The notes under the pieces were generated by a model that was not told where the DNA came from, searched no databases, and worked only from the letters and a program-made list of their open reading frames with translations. DNA of 39,911 bases from the IMG/VR virus record IMGVR_UViG_3300000956_000088, positions 1-39,911 of that record. One strand, written 5' to 3'. Positions 1 to 39,911 of the stretch are shown here, piece by piece. Position 1 is the first letter of the stretch. Every line of letters starts with the position of its first letter. This DNA is from a virus. The translations under genes and the position numbers were made by a program.

Positions 1-3000
1 CGGCAACGGCCAGCGCGGTAGCTTGCCCTTATCGGCGTACAGGACTTCCTGTGTAGCCACGGCTACGTCAAGGGACTGGTCCTGGTACGTCCAGGAATAG
101 GTATCGGGGAACTCAAAGCCACTGCCTTCCCCCGACCCAGGATAGAGCCCATTCGGGTTAAGGTCGTTGGTAATCTTGTAGTGCTGGACGCTGGGCTCAC
201 CATTGACAATGACAGTCCTGTACAGGCTAATGCCGACAACGCGCCAATTACTGACCCCGAACCTACCAGTAGTAGGTGTGCCATCGCTGTTCAGCGGATT
301 TGGCAACCTGCCGCCAATGATGACGGTGTTATTCTCACCGGTAACGTACACGTCTACGGGTGGACTAGGGTAGCTCCATACCCTGTCACCGCTTTCGTTG
401 CTAACCTCGTAAGTAGCGATGTACTGCAGCTTCCCCCGGGCCACGCCAATGACGCCTTCATCTTCGGTAATGTCAATGATGAACGGAGCCTCAGGGCCAA
501 GATTGAATCCATGCTCACTGAAACCGCTGTCAGTAAACTGTCCCCCAAGGGGACCTGGCAGCAACAGCTCATTAAACGCCTCGAACGGCTGCCCGTAGCT
601 GTCCTGTGACAGGTTAAAGCGCTTGATACCTACCGTGCTTTCGATGCTGGTGTTGACAATGCTAGTGGCAGTACCATTAGGCGCCTGCACTGTCTGGCCA
701 GCGGTAAAGCTCTTGGCCCGGTAAGGCAGCATTACTCCCCAGTCACTGCCAGTATCGCAGATAGAGCTAACAGCACATGGATACAGATTCAGGAACTGGG
801 ACACGCTGTCGCCTTCGAATCTCCAGTCACTGTAAGCCAGGCCAAGCTCAAAGCATCCAACCTGCGGTTTCGTCCCCGTCAGCGGCGTCAGGAACCAGGC
901 AGGCTGGTACTGCGGGCGTACGCCGTTCTTTAGCTGGATAATGATATTGACTGTGTTTTCGAATTCCTCGTTGCGCTGTGCAACTGTGCCATTCAATGGA
1001 TTGGCTACAACGGTATGGTTGTCGTTAGGGTCCAGGTAGACAATTTCATACGTGCCGTTGTTGGAATCATTGATTGCATCTGCAACGCTGATGACTGCCC
1101 CGAGGTAGGTATAGTCAAAGTCCACGTCCTGGATGTAGAAGGTATATGGCGTGACGCTCAATGGAGCTATCAGCTTGGCCGTTGGCAGTGGCGTTCCAAA
1201 CTGCTCAGCGTGAATGACAGTGGCTCCGCCCGTAGTGACGCTATTGGTCCCTGGCACGTCAGTAATCGTGAACGTGCCATTGTTCTGCGGATAGACAGTG
1301 TCGCCGCTAATCTGCAGGTCCCATCCATCGTCTTGGGCTGTAAACGGGAAGCCACCGGAAATGAACCACTGGTTAACCAGCAACGGCGTCATGACAGCCG
1401 TAAAGGAGCCTGCATACGTAATTTCGCTGCCTGTCACGATGATAGCGCTTCCATAGGCGCCGGTCTCTACCTCGCCAGGTCTACGCAGGTAGTAAATGGT
1501 CTTGGTTCCATCATCTGGGCCGCCAGTACCTGACACAACCATGGTCCCGCCACCAAACATATCAGCCTCAATCTTGTTAGCCACATAGTTGGACATGTCG
1601 GCGTCAAGGTTGTAGTGGGTCATGCTTGCGGTAACGCACGTGCCTGCCGTGTTGAACGTACCTACAGGATAGACTCCTGACGGAGAATAGGCATAGACCT
1701 GTGTGTTACTGACCCTGTAGGCAATGATGTACTCGCCGTTGGCGGCAGTCACACCCGTTGTTCCTGCCAAGGTAATCCTGGACCCAATCATGGCGCTGGT
1801 GAACGTACCATTGGCAAGAGTGAACAGCGTAAGCGGTGTGTTGTCTACGACTCCTGGAATACTGCTGGCATTTACGAATGCAGCAGTATCGCCAGCTGCC
1901 ACGTTGAAGCTAGCCAGCGCGGTGGTCTTCCTAATCTCTACGCCAAGGACAGCTGCTGACGTAGCCGTCCAGGGGCTGCCCTGCGTACCGTCGCCAATCT
2001 CTACTTCCAGCTCCTGCTCGGCGTTACCAAGCATGTAGTCCCCGCTGGTCCAGTTAGGCGTCACCGTTTCGTTGGTAATGGCAAGCCCTGACCCTGACTG
2101 GTAGTAGGTGTAGACGTAATACTCGCCGTCGATGGCAAAAGCACGGCTGACCTGTGTCACTGACTGGGTAAAGCGAATGGCAGACGCAACCCCTGCCCAG
2201 GTATCACGAACAGTCGTAGTAGTCCTGACAGCGGGGTCGTAAGCAGGGCCTGCAGTGGACACGTAAGCAGGCAAGGAGTAGCTCAGGTACATGTCAGGCT
2301 CTTCGGCGTCAACGGCTACGTATCCAGTCATGGAATCAGGATACGTCGGAGGGGCCGAGTTGAAGTCATACTCATGCGTTGACAGCCTGGTAGTGGTATC
2401 AATCTGGTAGCCCCACAGGCTGTTGCTTTCGCCTGCATCCATGGTAGCGATGTAGATAAAGTCGCCACCAAGGTCATTGGTCATGAACGCGATAGGCCCG
2501 GCACACTTCATATTCGTATCAACAGTTGTGGCAATGCTAATGCTGCCACTGAAGCTGATGCGGTTGACTTCTACCCCGCCACTGCCATTGTTCTCAGGCT
2601 GGACCAGCCATGCGGCACCGTCGTAACCCAAGACATCCCAGTATCCAGGACTGAGCAGCCAGTTCCTGTCAATGGTAGCGTTTCCAGTCAAGTCCTCGCC
2701 GCTAGGGCTGTAGACTGCTACCTTAACAGTAGCTCCAGCCGTGTCATCACTGTGAAAGACGAAGAAGTTTGTCCCATCCGTAACCACCTTGGCCAATGCC
2801 CTGTCATCGCTGTCAGTGGCTGCCCAAAGCGTGCGCGGTGTGGTAATCCAGGTCTTGTTATCAGCCCTGAACCCAACCTTGCTAACGCCTACAGGCTCAT
2901 TGTCTACGTTGTATTCAATCTCAGTCCAGACAAAGCAGGTCACTCCATTGAGCCATGCGCTATCCGGGGCATGGATAACCCTGTCGGCAGTGTGGTATAC

Positions 3001-3372
3001 ATCTTCTGTCAGCTTGTTTGTGATAACGCGCTCGTCACTGTACTGCGTCCAGTCACTGTTATTGTAGACCTTGGGTACGTTGGCCACGACTGCCAGTAGC
3101 TGCTGACCAAGGGCTGCCAATGCGTTCCTGCTGCCTGTGACAGCGGCCTCAACAGCCCCCGTAACAGAGTCATGGCAAGCGCTGTTCAAGTCACCAAAGC
3201 CTGCCCGTGGCTCAACTACGATACGTTCGTTGGCGCTTCCTGGTCCCTGGTACTTTCTCACCTGGCAGTCAAGCATGGCCGCAAGCCTACCAGTGGCACC
3301 GCTGTGCTTGCCAGCCAGCTGGTTAACAACTGACAAGTAAACGTCGATGACTCCAGGTGCAAGGCCGCTCAT
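1..3372 (-). CDS. large tail/virion protein, C-terminus off window
   Basis: An ATG at 3372 opens a frame that I translated leftwards without a stop to base 1, about 1124 codons, so the 3' end lies outside the window. The product is rich in Asn, Thr, Gly, Ser and aromatic residues, with many short beta-like stretches such as the repeated pattern NGTFTI, NGTYEI and NGEYII. No signal peptide or membrane segment is visible. It is the last gene of the terminase-portal-capsid operon, directly after two small head-tail genes. In short-tailed phages that place often holds a large tail-tube, hub or stabilisation protein; this role is inferred from position and composition, not from a recognised domain. 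Start choice: the ATG sits two bases past the stop of the preceding gene (3373-3375). Confidence 0.8.
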   Translation of the reverse strand, partial: MSGLAPGVIDVYLSVVNQLAGKHSGATGRLAAMLDCQVRKYQGPGSANERIVVEPRAGFGDLNSACHDSVTGAVEAAVTGSRNALAALGQQLLAVVANVPKVYNNSDWTQYSDERVITNKLTEDVYHTADRVIHAPDSAWLNGVTCFVWTEIEYNVDNEPVGVSKVGFRADNKTWITTPRTLWAATDSDDRALAKVVTDGTNFFVFHSDDTAGATVKVAVYSPSGEDLTGNATIDRNWLLSPGYWDVLGYDGAAWLVQPENNGSGGVEVNRISFSGSISIATTVDTNMKCAGPIAFMTNDLGGDFIYIATMDAGESNSLWGYQIDTTTRLSTHEYDFNSAPPTYPDSMTGYVAVDAEEPDMYLSYSLPAYVSTAGPAYDPAVRTTTTVRDTWAGVASAIRFTQSVTQVSRAFAIDGEYYVYTYYQSGSGLAITNETVTPNWTSGDYMLGNAEQELEVEIGDGTQGSPWTATSAAVLGVEIRKTTALASFNVAAGDTAAFVNASSIPGVVDNTPLTLFTLANGTFTSAMIGSRITLAGTTGVTAANGEYIIAYRVSNTQVYAYSPSGVYPVGTFNTAGTCVTASMTHYNLDADMSNYVANKIEADMFGGGTMVVSGTGGPDDGTKTIYYLRRPGEVETGAYGSAIIVTGSEITYAGSFTAVMTPLLVNQWFISGGFPFTAQDDGWDLQISGDTVYPQNNGTFTITDVPGTNSVTTGGATVIHAEQFGTPLPTAKLIAPLSVTPYTFYIQDVDFDYTYLGAVISVADAINDSNNGTYEIVYLDPNDNHTVVANPLNGTVAQRNEEFENTVNIIIQLKNGVRPQYQPAWFLTPLTGTKPQVGCFELGLAYSDWRFEGDSVSQFLNLYPCAVSSICDTGSDWGVMLPYRAKSFTAGQTVQAPNGTATSIVNTSIESTVGIKRFNLSQDSYGQPFEAFNELLLPGPLGGQFTDSGFSEHGFNLGPEAPFIIDITEDEGVIGVARGKLQYIATYEVSNESGDRVWSYPSPPVDVYVTGENNTVIIGGRLPNPLNSDGTPTTGRFGVSNWRVVGISLYRTVIVNGEPSVQHYKITNDLNPNGLYPGSGEGSGFEFPDTYSWTYQDQSLDVAVATQEVLYADKGKLPRWPLP

Positions 3373-3756
3373 TTATACCGTCCAGAACTGTGTATCAGTG
3401 GCAACAATGGTTACAGTATCCGTAACAGTTAGCTGGTTTCCTTCGTTGATTCTGACGCCTTGTGTATCGCTGGCCTTGACGATAACAGCCCTGTTACCTG
3501 GCTTGGTAACCTTTACCGTAATCGCCCGACTGACAGTGCCAGGAGCAGGCAATAGAATGTAAATATCGGAAACAGCGCTAGCAGCATCCACGAGCACATA
3601 GTCTTCATTCCCCGTCAACGTGACATTGCCTTTGACCTGGATGGACCGTATCACAGTCTTCATCTCCGCTGTCAGCTCTTGGACCGCTGCTGCTACCTTC
3701 TGCTGGATACGGTTCAGCTTGTAATCTTCGAAGTTGTCAATCTGGAACTTAGCCAT
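3373..3756 (-). CDS. small virion-associated protein, 127 aa
   Basis: Unrecognised. I chose the ATG at 3756, which overlaps the stop of the 326-residue upstream gene (3749-3751), rather than an in-frame GTG at 3777 deeper inside that gene. The N-terminal 50 residues look helical (DNFEDYKLNRIQQKVAAAVQEL). The rest alternates beta-like stretches with Gly and Val (GNVTLTGNEDYVLVDAAS, DIYILLPAPGTVSRAITV), a pattern seen in small phage fibre or attachment domains. It lies between a probable head-tail adaptor and the large tail protein with no gaps, so co-translation and a role in the tail or neck are likely. Function is inferred from position only. Confidence 0.75.
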   Translation of the reverse strand: MAKFQIDNFEDYKLNRIQQKVAAAVQELTAEMKTVIRSIQVKGNVTLTGNEDYVLVDAASAVSDIYILLPAPGTVSRAITVKVTKPGNRAVIVKASDTQGVRINEGNQLTVTDTVTIVATDTQFWTV

Positions 3757-4729
3757 AGTACGCCCTGCGATAGCCACGGGTAACGGGAGCCTGACCAGTC
3801 GTTTCTGACCGCTGTTTTGTCAGGGCAATCACCCGCGCCTGCATCCTGTTGAATTCCGTTTCTTGGCCTGCAGTGGACTGCCCTCTGCCGTTGCGGATGA
3901 CCATTGAGGCATATAGGACGAGATAACGAGCCCATGGCGTCAGCTTCTCAGGCAACTCTCCAATCGTTCCAGCTGGCTGCCCGTGGACAGTGGCAGTACC
4001 ATCCAATGGATTGACACCGTTATGGGAAGGAGCTTCCAGCGTCTCGCACTGAGTAGCGCTGTTGACCACGGTTATTGTATACGTGCCATTGAGGTCAGTA
4101 TTGTCACCAGTCATGCCGGCAATGGTCAGAGACATGCCTACATCATCTGCCGTAAACGCAGCGTTCTGTAGGTTCCATTGACTAAGACTTTCAACGATGC
4201 TGTCATCGGTTTCGATGTCAAAGGTGCGGGTAACTTCTTCTGCCAGTGGCTCTCCAATCGGCGTGTAGACTAGCCTGTAATTGCCCTGTGCATTCCCCGC
4301 CGGCAGTACCTCCAGCGTGTCCCCATCAATCCAGAACTTCCTGCCAATGAAACCGTTAAAGGACCAGACACTGGCCATTGACGGCCAAATGCCATTCATC
4401 TGGTTGCGCTCGGCAAAGCTGGCCAGCTGGTCTACAGTCTTCCAGTCAGGAGTAACAGAACTGCCAAGGTTCAGGTCCAGACCCTGTGCCATCTGGAAGT
4501 CAGGTACAAGCGTTTCCATGTTGATGGAATTGGCACTTTCGCCGCCAGCAAGGCTGAACTCGTACGTGCGCTTGAACCAGTGAGCAAACCTAATGACAAG
4601 CATGTCCCTGAGGTCGTGATAGCCCTCAGTCAGGAAAGTGATGATGTCAGTATCGGTGTAGAACTGGTTATTCTTCAGTCCCGATTCACGTCTCGTTTGC
4701 GCTATCAGGTCTTCAACAGTTACAGCCAT
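3749..4729 (-). CDS. probable head-tail adaptor / neck protein, 326 aa
   Basis: The N-terminal part (MAVTVEDLIAQTRRESGL, FLTEGYHDLRDMLVIRFAHW) resembles the helical start of phage neck or head-completion proteins that dock under the portal. Family assignment is by eye and moderate. A middle segment of about 70 residues (near residues 195-255) is beta-rich with NGT and DG turns like the big neighbour gene. The C-terminus returns to helix (ARYLVLYASMVIRNGRGQ, ETEFNRMQARVIALTKQR). It follows the capsid gene and a small virion gene and precedes the tail genes, consistent with a connector role. A strong stem-loop lies just upstream (4747-4783), so it may be expressed at a lower level than the capsid gene. 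The ATG at 4729 has only a weak GGAA ribosome site. Confidence 0.7.
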   Translation of the reverse strand: MAVTVEDLIAQTRRESGLKNNQFYTDTDIITFLTEGYHDLRDMLVIRFAHWFKRTYEFSLAGGESANSINMETLVPDFQMAQGLDLNLGSSVTPDWKTVDQLASFAERNQMNGIWPSMASVWSFNGFIGRKFWIDGDTLEVLPAGNAQGNYRLVYTPIGEPLAEEVTRTFDIETDDSIVESLSQWNLQNAAFTADDVGMSLTIAGMTGDNTDLNGTYTITVVNSATQCETLEAPSHNGVNPLDGTATVHGQPAGTIGELPEKLTPWARYLVLYASMVIRNGRGQSTAGQETEFNRMQARVIALTKQRSETTGQAPVTRGYRRAYYG

Positions 4730-4746
4730 GTTTCATTCCAAAGAGA

Positions 4747-4783
4747 AGGCCCTGCCCCTGCCAAGCCAACAGGAACAGGGCCT
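4747..4783 (-). terminator. stem-loop terminator or attenuator after capsid genes
   Basis: A perfect 8-bp inverted repeat, AGGCCCTG (4747-4754) with CAGGGCCT (4776-4783), encloses a second 4-bp stem, CCTG/CAGG. Read on the minus strand, the stem is followed by a pyrimidine-rich TTCTCTTT. The tract is not a pure U run, so partial termination is more likely than full arrest. It separates the highly expressed capsid pair (upstream on the minus strand) from the neck and tail genes, a sensible place for reducing expression. Confidence 0.6.
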
Positions 4784-4796
4784 AGGTTAGAGTGGA

Positions 4797-5192
4797 TTAC
4801 AGGCCTGAGCTATTAGACACAGTGAAACACAGCTCAATGATATCGCCAGAAGCCATATCAACTGCGTCTCCGTCACCGTCCACCGTCAAGAGCGTGAACG
4901 TTGCAGTGCTGCCAACGCTCGTAATCTTGCGGCAGTCACAGGCGCCAGTCTTGGCATAGCTGGCCTGCTGAATGCTCTGGGTGAAGCCAACGCTATGGTC
5001 AAAGTACTGGTCAAGGACTACAGTGTAAGCCCCCGTGCCAGTCCGGGTCACCGAAGTGACACCGGACCGCAGCGTGAGCGTGCTAGGAACAGCACCAGAA
5101 GCCCCGGACGTAAACTTAAGGTAAATGTCCTTGGTAGTCTTCTGGGTGCTGGAACGGTCCATATAAGGACCCGGGGCAGGTGCGAAAGGCAT
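4797..5192 (-). CDS. small virion protein after capsid, 131 aa
   Basis: Unrecognised. The ATG at 5192 has a clear AGGAG site eight bases before it, and the stop lies just before the terminator-like stem. The sequence is beta-rich with many Ser, Thr and Gly (TLTLRSGVTSVTRTGTGAY, STATFTLLTVDGDGDAV), typical of head decoration or small fibre domains. It contains a CDC pair in the middle and ends VSNSSGL. Being directly downstream of the major capsid gene, with its own strong ribosome site and ahead of a terminator, suggests a high-copy structural protein such as a decoration protein. That role is inference. Confidence 0.75.
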   Translation of the reverse strand: MPFAPAPGPYMDRSSTQKTTKDIYLKFTSGASGAVPSTLTLRSGVTSVTRTGTGAYTVVLDQYFDHSVGFTQSIQQASYAKTGACDCRKITSVGSTATFTLLTVDGDGDAVDMASGDIIELCFTVSNSSGL

Positions 5193-5210
5193 GTTATGCT
5201 CTCCTGTTAA

Positions 5211-6497
5211 TTAGAACTGGAGGCCAGAGGGGCTGCCCACAGTGATAACAGCCGAGCTGGACAACTCCTCGCAGCCGAAGAAGCCAGTTGCCATGACGCT
5301 GCAGCGACTCTGGTTGCCATCAAACGAGTCGATAATGAGCTTGCCGTTAGTAGCAGGGCGGAAGATTTTGCCACCCGGGGCAGCAAACACCCACGTACCA
5401 GACTTGGTCAGCAGCATCTGGTTAACAGGCATGCTAGGCTCGGCCAAGACGTCGCACTTGCCCGTGGGCAACACGACCGTGAAGCCAGCAAATTCCACGT
5501 CAACGCCCTTGGTGCTACCCATGTCGTAGCGGACCTTAGTGTCGCATTCCTGCGCCATCTTCGGAAGCACGAGCGGGTTCACAAACAGCGTATTCGGCTT
5601 AGCCATCTTGCTGGCGTTCTGCATGTAAGCAGCCGAGCCATAGACAGCCTGGAAGATAGGCACCTGCGTACCGTCCCAGCCCCAGCCGCTGACCATGGTC
5701 ACAGCCGAGGAGGCCGAACGGGTCACGCCAAGGAACGTGGTAACCGTCGGAACGCCGGCAGTGCGGTTGGCAGCAGGCGGCACCCAGCGGAAGACGTCCG
5801 GGAAGATACCAGTCGTGTCAGAGCCAGTAGGCAGCTGACCCTCAAGGCCGATGATTTCGGTAGCCGTCGGGGTCATGCCCGTGGCACCCACGTCGACAGT
5901 GATGATGCCGCCAAGCGGGTTAACGCCGATGACCTCACCCGAACCAGTGTTCAGGGCAGCCGTAGCATTGTCCTTGCTGACAATGACCTGGCCAATGTTG
6001 AACTTGGCAGCGTCAGTGCGAACAGTAAGGACCAGGTCCCAAATGTTGCCCGACGTATTCGTCGCAGTACCAATGACAGCATACGAACCAGCCGCGCTGG
6101 CCGTGCTGCCCAGGAGCATGTTACAGAGGTTTTCCGTGGCCAGCTCAGTCGCGTTCTTGGTGCTGTTCAGAGCAATGTCAACCGGCGACTGCTCGGTAGC
6201 CGAATAGACCTGGTCCTGCCACTGGATACGCGTGTTGCCATAAACAATGGCCGGGGGCACCGTAAAGCCAGCACCGGTAAAGCCATTGGCAGCCGAGTTG
6301 GCAAGCGAATCCTCGAAATTGCCGCTGGCGCCGCCACCAGGACCGGTATTCACCGGAATGCGGTAGCCAGTGCCACCAGCAGTCTTCAGCGACAGGCGGT
6401 CAAGGAACGGGTGATTGCGAACGAAAACAGGCAGCCAGATGTCATCAAGGGATTCAACTGCAACTGCATTAAGTTCATCGGAAATAACGTTAGCCAT
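5211..6497 (-). CDS. major capsid protein, 428 aa
   Basis: Proposed coat protein that assembles the icosahedral head around the scaffold. The evidence is position (directly after scaffold and portal), size near 430 residues, low Cys content, and a composition rich in Ala, Thr, Gly and Val with no signal peptide. The N-terminus (MANVISDELNAVAVESLDDIWLPVF) is helical, as in many HK97-fold and P22-like coat proteins. A Thr/Gly-rich stretch around residues 140-235 may be an insertion domain. The ATG at 6497 has an AGAGG ribosome site. A UUCG-type hairpin lies in the 106-base gap from the scaffold gene. I did not match a specific family. Confidence 0.85.
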   Translation of the reverse strand: MANVISDELNAVAVESLDDIWLPVFVRNHPFLDRLSLKTAGGTGYRIPVNTGPGGGASGNFEDSLANSAANGFTGAGFTVPPAIVYGNTRIQWQDQVYSATEQSPVDIALNSTKNATELATENLCNMLLGSTASAAGSYAVIGTATNTSGNIWDLVLTVRTDAAKFNIGQVIVSKDNATAALNTGSGEVIGVNPLGGIITVDVGATGMTPTATEIIGLEGQLPTGSDTTGIFPDVFRWVPPAANRTAGVPTVTTFLGVTRSASSAVTMVSGWGWDGTQVPIFQAVYGSAAYMQNASKMAKPNTLFVNPLVLPKMAQECDTKVRYDMGSTKGVDVEFAGFTVVLPTGKCDVLAEPSMPVNQMLLTKSGTWVFAAPGGKIFRPATNGKLIIDSFDGNQSRCSVMATGFFGCEELSSSAVITVGSPSGLQF

Positions 6498-6559
6498 GGT
6501 AAGCCTCTACAAATGAAAGAAGTGGTCATCATTTGGCGCTTACCTGGCCCGACGTTGGG

Positions 6560-6595
6560 GGGTACCGAAGCACCCGTATCAGTAGCTAGCTGATA
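6560..6595 (-). promoter_or_regulatory. two hairpins between scaffold and capsid genes, one with UUCG loop
   Basis: On the minus strand, a stem TATCAG...CTGATA (6590-6595 with 6577-6582) is followed directly by GGGTGC-TTCG-GTACCC (6575-6560), a six-pair stem with one G-T wobble closed by a TTCG tetraloop. No U-tract follows, so this is not a standard terminator. The position suggests RNA processing, mRNA stabilisation or tuning of the scaffold-to-coat ratio. Confidence 0.5.
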
Positions 6596-6603
6596 TCCTA
6601 CGG

Positions 6604-7599
6604 TTATCCCTGCCCAGTCCTTTGGGCATATCTTTCCCGTGCACTTTCAAGGACTTGCTCAAAGGTAGCGTTCTTGGGCAGCTGCTTTACCTGGGGACGT
6701 GGCTTGGACAGTGGCCGGCTAAACCGCTCCAACGGGTCCTTGGCAGGTTCGGTTACTTGCTTACCAAAGCGCTTGGCCAGGGACAGGTACTCTGCTTCAA
6801 CATTGGCGTAAGCACGGACCATCAATTCTTCTGCGTCATACTCAGACATGTTATTGAGGTCGATACTGCGACCGTCCTTGGTCTTGTAGTCGCCAGACTG
6901 AACCAGCTTCAGGGCCTCAGCGTTAGCCTTGTTAGCGGCCTCGTCAATATTCTCTTCACGAGCACATACCTCAAAGTCCTTGGCATACTTCTTTCCAATG
7001 TTCTTGGCATAGCTGACAGCTGCCTTTGCCATTTCCTCGACACTGGACTTGTTACGGGTCTCTTCTTCTGCCTTATCACGGGCAGCCAGAGCTTCCTTAA
7101 CAGCATTAGCAACAATGTCGGCAACAACCTTGGCGTCAACAGGCTTAGTCTCATTGCTGGTCATGTCGCCGCTATTGGCCTCAGCCCACAGCGCTGCCAG
7201 TTCATCAGCCCCATCGTTCCCCGTCAGCTTCTGCAGGGCTGCAAGCTTGTCCAGTGGCGACTTACTCCACAGTTCTTTGATTTCCTTCAACAGGGCAGCT
7301 TCAGCAACAGCTTCCTGGGCAGCGGCGGACTTGGTCTTAAGTTCACTGTTCTGCTTATGCGTATTGGCCAGCTCTGCCATTAGGGCTGCCACGTCAACCT
7401 TAGGCTCCTGCTTCGGTTCAGGTTCCTTGACAGGTTCGGCAACAGGGGCAGGGGTATTAGCTGCCTTGACCTTAGCCTTGATAGCCTCTAGGACAGCGTC
7501 GGGACTACCGACTGTTGCCTTAGGAATGGCAACAGCAGGCTCCAACGCGGGCTTTTCAGTGACAGGCTCAGTAGAAGTGGTGGCGACAGGTTCGGACAT
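6604..7599 (-). CDS. scaffolding protein, 331 aa
   Basis: Internal head-assembly scaffold, expected to be absent from the mature particle. The N-terminal 75 residues are low-complexity, rich in Pro, Glu, Ala, Val and Lys. A long helical, coiled-coil-like middle follows (roughly residues 70-260, many Ala, Glu and Lys). The C-terminal segment is basic (RFSRPLSKPRPQVKQLPKNATF...RERYAQRTGQG), matching the basic coat-binding tails of podovirus scaffolds. It lies between portal and coat, the canonical place. The ATG at 7599 is preceded by a GAGG site. Confidence comes from composition plus synteny; no enzymatic motif is present. Confidence 0.85.
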   Translation of the reverse strand: MSEPVATTSTEPVTEKPALEPAVAIPKATVGSPDAVLEAIKAKVKAANTPAPVAEPVKEPEPKQEPKVDVAALMAELANTHKQNSELKTKSAAAQEAVAEAALLKEIKELWSKSPLDKLAALQKLTGNDGADELAALWAEANSGDMTSNETKPVDAKVVADIVANAVKEALAARDKAEEETRNKSSVEEMAKAAVSYAKNIGKKYAKDFEVCAREENIDEAANKANAEALKLVQSGDYKTKDGRSIDLNNMSEYDAEELMVRAYANVEAEYLSLAKRFGKQVTEPAKDPLERFSRPLSKPRPQVKQLPKNATFEQVLESARERYAQRTGQG

Positions 7600-7617
7600 G
7601 GTTACCTCGGCTTGTGG

Positions 7618-9597
7618 TTACATAGGCGCCATGCTGTTGTTCAGCAATGGCAGAGAAGGTGGCGCAGCTTCAGGCGGCATACCGGCGCCTGGCATTGGCT
7701 GTGCCATACCAGGGTCAGACATAGGCGCAGCTCCTGCCATCGGGTCGGCAGTAGGAGTAGCCCCTGGTATTGCTGGTTCTTGCTGCATGGCTGCGTCGGG
7801 AGTGTTATTTTGGGCAATGTAGTTGATAACGACAGCGCGCCAGATGCTTAACCTGTCTAGGACATGTTGTGGGGACTTGAGAGCTATCTCGCGCTGGTAC
7901 CTGTCCTCGACCTGTTGTTTGGCAAACAGATGGTCCATATAAGGGCTGGGCGGAATGAATTCATCGGACTTAACCAGTTCATCAAGCTGCGACTGGACGC
8001 TGTCAGCATCACTGTTAAGCTCGCTGAACATGCCGTTGATATCGGGCGTCTGCTGGTACTTGACGTACAGCTTCTTGTCAATGGTACCTTCAGCATACAT
8101 TTCCTTGAGCAACTGAATTCGTCCGGCAACTGTTTGGGACAGCCTGCCAACGTTATAGGCCTGCAGGTCGTTGATACGGAAGTTGGGATTGAGCTTAATC
8201 GACTTCCAGGCAATCTTGCGCTTGTTACGTCCTGTTCTAATGAAGTCCGGTTCAAGGCGCTTGCCCAACATAATGAGCTGGTAAGCGGCGCGCTTGTCCA
8301 GCTCCTCTAGCCGTCCAATCTTTTCCAGGAAGTTTTGGTCATCAATCTGCGCCCACTTTGTCAACGCGACGCCGCTGGTAAGGCCAGTAGGCGACTCTCC
8401 CTTAACAGCGCTTTCACTGACATGGACCCTGGACCGTCCCAGGCTCAACAGCATTTCTAGATGCTGTAGCGCGTACTGCCCAATGGCCTCGGGCGTTACC
8501 AGTTCTGGCTTAGTACCAAGGTAAGAAACGATGGCAGCATTAAGGTCGCCAAGGGTATCTGGATTGGCGTTACTGTTTTCCTCGACCATCCACTTGGGCG
8601 CTCCTGCCCTAAGCTCAGACTCTTGGATGGTACTGAGCAGGCCATCTACCCACTGACTAATCTGCAACAGCTTTTCAGCAATGCCCTGTCCAAAGAGGCA
8701 GCCTGGTAGCTCGTCAAAGCACCAAAGCTCATACGGGTGAGGGTACTCCCATTTCTCGTCAATGAAAGCAAAGTCACCAACGCAGGTAACATGCCTGCCC
8801 GGGGTCTTTCCAATGGGCCTGGTGTAGCAGTCAAGCAACGCAACGACATCAGAACAGTCGAGGGAGCCTGTGCGGCTAAAGTAAAAGGCAGGCTCTGCGG
8901 TTGGAGCATTGACAATGGCATCAATGGCGACAGTGTCGTCCTTGTGCTGTTCCAGTAGGTCAGTCTTCTTGGCCCAGACACGCTCAATGACGTCATACGG
9001 GTCAGTATCGTCCGGGTTGCTGTACAAGAGGCAGTCAGGATTGGTGGCAGTAATCTTGGGATTGCCATTGCCATCATCATGAAACTTCCACGCGCCTGTC
9101 CCGTACCAGAAAGCCTCGATGCAGCCAGTAGTCCGTTCCCGCCACCAATTCAACTGGTCAAAGCCACCCTCAATCCAGCTTTCAATCTCCTCTGCCTGCA
9201 TCCTGTCATCGTAATTGCCATCATCAGGAATCATGGACACGAACGTTTGGTGGCCCAGCAATCGGTTCGTGTACACATCTGCCATGGAAGCAGCAAAACC
9301 AGATTTGGCGCCGCTAAAAGAGAAGTTGCTGTAGTAGCGAACAAACGACTCAGGCCGCTTTGCCATCCCATACATGAACTGGGACAGGGAAGGCCTGCCG
9401 GTCATTTCCCGGTAGTAGACGTAGTTGCGCCAGCGCTGGGGCATGTTGTCCTGTTCCCGGCGAATGGCAGCACGGTTACAGGCATCGGCAACAGCCTTCC
9501 CGCGCTTATCCTTTTCCTTTGCCTTCTCAGTTGCCAGCCACCACTGGTCACTATATTGAGACAGGAGCTGTAGCTTGGTCTTCTTTTGGCCAAGCAT
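7618..9597 (-). CDS. portal protein, 659 aa
   Basis: Forms the dodecameric portal ring through which DNA is packaged and ejected. Evidence: length near 660 residues, position between terminase and scaffold, and an alpha/beta body with polar N-terminal helices (KKTKLQLLSQYSDQWWLATE), which looks like podovirus portals of the P22/BPP-1 type. The last 50 residues (about 608-659) are Pro, Met, Ala and Gly-rich and contain no predicted fold, probably a flexible tail. The ATG at 9597 overlaps by one base the stop of the 86-residue gene upstream. The family name rests on synteny and general likeness. Confidence 0.85.
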   Translation of the reverse strand: MLGQKKTKLQLLSQYSDQWWLATEKAKEKDKRGKAVADACNRAAIRREQDNMPQRWRNYVYYREMTGRPSLSQFMYGMAKRPESFVRYYSNFSFSGAKSGFAASMADVYTNRLLGHQTFVSMIPDDGNYDDRMQAEEIESWIEGGFDQLNWWRERTTGCIEAFWYGTGAWKFHDDGNGNPKITATNPDCLLYSNPDDTDPYDVIERVWAKKTDLLEQHKDDTVAIDAIVNAPTAEPAFYFSRTGSLDCSDVVALLDCYTRPIGKTPGRHVTCVGDFAFIDEKWEYPHPYELWCFDELPGCLFGQGIAEKLLQISQWVDGLLSTIQESELRAGAPKWMVEENSNANPDTLGDLNAAIVSYLGTKPELVTPEAIGQYALQHLEMLLSLGRSRVHVSESAVKGESPTGLTSGVALTKWAQIDDQNFLEKIGRLEELDKRAAYQLIMLGKRLEPDFIRTGRNKRKIAWKSIKLNPNFRINDLQAYNVGRLSQTVAGRIQLLKEMYAEGTIDKKLYVKYQQTPDINGMFSELNSDADSVQSQLDELVKSDEFIPPSPYMDHLFAKQQVEDRYQREIALKSPQHVLDRLSIWRAVVINYIAQNNTPDAAMQQEPAIPGATPTADPMAGAAPMSDPGMAQPMPGAGMPPEAAPPSLPLLNNSMAPM

Positions 9598-9857
9598 TAG
9601 TTGCCCCAGGAGAAGACAGGGTCAGGCATGGAAAGGGAGTCAATGGCAGTCCTGGGGACAGCCTTAACCGGCGCCTTGGCCTTCTTGGGAACTGCCACAA
9701 TGGGCTGGGTGGCTACCACATCCCCGGAACCGCGCTTGACACAGATGCTATTACCGTCACAGGAATAGGTAATCTCAGTGAAATCCTTACTGAATTCCTT
9801 CAGGACCTTAAGCAGGGCCTTGACTTTCCTGGTCTCAGAACGGCTAGAACTTGCCAT
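9597..9857 (-). CDS. small protein between terminase and portal, 86 aa
   Basis: Unrecognised. The first 30 residues are basic and helical (SETRKVKALLKVLKEFSKDF). The middle has a short beta pair with two Cys (YSCDGNSICVKRGSG). The end is Ala, Pro and Lys-rich (VPKKAKAPVKAVPRTA). The translation start has no Shine-Dalgarno. Instead the 14-base inverted repeat ACCAGCTAACTGGT (minus sense, 9877-9864) ends six bases before the ATG, and a second such hairpin lies 30 bases further up, right after the large terminase stop. It could be a packaging accessory factor; this is inference from position. Confidence 0.75.
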   Translation of the reverse strand: MASSSRSETRKVKALLKVLKEFSKDFTEITYSCDGNSICVKRGSGDVVATQPIVAVPKKAKAPVKAVPRTAIDSLSMPDPVFSWGN

Positions 9858-9863
9858 ATCGTT

Positions 9864-9907
9864 ACCAGTTAGCTGGTATTCAGGTATGGTTCGTTACAGT
9901 TAGCTGT
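9864..9907 (-). promoter_or_regulatory. two CAG-CUAA-CUG hairpins ahead of the 86-aa gene
   Basis: Minus sense reads ACAG-CTAA-CTGT at 9907-9896 and ACCAG-CTAA-CTGGT at 9877-9864, each followed by TAACGA. The first begins inside the stop codon of the large terminase gene; the second ends six bases before the next ATG. The same loop and stem core recurs ahead of other late genes (11840-11855, 13797-13807, 36544-36553, 36576-36591). A protein-binding translational operator is a plausible role. Confidence 0.5.
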
Positions 9908-11514
9908 TAGTTGTTACGCGGCGGTGGCTGCCACATAACCAGGGCAGTATTAGGCTTCTCCCGCCGCTGCCAGCTTTTCTTCCCCTGTACCAGCTCCTGT
10001 AGCGTCTTCTGCTGCTGTTCCCTGAGCCATTCACCTTCAGTCTTAGGCTTAGGTTTGGTAGGTTGAGCGCCACGCGTCGTATAACTTGGCAGGTCCAGGG
10101 CATAGGTAGCAGCATCAGCGATGTCAGGGGATTTGGCGGTCTTGTCCAGCTCCCACTTACCTTTTTCCCGTGCCTGTAAGCTCCACTTGGCAGTCAGCAG
10201 GTCACCGGACAGCTCCGACCCTTCTATGACCCTGGCCACGCCACGGGCCAGTAAGTCTGACAGCCGCTGCACACGGGCCTTGAGCGACCCTGGCCCTTTG
10301 ATGGCAGAGACAACTATGATGCCATGTGACAATTTCAGTGCGTCATTTACAGGAGCTGAGCTGCCTCCAGCGTCTCGGATGTACTCTATGGAAGGCCCAT
10401 AGCGGCGCTTAAGTTCAGCACAGACAGCAAGCCAGTCACTGTCCTGTGGGTCTGCCCCAGGGTCTGTGACAGCCTCAGCCATCTGCCAGAGCTTGTCCTT
10501 GATAAGATGGTTCCAGGCCCAACAGACGATAGCGAACCTATCCCGGCGCTGTGCCTGGTCAATGCCAACGATGAACCTGTCAGCTCCCAGGTCATTTGGC
10601 GCGTACAGGCAGTGGAATGGACCAAGCTCAACGCGCTCAGTAACTGTGGGTGTATATGTGTGCTTAACTGCTACGAACCTGTAAGCATTGGCGTCAGCTG
10701 AGAAGCACCTTTCCCCGTACCAGCGACGTCTAATCTCAGGGTCGGTGACATCGTACTTGTACTTCTTGCAGTAACTATGTAGGCGCTTTAGGTTGTCTAC
10801 CTGGAACGGGTTGTCAAAACGTGACCAGCAGAACAGGGCCCAGTTCTCAGACTGGTGTTGATAAGGGGACTGACCAACATCATCGCTACCAGTGTTCTCT
10901 ACCCAGGTCTGCCAAAAGTACCCTGCTGGCACGTCAGGAACGGTGCCCAAGAGCACGAGTCTGCCAGGAATGGGTTTATCCGCAGTGGTTTCATCCAGCA
11001 TCGGCCCAAGGATGTCCTCGACTGTCCGCTGCATGATTCCAGGGTCATCCTGTGATTCGTCAATGATTGCGATGCCATTTGACAGCTGGTCTCCTAGCAG
11101 GTGGGTGATGCGACGGGTATCGTCTGTGCCAGTAAACAGGATGCGGCTACCATTGGGCAGCACACAAAGCTGTTCCGCCTCCAGTACCTGACACATAGCG
11201 AACAGCTTGAGCTTGCGTAGAAGCTTTTTGAACTTACGCCAGACGATGCCAGCGCTTTCCTTGGTCAAGCCTAGGTACAGATTGCTGGTGTCAGCCGTCG
11301 CAGCAGCTGTCAGCAGGAGCAGACCACATGCCAGCTCTGACTTGCCGGCACGACGACTGCACATGCACAGAATGTTCTGTATGACACATGTCAGTACAGC
11401 GATTTGCCAGGTATGGTTGCCAGCTATAGACTCTGGCGTAACCTTGGCCATGGCTGCCTGAAAGCGTTCCAGCAGCAGCTGCTGTGCCTTGTCGGCTGTC
11501 AGCTTGGCTGCCAC
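9907..11514 (-). CDS. terL: terminase large subunit, 535 aa
   Basis: Packaging motor: an ATPase that drives DNA into the prohead, fused to an RNase H-like nuclease that cuts the concatemer. A Walker A-type motif lies at residues 52-60 (CSRRAGKSE), and Walker B with catalytic Glu at about 148-153 (IAIIDE). The nuclease acidic residues are visible as VGID (about residue 320), RDAGG and DIADAATYAL near the C-terminus. Length is normal for the family. The start is GTG at 11514, because the upstream gene's stop overlaps it as TAGTG and a GAGGG site lies before it. It follows the small subunit directly and precedes the portal gene. Confidence 0.95.
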   Translation of the reverse strand: MAAKLTADKAQQLLLERFQAAMAKVTPESIAGNHTWQIAVLTCVIQNILCMCSRRAGKSELACGLLLLTAAATADTSNLYLGLTKESAGIVWRKFKKLLRKLKLFAMCQVLEAEQLCVLPNGSRILFTGTDDTRRITHLLGDQLSNGIAIIDESQDDPGIMQRTVEDILGPMLDETTADKPIPGRLVLLGTVPDVPAGYFWQTWVENTGSDDVGQSPYQHQSENWALFCWSRFDNPFQVDNLKRLHSYCKKYKYDVTDPEIRRRWYGERCFSADANAYRFVAVKHTYTPTVTERVELGPFHCLYAPNDLGADRFIVGIDQAQRRDRFAIVCWAWNHLIKDKLWQMAEAVTDPGADPQDSDWLAVCAELKRRYGPSIEYIRDAGGSSAPVNDALKLSHGIIVVSAIKGPGSLKARVQRLSDLLARGVARVIEGSELSGDLLTAKWSLQAREKGKWELDKTAKSPDIADAATYALDLPSYTTRGAQPTKPKPKTEGEWLREQQQKTLQELVQGKKSWQRREKPNTALVMWQPPPRNN

Positions 11515-11837
11515 TAGGCCCTCTTAGCAGCGTTAACTAGCTGTTCGTCACCAATGGCCTGGGAGCCGTCAGCAGGCTCGCCAGCTTTCTTGGCCATGCC
11601 CTGCAGCTGAGACAGGGCAGCTACTATGACGCGGACTGCTTCAGGCTCGTCTGCCATGTCCAGCATGGCGCTGAGCTTGGCAACGGCCTTAGAGCAGATA
11701 CGGCAGACTTCTTCTGCCTGTTGCTCCCAGGTGAGGCTGGAATGGGTAACGAGAAGGCGACGGCGAGCTGGCTTGTTAGGCTCTAGCTCTAGTATTTCCT
11801 TGGCGGTTAGGCTCCTGCCCGGGTCGCGGCTTGTCAT
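11514..11837 (-). CDS. terS: probable terminase small subunit, 107 aa
   Basis: Assigned as the DNA-recognition subunit because it lies immediately before the large terminase, with a TAGTG overlap, and has a suitable size and helical make-up (LTWEQQAEEVCRICSKAVAKL, VRVIVAALSQLQGMAKKAG). No clear HTH was identified, so the name rests on synteny. The N-terminus is basic (MTSRDPGRSLTAKE, NKPARRRLL). The ATG at 11837 overlaps the end of the upstream gene by 62 bases. It lies two bases after a perfect 6-bp hairpin TGCCAG-CTAC-CTGGCA (minus sense), which may control its translation. Confidence 0.65.
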   Translation of the reverse strand: MTSRDPGRSLTAKEILELEPNKPARRRLLVTHSSLTWEQQAEEVCRICSKAVAKLSAMLDMADEPEAVRVIVAALSQLQGMAKKAGEPADGSQAIGDEQLVNAAKRA

Positions 11838-12009
11838 CCTGCCAGGTAGCTGGCATTTCGGCTAGGGCTAGTTCTGTGGCTAACAACGCTTCTAGTTCGT
11901 GACTAACGTCATGGCCTGATTCATACCAGTAATAGTAGCCGAACCTGCCAATGCGCAATGCCAACGCGATGCCGAGCTGGCAGGACGGATGTAAGGCCAA
12001 GCTAATCAT
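11776..12009 (-). CDS. 77-aa protein with TELAL-MP-WQ module
   Basis: The ATG at 12009 overlaps the stop of the GNAT-like gene (12002-12004). The first third is Ala/Leu-rich. Residues about 33-55 (HDVSHELEALLATELALAEM plus PATWQ) match the C-terminus of the plus-strand gene at 39674-39844 (DLEHLLVTELALEQM, PGEWQ), so the two are paralogous modules at opposite ends of the window. A charged tail (KPRPGQEPNRQGNTRARA) follows. The codons for MPATWQ also form the perfect hairpin upstream of the small terminase start. No function is recognised; the conserved helix suggests a protein-protein contact. Confidence 0.7.
   Translation of the reverse strand: MISLALHPSCQLGIALALRIGRFGYYYWYESGHDVSHELEALLATELALAEMPATWQDDKPRPGQEPNRQGNTRARA
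11840..11855 (-). promoter_or_regulatory. perfect hairpin ahead of small terminase start
   Basis: Minus sense TGCCAG-CTAC-CTGGCA, six perfect pairs with a four-base loop, ends two bases before the ATG at 11837. It lies within the coding sequence of the upstream 77-residue gene. The region at 36576-36591 carries the same 16-base element with one compensated pair changed (TGTCAG/CTGACA), followed on the plus strand by the same bases ATTTC. Confidence 0.5.
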
Positions 12010-12406
12010 TGACGTCTGGCATCCACATGAAGGGCCTACAAATGGGCTGCAAGCCGAGAATGCGACCTGTAGCCTTGAACCTGGGATTGCGATTTGGCAT
12101 GAATGGGGTGTAGACCTTGCGTGATGCCAGGCATCTGGACTTTGCCCAGCCCTGTCCGCGAAACATTGGTCTAACATATATCCAGGCAAGGTTCTTACTG
12201 CCACAGTAAGCGTCCCACATAGCAATCAAGCCATGTTCCTCGACTACGTCTACACACCAGCTATCCTTACCGGCAAGACTTGTCAGCATGTGCGCTATCT
12301 GGCGACCTGACAGCCCCTCAGCATGGGTGCTGTTCTCGCGATAGGACTTGATAAAGGTGGACAGGATATAGCCCCAGTCATCAGGCTTGGCACTGCGGTA
12401 GGTCAT
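12002..12406 (-). CDS. GNAT-like acetyltransferase, 134 aa
   Basis: The pattern is that of a small GNAT N-acetyltransferase: an N-terminal strand-helix (MTYRSAKPDDWGYILSTF), a central strand with solvent-exposed motif (LIAMWDAYCGSKNLAWIYV), and the acetyl-CoA loop motif RPMFRGQGWAKS (R-x-x-G-x-G/A) at about residues 79-90. Similar proteins sit in the late region of other podoviruses, with unknown targets. The ATG at 12406 overlaps the TGA of the preceding gene (ATGA), indicating coupling. The C-terminal 30 residues (GRILGLQPICRPFMWMPDVND) are shorter than in cellular GNATs. Substrate is unknown; the family call is by motif. Confidence 0.65.
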   Translation of the reverse strand: MTYRSAKPDDWGYILSTFIKSYRENSTHAEGLSGRQIAHMLTSLAGKDSWCVDVVEEHGLIAMWDAYCGSKNLAWIYVRPMFRGQGWAKSRCLASRKVYTPFMPNRNPRFKATGRILGLQPICRPFMWMPDVND

Positions 12407-12570
12407 AGGGACCTGTCCCAGGCTTTCATGAGGTCGTCACTATCAAGTGCCTTGGCTGCAACGTTATAGCTGCAGTCATCGCACCTGTCACAAATCTGTT
12501 CCAGTGCCTGCCGCAATGCCTCAATCCTGATATCTTTCCTGTCCTTGACAGGTGGCGTTAACTGGTCCAT
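12403..12570 (-). CDS. 55-aa hypothetical protein with CxxC pair
   Basis: I translated this short gene by hand. The ATG at 12570 overlaps the previous stop (TAATG) and its TGA overlaps the next ATG, so it fits the coupled operon exactly. The product is charged and helical (DRKDIRIEALRQALEQ) with three Cys near the middle (CDRCDDC), possibly a single metal site. It has no recognisable family. The seamless ATGA/TAATG fit on both sides is the main evidence that it is real. Confidence 0.7.
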   Translation of the reverse strand: MDQLTPPVKDRKDIRIEALRQALEQICDRCDDCSYNVAAKALDSDDLMKAWDRSL

Positions 12571-12788
12571 TACGCTACCTCAGCAGTAAACAGGGCCTCA
12601 ATGGCTACATCTTGCCATTCCGCTTCAAGGGATATCACGTGATAGTCACCATTAATGTAGGCAAGAGACAGGTCATTCATTAAGTTCCTTGTTGCATAAG
12701 CCTCCCAGTTGTTGATGGTAGAGCGGCGGAGATAATCACGCCATGCGACCTTCCCATCAATGTAATCGGCTGGTTCAAAATCTCTCAT
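12570..12788 (-). CDS. 72-aa hypothetical protein
   Basis: Unrecognised acidic protein with several Trp, Tyr and Asn residues (WRDYLRRSTINNWEAYATRN, YINGDYHVISLEAEWQD). It begins at ATG 12788, overlapping the stop of the HTH gene (ATGG...TGA arrangement), and ends in a TAATG overlap with the next gene. It is part of the accessory run between the divergent promoter region and the terminase genes. The C-terminal EAEWQDVAIEALFTAEVA is helical and faintly like the TELAL module of the neighbour at 11776, but too divergent to call. Confidence 0.65.
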   Translation of the reverse strand: MRDFEPADYIDGKVAWRDYLRRSTINNWEAYATRNLMNDLSLAYINGDYHVISLEAEWQDVAIEALFTAEVA

Positions 12789-13309
12789 GGCAGTTCCCTC
12801 GGGCAGCTATATTTCAGCTTACGTACTTGTGCCTTTGTCAGCTTCTTGACCTTGCCTGGCTTGACGTCGCTGTCATGGTCCTTTGCATTGTAGCTTCTAG
12901 CCTCGGGAAGTCCAATATCTTTTAAGAACCCGCGCCATACCTGGTTAACCCTATGGGCTGGAATCTTTAATTTAGCAGCTGCCTGCTGCTGTCCGTGCTT
13001 AAGGCAGGCCAGGAGCACCTTACGTCGCGGGTCACGAAACCGTAGCTTGTACACAGCTTCAGTTACCCTACTCCAATATTCGGGAACAGGGTGCAGTTCC
13101 AGGGTGGTTCCCTGTTGCTCTATCAGGTCCTGTGATGCTTCTGCCATAGGGTCTAGTAAGGCTACCGTAAACGCACCCTTACCTGCCCCGCGAAAGGTGC
13201 TAGCTGGTATCTCGTTAAGGTCCCTGCCATGTTCAATGTCCTGGAAGCCTGTAGCCTTAAGCTTAGCATACCATTCCCGCTGCAGCTTGCTGAAAGCAGC
13301 CTTTGTCAC
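12785..13309 (-). CDS. HTH DNA-binding protein, possible late regulator, 174 aa
   Basis: A helix-turn-helix is visible at about residues 105-135: LLACLKHGQQQAAAKLKI followed by PAHRVNQVWRGFLKDIGLP, where GQQQAAAKLKI...VNQVW has the spacing of sigma-factor region 4 or RinA-like activator HTHs. The C-terminus is strongly basic (KPGKVKKLTKAQVRKLKYS). The N-terminal half has no recognised domain. It lies near the promoter-proximal start of the late minus-strand operon. It may be a transcription activator for late genes, or alternatively an additional DNA-recognition packaging subunit. The ATG at 13309 overlaps the preceding TGA. The HTH call is by eye. Confidence 0.65.
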   Translation of the reverse strand: MTKAAFSKLQREWYAKLKATGFQDIEHGRDLNEIPASTFRGAGKGAFTVALLDPMAEASQDLIEQQGTTLELHPVPEYWSRVTEAVYKLRFRDPRRKVLLACLKHGQQQAAAKLKIPAHRVNQVWRGFLKDIGLPEARSYNAKDHDSDVKPGKVKKLTKAQVRKLKYSCPRELP

Positions 13310-13494
13310 AGTGCCTGCCTTAGGATTTGCTCAAACAATTCAGCTTGAATGGCCTGTTCCAGGAGCGAGGAAGGGGCGGCGTTAGCGCTGAATTCACAAC
13401 TGTTAATGACCTCAAACTTAGGATATACCCAGGGCTCAGCCGCCCAGTAAGCCCCTGCCTTAGCGTTATTCTCCAACTGAATGAATGGTTTCAC
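13306..13494 (-). CDS. 62-aa hypothetical protein, GTG start
   Basis: The frame is open further upstream, but the start is placed at GTG 13494 because a perfect AGGAG lies seven bases before it, and everything upstream overlaps the coiled-coil gene in another frame. The product (MKPFIQLENNAKAGAYWAAE...) ends in a helical Glu/Gln/Leu-rich tail (SSLLEQAIQAELFEQILRQ). It overlaps its upstream neighbour by 29 bases and its TGA overlaps the ATG of the HTH gene. No family is recognised. Confidence 0.65.
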   Translation of the reverse strand: MKPFIQLENNAKAGAYWAAEPWVYPKFEVINSCEFSANAAPSSLLEQAIQAELFEQILRQAL

Positions 13495-13777
13495 CGGGCT
13501 GCTCCTGTTTCTTGGCTTCTGCAGCTGCCTTGTAAGCCTCTTGCTGCTTCTCCAGCTCTGCCTTGAGCTTATCGGGCAGCTCAGGGTCAGCCTTGGCCAG
13601 GACATCAATAAGCAGTGCCTGGCTGCCAGCCATGACTTGCATGTCTTGCAGCAGGGGCTGGAAAGTACGTTGCAGGGCCATTGGCAGGACGCGCATCGCC
13701 TGGTTAAGCTTGGTGACCTGACGGGACAGGTTGCCGAGACGTTTCTTAAGCTTGTGCTGTGGAGTTTGCTTGCTCAT
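13466..13777 (-). CDS. coiled-coil protein, 103 aa, first gene of the late operon
   Basis: The ATG at 13777 was chosen over an in-frame start at 13831 because translation from the later ATG yields a normal basic N-terminus (MSKQTPQHKLKKRLGNLSRQ). The body is helical with a long Ala/Lys/Glu/Gln heptad-like stretch at residues 60-97 (LPDKLKAELEKQQEAYKAAAE). There are no membrane segments. As the promoter-proximal gene of the late minus operon it could be regulatory or a chaperone, but nothing specific is recognised. An ACAG-CTA-CTGT hairpin (13807-13797, minus sense) lies 20 bases before the start. Confidence 0.7.
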   Translation of the reverse strand: MSKQTPQHKLKKRLGNLSRQVTKLNQAMRVLPMALQRTFQPLLQDMQVMAGSQALLIDVLAKADPELPDKLKAELEKQQEAYKAAAEAKKQEQPGETIHSVGE

Positions 13778-13884
13778 GTAGATACTCTGACACACAACAG
13801 TAGCTGTGACAAGTATATGGCTAGTCCACATTGCCGCAGTGCATTTTATTTACCGTGGATGGCATGTGGATTGCTTGCCTGATA

Positions 13885-13914
13885 TTGACGCGTCATAGGT
13901 TTAGCTGCTACATT
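13885..13914 (+). promoter_or_regulatory. sigma70-like promoter for early operon
   Basis: TTGACG (13885-13890) and TACATT (13909-13914) are separated by 18 bases. Transcription would begin near 13920, exactly where the folded leader starts. It faces the early and replication genes and is the best host-type promoter seen in the window. Confidence 0.6.
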
Positions 13915-13919
13915 AGCTA

Positions 13920-14059
13920 TAGGAGAGGCGTTGCGGTAGGCCCAGACGGTGAGCATGCAGCGGGAGGCGGCGCGGTAACAGGGAAGGCGCCCGGACCGGG
14001 AGACACCACAACCGTCTAAGCTTAGACTGCGCACGTAAGCAGAGTTGCGCCTACACCTA
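13920..14059 (+). ncRNA. structured leader or small RNA, region I
   Basis: Starting at the predicted transcription start, several perfect helices nest: TAGG (13920-13923) with CCTA (14056-14059); AGGCG (13926-13930) with CGCCT (14048-14052); AGACGGT (13944-13950) with ACCGTCT (14011-14017); and GGCGC (13969-13973) with GCGCC (13987-13991) around a GGTAAC loop. A 12-base palindrome, TCTAAGCTTAGA, follows. The words AGGCGTTG, CAGACGGTG and GGTAAC recur in the same order in control region II (36650-36737). It could be a 5' leader of the early mRNA or an independent small RNA. The fold was judged by eye. Confidence 0.45.
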
Positions 14060-14179
14060 ACCTATCAGGAATCTGTTACGCAGCTCTCAGGAAACTGACA
14101 CATTACCGTCATGCATCATAAGCTTATCAGGCACTTAGGCTTGGCACGTATCAGGCATAAACGAAAACTGGAGGATACG

Positions 14180-14338
14180 ATGACAACGATTACAGGAACC
14201 AATACCAAGGTGGACCAGATTATTTTTGTGGTGCCGCCACATAGCTATCAGGTGAGGACATGGTATGTTACTTCTGTGCTTCTGTGTAAGGTTGCTGCAG
14301 TTATTGCTGCTTTTCACTTCGTTATCAAATTCTGGTAA
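14180..14338 (+). CDS. small membrane protein, 52 aa
   Basis: The ATG at 14180 is chosen because GGAGG lies six bases before it; an upstream in-frame ATG at 14111 has none. The C-terminal half is a single hydrophobic segment (YVTSVLLCKVAAVIAAFHFV) ending IKFW, so a single-pass inner-membrane protein is likely. It is the first gene of the early operon, a place where phages often keep small host-takeover or superinfection-exclusion proteins; this last point is inference from position. Confidence 0.65.
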   Translation: MTTITGTNTKVDQIIFVVPPHSYQVRTWYVTSVLLCKVAAVIAAFHFVIKFW

Positions 14339-14347
14339 GGTTACAAA

Positions 14348-14578
14348 ATGGCATCCGAAAAAACTATTGCCTTACGAAATGTAACAGGCACTGCTAACTG
14401 GAAAGTCACGGGACCAGCCTACGGAAAGTGCCAGGCACGTCGACGTAAGCAGGCAGCGCGGCCGATGAATGAACGATATCAGGCTGGTCTGCGTAAGATT
14501 CTGTTCAAGAAGCCGGAGAAACTTAATGCGCTTGACCAGGCTATTGTTGACGGCTTTCCAGGGCAGGAGCAGGCCTAA
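14348..14578 (+). CDS. basic hypothetical protein, 76 aa
   Basis: Unrecognised. Strongly basic (GKCQARRRKQAARPMNERYQ, RKILFKKPEKLNAL), which suggests nucleic-acid or membrane-surface binding. The ATG at 14348 follows an AAGG. Its stop overlaps the next start as TAATG, so the two are coupled. It lies in a run of very small early genes directly behind the promoter. Confidence 0.65.
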   Translation: MASEKTIALRNVTGTANWKVTGPAYGKCQARRRKQAARPMNERYQAGLRKILFKKPEKLNALDQAIVDGFPGQEQA

Positions 14579-14721
14579 TGTTAGGGCTGGCACTGGCATG
14601 TGGCAGCATCGTGGCTGGGTTTGGTTGGACCCTGGGATGCTATTGTGCTAGAAACCTGCTCAAGCTTTTGACAGGTTCTGACGATAGCCATGGCGGAGGG
14701 ACATCAGATGCGACTACGTGA
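14578..14721 (+). CDS. small membrane protein, 47 aa
   Basis: Found by hand translation. It starts in a TAATG overlap with the previous gene and ends at TGA 14719-14721, overlapping the next gene. The N-terminal 35 residues are one hydrophobic stretch with Gly and Cys (MLGLALACGSIVAGFGWTLG, CYCARNLLKLL); a polar Gly/Ser/Asp tail follows. A single transmembrane helix with a short cytoplasmic tail is likely. Function is unknown. Confidence 0.6.
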   Translation: MLGLALACGSIVAGFGWTLGCYCARNLLKLLTGSDDSHGGGTSDATT

Positions 14722-14926
14722 GGACATGAAGACGGTACCGTTGCCACTTATGTGCCTGGGCTGCACCAAGGCCTACACCATGGCAGACATGGTCCATGGC
14801 CACAGCTGCCTGGGTAAGCGCCCCGGGTTGCGCCAGCACATGACAAAGATTGGGGCAGCCATTATGGCAGGGGCTATTCTGATTGTGGCTAAGTTTTGGG
14901 GTGCCATTTCTAGAATCTTCAGCTAA
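14708..14926 (+). CDS. small protein with Cys/His motif and C-terminal membrane helix, 72 aa
   Basis: The ATG at 14708 has a GGAGGG site seven bases upstream and is preferred over 14690. The N-terminal half contains CLGC...HGHSC, a possible zinc site (Cys at about 14 and 17, His and Cys near 31-34). The C-terminal half is hydrophobic (IGAAIMAGAILIVAKFWGAI), probably a membrane helix. A tail-anchored zinc-ribbon-like protein is the picture, with unknown role. It ends in TCAGCTAAGGTAG, a word shared with the gene ends at 17810 and 39458. Confidence 0.65.
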   Translation: MRLREDMKTVPLPLMCLGCTKAYTMADMVHGHSCLGKRPGLRQHMTKIGAAIMAGAILIVAKFWGAISRIFS

Positions 14927-14946
14927 GGTAGATACAGGAGACAGAC

Positions 14947-15417
14947 ATGACTGGACAGGAAGCAAGGAAGATACTGCGTAAGGGGCAGAACTGGGTGTAT
15001 ACAGGACCAACCGGAACGAGATACATACACCGCAATCTACTTCGTCTGGAATATCCATACAAATTCGGGAACGGTAAACAGCTTGGGTTTGATGACAGCT
15101 ATGGGACCTATGAACTACTGACCGATGTCAACACCGGCGAAAAGGCTGCTCAGTGGCTGGAATCTATCGCTGCCATGTTACGGCAAAAGAACCAGTCCTA
15201 TGGCAACAGCGTTGGCGAGCCAGTCCGCATCTTCAGCGACTGTGACAGCATCGAGGGGCTTATGGTGCGCATGGATGACAAGTGGTCCAGGATGATGCGT
15301 GGGACAGCCTCGGGAGAGGACCCTAACCGGGACTTCATCGGTTACTATGCATTGGCGGTGGCAGAGGGCTGGGAAGGGCCTGATGCCGAAATGTTGAAGC
15401 GAATCAAGGATAAGTAA
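14947..15417 (+). CDS. DUF1599/Nmad1-like nucleotide-associated protein, 156 aa
   Basis: The C-terminal half (about residues 65-150) carries the pattern of the DUF1599 family, also called nucleotide modification associated domain 1: KNQSYGNSVGEPVRIFSD, then VRMDDKWSRMMRG, then EDPNRDFIGYYALAVAEG. Family members are thought to act on nucleotides and are found in phages near DNA modification or nucleotide-pool genes. The N-terminal 60 residues (TGQEARKILRKGQNWVYTG...) are extra and unrecognised. The ATG has an AGGAG site. A LOG-family gene lies three genes on and a MazG-like gene at 23758, suggesting a nucleotide-pool theme. Enzymatic activity is not proven by sequence. Confidence 0.75.
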   Translation: MTGQEARKILRKGQNWVYTGPTGTRYIHRNLLRLEYPYKFGNGKQLGFDDSYGTYELLTDVNTGEKAAQWLESIAAMLRQKNQSYGNSVGEPVRIFSDCDSIEGLMVRMDDKWSRMMRGTASGEDPNRDFIGYYALAVAEGWEGPDAEMLKRIKDK

Positions 15418-15428
15418 TGGAGGATGCT

Positions 15429-16010
15429 ATGAGTAATGTGAATGAACTTGCCGTGAAGATTCAAAAGGACAATAAGGCCTGGAAAACAATGACACGGGCC
15501 CAGCGACGGGTAGCTGTAGCCAAGGATGTCATTAAATGGCTGGACCAGGACAAGCTGGTGGCCAGCTCCGGTACCTATCTGTTTGCTGGGTATGGAAACG
15601 ACGACCTTAGCAATCTTAGTAGCGTGAGACTAAACAATCCCGATGGCAGTTTCCAGGATACGCTTAAAACCCTCCCGGCGTGCGAGGTCTGTGCCAAGGG
15701 TGCTATCTTTGTCTGCGCCGTTAACCGGCAGAACAAGGTGACCAATGCCGAGACAGGCAACTGGGGCTGGACGGGAGAGGAAATGCGCGATAAGCTTCGC
15801 GGACTGTTTTCGGCGCGGCAACTGGACCTGATTGAGGCAGAGTTTGAGGGCAGCTACGGCTACTACTCCAGAATCATGGAAAAGACCATGGACTGTGATG
15901 ATGAAAGCAGGATGCGTGCCATTATGCGTAACATTATCAAGAACAAAGGCACTTTCCTTCGCAAGGACGAGCGACTGGATAAAACAGGGATTCGCCAGCC
16001 GCTTAAGTAA
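15429..16010 (+). CDS. conserved-looking hypothetical, 193 aa
   Basis: The ATG at 15429 is preferred over the overlapping 15417 because GGAGG lies five bases before it. No domain is recognised with confidence. The protein is soluble, with paired Cys in CEVC at about residues 83-86 and a well-balanced mix of charged and aromatic residues (FAGYGNDDLSNLSSVRLN, NRQNKVTNAETGNWGWTG, FEGSYGYYSRIMEK). The C-terminal 50 residues are helical. Its tidy composition suggests a folded enzyme or adaptor of early infection, but function cannot be assigned. Confidence 0.75.
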   Translation: MSNVNELAVKIQKDNKAWKTMTRAQRRVAVAKDVIKWLDQDKLVASSGTYLFAGYGNDDLSNLSSVRLNNPDGSFQDTLKTLPACEVCAKGAIFVCAVNRQNKVTNAETGNWGWTGEEMRDKLRGLFSARQLDLIEAEFEGSYGYYSRIMEKTMDCDDESRMRAIMRNIIKNKGTFLRKDERLDKTGIRQPLK

Positions 16011-16037
16011 CAAGGATAAGCAAGAAAGGAACCAGTC

Positions 16038-16349
16038 ATGAAAATCAAGTTGAACGTTACCCGTAAGCATATCATGTCCGGAGACTGCGGCGATATTAAT
16101 TCCTGTGCCATTGCCCAGGCAGTTGCTGACCAGTTTGCTGGCGCTATGGTCAAGGTGGGCGGGACGGTTGAGGTGTATAACAGCAGCGGAAACATCGTGT
16201 TGCAAAGTCACTTGCCTGTTAAGGCTCTTAACTTCATGGAACGTTTTGATAGCTGTGACGGTGGTTGGTCGGTTACCAATAAAGACATTGAAAAGGCTAA
16301 GCGCAAGCTTAAGCCAGTGTCGTTTACCCTTGACTTCCAGGTGGTCTAG
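16038..16349 (+). CDS. hypothetical protein, 103 aa
   Basis: Unrecognised small soluble protein. It begins at an ATG with AAAGGA about ten bases upstream. The first 40 residues hold HIMSGDCGDINSCAIAQAVA, with paired Cys spaced five apart, followed by a helix (VADQFAGAMVKVGGTVEVY). The C-terminus is a strand-rich segment (KLKPVSFTLDFQVV). It lies two bases before the LOG gene and ends in TAG. Confidence 0.7.
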   Translation: MKIKLNVTRKHIMSGDCGDINSCAIAQAVADQFAGAMVKVGGTVEVYNSSGNIVLQSHLPVKALNFMERFDSCDGGWSVTNKDIEKAKRKLKPVSFTLDFQVV

Positions 16350-16351
16350 TC

Positions 16352-16915
16352 TTGTTCAAAGTCTGCGTATTTGCAGGTGCCAGAGGCACTGACCATTGGC
16401 AGGCCGATGCCAGGTACATCGGGCAGGAGCTTGCCAGGCGTCAGTGCCATGTCTTTTACGGCGGCAGCTCCAAGGGTGTTATGGGCGCGCTGGCCGATGG
16501 AGTCATGTCAGTCGTTGGTGGTAAGATTACAGGGGTGCTGCCTGAGAAGATTGCAGCCCTGAAGCATTACCGTCCCGATATCGAGATTGTGTCAGCCAAG
16601 ACGATGGCAGAGCGCAAGGCAGTCTTCTGGAACTGTGACAGCTTCCTGTGCCTGCCAGGTGGGCTTGGTACCATGGATGAACTGTTCGAGATTTGGACCC
16701 TGACCAAGCTTGGATACCAGGAACATAAGCCTATCGTGGTCTTTAACCAGTACGGATTCTATGACCCGCTGCGTTCAGTAGTTAACAAGATGGTAGATAA
16801 TAGATTCATGACACATGAGCGGTCAGGGATGGTACTGTGGGCTGACACTGCCAACGATGCCATTGACCTGACGACCCAGGTTAGGTGCGACGCTGTAAAG
16901 GCCACGGAAGAGTGA
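16352..16915 (+). CDS. LOG-family (SLOG) nucleotide phosphoribohydrolase-like protein, 187 aa
   Basis: A Rossmann-like LOG/lysine decarboxylase-like protein. Signature motifs are intact: GGSSKGVMGALADG at residues 37-50, MAERKA at 85-90 and PGGLGTMDE at 102-110. In cellular members the Arg and Glu of these motifs hydrolyse nucleoside 5'-monophosphates to base and ribose 5-phosphate; related SLOG proteins bind NAD-type ligands. The start is TTG 16352, preceded by AGGTGG at eight bases and a TAG two bases back; no ATG fits the conserved N-terminal strand FKVCVFAGA. Its role in the phage is unknown; nucleotide-pool recycling or interference with nucleotide-signal defence are possible. It overlaps the next gene by four bases. 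Confidence 0.88.
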   Translation: MFKVCVFAGARGTDHWQADARYIGQELARRQCHVFYGGSSKGVMGALADGVMSVVGGKITGVLPEKIAALKHYRPDIEIVSAKTMAERKAVFWNCDSFLCLPGGLGTMDELFEIWTLTKLGYQEHKPIVVFNQYGFYDPLRSVVNKMVDNRFMTHERSGMVLWADTANDAIDLTTQVRCDAVKATEE

Positions 16916-17067
16916 AGTTCCTACTCTTTCCACTTATCCTTAACCTGCTATATGTAGGTGCCTTTATCGAGGCCTGCTATAAGAAAGAATGGGCACGTGC
17001 CGTTTACTGGGTCTGTGCCATTGGCATGAATACTGCAGTTAGCTACTTCATAGGAAAGACTACATGA
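16912..17067 (+). CDS. small two-helix membrane protein, 51 aa, GTG start
   Basis: The GTG at 16912 overlaps the stop of the LOG gene (GTGA) and has GGAAG upstream, so it is preferred over an in-frame start at 16885. Two hydrophobic segments (FLLFPLILNLLYVGAFIEA and AVYWVCAIGMNTAVSYFIG) are joined by a charged loop CYKKEWAR. It ends in ATGA with the exonuclease gene. Coupled expression with the LOG protein may mean that they act together, but this is only inference. Confidence 0.65.
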   Translation: MKFLLFPLILNLLYVGAFIEACYKKEWARAVYWVCAIGMNTAVSYFIGKTT

Positions 17068-17810
17068 ACGAACAGCAAGTCAAGGTCAAGCGACTGTCAC
17101 CGCACCTGGCACATACCCTGCTTACTCTATCCCCTAAGCATGCCTGGGCCAAGGCCAATTACATGTTGGAGACTGAAAAGGACGACAACACCAAGCCAAA
17201 GGGCCTTGGCAAGCTTGTGGATAGGCTTGTTTATGGGGTAGGTGACGAAATTGTTGTTCGCCAGCCACGCGAAAAGATGGAACCTGTCCGTGGACAGATT
17301 CATTGTCTGCAGACGGAACTGGACCGGGCTACCAAGATTGCTGCCGCTGTCATGGATAAGGTACCTGACGTGCGGCTAGGCGAGTTGCAGCGTAAGCTTA
17401 TATGGGATTATGGCGAGGTCGTATGTGCTGGCATTCCCGACCAGGTACTGCCAGGTGGCCATGTCCGTGACCTTAAGACGTGCTGGGATTGTAGTGATGA
17501 TGGAATTCAGAAGGCCATAGAGGACTATGGCTATGATATTGCTGCAGCTGCTTACATCAGCGGGATAGTAAGGCTAGATAACATTCCCGCTGACTTCCAG
17601 TGGATTTTTGTTGAGTCTGGCTATCCCCATGACGTGCGCATCATTACACCTACGGCTGAAATGCTCCAGTCTGGGAGACGGTTGTGGGACAAGGCTGTAA
17701 CTGCCTGGAAGATTGGTATGGACACAGGTAACTGGGAAGGCAGAGGAAATGCAACTGTGGATGTCAGCAGAAAGCGCAAATACAAAGACAACAGCGAATG
17801 GTTCAGCTAA
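17064..17810 (+). CDS. PD-(D/E)XK exonuclease (DUF3799/RecE-like), 248 aa
   Basis: Matches the phage exonuclease group with a PDDEXK fold. An N-terminal helix with SPKHAW (residue 23 on) is typical of these proteins. The active-site block is GIPDQV at about 123-128 and VRDLKT at 134-139, giving Asp126, Asp136 and Lys138, followed by the helix YGYDIAAAAYISG. Such enzymes degrade one strand of duplex DNA and act in recombination or host-DNA breakdown. Genes next to it often encode a single-strand annealing or binding partner, and the next gene could be that. The ATG overlaps the previous stop (ATGA). It ends in FS then stop, with the shared junction word CAGCTAAAGTAG. Confidence 0.85.
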   Translation: MNEQQVKVKRLSPHLAHTLLTLSPKHAWAKANYMLETEKDDNTKPKGLGKLVDRLVYGVGDEIVVRQPREKMEPVRGQIHCLQTELDRATKIAAAVMDKVPDVRLGELQRKLIWDYGEVVCAGIPDQVLPGGHVRDLKTCWDCSDDGIQKAIEDYGYDIAAAAYISGIVRLDNIPADFQWIFVESGYPHDVRIITPTAEMLQSGRRLWDKAVTAWKIGMDTGNWEGRGNATVDVSRKRKYKDNSEWFS

Positions 17811-17843
17811 AGTAGAAACGTACCCAAACACAGGAGAATGACA

Positions 17844-18203
17844 ATGAATGAACGTACCATGACCGATGAAGATGTTGTTATCCAGAACCAGTACGTCAAT
17901 GCCGACGAGCTGGCTGAGCTTGGTCCGCGTGTCGTCACTGTGACGGATGTCCGCGTCGTGGACTTTGCCAAGGACGGGGAAGCACCTGACGAGAAGCAGG
18001 TACTGGTGTTTGACGATGACACCAAGCTTACCTTGAATGCCACGCGTCGTGGTCAGCTCAAGGACATCATCAAGCCTGCCGACGGCAAGGTCAAGGTGGC
18101 CCAGTTGAAGGGTCTGCAGATTAAGCTTACCACTGCCAAGGTCAACAGCCCCAGCGGCAAGAAAGTTAACAGCGTCCAGATTGAGAACGGCGCGGCATTC
18201 TAA
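17844..18203 (+). CDS. possible ssDNA-binding-type protein, 119 aa
   Basis: The ATG at 17844 lies seven bases after AGGAG; an in-frame ATG at 17838 is too close to it. The N-terminal 20 residues are acidic. The rest is strand-rich and repeated in rhythm (VVTVTDVRVVDFAKDGEA, KQVLVFDDDTKLTLNATRRG, GLQIKLTTAKVNSPSGKKV), consistent with an OB-like or beta-barrel fold. Position between an exonuclease and a helicase makes a replication or recombination accessory such as an ssDNA-binding protein plausible. I do not recognise a named family, and a short aromatic-poor sequence weakens the OB idea. Confidence 0.7.
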   Translation: MNERTMTDEDVVIQNQYVNADELAELGPRVVTVTDVRVVDFAKDGEAPDEKQVLVFDDDTKLTLNATRRGQLKDIIKPADGKVKVAQLKGLQIKLTTAKVNSPSGKKVNSVQIENGAAF

Positions 18204-18208
18204 CCTAT

Positions 18209-18286
18209 CCAATTGCCAGGTTGCACGCGAGGCCATCCCATAACCGCGGCGCATTAAATGACCCAGGCAGGTGGCCTGGTAATTGG
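18209..18286 (+). promoter_or_regulatory. mutually exclusive hairpins before the helicase gene
   Basis: In the 92-base gap, CCAATTGCCAGG (18209-18220) pairs with CCTGGTAATTGG (18275-18286) in eleven of twelve positions, the twelfth being a G-U in RNA. The CCTGG arm can instead pair locally with CCAGG at 18263-18267. The helicase ATG at 18296 has no good Shine-Dalgarno. This looks like an RNA switch or a barrier to read-through. Confidence 0.45.
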
Positions 18287-18295
18287 ACCTAACTT

Positions 18296-19999
18296 ATGCA
18301 ACAACTTAGCCTGGCTGGCTATGTCGATGTAGAGGCCGCGGAAAGCACATCCCCCTCCAATGTGCCTGCTGTCCGTCCGATGACTGCAAGACAGCCACGT
18401 GACTACCAGACACGCATAGCCAGCCAGGCTCTTTCCTTATTTCGGCAACGCAAAAGCCCGCTGTCCGTAGCAGCTACGGGGACAGGGAAAACCTTCACAG
18501 CAGCACTGGGGATATCGCAGTTCCAGGGGAGGGTACTGTGGCTGGCACACCGCATCGAGCTAATTCAACAGGCAAAGCTTGCGTTGGAGGACATATTAGG
18601 TGAGACTGTCGAACTTGAGACTCCTGGCAATTACAGTAGCTCTGCTAGGGTTGTCGTGGCATCTAAGGACACTCTTAGAACACCTGATAGGCTGGGAAGG
18701 ATACTGAACTATGACCATTTCGACCTCATAGTCATTGACGAATGCCATCACCTACATGCTAAAGCCAGCAGCTACACGAAAATCATTGAGCGATATCCAT
18801 CTGCTTTACACTGGGGTCTTACGGCTACTCCTGGCAGACTGGACAAGAGGCCATTACGGTATTTCGATTGCCAGACTGATGCTTATGGCATTGTCGAGGC
18901 TTCTAAGGATAGCTGGCTGGTTCCGATACTGGCTAAGCGGGTTAAGGTTACGTCAGTAGACCTGTCAAATGTTGATACAGTTGCGGGTGACTTTGCAAAG
19001 GATGAACTAGATGCGGTCATGGCTTCGGAAAGCAGTCTCCACGGCACTGCTAATGCTATTCTTGACAATGCCAATGAGCGTCCCGGTCTTGTATTTAGTA
19101 CTGGAGTCGATACGGCAAGGCGACAAGCTGAAATCCTCAACAGGTACAAGCCAGGCTGCGCCATGTTCGTGTCAGGAGAAACCTCTGATGAGGACAGACG
19201 CAAGCTCTTTACCGAGTTTGGACGCACCTACCAATTCCTGGTGAATGTAGGTGTAGCCACTGAAGGTACGGACCTGCCACTGTGCAGCCTCATTGCCATG
19301 TGCAGGCCTACGCAGTCACCAACGCTGTTCCAACAAATGCTAGGCCGGGGACTGCGGCCAGAGAAGGGGATTGATAGTGCAGAAGACAGAGCGGCCTGGA
19401 TACAGGGCAGTAGCAAGCCTAATTGCCTGGTCCTTGACTTTGTTGGAAACGCTGGAAAACACCGCGTCGCGACTGCGGCGGATGTGCTCTTGGATGAAGC
19501 ATTACCACAACAGGTTAGGGATGTCGTTGCAGCTAAGCTTGAGCAAGGCCTGGCAGCAGGCAAGGAAATAAGCGTTGCCGAGGCCATTGAACAGGAGCTT
19601 GCCAATGAAAGCGAAATCAAAGAAGCAGCCGCTGCAAAGGTACGCGCTGAGCTGGAATCTAGATTACGGATACGTGGCATATCTAACTATCAAATACAGG
19701 ATATCTTCCTCCTGGGGATGGGAGCGTCTGACGCATTCACAGAAACAGGGATGCCTCAGGCAGCTACTCCTGGGCAAGTCCAACGACTACTTAAGCTTGG
19801 TATCAGCTTCGATGCAGGTCTTTCCGCAAGTGACGCAAGGAAGCTCCTGGCAGAGCATAGGGAACGGAATAACCTGGCAACTGAAAAGCAAGTAAACTAC
19901 CTGCTACGTGTCAGGCCAAGTGTCATAACTCCAGAATTGACAAAGAAGCAGGCCAGGACGATAATGCTAACCATGTGGGGAAAGAAGCGGAAATGGTAG
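18296..19999 (+). CDS. SF2 DEAD/DEAH-box helicase, 567 aa
   Basis: ATP-dependent helicase of superfamily 2, resembling the Res/UvsW group of phage branch-migration helicases. Motif Q region: QPRDYQTRIA. Walker A is AATGTGKTF at about 59-67, the Walker B box DECH at 148-151, motif III LTATP at about 175-179, and motif VI QMLGRGLRP at 346-354. Both RecA-like domains are complete, followed by an unusual helical C-terminal region of about 190 residues with Ala/Glu-rich helices. Likely roles are replication-fork remodelling and recombination with the exonuclease two genes upstream. The start ATG has a weak ribosome site behind a strong hairpin. The stop overlaps the next gene. Confidence 0.92.
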   Translation: MQQLSLAGYVDVEAAESTSPSNVPAVRPMTARQPRDYQTRIASQALSLFRQRKSPLSVAATGTGKTFTAALGISQFQGRVLWLAHRIELIQQAKLALEDILGETVELETPGNYSSSARVVVASKDTLRTPDRLGRILNYDHFDLIVIDECHHLHAKASSYTKIIERYPSALHWGLTATPGRLDKRPLRYFDCQTDAYGIVEASKDSWLVPILAKRVKVTSVDLSNVDTVAGDFAKDELDAVMASESSLHGTANAILDNANERPGLVFSTGVDTARRQAEILNRYKPGCAMFVSGETSDEDRRKLFTEFGRTYQFLVNVGVATEGTDLPLCSLIAMCRPTQSPTLFQQMLGRGLRPEKGIDSAEDRAAWIQGSSKPNCLVLDFVGNAGKHRVATAADVLLDEALPQQVRDVVAAKLEQGLAAGKEISVAEAIEQELANESEIKEAAAAKVRAELESRLRIRGISNYQIQDIFLLGMGASDAFTETGMPQAATPGQVQRLLKLGISFDAGLSASDARKLLAEHRERNNLATEKQVNYLLRVRPSVITPELTKKQARTIMLTMWGKKRKW

Positions 20000-20172
20000 G
20001 CAAGGAAACGCGGAAGCAACGGCTACAGTCACAGAAGCGTGACTTAGTGCAGTACATGCTGAGCAAGATTGAATGGGAAGACTGGCACGCGGTCATGGAT
20101 GCGGCTGCTGACATCCGGGAGATTGAAGCAGAATTGAAGGGGATGGACCATGGCCAGTCTAAAGATGCTTGA
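19993..20172 (+). CDS. helical hypothetical protein, 59 aa
   Basis: The ATG at 19993 overlaps the helicase stop and is preferred over a GTG at 19975. The product is basic at the start (VGKETRKQRLQSQKRDLVQY) and then helical and acidic (ADIREIEAELKGMDHGQ). A short coiled coil or adaptor to the helicase is possible. It overlaps the next gene by 23 bases. No family is recognised. Confidence 0.6.
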   Translation: MVGKETRKQRLQSQKRDLVQYMLSKIEWEDWHAVMDAAADIREIEAELKGMDHGQSKDA

Positions 20173-20395
20173 TAAGCTAGAAGCAGATGCCGCTAAAGCT
20201 CAGAAACGCGCTAACGCTTGCAGGGGCAAGCTGGCCAAAGACTGTAAGCATCTACGTACAGAAGAATACCGCTGGGAACACGACAACGGCTATGGCAGGC
20301 AGTCCATGCAATCTGGTACCATTTGTAAGATTTGTTACAAGGTAGACCTGTGGAACAGCGGTAGGTTTCTAAGTTCCGATGAAAGGAAGTGGTAA
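20150..20395 (+). CDS. 81-aa protein with Cys/His metal-site pattern
   Basis: The ATG at 20150 follows GGGGAT. The first half is a helix (LDKLEADAAKAQKRANACRG), followed by CKHLRTEEY and, 26 residues later, CKICYKVD, so Cys32-His34 and Cys59-Cys62 may bind one zinc. Phages often carry such single zinc-ribbon proteins between replication genes. Its stop overlaps the next ATG (TAATG). Function is unknown. Confidence 0.65.
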   Translation: MASLKMLDKLEADAAKAQKRANACRGKLAKDCKHLRTEEYRWEHDNGYGRQSMQSGTICKICYKVDLWNSGRFLSSDERKW

Positions 20396-20898
20396 TGGCA
20401 AAGAAGGGTAGCGATGGCCTGACCGACAACCAGCGGCTAGTGCTGGACCTGTCACGACTGCTTAAGCGGCCTTCCGAGATTGCTACTGCAACGGGCCTGG
20501 GGCTTAACCAGGTAGCCAACATTAAGAGCAAGCTGGCTGCCAGGGGGTATACCCTTCCCAGGTTCAAACGTACGCCACAGGAGCTGCTAGAGGCCTTGGA
20601 AGCGAATCCGCCAAAGCCACGTAAGCTTAAGCCTGTTGCCGCTGAGCGTCAGTTCTGCAAGTGTGGACTAACCTTGCCTTGTAACAACTGCTGCCTTAGG
20701 CCAGAGTATATGTATGATGTTGCCTGCAGCAGAGATGGAAGTGTTACAGGCGTACCTAAAACTACCCGTCCAGGACAGGAGCTTGATGGAGGTTACGAGC
20801 GGTTTGACAGCTCTAGTGGCTATTTTAACGGCGGGCTTGATAGACCAGAAACAGGTTTTGAAGCTGGCCCAGGATATACAAAGGACATGTCACGATGA
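20395..20898 (+). CDS. HTH plus Cys-cluster protein, 167 aa, overlaps another frame
   Basis: The ATG at 20395 is in a TAATG overlap, with AAGGAAG upstream. Residues 8-45 look like a helix-turn-helix of the LuxR/sigma-4 type (LTDNQRLVLDLSRLLKRP, SEIATATGLGLNQVANIKS). A Cys cluster at about residues 87-100 (CKCGLTLPCNNCC) may bind metal. The last 60 residues (from about 107) are Gly, Ser, Asp and Arg-rich and lie over a more protein-like frame at 20714-20902, so this tail may be incidental, or the product may be shorter through frameshifting. Probably a DNA-binding regulator of early genes. Confidence 0.65.
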   Translation: MAKKGSDGLTDNQRLVLDLSRLLKRPSEIATATGLGLNQVANIKSKLAARGYTLPRFKRTPQELLEALEANPPKPRKLKPVAAERQFCKCGLTLPCNNCCLRPEYMYDVACSRDGSVTGVPKTTRPGQELDGGYERFDSSSGYFNGGLDRPETGFEAGPGYTKDMSR

Positions 20899-20902
20899 AT
20901 AA
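20714..20902 (+). CDS. overlapping small helical protein, 62 aa
   Basis: Read in the +1 frame within the 3' third of the HTH gene. The product (MMLPAAEMEVLQAYLKLPV...) shows good amphipathic helices (EVTSGLTALVAILTAGLIDQ, KQVLKLAQDIQRTCHDE), far more protein-like than the Gly/Asp-rich reading of the other frame. Its stop at 20900-20902 lies just past the next gene's ATG. The ribosome site is weak (CAGAG), so expression may depend on coupling or frameshifting. Confidence 0.5.
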   Translation: MMLPAAEMEVLQAYLKLPVQDRSLMEVTSGLTALVAILTAGLIDQKQVLKLAQDIQRTCHDE

Positions 20903-21113
20903 GTGGCAAGAAAGACTGTATCAGGAAATTGACAACGGTGCTTACCTGTTTCAGAAAACTTGCCTTGCAAAGTCCTGGATTCTTGTTAGCAGCGATGGAG
21001 TTAGATATGTAAACCGTAAACGTGTCCAGGAGATGATTGACGCCGGCATGTTAGATGTTTCGGAAATCAAGAAATGCAAAATGGCATTCCCAGGGGCAGA
21101 CTATGAAAGCTAA
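20895..21113 (+). CDS. hypothetical protein, 72 aa
   Basis: The ATG at 20895 is in an ATGA overlap with the HTH gene. Unrecognised soluble protein with many aromatic and basic residues (MNKWQERLYQEIDNGAYLFQ, SSDGVRYVNRKRVQEMIDAG). The segment VRYVNRKRVQEMIDAGMLD resembles the helical half of a small DNA-binding or excision-type fold, but this is too weak to name. It overlaps the next gene. Confidence 0.65.
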   Translation: MNKWQERLYQEIDNGAYLFQKTCLAKSWILVSSDGVRYVNRKRVQEMIDAGMLDVSEIKKCKMAFPGADYES

Positions 21114-21273
21114 GAAAGCAGCCAAGCGCAAGGCCCATATCCGCAACCAGCTGGCCCTGGGCAAGGTTAATCGCTATGACGGTGTATGGGCTGACCCTGG
21201 CTGCCTTGATAGGAAAGTGGCGGACAGGGCTGCTATCATTTCGCAGCGCATGATGTCGAGTAAGAATAGTTAG
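21103..21273 (+). CDS. basic 56-aa hypothetical protein
   Basis: The ATG at 21103 follows AGGGGC and overlaps the previous stop; a longer in-frame TTG start at 21055 is less likely. The N-terminus is very basic (MKAKKAAKRKAHIRNQLALG). The C-terminus is KVADRAAIISQRMMSSKNS. It could be an RNA- or DNA-binding peptide. A 101-base gap holding a tRNA-like fold follows. Confidence 0.6.
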   Translation: MKAKKAAKRKAHIRNQLALGKVNRYDGVWADPGCLDRKVADRAAIISQRMMSSKNS

Positions 21274-21279
21274 CTTGTA

Positions 21280-21372
21280 GCCTGTTTAGGTTAACAAGGG
21301 CGGATACTAGTCACGCCTAGGTAAACCGGCCCGGAGCCCGGGCAGACCCTGGTTCGAGCCCAGGAGCAGGCG
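21280..21372 (+). ncRNA. tRNA-like element overlapping the primase ribosome site
   Basis: The 3' half is a convincing tRNA T-arm: CCTGG-TTCGAGC-CCAGG (21348-21364), followed by AGCAGGC (21365-21371), which pairs over seven positions with GCCTGTT at 21280-21286 (one G-T). The total length of 93 bases and a GCCCGG/CCGGGC stem with a three-base loop (about 21329-21343) resemble a class II tRNA with a long variable arm. I could not build a proper D-arm and seven-base anticodon loop; the nearest stem, GGGCG/CGCCT, has an 11-base loop. No CCA is encoded. AGGAG at 21362-21366, the primase Shine-Dalgarno, lies in the T-stem and acceptor. It is either a decayed or odd tRNA, or a regulatory mimic. Confidence 0.45.
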
Positions 21373-21374
21373 CG

Positions 21375-22166
21375 ATGCATACACGCGAAGAAGTAACAGC
21401 AGCCAAGCGGGTATCGCTCCTGCAACTGCTGCCAGCCGATGCTAAGCTTATCTCAAAAGGTAATGGACGTTACATGACACTGTGTCAGTTTCATGACGAG
21501 AAGACCCCCAGCATGTCACTGGTCAAGTACGATGACGGTTGCTGGGGCTATCGCTGCTTCGGGTGCGGGGCCAGTGGCGACCCAATCCGGTACCTGCAGA
21601 AGACGAAAGGGATGGATTTTGTGGATGCTGTCAAAGAACTGCTGCAGTCAGCTAAAACTGCCCCGGAACGGCCACAAGTCGTTGACACGTATCGTTACCT
21701 GGACAAGGACGGTAAACTTGCATACGAAGTGCTACGGTATAGCCCTAAGAACTTTCGCATGCGGCGACCAACGGACCAGGGCTGGAGCTGGTGCTTAGAT
21801 GGACTCGGTCGTGTACTGTATCAACTGCCGGTTCTGCTATCTGCCACCGGAGATATCTTCTATGTTGAAGGCGAGAAAGATGTCAAATGTCTTTCTTCAC
21901 ACAACCTTACTGCAACAACTCATGCAGGTGGAGCAGGAAGCTATAAGACTGAACTACTGCAGCAACTGCCGGTCGTCCCAGGACGGCGAGTCATTGTTGT
22001 GCCTGACAGGGATGAACCAGGAATGAAGATGATGCGTCGTATCTTTGCCGATGGCAGGTCGCTGGGCCATGACATGCACTTCCTGTTACTGCCACAGGGA
22101 AAGGATAGTACCGAATTCTTTGAGCTTGGTGGAACGCTTGAACAATTTCTTAGCGAGGTAAAATAA
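21375..22166 (+). CDS. DNA primase, CHC2 zinc finger plus TOPRIM, 263 aa
   Basis: DnaG-type primase that makes RNA primers at the phage fork. The zinc ribbon CQFH at 37-40 and CFGC at 61-64 gives Cys37, His40, Cys61 and Cys64. The TOPRIM domain follows, with VEGEKD at 164-169 and VPDRDEPG at 209-216. The linker (about 100-155) has the pattern seen in short phage primases. At 263 residues it lacks a helicase domain, so the replicative helicase and polymerase must come from elsewhere (host or off-window phage genes). The ATG at 21375 has its AGGAG inside the tRNA-like fold just upstream. Confidence 0.92.
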   Translation: MHTREEVTAAKRVSLLQLLPADAKLISKGNGRYMTLCQFHDEKTPSMSLVKYDDGCWGYRCFGCGASGDPIRYLQKTKGMDFVDAVKELLQSAKTAPERPQVVDTYRYLDKDGKLAYEVLRYSPKNFRMRRPTDQGWSWCLDGLGRVLYQLPVLLSATGDIFYVEGEKDVKCLSSHNLTATTHAGGAGSYKTELLQQLPVVPGRRVIVVPDRDEPGMKMMRRIFADGRSLGHDMHFLLLPQGKDSTEFFELGGTLEQFLSEVK

Positions 22167-22172
22167 CCATGG
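22152..22172 (+). repeat. direct repeat at gene junction, copy 1
   Basis: The word AGCGAGGTAAAATAAC followed by an ATGGAA start covers the last codons of the primase (Ser-Glu-Val-Lys-stop), the ribosome site and the next start. The same 16 bases recur at 22340-22355. Confidence 0.8.
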
Positions 22173-22354
22173 AACTACTGCGATTGATTGATGACTACAT
22201 GCAACATATTAACGGCTGCAGTACCTGCTTTGAACAGGTAATCAACGCTCCAGAGGATGGTAGCAAAGACGAGGAGATAGCTACAACGCTACTTTGCGAG
22301 ACTGGTAAGAGAATGGACAAGGAATTGCAGGACGCAAAAAGCGAGGTAAAATAA
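22169..22354 (+). CDS. hypothetical protein, 61 aa
   Basis: The ATG at 22169 has GAGGTAA eleven bases upstream. An acidic, helical protein (LLRLIDDYMQHINGCSTC, KDEEIATTLLCETGKRMDKE) with three Cys. Its last residues SEVK equal those of the primase because the junction sequence is duplicated. Function unrecognised. Confidence 0.65.
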   Translation: MELLRLIDDYMQHINGCSTCFEQVINAPEDGSKDEEIATTLLCETGKRMDKELQDAKSEVK

Positions 22355-22360
22355 CTATGG
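22340..22360 (+). repeat. direct repeat at gene junction, copy 2
   Basis: Second copy of the 16-base junction word (22340-22355), again encoding Ser-Glu-Val-Lys-stop and providing the ribosome site for an ATGGAA start at 22357. The spacing of 188 bases from copy 1 brackets exactly one gene. Confidence 0.8.
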
Positions 22361-22560
22361 AAAGCAGGCCAATAACTTATGTGTGTGTAATTACTGATAA
22401 CAGTTATGAGCGGCGTTATTCGTGTAGTTGCGACGAGGCCGCCGCTCGTCGGACTGCGGCAATTGAGGCAGGCAAGCCTACTGTACAACATGTTTATGTA
22501 GCCAAGATTGTTGCCGAATATTCTAAGGAAGTTACCGTTAAGGAACGTAATGTCTCGTAA
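22357..22560 (+). CDS. hypothetical protein, 67 aa
   Basis: Unrecognised small soluble protein. The N-terminal half is strand-like (ITYVCVITDNSYERRYSCSC), followed by a helix (EAAARRTAAIEAGKPT) and a strand (HVYVAKIVAEYSKEVTV), a simple beta-alpha-beta arrangement. The ATG uses the duplicated GAGGTAA site. It overlaps the metallophosphoesterase gene by 11 bases. Confidence 0.65.
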   Translation: MESRPITYVCVITDNSYERRYSCSCDEAAARRTAAIEAGKPTVQHVYVAKIVAEYSKEVTVKERNVS

Positions 22561-23296
22561 GTGGCCCACACACCTGGTCATTCCTGACTGTCAGGTCAGG
22601 CCTGATGTCGATACTGACCATCTGCGGTGGATTGGCAACTACATTGCAGATAAGCAGCCTGACGTGGTTGTCCAAATCGGTGACTTTAACGACATGGCTA
22701 GCCTTAGCGGCTATGCGGTAGGCAAGGCTGCGGCTGAAGGCAAGCGCTACCATGCTGACCTTGCAGCTGGCAAGGAAGGCATGGGCAAGCTTATGAAGCC
22801 GGTACGTAAGCTGCATAAGAAACGTAGACCTAAACGCATGGTCCTCACGCTTGGCAACCATGAATTTAGAATCGAGCGGGAAGCAGAAGCCCAACCACGG
22901 TTCAAGGGGACGCTGCAGTTACAGGACCTGGGTTATGAGAAGGCAGGCTGGCAGGTCGTCCCGTTCCTCAAGATTATCAACATCAACGGGGTCGACTATA
23001 GCCACTACTTCATCAGCGGGGCCATGGGCAGGCCTGTAAGCTCTGCCGCTGCATTGCTTCGGGTACGGCAAGGGTCTGCCACTATGGGCCACGTGCAGAA
23101 CGTGGAAATGGCCATCCATCCCAGGACCCAGAAGACGGCACTATTCTGTGGCGTGTGCTACCTCCATGACGAGCCCTACTTGACGCCACAGGGCAATGAC
23201 GTGCGACGGCAAATCGTAATGAAACATGAAGTGCACGACGGAGTTTATGACCCAATGTTCGTTTCCCTGGACTTCTTAAAAAGGAAATACTCATGA
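22550..23296 (+). CDS. calcineurin-like metallophosphoesterase, 248 aa
   Basis: A two-metal phosphoesterase fold. Motif 1 reads IPDCQ (residues 11-15), with Gln instead of the usual His of DxH. Motif 2 is IGDF at 43-46, motif 3 LGNHE at 101-105, and motif 5 MGHVQN at 179-184. The Gln variant is common in phage members, so activity is likely retained. Substrates in phages are uncertain (DNA ends, nucleotides or RNA). The ATG at 22550 has AAGGA upstream and overlaps the previous stop. The final TGA overlaps the next ATG. Confidence 0.88.
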   Translation: MSRKWPTHLVIPDCQVRPDVDTDHLRWIGNYIADKQPDVVVQIGDFNDMASLSGYAVGKAAAEGKRYHADLAAGKEGMGKLMKPVRKLHKKRRPKRMVLTLGNHEFRIEREAEAQPRFKGTLQLQDLGYEKAGWQVVPFLKIININGVDYSHYFISGAMGRPVSSAAALLRVRQGSATMGHVQNVEMAIHPRTQKTALFCGVCYLHDEPYLTPQGNDVRRQIVMKHEVHDGVYDPMFVSLDFLKRKYS

Positions 23297-23526
23297 CGTT
23301 CAAAGCTACTAGGACTGCTACGGTAAAGTATGAAACTAACTATAAATGGGACCTATCGCAACGCATTGGCGAGCCTGGCAAGCTGTACGGCGTTACCGAC
23401 GGCTCGGGAGGACTGAGAGCAGTGTTTGCGAACAAGGTCAGCGCCTACAAATGGGCGAACGCAGATGCCGGCTTGAGCCAGTACAATCACGGTCCTTACA
23501 CCGTCGTGGAGCTTGACCTTGACTAA
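23293..23526 (+). CDS. hypothetical protein, 77 aa
   Basis: An ATGA overlap with the phosphoesterase gene marks the start. Soluble, strand-rich protein (TRTATVKYETNYKWDLSQ, KLYGVTDGSGGLRAVFANK, GPYTVVELDLD) with several Tyr and Trp. It may form a small beta fold. No family is recognised. It overlaps the start of the lipoprotein gene that follows. Confidence 0.65.
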   Translation: MTFKATRTATVKYETNYKWDLSQRIGEPGKLYGVTDGSGGLRAVFANKVSAYKWANADAGLSQYNHGPYTVVELDLD

Positions 23527-23755
23527 GCTTATCATTCTACTTGCGATTGCCCTTGGCTGCGCCTGCCCTAGACAGGAGGCTGCCCACCCGCGTAACGTTA
23601 CCATGGAAGACGTGTCCTGTATGCTTGGGTGCGTCAACGTGTCAGGGGAAATGGCTAAGCGGGAAGGCGACTTCTGTTATTGCAAGTTCAAGCTTGTACC
23701 GGTTAAGCAGGCTAATCCTGATGCAGGCACTGAACAGTCAACGCAAAGGTTGTAA
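23519..23755 (+). CDS. putative lipoprotein, 78 aa, TTG start
   Basis: The start TTG 23519 lies seven bases after GGAG and inside the end of the previous gene; another TTG at 23513 is too close to the ribosome site. The N-terminus is a short signal (TKLIILLAIALG then C), a lipobox-like sequence, so export and lipid attachment at Cys13 or Cys15 are likely. The mature part is Cys-rich (SCMLGCVN, FCYCKF), suggesting disulfides in the periplasm. The gene at 37813 also starts with TKL and is a lipoprotein. Possible roles are superinfection exclusion or envelope change; it is too early in the genome to call a spanin. Confidence 0.65.
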   Translation: MTKLIILLAIALGCACPRQEAAHPRNVTMEDVSCMLGCVNVSGEMAKREGDFCYCKFKLVPVKQANPDAGTEQSTQRL

Positions 23756-23757
23756 TT

Positions 23758-24123
23758 ATGGATACATATCATACTGAGCATGTCCTGGATGATGTTTATT
23801 TTGAACGGGAGGCCCAGGACAGGCGATTTGGGGAGCAGAACCTGCCCGACGGCATCAACAGGCCAGAGGACCATGCTAACCATGTGCTGGCTAAGCTTAC
23901 GTGCGAGAATAAGACCAGCGCCGGCTGCTGCACGTGGCGTGATGTACTAACCGAGGAACTGTGTGAGGCTTATGACGCAAGGACTGAGAATGAGCTGCGC
24001 ATGGAGCTGAAGCAGGTTGCAGCTGTAGCCGTAGCCTGGATTGAGGCGCTGGATAGGCGCGACGACAAGCGCAAGAAACTGCCCGTAACCTGCGACTTTG
24101 CAGACCATGCCCAGACAGATTAA
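23758..24123 (+). CDS. MazG-like NTP pyrophosphohydrolase-type protein, 121 aa
   Basis: Resembles the short phage proteins of the all-alpha MazG group: EREAQDRRFGEQNLPDG near the start, then WRDVLTEELCEAYDA (an EExxE-type metal motif at about residues 66-70), and the second helix ELRMELKQVAAVAVAWIEAL. Such enzymes hydrolyse nucleoside triphosphates to monophosphates. With the DUF1599-like and LOG proteins in the same operon, this makes a nucleotide-pool module plausible. The ATG follows AAAGGT. The family call is by pattern. Confidence 0.72.
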   Translation: MDTYHTEHVLDDVYFEREAQDRRFGEQNLPDGINRPEDHANHVLAKLTCENKTSAGCCTWRDVLTEELCEAYDARTENELRMELKQVAAVAVAWIEALDRRDDKRKKLPVTCDFADHAQTD

Positions 24124-24424
24124 GGGGCTTAAGGTGCCGACACAGGCAACGCTGCGTAAGTATGGACTGGGGCTTCAGCATTGGTACGCACTGGCACATG
24201 ACTGTGGGTATGTCTGCTCTGTATGCCACAAGCTGCCGCCCTCTAAGAGGTTGTGTGTTGACCACCGCCACGTTAAGGGCTTTAAACACATGCCAGCACA
24301 TGAGAAGCGCAAGTATGTCAGGGGCCTACTGTGTAGCTACTGTAACCATTACTTGGTAGGGAAAAATACTATTACAACCATCCCTGGAGTGGTAAAGTAT
24401 CTGGAGGTAACATGTCTGACCTAG
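24107..24424 (+). CDS. endonuclease VII-like HNH nuclease, 105 aa
   Basis: The recombination endonuclease VII pattern is complete: CSVC (Cys37, Cys40), CVDHRH (Asp52, His53, His55), then RGLLCSYCN (Cys76, Cys79, Asn80). The four Cys bind zinc and the Asp-His-His-Asn form the nicking site. In phage T4 this enzyme resolves branched DNA before packaging; this smaller version may do the same or nick hybrids. The ATG at 24107 is chosen over a TTG at 24098; the ribosome site is poor and the gene overlaps the MazG-like gene, so translation is probably coupled. Confidence 0.88.
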   Translation: MPRQIKGLKVPTQATLRKYGLGLQHWYALAHDCGYVCSVCHKLPPSKRLCVDHRHVKGFKHMPAHEKRKYVRGLLCSYCNHYLVGKNTITTIPGVVKYLEVTCLT

Positions 24425-24696
24425 TCAAGCCTATCGAGCTGGATAAGATGCACACTGAGGCCGAATGCTACGATGTAGGCGACGGTATGATAGCTCTCAT
24501 GTTCTCTGATGCTACCCACTGGTCTATCCTGGTTCTTAAGGGCTGTGCAGTGGTTGGGTATGACATGGACACGCTGCCTGTCACCGGTCTGCTCAGTGAG
24601 ATTGCTGCCGCTGCTGTTCAGAAATTTGAGGCAAGGACGGCGAAAGATGACAGTAATCTGAGACTTTGCAGCTCTTGCCTAAGGAAAATCAACTAG
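24412..24696 (+). CDS. hypothetical protein, 94 aa
   Basis: The ATG at 24412 has GGAGG seven bases upstream and overlaps the endonuclease end. Soluble acidic protein with a central strand-rich part (DGMIALMFSDATHWSILVLK, GCAVVGYDMDTL) and a helix (GLLSEIAAAAVQKFEARTA). A CSSC motif lies near the C-terminus. A 76-base noncoding gap follows it. No family is recognised. Confidence 0.7.
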   Translation: MSDLVKPIELDKMHTEAECYDVGDGMIALMFSDATHWSILVLKGCAVVGYDMDTLPVTGLLSEIAAAAVQKFEARTAKDDSNLRLCSSCLRKIN

Positions 24697-24772
24697 TCGG
24701 GTAAGGCACGTTACATGCAATCATTCTCAGCTACCGACCGGTAACAGTACGCGTTAACATTAGGAGGCTCCC

Positions 24773-25150
24773 ATGCAAGCTACTGACAGAAGCACCCCGA
24801 AGGAATGGACTGACCAGGTTCGCCGCGAGTACGTCAATGACATTAATAGTCAGGGTCCGTTTGCTGTCAAGGTGCGGGCCTGGGGCGATACCCATCCTGT
24901 AGCGGACCAGCTTGGGTTGCCGTACTGGTGTCAGGAACCTACCCGCACTATGGCCGACCCTGCTATCGAGTTTGCTTATGGTGGCCTTGATTTTGCCAGC
25001 ATCTGCTCTGCTGTTAAGACCATGAACATGTGGTACTGGAGCAGCGTCAACGAAAGAGTTGTCGGCGCACTTAGGGCTGCAGGGCTTAAGGCAGAATCGG
25101 AGGATGATATTGAGCTTGACATTCTTACCAGACCTGTGGCAAAGGCTTAG
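24773..25150 (+). CDS. hypothetical protein, 125 aa
   Basis: It has a strong ribosome site, AGGAGG, eight bases before the ATG, and a 76-base gap upstream holding TACCG-AC-CGGTA, suggesting a fresh start of expression. Soluble and mixed-charge, with several Trp and Tyr residues (VRAWGDTHPVADQLGLPYW, FAYGGLDFASICSAVKTM, NMWYWSSVNERVVGALRA). No recognised domain. It precedes the Ala-rich repeat gene by two bases. Confidence 0.7.
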   Translation: MQATDRSTPKEWTDQVRREYVNDINSQGPFAVKVRAWGDTHPVADQLGLPYWCQEPTRTMADPAIEFAYGGLDFASICSAVKTMNMWYWSSVNERVVGALRAAGLKAESEDDIELDILTRPVAKA

Positions 25151-25152
25151 AT

Positions 25153-25389
25153 ATGATTGAAGCAGAATGGGCCATCAGCAACAGGGTTATGGCTGCTAGT
25201 ATTGCTAGTCATGCCAGGTATGCCGCTAGGGCTGCCAAGGCTGTGGCTGTTGCCAGTCGTGACACAGCAGCGGCCTGGCACACCAGGGATACTATCTGGG
25301 AAGCCAGGGAAGTTGCTTGGGATGACAAGTACGCTGAATTAGCTTGGCAGATGTACGCATTTGAACTACTTTTGACCACGGAGGTATAA
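25153..25389 (+). CDS. Ala/Trp/Arg repeat-like protein, 78 aa
   Basis: Helical and very rich in Ala with regular Arg, Asp and Trp (SHARYAARAAKAVAVASRDT, AAAWHTRDTIWEAREVAW). The A-R-D-x-x-x-W rhythm is a worn version of the ten-residue repeat in the gene at 39841. In other phages such Ala/Trp/Arg tracts are often found at the end of a protein whose N-terminal domain resembles the next gene (25391); here domain and tract are separate genes. The role is unknown; an elongated helical solenoid or bundle is likely. Confidence 0.65.
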   Translation: MIEAEWAISNRVMAASIASHARYAARAAKAVAVASRDTAAAWHTRDTIWEAREVAWDDKYAELAWQMYAFELLLTTEV

Positions 25390-25390
25390 C

Positions 25391-25819
25391 ATGGACACGA
25401 GCATTGAACAGAAAAAGGAACCGATTCGCGCCTGGCACTTTATCCGCATGGAAGGCAAGGACCTTATCTTGCGCGATGGCAAGAAAGCCCCTAAGAAAGG
25501 TGAATGGCTGGTACATGAGGGGGATATCAAAATCTGTGAGTCTGGATTGCATGCCAGCCGCAGAGCCTTCGATGCCCTTAGCTATGCCCCTGACGGGGTC
25601 CTTGCCGTGTGCCTGGTTGAGTGTGAGGACATTATCGAGGAACATGCAGATAAGTTTGTCTGCCGCAAGCGTAAGATTGTGTCCTGGAAGCCTGCCACTG
25701 AGCTGTTGCGGTACTTTGCCCGTCAATGTGCCTTGCGCCATGTTGACAAGTGGAATCCAACGGCAGAAGACTTGGCTTTCCTGAATCTGCCGCTGGTGCG
25801 TGAAGAATGCCCGGAGTAG
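25391..25819 (+). CDS. DUF7666-like conserved phage protein, 142 aa
   Basis: The pattern AWHFIRMEGKDLILRDG, WLVHEGDIKICESGLHASRR, AFDALSYAPDG, ECEDIIEEHADKFVCRKRKI, then ATELLRYFARQCALRHVDKW is that of a widespread phage protein of unknown function (DUF7666-like; identification by memory of the pattern). GGAGG stands ahead of the ATG. It follows the Ala/Trp/Arg-rich gene with which this domain is often fused. No enzymatic residues are obvious; the conserved His, Cys and acidic residues suggest a compact beta fold. Confidence 0.7.
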   Translation: MDTSIEQKKEPIRAWHFIRMEGKDLILRDGKKAPKKGEWLVHEGDIKICESGLHASRRAFDALSYAPDGVLAVCLVECEDIIEEHADKFVCRKRKIVSWKPATELLRYFARQCALRHVDKWNPTAEDLAFLNLPLVREECPE

Positions 25820-26016
25820 TTGGAGTTACCAACGAATGGTGGAGAATCAATAACTATCACCATCCTTGCGTTTGGTTACGTAACATTCGCTGGGAAGCAG
25901 CAGACGCGGCTACCAACAATGGGCATGCTAGTCCCTGGGGGGATGTATATGATAAGTACAAACAGGAACAGTCTGAAGACCTGGAGAAATTCCTGACACA
26001 GGAGCTTACAGCTTAG
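25807..26016 (+). CDS. hypothetical protein, 69 aa, last early gene
   Basis: It starts at ATG 25807 inside the end of the previous gene, with GTGAAG upstream. Trp- and Asn-rich start (VTNEWWRINNYHHP), then an acidic helical end (KYKQEQSEDLEKFLTQEL). Its last 11 bases overlap the converging minus-strand gene, with no terminator hairpin visible between them. Function unknown. Confidence 0.6.
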   Translation: MPGVVGVTNEWWRINNYHHPCVWLRNIRWEAADAATNNGHASPWGDVYDKYKQEQSEDLEKFLTQELTA

Positions 26017-26275
26017 CATACTTCCTAACAGCATCAGTTATGGCTATGGCCTGGGCAGCTGGCATTCTCAGCCCCAGCCATAGCCGTAGCGCTCGCAGGA
26101 CCTTGCTGCATCCCTCGGCGTAGGTCTTGTCATTGTCAGGGATGTGGCCGCAGTGGCTGCAGCCTTCAGGGGTTACATCATCAGACCCAAACGGCTCAGG
26201 GTCAGTGTCAGGGTCAGGCTTAGATTCCGGCCCAGCGTCTAAGACGTCCCCGAATCGGCTGAAAAATATCGACAT
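26006..26275 (-). CDS. small acidic protein after endolysin, 89 aa
   Basis: The ATG at 26275 lies within the end of the endolysin gene (56-base overlap). The middle is Asp, Pro and Glu-rich (PESKPDPDTDPEPFGSDD), followed by CSHCGH and a helical basic end (VLRALRLWLGLRMPAAQAIAI). The place after the endolysin is where spanins sit, but there is no membrane helix or lipobox, so I do not call it one. Its stop overlaps the converging early gene. Confidence 0.55.
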   Translation of the reverse strand: MSIFFSRFGDVLDAGPESKPDPDTDPEPFGSDDVTPEGCSHCGHIPDNDKTYAEGCSKVLRALRLWLGLRMPAAQAIAITDAVRKYAKL

Positions 26276-26666
26276 GAACCCACCCTGACTTTTCGTAAAG
26301 GCCTAGCCCACCAAGTTCTGGCAAGCGACCTGCCTTGTACTCTCCCAGGATGATGTCATGCAGCTGTTTGGCATTTAACATGCCCAGGGCCTTGATATCA
26401 GCCGCTTCCCCTTTGCAGTGCCTGCTTCCTGACGCTACCTGATGACTCGTGCTGCTGGCTACAAGATTGCTGTTATACTTGTCCGTCCTGTAACCTGACA
26501 CAATCCTGATAGGCATCTTGACTATGTCACGTATTTTGTCTAGCAGCCCAGTAAGTGTACGATACGTTACAATCCATTCCTCGGGATATGGCGTGCCGTC
26601 CTTACATGCCAATTCCTTAGGCTTGAACCACTTGCTGTCTGGCAGCCTTGTTGCTTTAGGCAACAT
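26220..26666 (-). CDS. endolysin, M15-type zinc peptidase, 148 aa
   Basis: Peptidoglycan-cutting lysis enzyme of the peptidase M15_3 type. IRIVSGYRT (54-61) and YNSNLVASSTSHQVASG precede the zinc motif SRHCKGEAADI, with His83 and Asp90; the last ligand lies in GWVHVDI (His131, with Asp133). All expected residues are present and the length is normal. The family cuts D-Ala peptide links in the cross-bridge. No signal peptide, so release needs a holin; two small hydrophobic genes lie directly upstream. Confidence 0.9.
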   Translation of the reverse strand: MLPKATRLPDSKWFKPKELACKDGTPYPEEWIVTYRTLTGLLDKIRDIVKMPIRIVSGYRTDKYNSNLVASSTSHQVASGSRHCKGEAADIKALGMLNAKQLHDIILGEYKAGRLPELGGLGLYEKSGWVHVDIFQPIRGRLRRWAGI

Positions 26667-26675
26667 TAGCTGCCC

Positions 26676-26921
26676 CTAGCGCGGCTCTTCGGCGTCAGCG
26701 ACCTGCCCAGGGCCAGCAGACTTCGGTTGAGCAGTAATCGGTGACTGAGCAAGCTTCAGGGCAAGACCAGTGGCAGCCGAGATAAGCACAGGAGCAGTAA
26801 ACACCCCGCCGCTGATAACGCCGGCAACTACGGGGCCGGCGAGACCGATAACGTTCAGGGCGGTATTTGCATGCTTACGGCCAAAGAGCTTTTGTAGGAG
26901 AGGTTGCAAGAACGAAAACAT
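26676..26921 (-). CDS. holin-like membrane protein, 81 aa
   Basis: The ATG at 26921 has AGGAA upstream. The N-terminal 20 residues are amphipathic and basic (FLQPLLQKLFGRKHANT), then a long hydrophobic Gly/Ala/Val stretch (residues about 22-58, VIGLAGPVVAGVISGGVFTA and on) fits one or two membrane helices. The tail is polar (TAQPKSAGPGQVADAEEPR). Position directly before the endolysin supports a holin or antiholin role. Confidence 0.7.
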   Translation of the reverse strand: MFSFLQPLLQKLFGRKHANTALNVIGLAGPVVAGVISGGVFTAPVLISAATGLALKLAQSPITAQPKSAGPGQVADAEEPR

Positions 26922-26924
26922 GTA

Positions 26925-27101
26925 TTATTCCTTACTTTGATTGTTTTGTGCAGTCTTCATTGCGTTACCAAGGACGCCACCGGCAATAACCATGACCAGG
27001 TCCTTGACCACTGGCATCATGTCGTGACAGGTAGCAGATAATCCGCAGATAGCCGGTAGGGCTAGGCAACAAAGCAGTACCATGACGTGCTGCCAGTTCA
27101 T
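26925..27101 (-). CDS. holin-like small membrane protein, 58 aa
   Basis: The ATG at 27101 is in a TAATG overlap with the upstream 49-residue gene and is preferred over a GTG at 27110. Two hydrophobic segments (VMVLLCCLALPAICGL and VVKDLVMVIAGGVLGNAM) are separated by a short polar turn with Cys-His. The tail is charged (KTAQNNQSKE). With the next gene it forms a probable holin pair ahead of the endolysin; which of the two is holin and which antiholin cannot be told from sequence. Confidence 0.7.
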   Translation of the reverse strand: MNWQHVMVLLCCLALPAICGLSATCHDMMPVVKDLVMVIAGGVLGNAMKTAQNNQSKE

Positions 27102-27250
27102 TACGCCCACCCTAGGATTTCAGACATCCAGGGCCTGTTCATTGGGTCGCCAAGGTCCATTGCCATAACAAGAAGCTCCTGTTGAGGTCCAAATCCGCCT
27201 GTATAGCCACCGTTAAAGCCCCTGAGCAGACCTGATGCAAAGACAGGCAT
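27101..27250 (-). CDS. 49-aa protein between tail spike and holin
   Basis: Found by hand translation. The ATG at 27250 comes two bases after the tail-spike stop, with GAGG in the spike's last codons as ribosome site, and its stop overlaps the next ATG. Gly- and Phe-rich start (MPVFASGLLRGFNGGYTGG), Met-rich end (LVMAMDLGDPMNRPWMSE). No family is recognised; such small genes behind spikes are sometimes chaperones or lysis timers, which is only a guess here. Confidence 0.65.
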   Translation of the reverse strand: MPVFASGLLRGFNGGYTGGFGPQQELLVMAMDLGDPMNRPWMSEILGWA

Positions 27251-27252
27251 GA

Positions 27253-29670
27253 TTAAGCCTCGTCGTACAGCGGCAGATAGCCAAGTAAGGAACCGTCCGT
27301 GTCATGGTATGGGACTACAACTCCGTTGGCTGTACCTTCCAGGGTAACCCCTGTTTCAGATGCGCCGCCGATGCCGCCATGGGCAATGAACTTCTGGCCA
27401 GGCCTGGTGCCTGCCAGCCCGGGGCGAAGGTAATACGGCGTAGACTGAACACTGAGCAGGTACTCGGCAAATTCGTTGTCAGTCATGTCTCCGTTAGGGA
27501 TGCGAATCAACAGAGGGTCCATGACATCAATTTCGCTGCCTACCATGCCTGCTCCTGCTGTCAGAATGAACCTGATACCGGAGTTGGCAACGTTGACAGT
27601 CTCGATGGTTCCGCCTGCTGCCAGCCACTGCCATTCACCGTCACCATAGAACTGGCTGGCGTTGCAAACGATAGAAAAGTTGCCGTTGTTGCCTGCCATA
27701 TTAAACGACAAGATTGAGCCGCCTGGCAGGCCATTGTCAGCCCTGGCCCAGATGCCAATAACCCACCTGTCACCGACGGCATGGGTAAACGTATTAGTCG
27801 TGTGCGGGTCCTCATCGGTGTCCTGAGGCAGGACGTAGACGCCGTCGCTGCCACTAATCCGTTCCATTCTCCATGCCGGCAACAGCGACGTTGCTGGGTC
27901 TGTTCCGCCCGTTGGGTCGTACTGAGGCCCGGCGCATGCCGTTGCCGTCACCTGGCCGCCTTGCAAATCCCATGTGGCTGGGTCGTTTTGCGCGAAGTTC
28001 CAGTAGCGTGGCGTAGTCAGATTGAACTGCCGACGGGCCTGTGGCAGGTCAGCATTGACCCGCCCGGCCCAAAACCCAACCTGGCCTTTTGTGATAGCAG
28101 ATTCGGCCTGCCCGTCCCAGCCACTGGTGTTGACTACGCCGTTGACCTCAACCAGTCCACATCGTTTGATATCAGCAGTGTCGGCGTCTGCTTCAATCCG
28201 AACGTTAGGCGCCGAAGCATCGTTGTCCCAGGTAAGAACTTCTTCTGCAATGACCTGTCCGTAGCTGCCGCCCTCTAGTACCTCCAGTTGTGGTGGCGCA
28301 GTGACACCAATCTGCGTATCGCCACGTACCTGTCTGGCAGCAAATGCCCATTGGAAATACTTGCTGCCATAAATGCGCATCCCCGTGCCGCCCGGGTTCA
28401 GTCCGCTTACTTCCAAGCCTGCAGCACCGTAAGCGCCGCCGTCGGCCAGCAGCCACGCGGCCCTGTCAGGGTCAGAGCATGGAACAGTAGGCACGTACCC
28501 AACCGGGCAGCCCTTATTAACAGTAATGCGGCCGTCAGTAGTAGTGCCAAAGTCCAGCGTGGGGCCAGGACCAAACTGGTCAGTTCCTACGCTTGGGCTA
28601 ACCTGCCCCCCAACGTTTACGATATCTAGCAGCCCCACGCCATACCAAAAACGGTCCTGGACGACACATGTCCCTGCATCTTCAACCGTAACGGTCGCGG
28701 AACGAGGGGCGTAACCGTACGGGTCGGTAACGGTAATAGTGTCGTACGTAGTGTCAACGACCCGGTAACTGGTATTGGCGATTTCGTTATCAGTCGGAAT
28801 AACCTCGATACGGTCGTAGCGCTGGATAGCATGGGCCTGCCAGTTGCCTACCGCACCTGCTGACGCATCAGCACCGACATCGAGGTACTCAATCCAGGTC
28901 CCTGCGGTTGAATAGGCGCTAACCTGGTAAGCACCGGACGGGAAGTCGCCAGAGCTGGACGTTAGATAGAACTTCTGTCCAGGATAGCAGCTGGGCATGG
29001 CTGCCTGGGCGGCAAAGTTGATGCGCGTTGTAATGACCGAACCAACATGTGTCCTGGCAATGTTGGTAATGGTGATGCCCTCTGGAAGCTCCAGCGTCAG
29101 AACTGCCTGCCCGTCAGCCCTGTCCCATTCTAGAATGTTGTTGAACTTGATAGAGCTGTCAGCGCTGCGTCTGTAGTCCCAGCCGAAGCGGCCAGGCTGA
29201 TTGCAGTTGTAGCTAGCACCAGCTGGCAGAACGTTTTGGTAAACAACAGGCTTGGCAGACGAACCGGCAAGCCATAGCAACGGCTTAAACCGTCCCGACG
29301 CAGCAACGGGATTGGTAATGCCACCAATAAGTCTTGCTCCTGGCTGTCCAAACTGCGTATGAACCCCTCCGTGGCCGATTAGACGCAGCGGAACCAGCGG
29401 TTGCCAGCCAGGAGGAGACAAAGCATCGTCCCTCAGCCAACATCCCTGGTCCGCTACTGGGCCACCCCAGCTGGTCAGGTCGATAAAGTGCAGTTCACCG
29501 CCAAGCCCCGCGCTGCTGTCTGCAAGTCTGTCATAGGCATTGTAGCCGGTAAGCATGGCGCGTTCCCAGCTGCTGCCATCGTTGCTGTCACTGCCAGTAG
29601 GCGAGACATAGACCATCTTCCCGTCGACGAGACCTGGCCCGCCACCGCCTGTAGGGGGAAAGAATGGCAT
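27253..29670 (-). CDS. tail spike/fibre with pectate-lyase-like repeat fold, 805 aa
   Basis: The receptor-binding appendage. The N-terminus is Gly/Pro-rich (PFFPPTGGGGPGLVDGK), followed by MVYVSPTGSDSNDGSSWE, the DUF1565-like start of right-handed beta-helix proteins. A long body of strands and turns (Gly, Asn, Asp, Thr-rich) follows for about 500 residues. Residues about 570-740 look like a carbohydrate-binding-type beta-sandwich (WAFGDRWVIGIWARADNGLP-like stretch near 645-665). The C-terminal 50 residues form a compact tail. Such spikes bind or cut surface polysaccharides. The ATG at 29670 overlaps the upstream stop by one base. Confidence 0.8.
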   Translation of the reverse strand: MPFFPPTGGGGPGLVDGKMVYVSPTGSDSNDGSSWERAMLTGYNAYDRLADSSAGLGGELHFIDLTSWGGPVADQGCWLRDDALSPPGWQPLVPLRLIGHGGVHTQFGQPGARLIGGITNPVAASGRFKPLLWLAGSSAKPVVYQNVLPAGASYNCNQPGRFGWDYRRSADSSIKFNNILEWDRADGQAVLTLELPEGITITNIARTHVGSVITTRINFAAQAAMPSCYPGQKFYLTSSSGDFPSGAYQVSAYSTAGTWIEYLDVGADASAGAVGNWQAHAIQRYDRIEVIPTDNEIANTSYRVVDTTYDTITVTDPYGYAPRSATVTVEDAGTCVVQDRFWYGVGLLDIVNVGGQVSPSVGTDQFGPGPTLDFGTTTDGRITVNKGCPVGYVPTVPCSDPDRAAWLLADGGAYGAAGLEVSGLNPGGTGMRIYGSKYFQWAFAARQVRGDTQIGVTAPPQLEVLEGGSYGQVIAEEVLTWDNDASAPNVRIEADADTADIKRCGLVEVNGVVNTSGWDGQAESAITKGQVGFWAGRVNADLPQARRQFNLTTPRYWNFAQNDPATWDLQGGQVTATACAGPQYDPTGGTDPATSLLPAWRMERISGSDGVYVLPQDTDEDPHTTNTFTHAVGDRWVIGIWARADNGLPGGSILSFNMAGNNGNFSIVCNASQFYGDGEWQWLAAGGTIETVNVANSGIRFILTAGAGMVGSEIDVMDPLLIRIPNGDMTDNEFAEYLLSVQSTPYYLRPGLAGTRPGQKFIAHGGIGGASETGVTLEGTANGVVVPYHDTDGSLLGYLPLYDEA

Positions 29671-30548
29671 TAGCTGGGGTTATACTGTTTGATGACAGTT
29701 AGAAATGAGTTAGCAGCAAGACTGTTGGTGGCAGCGTTAACGCGAAGGGAAGTAATGTTAGTCGCGGCATCGAGGTACAGCAGTTTGGTAGAGTATGCCG
29801 CAGGGCCCGGTTCGATGTTAATCTCAAGGAATCCGCTTCGCCATGCACTAGGAGCAGTCCTAGACCTGATGAAACCCCAACCAGACATTTGCTGGCCAAC
29901 TCCAAGAGAGGCTCCTAGGGCCACGTTTCCAGTATCCCTGCCACCAGCAACAGTACTGGCACCGGTCATGCTGACCCAATGAGAATAAAGGTTCGTGCTA
30001 GCCCCATTGAATTGAAGCAACGGCACCCCAGTGGTTCCAGCTCCAATCAGGTGAAAGTAAATGATGTAGTCGCCGTCATTGTCGCCATCCAGCCCCGAAA
30101 CTTCGATGTTAGTACCAACGCCGCCGAGCGTAGTAGTGGTAGTGGCTCCAGCTCTTAGATGTGCGTTAACAGCAGCCCGGGAAGCATGAGTTGGATTCGC
30201 AGTTGAACCAGTTATGTTAGCCAGGTACGTATTAGCAGCCTGCTCTGTAAGCATAGCCGGCGAGATAGTATCAGTCAGAACAATGACAGGATTGGCAGGG
30301 TCGGTGTTGTCAACCCCAGTTCCAGTGACAGACTCTACGGTACCGCTGGCAAACGTGATTGGTTCCCAGTAAAGCCCGGCATATCCCAGCGCAGCTACTG
30401 CTCCAACGCTGGGGCTGCCAGTAGCCGTGAGCCGGTATTCGGTCTGGCTTGCGCTGAGGTAAATGGTAGTGCCAAGCGTAAGTCCAGTGGGGTCGTAAGC
30501 AGCTAGAGTGGTAGTGTTGCTAGTAAGAAGCGAGCTGCCAATAAGCAT
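29670..30548 (-). CDS. virion appendage or fibre protein, 292 aa
   Basis: Ser, Thr, Ala and Gly-rich with many short strands (SLLTSNTTTLAAYDPTGLTL, VESVTGTGVDNTDPANPVIV). The middle motif AMLTEQAANTYLANITGSTA is like hinge segments of phage fibres, and VTGTGVDNTDPANPVI is a phrase common in phage tail proteins. No catalytic motif. It overlaps both neighbours by one base (ATG at 30548, TAATG at 29670), so the three fibre genes are translated together. Probably an adaptor or second fibre. Confidence 0.7.
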   Translation of the reverse strand: MLIGSSLLTSNTTTLAAYDPTGLTLGTTIYLSASQTEYRLTATGSPSVGAVAALGYAGLYWEPITFASGTVESVTGTGVDNTDPANPVIVLTDTISPAMLTEQAANTYLANITGSTANPTHASRAAVNAHLRAGATTTTTLGGVGTNIEVSGLDGDNDGDYIIYFHLIGAGTTGVPLLQFNGASTNLYSHWVSMTGASTVAGGRDTGNVALGASLGVGQQMSGWGFIRSRTAPSAWRSGFLEINIEPGPAAYSTKLLYLDAATNITSLRVNAATNSLAANSFLTVIKQYNPS

Positions 30549-31225
30549 TATCTGTTCCCCTTCGCAGAGTACGTAACAGTGATGTAACCAAGCCCAGCCG
30601 TAGGCGTAAACGTCACCCGCAACTGCCTGGCAACGAGCGGGTAGGCTTGGACGTACTGCGAACTAGCGGCAGTAACAGAGGCAATCGCAGGGGTGAACTG
30701 CGACGTAATATCACTCCACTTCGTGTCCCTGCCGCCGAATTGACTCAAGCCAGGGAGCTTGGGATTGACGTAGTTGTTACTGACCTCAATCTTCCAAGTA
30801 CCAGTCGCAGGGTCATCGCTGCGAAGGATGTAGACAGTCACCGTGTCAGGGTCAAACTCTTCATCAACCAGCCCAGTGGCACCTGCGGATTCGAAACTGC
30901 CATCGGCGCCGGTCGTGACTTCCCAGCTACCGTTATTGCCAGCTTCAGCAGCCCCAGAGATAACAACGAAAGCGCCTTCAAGACCTGTGAAGTCAAAGCC
31001 ATCGAACGTAAACGTATCGGTAGCAGCATCTACCTCGTCGCCAGTTTCAACGGTGATTTCCTCGCGGAGGTCTTCCGTAACAAGCTGGAGGCCACAGCCG
31101 TCCAGATGCGTCATATCACCGGGCAGAATAGGGTCAGGCCAGGTATCAGTGTCGGAAAAGTCTATTTCATGCTCATAGAGTAGGAGATTCTCATTATAGA
31201 AATCCCCAATAGTATTAGCTTTAAT
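30548..31225 (-). CDS. virion protein, 225 aa, apparent ATT start
   Basis: The first in-frame ATG is at 31114 (188 residues) and has no ribosome site. The same frame is open upstream for 37 more codons, reading IKANTIGDFYNENLLLYE then HEIDFSDTDTWPDPILPGD, which is protein-like. An ATT at 31225 lies exactly seven bases after a perfect AGGAG (31237-31233). No ATG, GTG or TTG exists between it and the upstream in-frame stop. I therefore place the start at ATT, as known for infC. The rest is strand-rich (FTFDGFDFTGLEGAFVVISG, TVYILRSDDPATGTWKIEVS), a beta-sandwich appendage protein. A hairpin (31236-31265) sits against the ribosome site. Confidence 0.6.
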   Translation of the reverse strand: MKANTIGDFYNENLLLYEHEIDFSDTDTWPDPILPGDMTHLDGCGLQLVTEDLREEITVETGDEVDAATDTFTFDGFDFTGLEGAFVVISGAAEAGNNGSWEVTTGADGSFESAGATGLVDEEFDPDTVTVYILRSDDPATGTWKIEVSNNYVNPKLPGLSQFGGRDTKWSDITSQFTPAIASVTAASSQYVQAYPLVARQLRVTFTPTAGLGYITVTYSAKGNR

Positions 31226-31235
31226 GGCCCTGCTC

Positions 31236-31265
31236 CTGTTAGCTGTTTAGTAACCTGGCTAACAG
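31236..31265 (-). promoter_or_regulatory. hairpin abutting ribosome site of the ATT-start gene
   Basis: CTGTTAG (31236-31242) and CTAACAG (31259-31265) form a perfect 7-bp stem around a 16-base loop. On the minus strand the 3' arm runs directly into AGGAG, sharing its first two bases. Folding could hide part of the ribosome site. The 3' arm also contains CAGCTAAC, the word found in other late leaders. Confidence 0.5.
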
Positions 31266-31295
31266 ATAGCAGGTAATTAGATAAATTACAGGCAG

Positions 31296-32090
31296 CTACG
31301 TGATTTCGCTTGCTTTTTGGCCTGTAGTCTGCAATGACTTGGACGGTTCCTGCTTCGGTGGCAGGACACGGGACCTGTCGTCGTTAGCAACTCTACTATT
31401 TGACTTGTACGGGATAAGCTTCTGCCCCAGGAACGTCCGCATGCCTGCATCAGAACGCGGAGGCAGCATCAGAAACTTGGCGTCACCCATCTGGCGCTTG
31501 GCAATGGCCATAAGTAGAGCCGTTTTCATGTTCTCATACAGGCTGGGAAAGAATTCCTGCAGCGCTTTGACCTGGGCAGGCAATAGGCAGCCTGATTGCA
31601 TCAAGGTAAAGGCGAGAAGCGGGTCTGATACTAGCCAATACGCGTTATAGAACTCCCATTCCTTGTCACTGGTAGGCTGGATACGCTTCGGGCCAAGGTA
31701 CGTGTCAAAATCCATGACAGGAATCATGTTGGCCACGTGCTGGTATGCGTTTTGGACGACTAGTTGGAAGGATAGGGCCATATCCTGCAGCTCTGGCGGG
31801 AACTGCTCTATCATGAGCTGGATGGTTGACTCTGGTAGCGGCTGACTGAACTGGTTAACGAGCTGGTTGTAGGTCCAGTCCCGCGGCATCTTGAACCTGT
31901 ATGGCAGCTGGCTGTTTACAAACTGGTTAGCTAGCTTCTCAATGGTACGCGGCAGGTCAAGGATTTCCCGCTGCAGCATGACACCCACCTTTGGCATGTC
32001 GCCTTTAAGGATACGTGTCAGTCCTATGACAGCTACAGCAGCTTCGCCTGGGTCGAACGGGTCAGGCTCGTTAAGGGGTAGGTTGGACAT
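31296..32090 (-). CDS. hypothetical virion-region protein, 264 aa
   Basis: The ATG at 32090 is chosen; a TTG at 32102 adds four residues and is possible. Neither has a good ribosome site, and the gene overlaps the end of the ejection protein by 20 bases. Mostly helical and Leu-rich (AVAVIGLTRILKGDMPKVGV, IEKLANQFVNSQLPYRF, LLPAQVKALQEFFPSLYEN), with a polar Ser/Lys C-terminal 45 residues. It lies between the internal virion proteins and the fibres. It could be a structural or assembly protein; the family is not recognised. Confidence 0.7.
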   Translation of the reverse strand: MSNLPLNEPDPFDPGEAAVAVIGLTRILKGDMPKVGVMLQREILDLPRTIEKLANQFVNSQLPYRFKMPRDWTYNQLVNQFSQPLPESTIQLMIEQFPPELQDMALSFQLVVQNAYQHVANMIPVMDFDTYLGPKRIQPTSDKEWEFYNAYWLVSDPLLAFTLMQSGCLLPAQVKALQEFFPSLYENMKTALLMAIAKRQMGDAKFLMLPPRSDAGMRTFLGQKLIPYKSNSRVANDDRSRVLPPKQEPSKSLQTTGQKASEIT

Positions 32091-34095
32091 TGGCTTGACC
32101 AAGGAAAGAGGGGGTTACAGCGCCGATGACAGCATTTGCAGGACGACGCTGCATTAGCTCAAGGACCTGCTGTGCATGTGGATTACCCATGGAGCCTTGT
32201 GCCTGCAACTGCCCTAGGGCTGTATGCTCTAGCCGATTTGCCCCAATACTGGCCCGACGCAAGATGCCATGGCCGGCGATACCACCCAGGGCAGCTGTCA
32301 AGGCTCCATGGTGGGCCGCCCCGTATACGTTACCTTCTTCCAGGTCATGTGCAGTCTTCTGTCCGTAATGGATGGCTCCCAGGCCTGCGGCGGTAGGTGT
32401 AGCTGCATGTCGGACAATCTTGCCAATGGTTCCTTTGAATTCGCTGTTACGAGACTTCTCCAGGGCCTCACTGACGCCTTGCTTGGCTGCCAGCAGGACA
32501 GAAAACTTGACATCATCGTTCCTGATGCGGCTAACAGCTTTGGCAAGGTGCGGAGAAAGGGAAGCAACATCGTCAAGGTGCTTCTCCAGGGACGAGACAA
32601 TGGCCTTCTTGACAGCAGACTTGGCCTGCTCGCTATGATTTGGGTTGAGCTTGTCAAAGGCCTGCAGCGCTGACTGCTGCCTGGCAGACGCTTCCGCCCG
32701 CAGTTCCAGGGCAGACATGGTGGCCTTAGGGTCCCAGGACATAATCCCTTGTTTGGGGCTGAGAATGTTCTGATTCAGGAACCTGACGGCATCGGCGCTA
32801 GCGTTAACCTCGGTTACAGCCTTGTCCAGCTGGCTTCGGATAATCTTGCCTGTCTGTGGCAGAGCGTTAACTATGCTGGCCAGCTCGTCGGCAAGCTCAG
32901 GAGTGATACCCATTCCCTGGGGCCGCAACAGAACACGCTGCAGCTTGTTTGCCTCAACGCTGCTAAAGTCCCTGGCCCATTCCTTGTAAGCCTGCTCAAG
33001 GGCCTTACCTGCCGTCGGGTCTTTCTTGAGCTGATTCTTGGCCTTGAACATGGCCTGCTCCAGGGCATCCAGTCCCTTACCAACTTCGAATTGCTTCGCG
33101 CTGTCAATAGTGGCGTAGTTTGCTTGTCTTCCAGGACTGAGACGCCGGAGATTGCTATCAATGTGCTCTACAGCTTCATCCCATTTACCGCCACGCGCTG
33201 CAGCCTCGACAGGAGCCATAGCAGGAGACTTAACAAAGTTCTTGGCAGCATTGGCTTCCACGCCGCTTTCAACTTCCTTGGATAGAATCTGATTCCAGGC
33301 CTTTGGCGTAGCCTTCTTGGTGGTCATACCAAGGATTTCACTGCCCACAGTTTGGATGTACTTCTCTCCTAGCTTATCTTTGACCTTGTCAACGGCCTTT
33401 CCGGCCAGGTGACCAAGTCCTGACAGGGCTGCACCTGAGGCAGCGCCAAACCCTGCTCCCAATAATGCATCGGTGCCAATGGTAGCTGCGTCCTTGCCTT
33501 CGGTTAGTCCATGGCCAATAGCCGAACCAGCCCCAAAGATGCTGCCAGAGATAGCAGCGCGTCCAGCTTTAGCGGCTGCAGTAGTTCCCTTAACAACATT
33601 GGCAGCAGCACCAGCACCAGGGATAGGTGCGGCAATGCTGCCAGCAATCTCGCTGGCAAGGAACGTCTTAGGATTGGCCTGCCTTGTTTCTGCGATAGAG
33701 CCTGCATATGCTTGCCGCCTTTGGTCAAAGGACACGTTCGGGTCAGTAATCGGAGGCAGGGAAGGGTCATGAGCCTTTTGCGCCAGGTCACGGATACCGG
33801 GAATCTTGCTGGCAGCTGTATCAATGGCAGCGCTAATCCAGCCGCTGGCCCCAAGTGTGGCACCAGAGCTGGCACCGCGGGCAATGGCAACCCCCGCTGA
33901 CTTGTTAGGGGCCGCAGCATTGACTGGTTCGGCCCCCATCGCGTCCATTTCTTCAGGACTGAAAGCCTTTCCAGCCGCAGGGACAGGCTTAGCCCCTAAC
34001 CTGTCCAATTCCTCGGGCGAATAAGACTTGGCCGAAGCTTTCTTCTTGCCGGTAATCAGCTCGGACAGGCCAACGTCTGCAACTTTGTCAGCCAT
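32071..34095 (-). CDS. internal virion / DNA-ejection protein, 674 aa
   Basis: Ala/Gly/Lys-rich protein of the kind ejected with the DNA by podoviruses. The N-terminal 60 residues contain two near-copies of a short motif, SPEELDRLGAKPV and SPEEMDAMGAEPV. Residues about 65-240 include several Gly/Ala-rich hydrophobic stretches (GVAIARGASSGATLGASG, AIGHGLTEGKDAAT, LLGAGFGAASGAALSGLGHL), possible membrane-penetrating helices. The middle and C-terminal parts are charged helices with coiled-coil character. It follows two other Gln/Ala-rich virion proteins, the usual three-protein ejection set. Function is inferred from composition and order. Confidence 0.75.
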   Translation of the reverse strand: MADKVADVGLSELITGKKKASAKSYSPEELDRLGAKPVPAAGKAFSPEEMDAMGAEPVNAAAPNKSAGVAIARGASSGATLGASGWISAAIDTAASKIPGIRDLAQKAHDPSLPPITDPNVSFDQRRQAYAGSIAETRQANPKTFLASEIAGSIAAPIPGAGAAANVVKGTTAAAKAGRAAISGSIFGAGSAIGHGLTEGKDAATIGTDALLGAGFGAASGAALSGLGHLAGKAVDKVKDKLGEKYIQTVGSEILGMTTKKATPKAWNQILSKEVESGVEANAAKNFVKSPAMAPVEAAARGGKWDEAVEHIDSNLRRLSPGRQANYATIDSAKQFEVGKGLDALEQAMFKAKNQLKKDPTAGKALEQAYKEWARDFSSVEANKLQRVLLRPQGMGITPELADELASIVNALPQTGKIIRSQLDKAVTEVNASADAVRFLNQNILSPKQGIMSWDPKATMSALELRAEASARQQSALQAFDKLNPNHSEQAKSAVKKAIVSSLEKHLDDVASLSPHLAKAVSRIRNDDVKFSVLLAAKQGVSEALEKSRNSEFKGTIGKIVRHAATPTAAGLGAIHYGQKTAHDLEEGNVYGAAHHGALTAALGGIAGHGILRRASIGANRLEHTALGQLQAQGSMGNPHAQQVLELMQRRPANAVIGAVTPSFLGQANVQPTP

Positions 34096-34097
34096 GG

Positions 34098-35873
34098 TTA
34101 GTTAGCCTCTACGTATGCAGTGCCATTCCATTTGAAGATGCGGTCACCTAGTTGTCGGTCAGGATGGGCATTGGCAGTGCTGTGAGCAGGAGCATGGGGC
34201 TGAGCTGCAGCAGCATTAAGCCTGCCAGCTTCGCCTGTCTGCCCTTCCCCATACCTAGCCTTGCCGTCGCCGCCAATGACGCCAGAGAACAGGCCATCAA
34301 TGTTGGCATCAATCTCGGCCCTCAGGTGCGGGTTCTGATACAGGGGATTCTTAGGGTTCTGATGCTTGGCCTTCATCCGTTGTCGTGACTTGTCAATCTC
34401 GGTCAGCGCCTGTTCCCTAGACTCGTCCAGGAACTTGTAAATGGTGTGGATGAACTTCTCACCTTCCTGGGGATTCCCCAGTAGCCGTCCTATCTTTGTC
34501 TTGACAGATTCATCGGTACCCTTTAATGCCTCAACCATTTCGACTGATGTTTTGGTAGGGCTGACACCGGTAAGAAAGCGGGTAAGCTGCTCCCTTGCCG
34601 ACGTAACGGCAACTGCAGCAGCCGTGGTATCGCCTGCCTCTACAGCTTCCCTGATTGCTTTCTGGGCAGCTTGAACACGGTCCAATCGCGGCAATGCACC
34701 TGGAGTAGAGGTAGTGCCATACAAGGCCTTGTAGTCAGGGTCGCGCTGCACAATCATCGGCACACGGGCCAGCATCTGCTGTGTGAACTTGTCCATACCG
34801 CCATTAGCTGCCATGGCACGTGCGTTAGCAGCTTCTGCATAGTTCTTAGCCCTGATGCTGGCCTGGGTCTTAATCTGCTCCTTGGTCAGCAACGTCTCTG
34901 CATCCATATGCAGGGCAGTCGCCTTAGCCTTAATGGAATTCTCCCAGTGTTGAGTAGCCTTGTCGGTAGCTTCCTGTGCAATGGTCTTGGCAGCTGTTAC
35001 GTCACTGCGCCCTTTATTGGCTACGATGAGCTGGTTGGTTCTGGACGCAATAGCCTGCCATCGGGCAGCTTCCTGGGCCTGCCACTGTGACAACTCCTGT
35101 AGCTGCATAGCGTTAAGGTCCTTCTTGCCTTCCATGGACAGCTGGATGTCATTCCACAGGTCCTTATGCCGTTCTTTCTGTAGGGCAAGGTGCTCTTGTG
35201 TAGCTTGGTTCAGTATCTCGACCCCGCGATTGACATGGTTGCTGTTCCAGCTGATGCCGCTGAACAGCAGGCCCAGCCCTATCATGGCCTTTTGGCCTGC
35301 CGTGCGGCTTTCCCAATGGCTGGTCCAGGGCGTTGACTCAAAGGCTGCCCGCTTCTTAGCTATCTCAGCATCAGCAGTAGCCCTATGCTTAGCATGGTCA
35401 GCTTGCAGCTTGGCCATTGCAGCAGCGTGGGCTTCATCAAACTTGGCCTTGTCATCTGCCGCCTTGACATTGATGGCCTGAGCTTCCTGTGCGTTGGCGA
35501 CACGTTCCTGACCAATGGCCTTGGTCTGCTGCAGGTTCTGTTGCGATTGCTGCACTGGGTCAGCAGTAGGAGCGGTAGCAGGGACAGGAGTAGCGGCAGG
35601 AATGCCCTGTGGCTGCATTAGCTGCGGCTGGCTAGGAGCTTGGGCTGTCCCTGGTGTGGGGATAGCCTGAGCCTGTTGCGTAAGCTCTGGCGTTAAGACA
35701 GGAAGGCTAGGGGCCTGTTGCGGCGGTATGCTAGGAGCCGTGTACTGTGGCTGCAGCAGGGCTAGCTCTTGTAGTGGTGCTGTTGCCCCTGCCTGTTGCA
35801 TGGCCAGCTCAGGGACAGGGCCCTGCCCTGGGACAGACATAGTAAAGGCTGGCAGACTCGTATCGCCTGGCAT
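34098..35873 (-). CDS. internal virion protein, Gln/Ala-rich coiled coil, 591 aa
   Basis: The first 110 residues are Pro, Gln and Ala-rich and probably unstructured. Residues about 115-190 are a long charged coiled coil (ANAQEAQAINVKAADDKAKF and on). A short hydrophobic segment follows (QKAMIGLGLLFSGISW, near 195-212), perhaps a membrane-insertion helix. The rest is helical with many Gln, Lys and Ala. The C-terminal 45 residues are again low-complexity with His. This make-up, and its place between two similar proteins, fits an ejection protein that helps DNA cross the envelope. No enzyme motif (such as transglycosylase) was seen. Confidence 0.75.
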   Translation of the reverse strand: MPGDTSLPAFTMSVPGQGPVPELAMQQAGATAPLQELALLQPQYTAPSIPPQQAPSLPVLTPELTQQAQAIPTPGTAQAPSQPQLMQPQGIPAATPVPATAPTADPVQQSQQNLQQTKAIGQERVANAQEAQAINVKAADDKAKFDEAHAAAMAKLQADHAKHRATADAEIAKKRAAFESTPWTSHWESRTAGQKAMIGLGLLFSGISWNSNHVNRGVEILNQATQEHLALQKERHKDLWNDIQLSMEGKKDLNAMQLQELSQWQAQEAARWQAIASRTNQLIVANKGRSDVTAAKTIAQEATDKATQHWENSIKAKATALHMDAETLLTKEQIKTQASIRAKNYAEAANARAMAANGGMDKFTQQMLARVPMIVQRDPDYKALYGTTSTPGALPRLDRVQAAQKAIREAVEAGDTTAAAVAVTSAREQLTRFLTGVSPTKTSVEMVEALKGTDESVKTKIGRLLGNPQEGEKFIHTIYKFLDESREQALTEIDKSRQRMKAKHQNPKNPLYQNPHLRAEIDANIDGLFSGVIGGDGKARYGEGQTGEAGRLNAAAAQPHAPAHSTANAHPDRQLGDRIFKWNGTAYVEAN

Positions 35874-35879
35874 AGTTTA

Positions 35880-36536
35880 TTATGCCGCGCCGCGATGGGT
35901 CAGGGCAGCTCCACCAGCGTTGATAAGGTTACCGGCAAACTGCATCCACATTTCCTTGTTACGCTGGTCACGCTGGGATTGTGCAATGGCAGGGTTCTGT
36001 GCCTGCCCTGAAAAGGCAGCAGCCCCTTGCAAGTTCTGCCCATACATGCTGCCAGCCTGGCCTGCCTGGTTAGCTGCCACTTGGGCTTTCATGACCTGGG
36101 CCTGCTGCAGCTCCTGTTGACGGGCAATGGCCGCATCCTGGTTAGCTTGTGCACCAGCTGCGCCTGTAGCTTGAATGGCTGCGTACTGGGCCATGGGCTG
36201 GTTAATGCCAGTAGCGCCAGAAGCCTGGGACTGTGTAGCCCTTTGGATGTCACCGACACCGCGCTGTAGCTGCATACCAGTCACGGAAGGGGCAGAACCT
36301 GAAATGACACGGGACAAGTAGCCTTGAAAGTCCTGTTGCGTCCCCTGGGCCTGATTGAACTGCTGCTGCTGCTGGGCTAGGTTGCGAATGAGCTGGTTGC
36401 TAATCTGGAGATTGCGCTGGGCCTGCTGGGTCAGCCCTGGGTCTGCTACCTGCTGCATTCCAGCTGCATCGTGAAAGACACGACCTGAGGCTGGGTCAAT
36501 GTAAACACCTGAGTTTGGGTCAAAGACAAGGGCCAT
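35880..36536 (-). CDS. internal virion protein, Gln-rich, 218 aa, first gene of late arm II
   Basis: Very rich in Gln and Ala (LTQQAQRNLQISNQLIRNLA, then QQQQQF; AIARQQELQQAQVMKAQVAA), helical, without membrane segments. Similar small Gln/Ala-rich proteins open the ejection gene sets of other podoviruses. The ATG at 36536 lacks a Shine-Dalgarno; its leader AATACCAGCTACCTG, then TTACGTT, closely resembles the leader of the gene at 9857, with the CAG-CTAC-CTG stem seven bases before the start. It is the promoter-proximal gene of the second minus-strand late operon. Confidence 0.75.
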   Translation of the reverse strand: MALVFDPNSGVYIDPASGRVFHDAAGMQQVADPGLTQQAQRNLQISNQLIRNLAQQQQQFNQAQGTQQDFQGYLSRVISGSAPSVTGMQLQRGVGDIQRATQSQASGATGINQPMAQYAAIQATGAAGAQANQDAAIARQQELQQAQVMKAQVAANQAGQAGSMYGQNLQGAAAFSGQAQNPAIAQSQRDQRNKEMWMQFAGNLINAGGAALTHRGAA

Positions 36537-36575
36537 AACGTAACAGGTAGCTGGTATTAAATTGTTATTCTATTG

Positions 36576-36591
36576 TGTCAGGTAGCTGACA
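36576..36591 (-). promoter_or_regulatory. perfect TGTCAG-CTAC-CTGACA hairpin (late leader)
   Basis: Six perfect pairs with a four-base loop, 39 bases before the start of the Gln-rich virion gene (36536). It differs from the hairpin at 11840-11855 by one compensated pair (C-G to T-A). A further CAG-CTAC-CTG at 36553-36544 lies seven bases before the same start. Confidence 0.5.
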
Positions 36592-36627
36592 TTTCTTGTC
36601 ACATGACAGTAAGCTGGTGCCAATCTT

Positions 36628-36799
36628 GACTCGGCGAGAGTCACAGGCAAGGCGTTGAGCACAGACGGTGTATGTGCTAGCTGCAGCCCTGCCAAGTAGC
36701 GGTGGCATGCACCGTCGCCGTAGGCAGGAGGGGTAACGAGGCAGAGCCGAGAGGTTCCTAGGGGAGGACAGTAATTTGACAGTCCTATCATGTACCTAG
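36628..36799 (+). ncRNA. structured tract in control region II
   Basis: A chain of perfect short helices in a GC-rich tract: GACTC/GAGTC (36628-36632, 36638-36642); AGCACA/TGTGCT (36658-36663, 36673-36678); CCTGCC/GGCAGG (36688-36693, 36723-36728) enclosing CGGTG/CACCG (36700-36704, 36710-36714); CTAGG/CCTAG (36758-36762, 36795-36799) enclosing AGGAC/GTCCT. AGGCGTTG, CAGACGGTG and GGTAAC appear in the same order as in the region I RNA. The strand is uncertain; plus is assumed from the shared orientation. Confidence 0.4.
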
Positions 36800-36866
36800 A
36801 GCATTCACGAAACATTAGAAACAACTCGTCGCGTCATCCTACCCGTTTGATATGGCCTACTTGGAT

Positions 36867-36896
36867 ATATGGTCACATATGGTCACATATGGTCAT
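36867..36896. repeat. three tandem 10-bp iterons ATATGGTCAC
   Basis: Units at 36867-36876 and 36877-36886 are identical; the third (36887-36896) ends in T. The ten-base period puts the sites on the same helix face. The same core returns as a palindrome at 36957-36976. Likely binding sites for a replication initiator or a regulator. Confidence 0.85.
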
Positions 36897-36956
36897 TCGA
36901 TGGCGTTACCAATGATATCATGTAGATGTCATGTAAATAGACAATTCAGTGACAAT

Positions 36957-36976
36957 TGACCATATATGTATGGTCA
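36957..36976. promoter_or_regulatory. palindrome of the iteron core
   Basis: TGACCATA (36957-36964), spacer TATG, then TATGGTCA (36969-36976): two iteron cores facing each other, 60 bases from the tandem set. Typical of a dimer operator next to an iteron array. A TTGACC within its left edge may act as a -35 element for the plus operon. Confidence 0.7.
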
Positions 36977-37051
36977 CAGTAATCTGATACTGTCTCAGTT
37001 ATTTGAGTAGCGATTTCTCGATAATAGTATCGGAAAACTGATATTGCCATG

Positions 37052-37078
37052 TGTAAGTCCCTGTGACTTAAACTTACA
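37052..37078 (+). promoter_or_regulatory. overlapping inverted repeats before early operon II
   Basis: TGTAAGT (37052-37058) with ACTTACA (37072-37078), and inside it TAAGTC-CCTGT-GACTTA (37054-37070). The two stems exclude each other. TTGCCA at 37045-37050 could be a -35 element with CTTAAA 17 bases further, which would place the repeats across the promoter spacer and -10, as for an operator. Confidence 0.5.
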
Positions 37079-37111
37079 GGTCTTGGCATAAGATTAGCAT
37101 TGTAAAGGGGC

Positions 37112-37336
37112 ATGGAAACGACGGAAAAGAGAATCTACTGGAACGGCGGCAGGACCGTCGAGCTTCATGCCTCCACCTGCCGTCATGCCTCTGTTATGGT
37201 TGCTACTGACGCGATGATTCTTGAGCACGTCAAGGCCGGGCGCAAAGTCAAACAGTGCAAGTGCGTTAAGGCGGCAAGTAGCCATGGACAAAATCGAAAT
37301 CACCCGCGACAAGGTCGGTATCGGCACCAGTCCTGA
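37112..37336 (+). CDS. hypothetical protein, 74 aa
   Basis: First gene of early operon II. The ATG at 37112 follows AAAGGGG rather closely. The first 50 residues are well mixed, with a Cys-His pair (RIYWNGGRTVELHASTCRH) and CKC near residue 49. The last 18 residues (from about 57, HGQNRNHPRQGRYRHQS) overlap the next gene and are low in information, so only the first part may be conserved. Function unknown. Confidence 0.6.
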   Translation: METTEKRIYWNGGRTVELHASTCRHASVMVATDAMILEHVKAGRKVKQCKCVKAASSHGQNRNHPRQGRYRHQS

Positions 37337-37529
37337 GACCAGCAGCTACACCGCCATCGTGTCTGGTCCTAACGGGGCTGTGGTTGTGACTGCTCCGACC
37401 CAGCGCGAGGCCATTGACAGGGCTGTCAAGGTGGCAGAACTGAACGGCAAGCATGAGCAGTATGTTAGAGGCGAGTTAAAAAGACGCCTAGGGGCTACTC
37501 GTGGCCACAACGCTGTGGTAAGGTTTTAA
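37284..37529 (+). CDS. hypothetical protein, 81 aa
   Basis: The ATG at 37284 is preferred over an in-frame start at 37221 that would overlap the first gene; AAGGCGG lies upstream. The sequence (MDKIEITRDKVGIGTSPETS, VVVTAPTQREAIDRAVKVAE, LKRRLGATRGHNAVVRF) has a strand-strand-helix rhythm and a basic tail. It could be a small nucleic-acid-binding fold; no family is recognised. Confidence 0.65.
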   Translation: MDKIEITRDKVGIGTSPETSSYTAIVSGPNGAVVVTAPTQREAIDRAVKVAELNGKHEQYVRGELKRRLGATRGHNAVVRF

Positions 37530-37544
37530 TCGGAGGAAATGAAC

Positions 37545-37823
37545 ATGGCCAAGGACGCTGATGCTTACAAGACCGGAAACAGGAAGTGCTGGCATGTGGT
37601 AAACATGCGCGGCAGTGACATCGCTATGGATAGGCTTACTTTGTCACAGGCAAAGACAGTGGCGTCTAATTTTCGCGATGCCACCTACTGCCGCGACGGT
37701 TACAAGCTCATCCCCTGTGCTGGTGCCGCCCACGGCAACCCGTACATTGACAACTGCAGCATCTGCGCCCCGCGCTGGGGCGTGGTCATGGTGCCTGCGA
37801 CGGAGCAGTCCAATGACGACTAA
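37545..37823 (+). CDS. Cys-containing hypothetical protein, 92 aa
   Basis: The ATG at 37545 is eight bases after GGAGG; the ATG at 37539 is too near it. The first half has NRKCWHVVNMRGSDIAMDRL then TLSQAKTVASNF; the second has YCRDGYKLIPCAGAAHG and NCSICAPRWGVV, so four Cys may form a metal site. The end overlaps the lipoprotein start by 11 bases. Function unknown. Confidence 0.65.
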   Translation: MAKDADAYKTGNRKCWHVVNMRGSDIAMDRLTLSQAKTVASNFRDATYCRDGYKLIPCAGAAHGNPYIDNCSICAPRWGVVMVPATEQSNDD

Positions 37824-38277
37824 GCTTCGCATCCTTGCCATGTTCGCCATGTTGATAGCCCTGGTCTTTGCCTGTAACGGGTGCGCTGGCAGGGAGTATG
37901 ACCTAGAGTTTATCTCTCAGCCTGACCAGGACCTGGCCCAGCACATTGTCTGGGACCTGGCATTTGGCAACGACAAGGTTGTTCCTGTCAAGTACATCCC
38001 TCCCCTGGTCCAGTGGCGTTACAATGACAGCTGCGATGGCCATGATGGCTGGGAGCATAACGGCTTCTGTATCCTTGGCTATTATGCCCCTGACAGACAG
38101 TACGCCGAAGTGGAATGGCTGGGCAAGTTCAGCTCCAGCCCCTATGCCCATGAGCTGTGCCATGCTTGGAAGCTATACACAGCTCACGATATGGACCAGG
38201 GCCATCTGTCTGACTGCTATGAGCAGGGCGGCCTTGTTGACCTTGCTAACGCGCTGCTGCAGCAGAAAGGACTGTGA
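37813..38277 (+). CDS. putative lipoprotein with HELCH zinc-protease motif, 154 aa
   Basis: The ATG at 37813 gives an export signal: basic start (MTTKLRIL), hydrophobic core (AMFAMLIALVFA) and Cys21/Cys24 as lipidation candidates. The mature part contains AHELCHAWKLYTAH, where His113-Glu114-x-x-His117 is the HExxH zinc motif, followed by DQGH (His131) and DCYEQGG, possible third ligands. Extra Cys residues fit disulfides in the periplasm. A membrane-attached metallopeptidase, expressed early, could alter the host envelope or block other phages. An inactive structural use of the motif cannot be ruled out. Confidence 0.7.
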   Translation: MTTKLRILAMFAMLIALVFACNGCAGREYDLEFISQPDQDLAQHIVWDLAFGNDKVVPVKYIPPLVQWRYNDSCDGHDGWEHNGFCILGYYAPDRQYAEVEWLGKFSSSPYAHELCHAWKLYTAHDMDQGHLSDCYEQGGLVDLANALLQQKGL

Positions 38278-38278
38278 C

Positions 38279-38806
38279 ATGGCTAGACCTAACTTTACAA
38301 TTGCTCAGATTCTTGCTTCTGTCCCTGATGGAAGTCCACGTCCTAAGACACTGGCTGACGGGCAGGTATGGGACCTGTATCCTGCCCTCAGCGGGAAACT
38401 GTCACTGTTTTGGGATGTACAGAGTATCAATGGCAGCCTTGTTAACTTGTCGTTTTCTAATCCATATAACAATAACAAGGACGATACCGCGATGGCTGTG
38501 CCGGTTACCCCTGACCCATCATGGACTTGGGTATGCTGGGCGCCTGGCTATGGCCCTGCTCAATCAGGCATCGCACAGGCCCTGCAGCAGGCACTGAACA
38601 ACCATGGCCAGCCACAGCAGCATCCGCAGGGCACGGTGACTTACATTCCAGGTCCTTACGCAACACGTAGCTACTTCGTGAATGACGTACCTACTCCTAA
38701 GCAGACTAAGCGCCAGGTCAGCATGAATGGCAGGGACTGGGTCGATTATGACAAAATGAATGACCCTGACCCGTTCGATAGCTACAAGCATTACAGGAGC
38801 GTCTAA
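38279..38806 (+). CDS. hypothetical protein, 175 aa
   Basis: The start ATG is one base past the lipoprotein stop. Unrecognised; Pro, Asn and Gln-rich in the middle (FSNPYNNNKDDTAMAVPVTP, NNHGQPQQHPQGTVTYIPGP) with many aromatics (SWTWVCWAPGYGPAQSG). N-terminal MARPNFTIAQILASVPDGS and the C-terminal NGRDWVDYDKMNDPDPFDSY look like ordered caps. An apparent secreted or surface-type composition, but no signal peptide. The stop overlaps the next ATG (TAATG). Confidence 0.7.
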   Translation: MARPNFTIAQILASVPDGSPRPKTLADGQVWDLYPALSGKLSLFWDVQSINGSLVNLSFSNPYNNNKDDTAMAVPVTPDPSWTWVCWAPGYGPAQSGIAQALQQALNNHGQPQQHPQGTVTYIPGPYATRSYFVNDVPTPKQTKRQVSMNGRDWVDYDKMNDPDPFDSYKHYRSV

Positions 38807-38970
38807 TGCGACGTGAGATTAGAATCCGCAGAACCTTGTTAAATGCCTGGTTCTGGACAGTAGTAGAAGTGACTGGTAATGGTCTCATCCAGATTATTGC
38901 CCGAGGGGAGGAGAGCAATGGGTTGCAGGCATACCTTGCCGCCGAAATAGAGCTTGACAAACAGCAGTAA
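38806..38970 (+). CDS. small basic protein, 54 aa
   Basis: Found by hand translation; the ATG at 38806 is in a TAATG overlap with the previous gene. The start is very basic (MRREIRIRRTLLNAWFW), followed by a strand-rich middle (TVVEVTGNGLIQIIARGEE) and a helix (SNGLQAYLAAEIELDKQQ). Complete and compact, possibly a DNA-mimic or RNA-binding fold. Function unknown. Confidence 0.6.
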   Translation: MRREIRIRRTLLNAWFWTVVEVTGNGLIQIIARGEESNGLQAYLAAEIELDKQQ

Positions 38971-39041
38971 CAGAAGTAGATACCAGGGACTGTAGCAGTA
39001 CCACCTAGTTGGCTTTTGGGGAGCAAACTCAGGAGATATCA

Positions 39042-39458
39042 ATGGAAAAGCTGAATCAGGAAAAGGCAATGGAAATGTTGTTTCGCGCGTCCAACTCCGT
39101 GGCAGTCAAGAAGCCACGTATCAACCCTGCCCATGTCCAGGAGCTGGCCAAGGACATTGAGAAGTGGAAGGAAGCCAAGGTGGTCACTACGCCGGATGGG
39201 CTCATTTTGGAAGGCATTGACTACGTGGCAGCCGTGGCCAAGACAGGCAAGGAAGCTGTCATTGACCTGGACAGTAGCGGCACCCCTCGCAGGGCCCGTC
39301 GTGGCAGCCGCCAGGTCCCTGCCCTGTCGGCAGTCCACGAGGCGGTCAAGTTTGAGGCAGCAGCCAATAAGCTTGCCATCGACGTTGACAGGCTCATGGA
39401 TAAGGTGGCAGAGCTGGTGGCTGACAAAATCATTACCACCAAGGTTGGAAACAGCTAA
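39042..39458 (+). CDS. ParB-like domain protein, 138 aa
   Basis: AGGAG precedes the ATG at 39042. Residues about 24-70 (KPRINPAHVQELAKDIEKWK, VVTTPDGLILEGIDYVAAVA) resemble the ParB/sulfiredoxin N-terminal fold, where the usual phrase is pick-DG-x-L-x-DG-Q-HR; here GIDY replaces GQHR, so the CTPase or nuclease function is doubtful. A basic linker (RRARRGSRQ) and a helical C-terminus follow. It could act as a DNA-binding regulator or as a degenerate ParB-like factor. It ends in CAGCTAAAGTA, a junction word seen elsewhere. Confidence 0.65.
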   Translation: MEKLNQEKAMEMLFRASNSVAVKKPRINPAHVQELAKDIEKWKEAKVVTTPDGLILEGIDYVAAVAKTGKEAVIDLDSSGTPRRARRGSRQVPALSAVHEAVKFEAAANKLAIDVDRLMDKVAELVADKIITTKVGNS

Positions 39459-39466
39459 AGTACAAG

Positions 39467-39502
39467 AGCAGGCACTGTGGCGATAGTGTTGCAGTGCCTG
39501 CT
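39467..39502 (+). terminator. strong 11-bp stem-loop after the ParB-like gene
   Basis: AGCAGGCACTG (39467-39477) pairs perfectly with CAGTGCCTGCT (39492-39502) around a 14-base loop and is followed by TATAA rather than a long U run. The strongest hairpin in the window. Either a partial terminator or a processing site between operon segments. Confidence 0.6.
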
Positions 39503-39524
39503 TATAACATGAAAGGTAGCTTAC

Positions 39525-39674
39525 ATGCGCATTGGAGCTAAATACATCATCCGTGGGCAGGCCTGGGCCGGTGTCTGGTGCATTGTCAGTAAGCACGATA
39601 ATGGCTCTGTGACTGCAGAGGACGAGTATGGGGAACGTCAATGCTTCTGGCCAAGGGAGCTGGAGCAATGCTAA
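39525..39674 (+). CDS. small protein, 49 aa
   Basis: Found by hand translation; AAAGGTAG lies before the ATG. The sequence (MRIGAKYIIRGQAWAGVWCI, VSKHDNGSVTAEDEYGERQ, CFWPRELEQC) is strand-rich like a small SH3-type barrel. Its stop overlaps the next ATG (TAATG). Function unknown. Confidence 0.6.
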   Translation: MRIGAKYIIRGQAWAGVWCIVSKHDNGSVTAEDEYGERQCFWPRELEQC

Positions 39675-39844
39675 TGCGGTGCGTACAATGCACTATTGAC
39701 CAGCCTGGATGGCTTCCATCCGACCAAAGCCGTTACTTGAGCCATAACTGGGACTTTGACCTCGAAACTGTGATGACAGACCTAGAGCATCTGCTAGTCA
39801 CAGAACTGGCACTGGAACAGATGCCGGGAGAGTGGCAGTCATGA
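39674..39844 (+). CDS. 56-aa protein with TELAL-MP-WQ module
   Basis: The ATG at 39674 overlaps the previous stop and has GGAG upstream at a good distance; earlier in-frame ATGs at 39641 and 39668 are less likely. CVQC near the N-terminus may bind metal. The C-terminus (DLEHLLVTELALEQM then PGEWQS) matches the minus-strand gene at 11776-12009. The stop overlaps the repeat gene's ATG (ATGA). Function unknown. Confidence 0.65.
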   Translation: MRCVQCTIDQPGWLPSDQSRYLSHNWDFDLETVMTDLEHLLVTELALEQMPGEWQS

Positions 39845-39911
39845 CTAATGCTGCCTTGGCTGCCGCCTGGGCTGCCAGGGATGCCAGGGAGGCCGCCTGG
39901 GCTGCCAGGGA
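39841..39911 (+). CDS. Ala/Trp/Arg decapeptide-repeat protein, cut by window end
   Basis: The ATG at 39841 is in an ATGA overlap. After MTNAALAA the ten-residue unit AWAARDAREA begins at 39865 and restarts at 39895 with a perfect 30-base DNA period, then the window ends. A worn relative is the gene at 25153. Such helical Ala/Trp/Arg repeats occur in many phages without known function. Exact DNA identity between units points to recent expansion. Confidence 0.75.
   Translation, partial: MTNAALAAAWAARDAREAAWAAR

Follow-up and report, generated by a model that had tools for sequence, protein, structure and literature searches.

Which role is played by the tRNA-like element that lies immediately before the primase gene of this phage? 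The window, a 39.9-kb (39,911-nt) phage record, encodes a terminase, an SU10-like portal, a helicase, an exonuclease and a DnaG-type primase. The element takes up all but 9 of the 101 bases separating the upstream stop codon (21273) from the primase ATG (21375). The first-pass annotation had offered three readings for it without choosing among them: a tRNA mimic controlling primase translation, a decayed tRNA, and a tRNA whose processing would cut the message ahead of the primase.

We observed that the element is laid out like a tRNA cloverleaf (Table 1). The 7-pair acceptor stem (one pair is G-U) and the correct T-arm that the first-pass annotation had placed at its two ends are both there, and the primase Shine-Dalgarno (SD) lies in the T-stem and acceptor strand, as the annotation had stated. 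The linkers are 2, 1, 4 and 0 nt long, which matches the cloverleaf plan, so that the long arm falls in the place of the D-arm and the triloop hairpin in that of the anticodon arm. The long arm is 39 nt in length and folds at −15.4 kcal/mol (z = −4.1). These two arms give the middle of the element a structure of its own and complete a four-way junction, which adds to the earlier description. So far a single genome is known to carry the element, and the small upstream ORF had no family match.

Table 1. Coordinates of features at the primase start (window numbering) and of minihelix loci in actinophage records (numbering of the record named).
Feature	Position	Strand	Remark
Small ORF upstream of element	21104-21273	+	stop 6 nt 5' of element
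Cloverleaf-like element	21280-21371	+	
Acceptor stem, 5' strand GCCTGTT	21280-21286	+	sequence, fold, shuffle test
U8-A9 as in tRNA (T8-A9 in DNA)	21287-21288	+	
14-bp imperfect arm in D-arm place	21289-21327	+	apical loop ACUA
Linker base G	21328	+	
6-bp hairpin GCCCGG-AGC-CCGGGC in anticodon-arm place	21329-21343	+	triloop, without anticodon
GGCAGAC immediately 5' of T-stem	21341-21347	+	common to actinophage minihelix family
Linker AGAC	between hairpin (ends 21343) and T-arm (starts 21348)	+	
Canonical T-arm CCTGG-TTCGAGC-CCAGG	21348-21364	+	
Primase SD AGGAG, within T-stem and acceptor	21362-21366	+	8 nt to ATG
Acceptor stem, 3' strand AGCAGGC	21365-21371	+	
G at discriminator position	21372	+	CCA not encoded; RNase Z cut after G predicted
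DnaG-type primase (zinc ribbon and Toprim)	21375-22166	+	start supported by homologues
Minihelix locus, L153	42895-47478	-	
Minihelix locus, L154	42119-49370	-	
Minihelix locus, L155	7047-12325	-	
Minihelix locus, L156	8209-14527	+	
Minihelix locus, L157	1497-1925		
Minihelix locus, L159	1193-1235		
Minihelix locus, L160	2496-4735		

The element is more stable than expected by chance, with a minimum free energy (MFE) of −45.7 kcal/mol (z = −3.5), a value that none of 200 shuffles reached. The combination of a canonical T-arm and a following 7-bp acceptor is present once in the window and in neither of two relatives, G001 and G002; it was expected 0.0075 times per dinucleotide-shuffled genome (400 shuffles of the window), or 0.0025 times when T8 was also required. 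Because all shuffle tests were run on an element already singled out, these numbers are somewhat optimistic. These data confirm that the element is real and non-random.

We assessed its capacity to act as a tRNA. The acceptor, U8-A9 and the T-arm with its TTCRANY loop are canonical, which is what could be said for a functional tRNA of unusual shape. No anticodon arm with 5 bp, a 7-nt loop and U33 could be drawn in the element. A D-arm with GG in the loop had only a weak 3-pair candidate, and the MFE structure puts the long arm there instead; the first-pass annotation was thus right that normal D-arm and anticodon loops are missing. ARAGORN at its default threshold reported no tRNA, in keeping with that annotation, and with a lowered threshold gave a 'Gly-gcc' of score 36 with mismatches and no U33. 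Rfam had no match at the element for tRNA, tmRNA or any other family. A decoding function is excluded, and the chance that an odd but working tRNA sits here is negligible. Of the three earlier readings, tRNA origin or mimicry is strongly supported, and regulation of the primase is plausible only.

We also considered that the element is an attP site, a piece of host tRNA gene kept for integration. Among 120 other viral sites with the identical 17-nt T-arm, 92 lie inside tRNAs called by ARAGORN, and most of the remaining 28, all in IMG/VR contigs, resemble the tRNA 3' halves of attachment sites. A tRNA-like gene of HF2 has likewise been proposed to be an attP (PMC8707807). The element differs from such 3' halves in having a paired 5' acceptor strand, and no recombinase or integrase was seen among the larger ORFs scanned in this possibly incomplete record. 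An exact search for its 23-nt 3' end in 84,980 genomes of bacteria and archaea, a set from which the host may be absent, found no match, and a 22-nt version had none in viral contigs. Given the paired 5' strand, the lack of a recombinase in the ORFs scanned and the lack of an exact host tRNA counterpart, we rejected the attP reading as very improbable.

The main alternative is a decayed phage tRNA gene that lost its D and anticodon parts by deletion or rearrangement, its 3' end being kept solely as the primase SD. Several records (L079 at 1856, L105, L013, L016, L090, L023) contain intact phage tRNA-Asn genes in which the acceptor 3' strand, GGAGGAG, could act as the SD of an ORF beginning a few nucleotides later. 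Those in L079 and L105 abut the next ORF and lend weight to decay, as do anticodon-truncated tRNAs in L120 and G003 and the lack of a conserved position for the element in relatives. The SD constraint alone would not preserve 7 acceptor pairs, 5 T-stem pairs and two stable middle arms. When the acceptor and T-arm were held fixed and the middle was shuffled, 36 of 2000 sequences were equally stable, and just 1 of 2000 was equally stable and also formed a four-way junction, which speaks against decay. We consider this alternative somewhat unlikely.

Other phage tRNAs of unusual form or position were also seen. The truncated tRNA in L120 (1385-1442) is 58 nt long, has an almost deleted anticodon arm and was missed by ARAGORN. 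Two tRNA-Asn-like sequences (L070 near 70-180 and L098 near 9777-9880, both minus strand) carry insertions of tens of nucleotides in the anticodon loop. In L022, L026, L034, L043 and L047, an ORF of ~195 aa, putatively a corrinoid adenosyltransferase, starts with GTG about 2 nt after the end of a tRNA-Gly gene.

Searches with the primase and helicase found no close relatives, and portal searches found none in genome contigs. Terminase and capsid searches gave two distant relatives, and a third, G003, was added through the primase alignment. G001 has a terminase 56% identical to that of the window; the primases of G002 and G003 are 57-58% and 52-55% identical, respectively. Comparison with the related phages went against a conserved leader: nothing is conserved before the primase in the two nearest, G002 and G003, where the upstream stop and the primase start overlap, so that there is no gap and no room for the element. 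No canonical T-arm was found anywhere in G001 or G002. A related primase in an Arthrobacter phage is preceded by a large gap, which holds no tRNA-like element. As judged from these genomes, the element is lineage-specific. Because the start overlaps the stop in G002 and G003, the element appears to have come with a change in how the primase is translated; we give even odds, as part of the best explanation, that it replaced the stop-start coupling of the relatives.

We observed a second tRNA-like element in this group, at a different gene. In G003, ARAGORN reported a 'tRNA-Ala' ending exactly 3 nt before the helicase ATG (L132 810-879; L143 2310-2379), the same spacing as that of the window element. 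Its acceptor, D-arm and T-arm are perfect, its anticodon arm is malformed (4 nt short, with two mismatches), and Rfam gives no tRNA match for it. Placement of this kind, in which tRNA-like and probably non-decoding elements abut the starts of replication genes, thus occurs twice in the group. Since the genes differ, this suggests repeated acquisition of such elements rather than one conserved leader. We also considered the leader of the window's own helicase (18209-18286), which at first looks like an acceptor and T-arm. It folds as a rod without a tRNA loop and showed no excess over shuffles, and was rejected. The rod itself is a 16-bp inverted repeat directly 5' of the helicase start.

We evaluated the accessibility of the primase start. 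In modelled short transcripts, the SD was 85-89% paired; in longer ones, the model weakened the acceptor pairing and favoured pairing with the coding region. Opening the primase start region was predicted to cost 18.8 kcal/mol, compared with a median of 10.3 kcal/mol for the other genes, which places it seventh among 43. Six of the 43 genes cost more to open, so SD occlusion alone is not exceptional in this phage, and comparison with the 42 other genes weakened it as a distinguishing feature. Scans for promoters and terminators found nothing at the element, and the GC skew does not switch there. The claim that the fold controls primase translation therefore stands as plausible: the modelled pairing of the SD speaks for it, and the higher cost at six genes against it.

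The reading that we prefer, with a probability of roughly 0.5, is that the primase cistron has in this element a cis leader derived from a tRNA (a pseudo-tRNA), which would regulate the cistron by SD occlusion, processing or both. Several observations support this: the tRNA features are non-random, all four arms are paired while the decoding parts are absent, the element fits closely between the stop and the ATG, the G003 helicase element has identical spacing, and the yjdF riboswitch and cis-tRNAs provide a precedent (PMC9142559). Against it count its occurrence in one genome only, the unexceptional occlusion, the lack of anything conserved before the primase in relatives, and the yielding of acceptor pairing to coding-region pairing in longer modelled transcripts. 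The element probably serves regulation or processing at the start of the primase, and repression through occlusion that ribosomes or cleavage would relieve is plausible. The fold would close over the SD in the nascent transcript and keep primase initiation low, and relief would come when the acceptor and T-stem open up. A ribosome that reaches them from the upstream ORF could open them, as could pairing with the early coding region (21415-21424) or cuts by host RNase P (21279/21280) and RNase Z (21372/21373).

These cuts could themselves be the purpose of the element. It would then be a tRNA punctuation mark, excised by host RNase P and RNase Z so that the primase message is separated from the upstream genes as a nearly leaderless mRNA (5'-CGAUG). 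The acceptor and T-arm are the part of a tRNA that both enzymes recognise, and both are present. The predicted RNase Z cut leaves 2 nt before the AUG in the window and G003 elements alike, and phage C4 and M3 RNAs as well as polycistronic mRNAs are among the other substrates of RNase P (PMC11143913). A cut of this kind would take away the sole primase SD; neither CCA nor RCC follows the discriminator, and the element lacks the GG of the D-loop that an elbow requires. We regard punctuation as unlikely.

A weak BLAST match led to Streptomyces phage phiScoe45, in which eight gaps of the early region each hold one 42-nt element. These minihelices have a 5-bp acceptor, an 11-nt linker with GGCAGAC or GGCACAC, a 6-bp T-stem with a TTCGAGT loop, and the acceptor 3' strand. 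Similar sequence occurs in at least 113 Streptomyces records, at up to eight places each and unannotated among the matches listed, and further matches were found in Mycobacterium, Gordonia and Microbacterium phages. In 33 copies chosen by linker and T-arm only, all five acceptor pairs were formed in 32, versus 31% when strands were crossed between copies. Changes on both sides were seen at 9 of 11 pairs in an alignment of copies whose selection rested in part on pairing. The covariance model R1, trained on 32 copies, detected additional copies not given to it, which scored 32 to 56 bits. The minihelices escape both ARAGORN and Rfam, and we found no description of them in the open-access literature (subscription journals lay outside the scope of the search); the family is apparently undescribed.

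All 22 minihelix copies checked end 31-50 nt before the next start codon, too far to contain its SD, and 18 of the 22 lie within 18 nt of the previous stop, on the coding strand. The window element shares with them a tRNA T-arm and stacked acceptor, the position right after a stop on the genes' strand, and the motif GGCAGAC before the T-stem; GGCAGAC or GGCACAC preceded none of 834 other phage T-arms tested. It differs from these short forms, with their shorter acceptor, longer T-stem and distant starts, in having two extra arms, a 7-bp acceptor and an end 3 nt before the start codon. It was the best R1 match in 12 kb of the window searched without filters, and its score of 15.9 bits (E = 0.047 in 12 kb, 0.97 in 250 kb) is below the approximately 32 to 71 bits of family members. 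We did not place it in the family; distant kinship or convergence may account for the resemblance.

Should the fold prove to control primase output, a phage would here have recruited a tRNA for gene control and placed the SD within its T-stem and acceptor. Because the actinophage family combines strong covariation, many copies per genome and cultured, tractable hosts, the function of tRNA-like leaders in phage operons becomes directly testable there. We tentatively propose that intercistronic tRNA-like elements without an anticodon could form a widespread, independently elaborated class of phage RNAs, whose acceptor and T-arm would engage ribosomes or tRNA enzymes to translate or cut polycistronic messages; the window element would be a large, SD-containing version.

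Known systems resemble the element in part. The yjdF riboswitch, a homologue of tRNA, controls an SD, and translation rose 2- to 6.3-fold in vitro with cis-tRNA leaders (PMC9142559), so that enhancement by the window element is conceivable beside repression. In both systems, as here, a tRNA-related fold lies in the mRNA leader of the next gene, and there it controls translation. yjdF differs in that its aptamer lies upstream of the SD and has a D-loop/T-loop elbow and a ligand, whereas the window element holds the SD inside its T-stem and acceptor and lacks the D-loop GG. The intact tRNA-Asn genes in L079, L105 and other records share an acceptor 3' strand that doubles as an SD near a start codon, but have anticodons. 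The C4 RNA of P1/P7 and the M3 RNA are also phage RNAs with a tRNA-like part, recognised in their case by the tRNA enzyme RNase P; they are separate RNAs and RNase P substrates, whereas the window element is an SD-bearing leader known from sequence (PMC11143913). The SAS/ESAS of Cluster K mycobacteriophages likewise carry AGGAG and lie within 3-7 bp of the starts of non-structural genes (PMC3203893). They are 13-bp repeats present in many copies without support for an RNA hairpin, whereas the window element is single, structured and tRNA-like.
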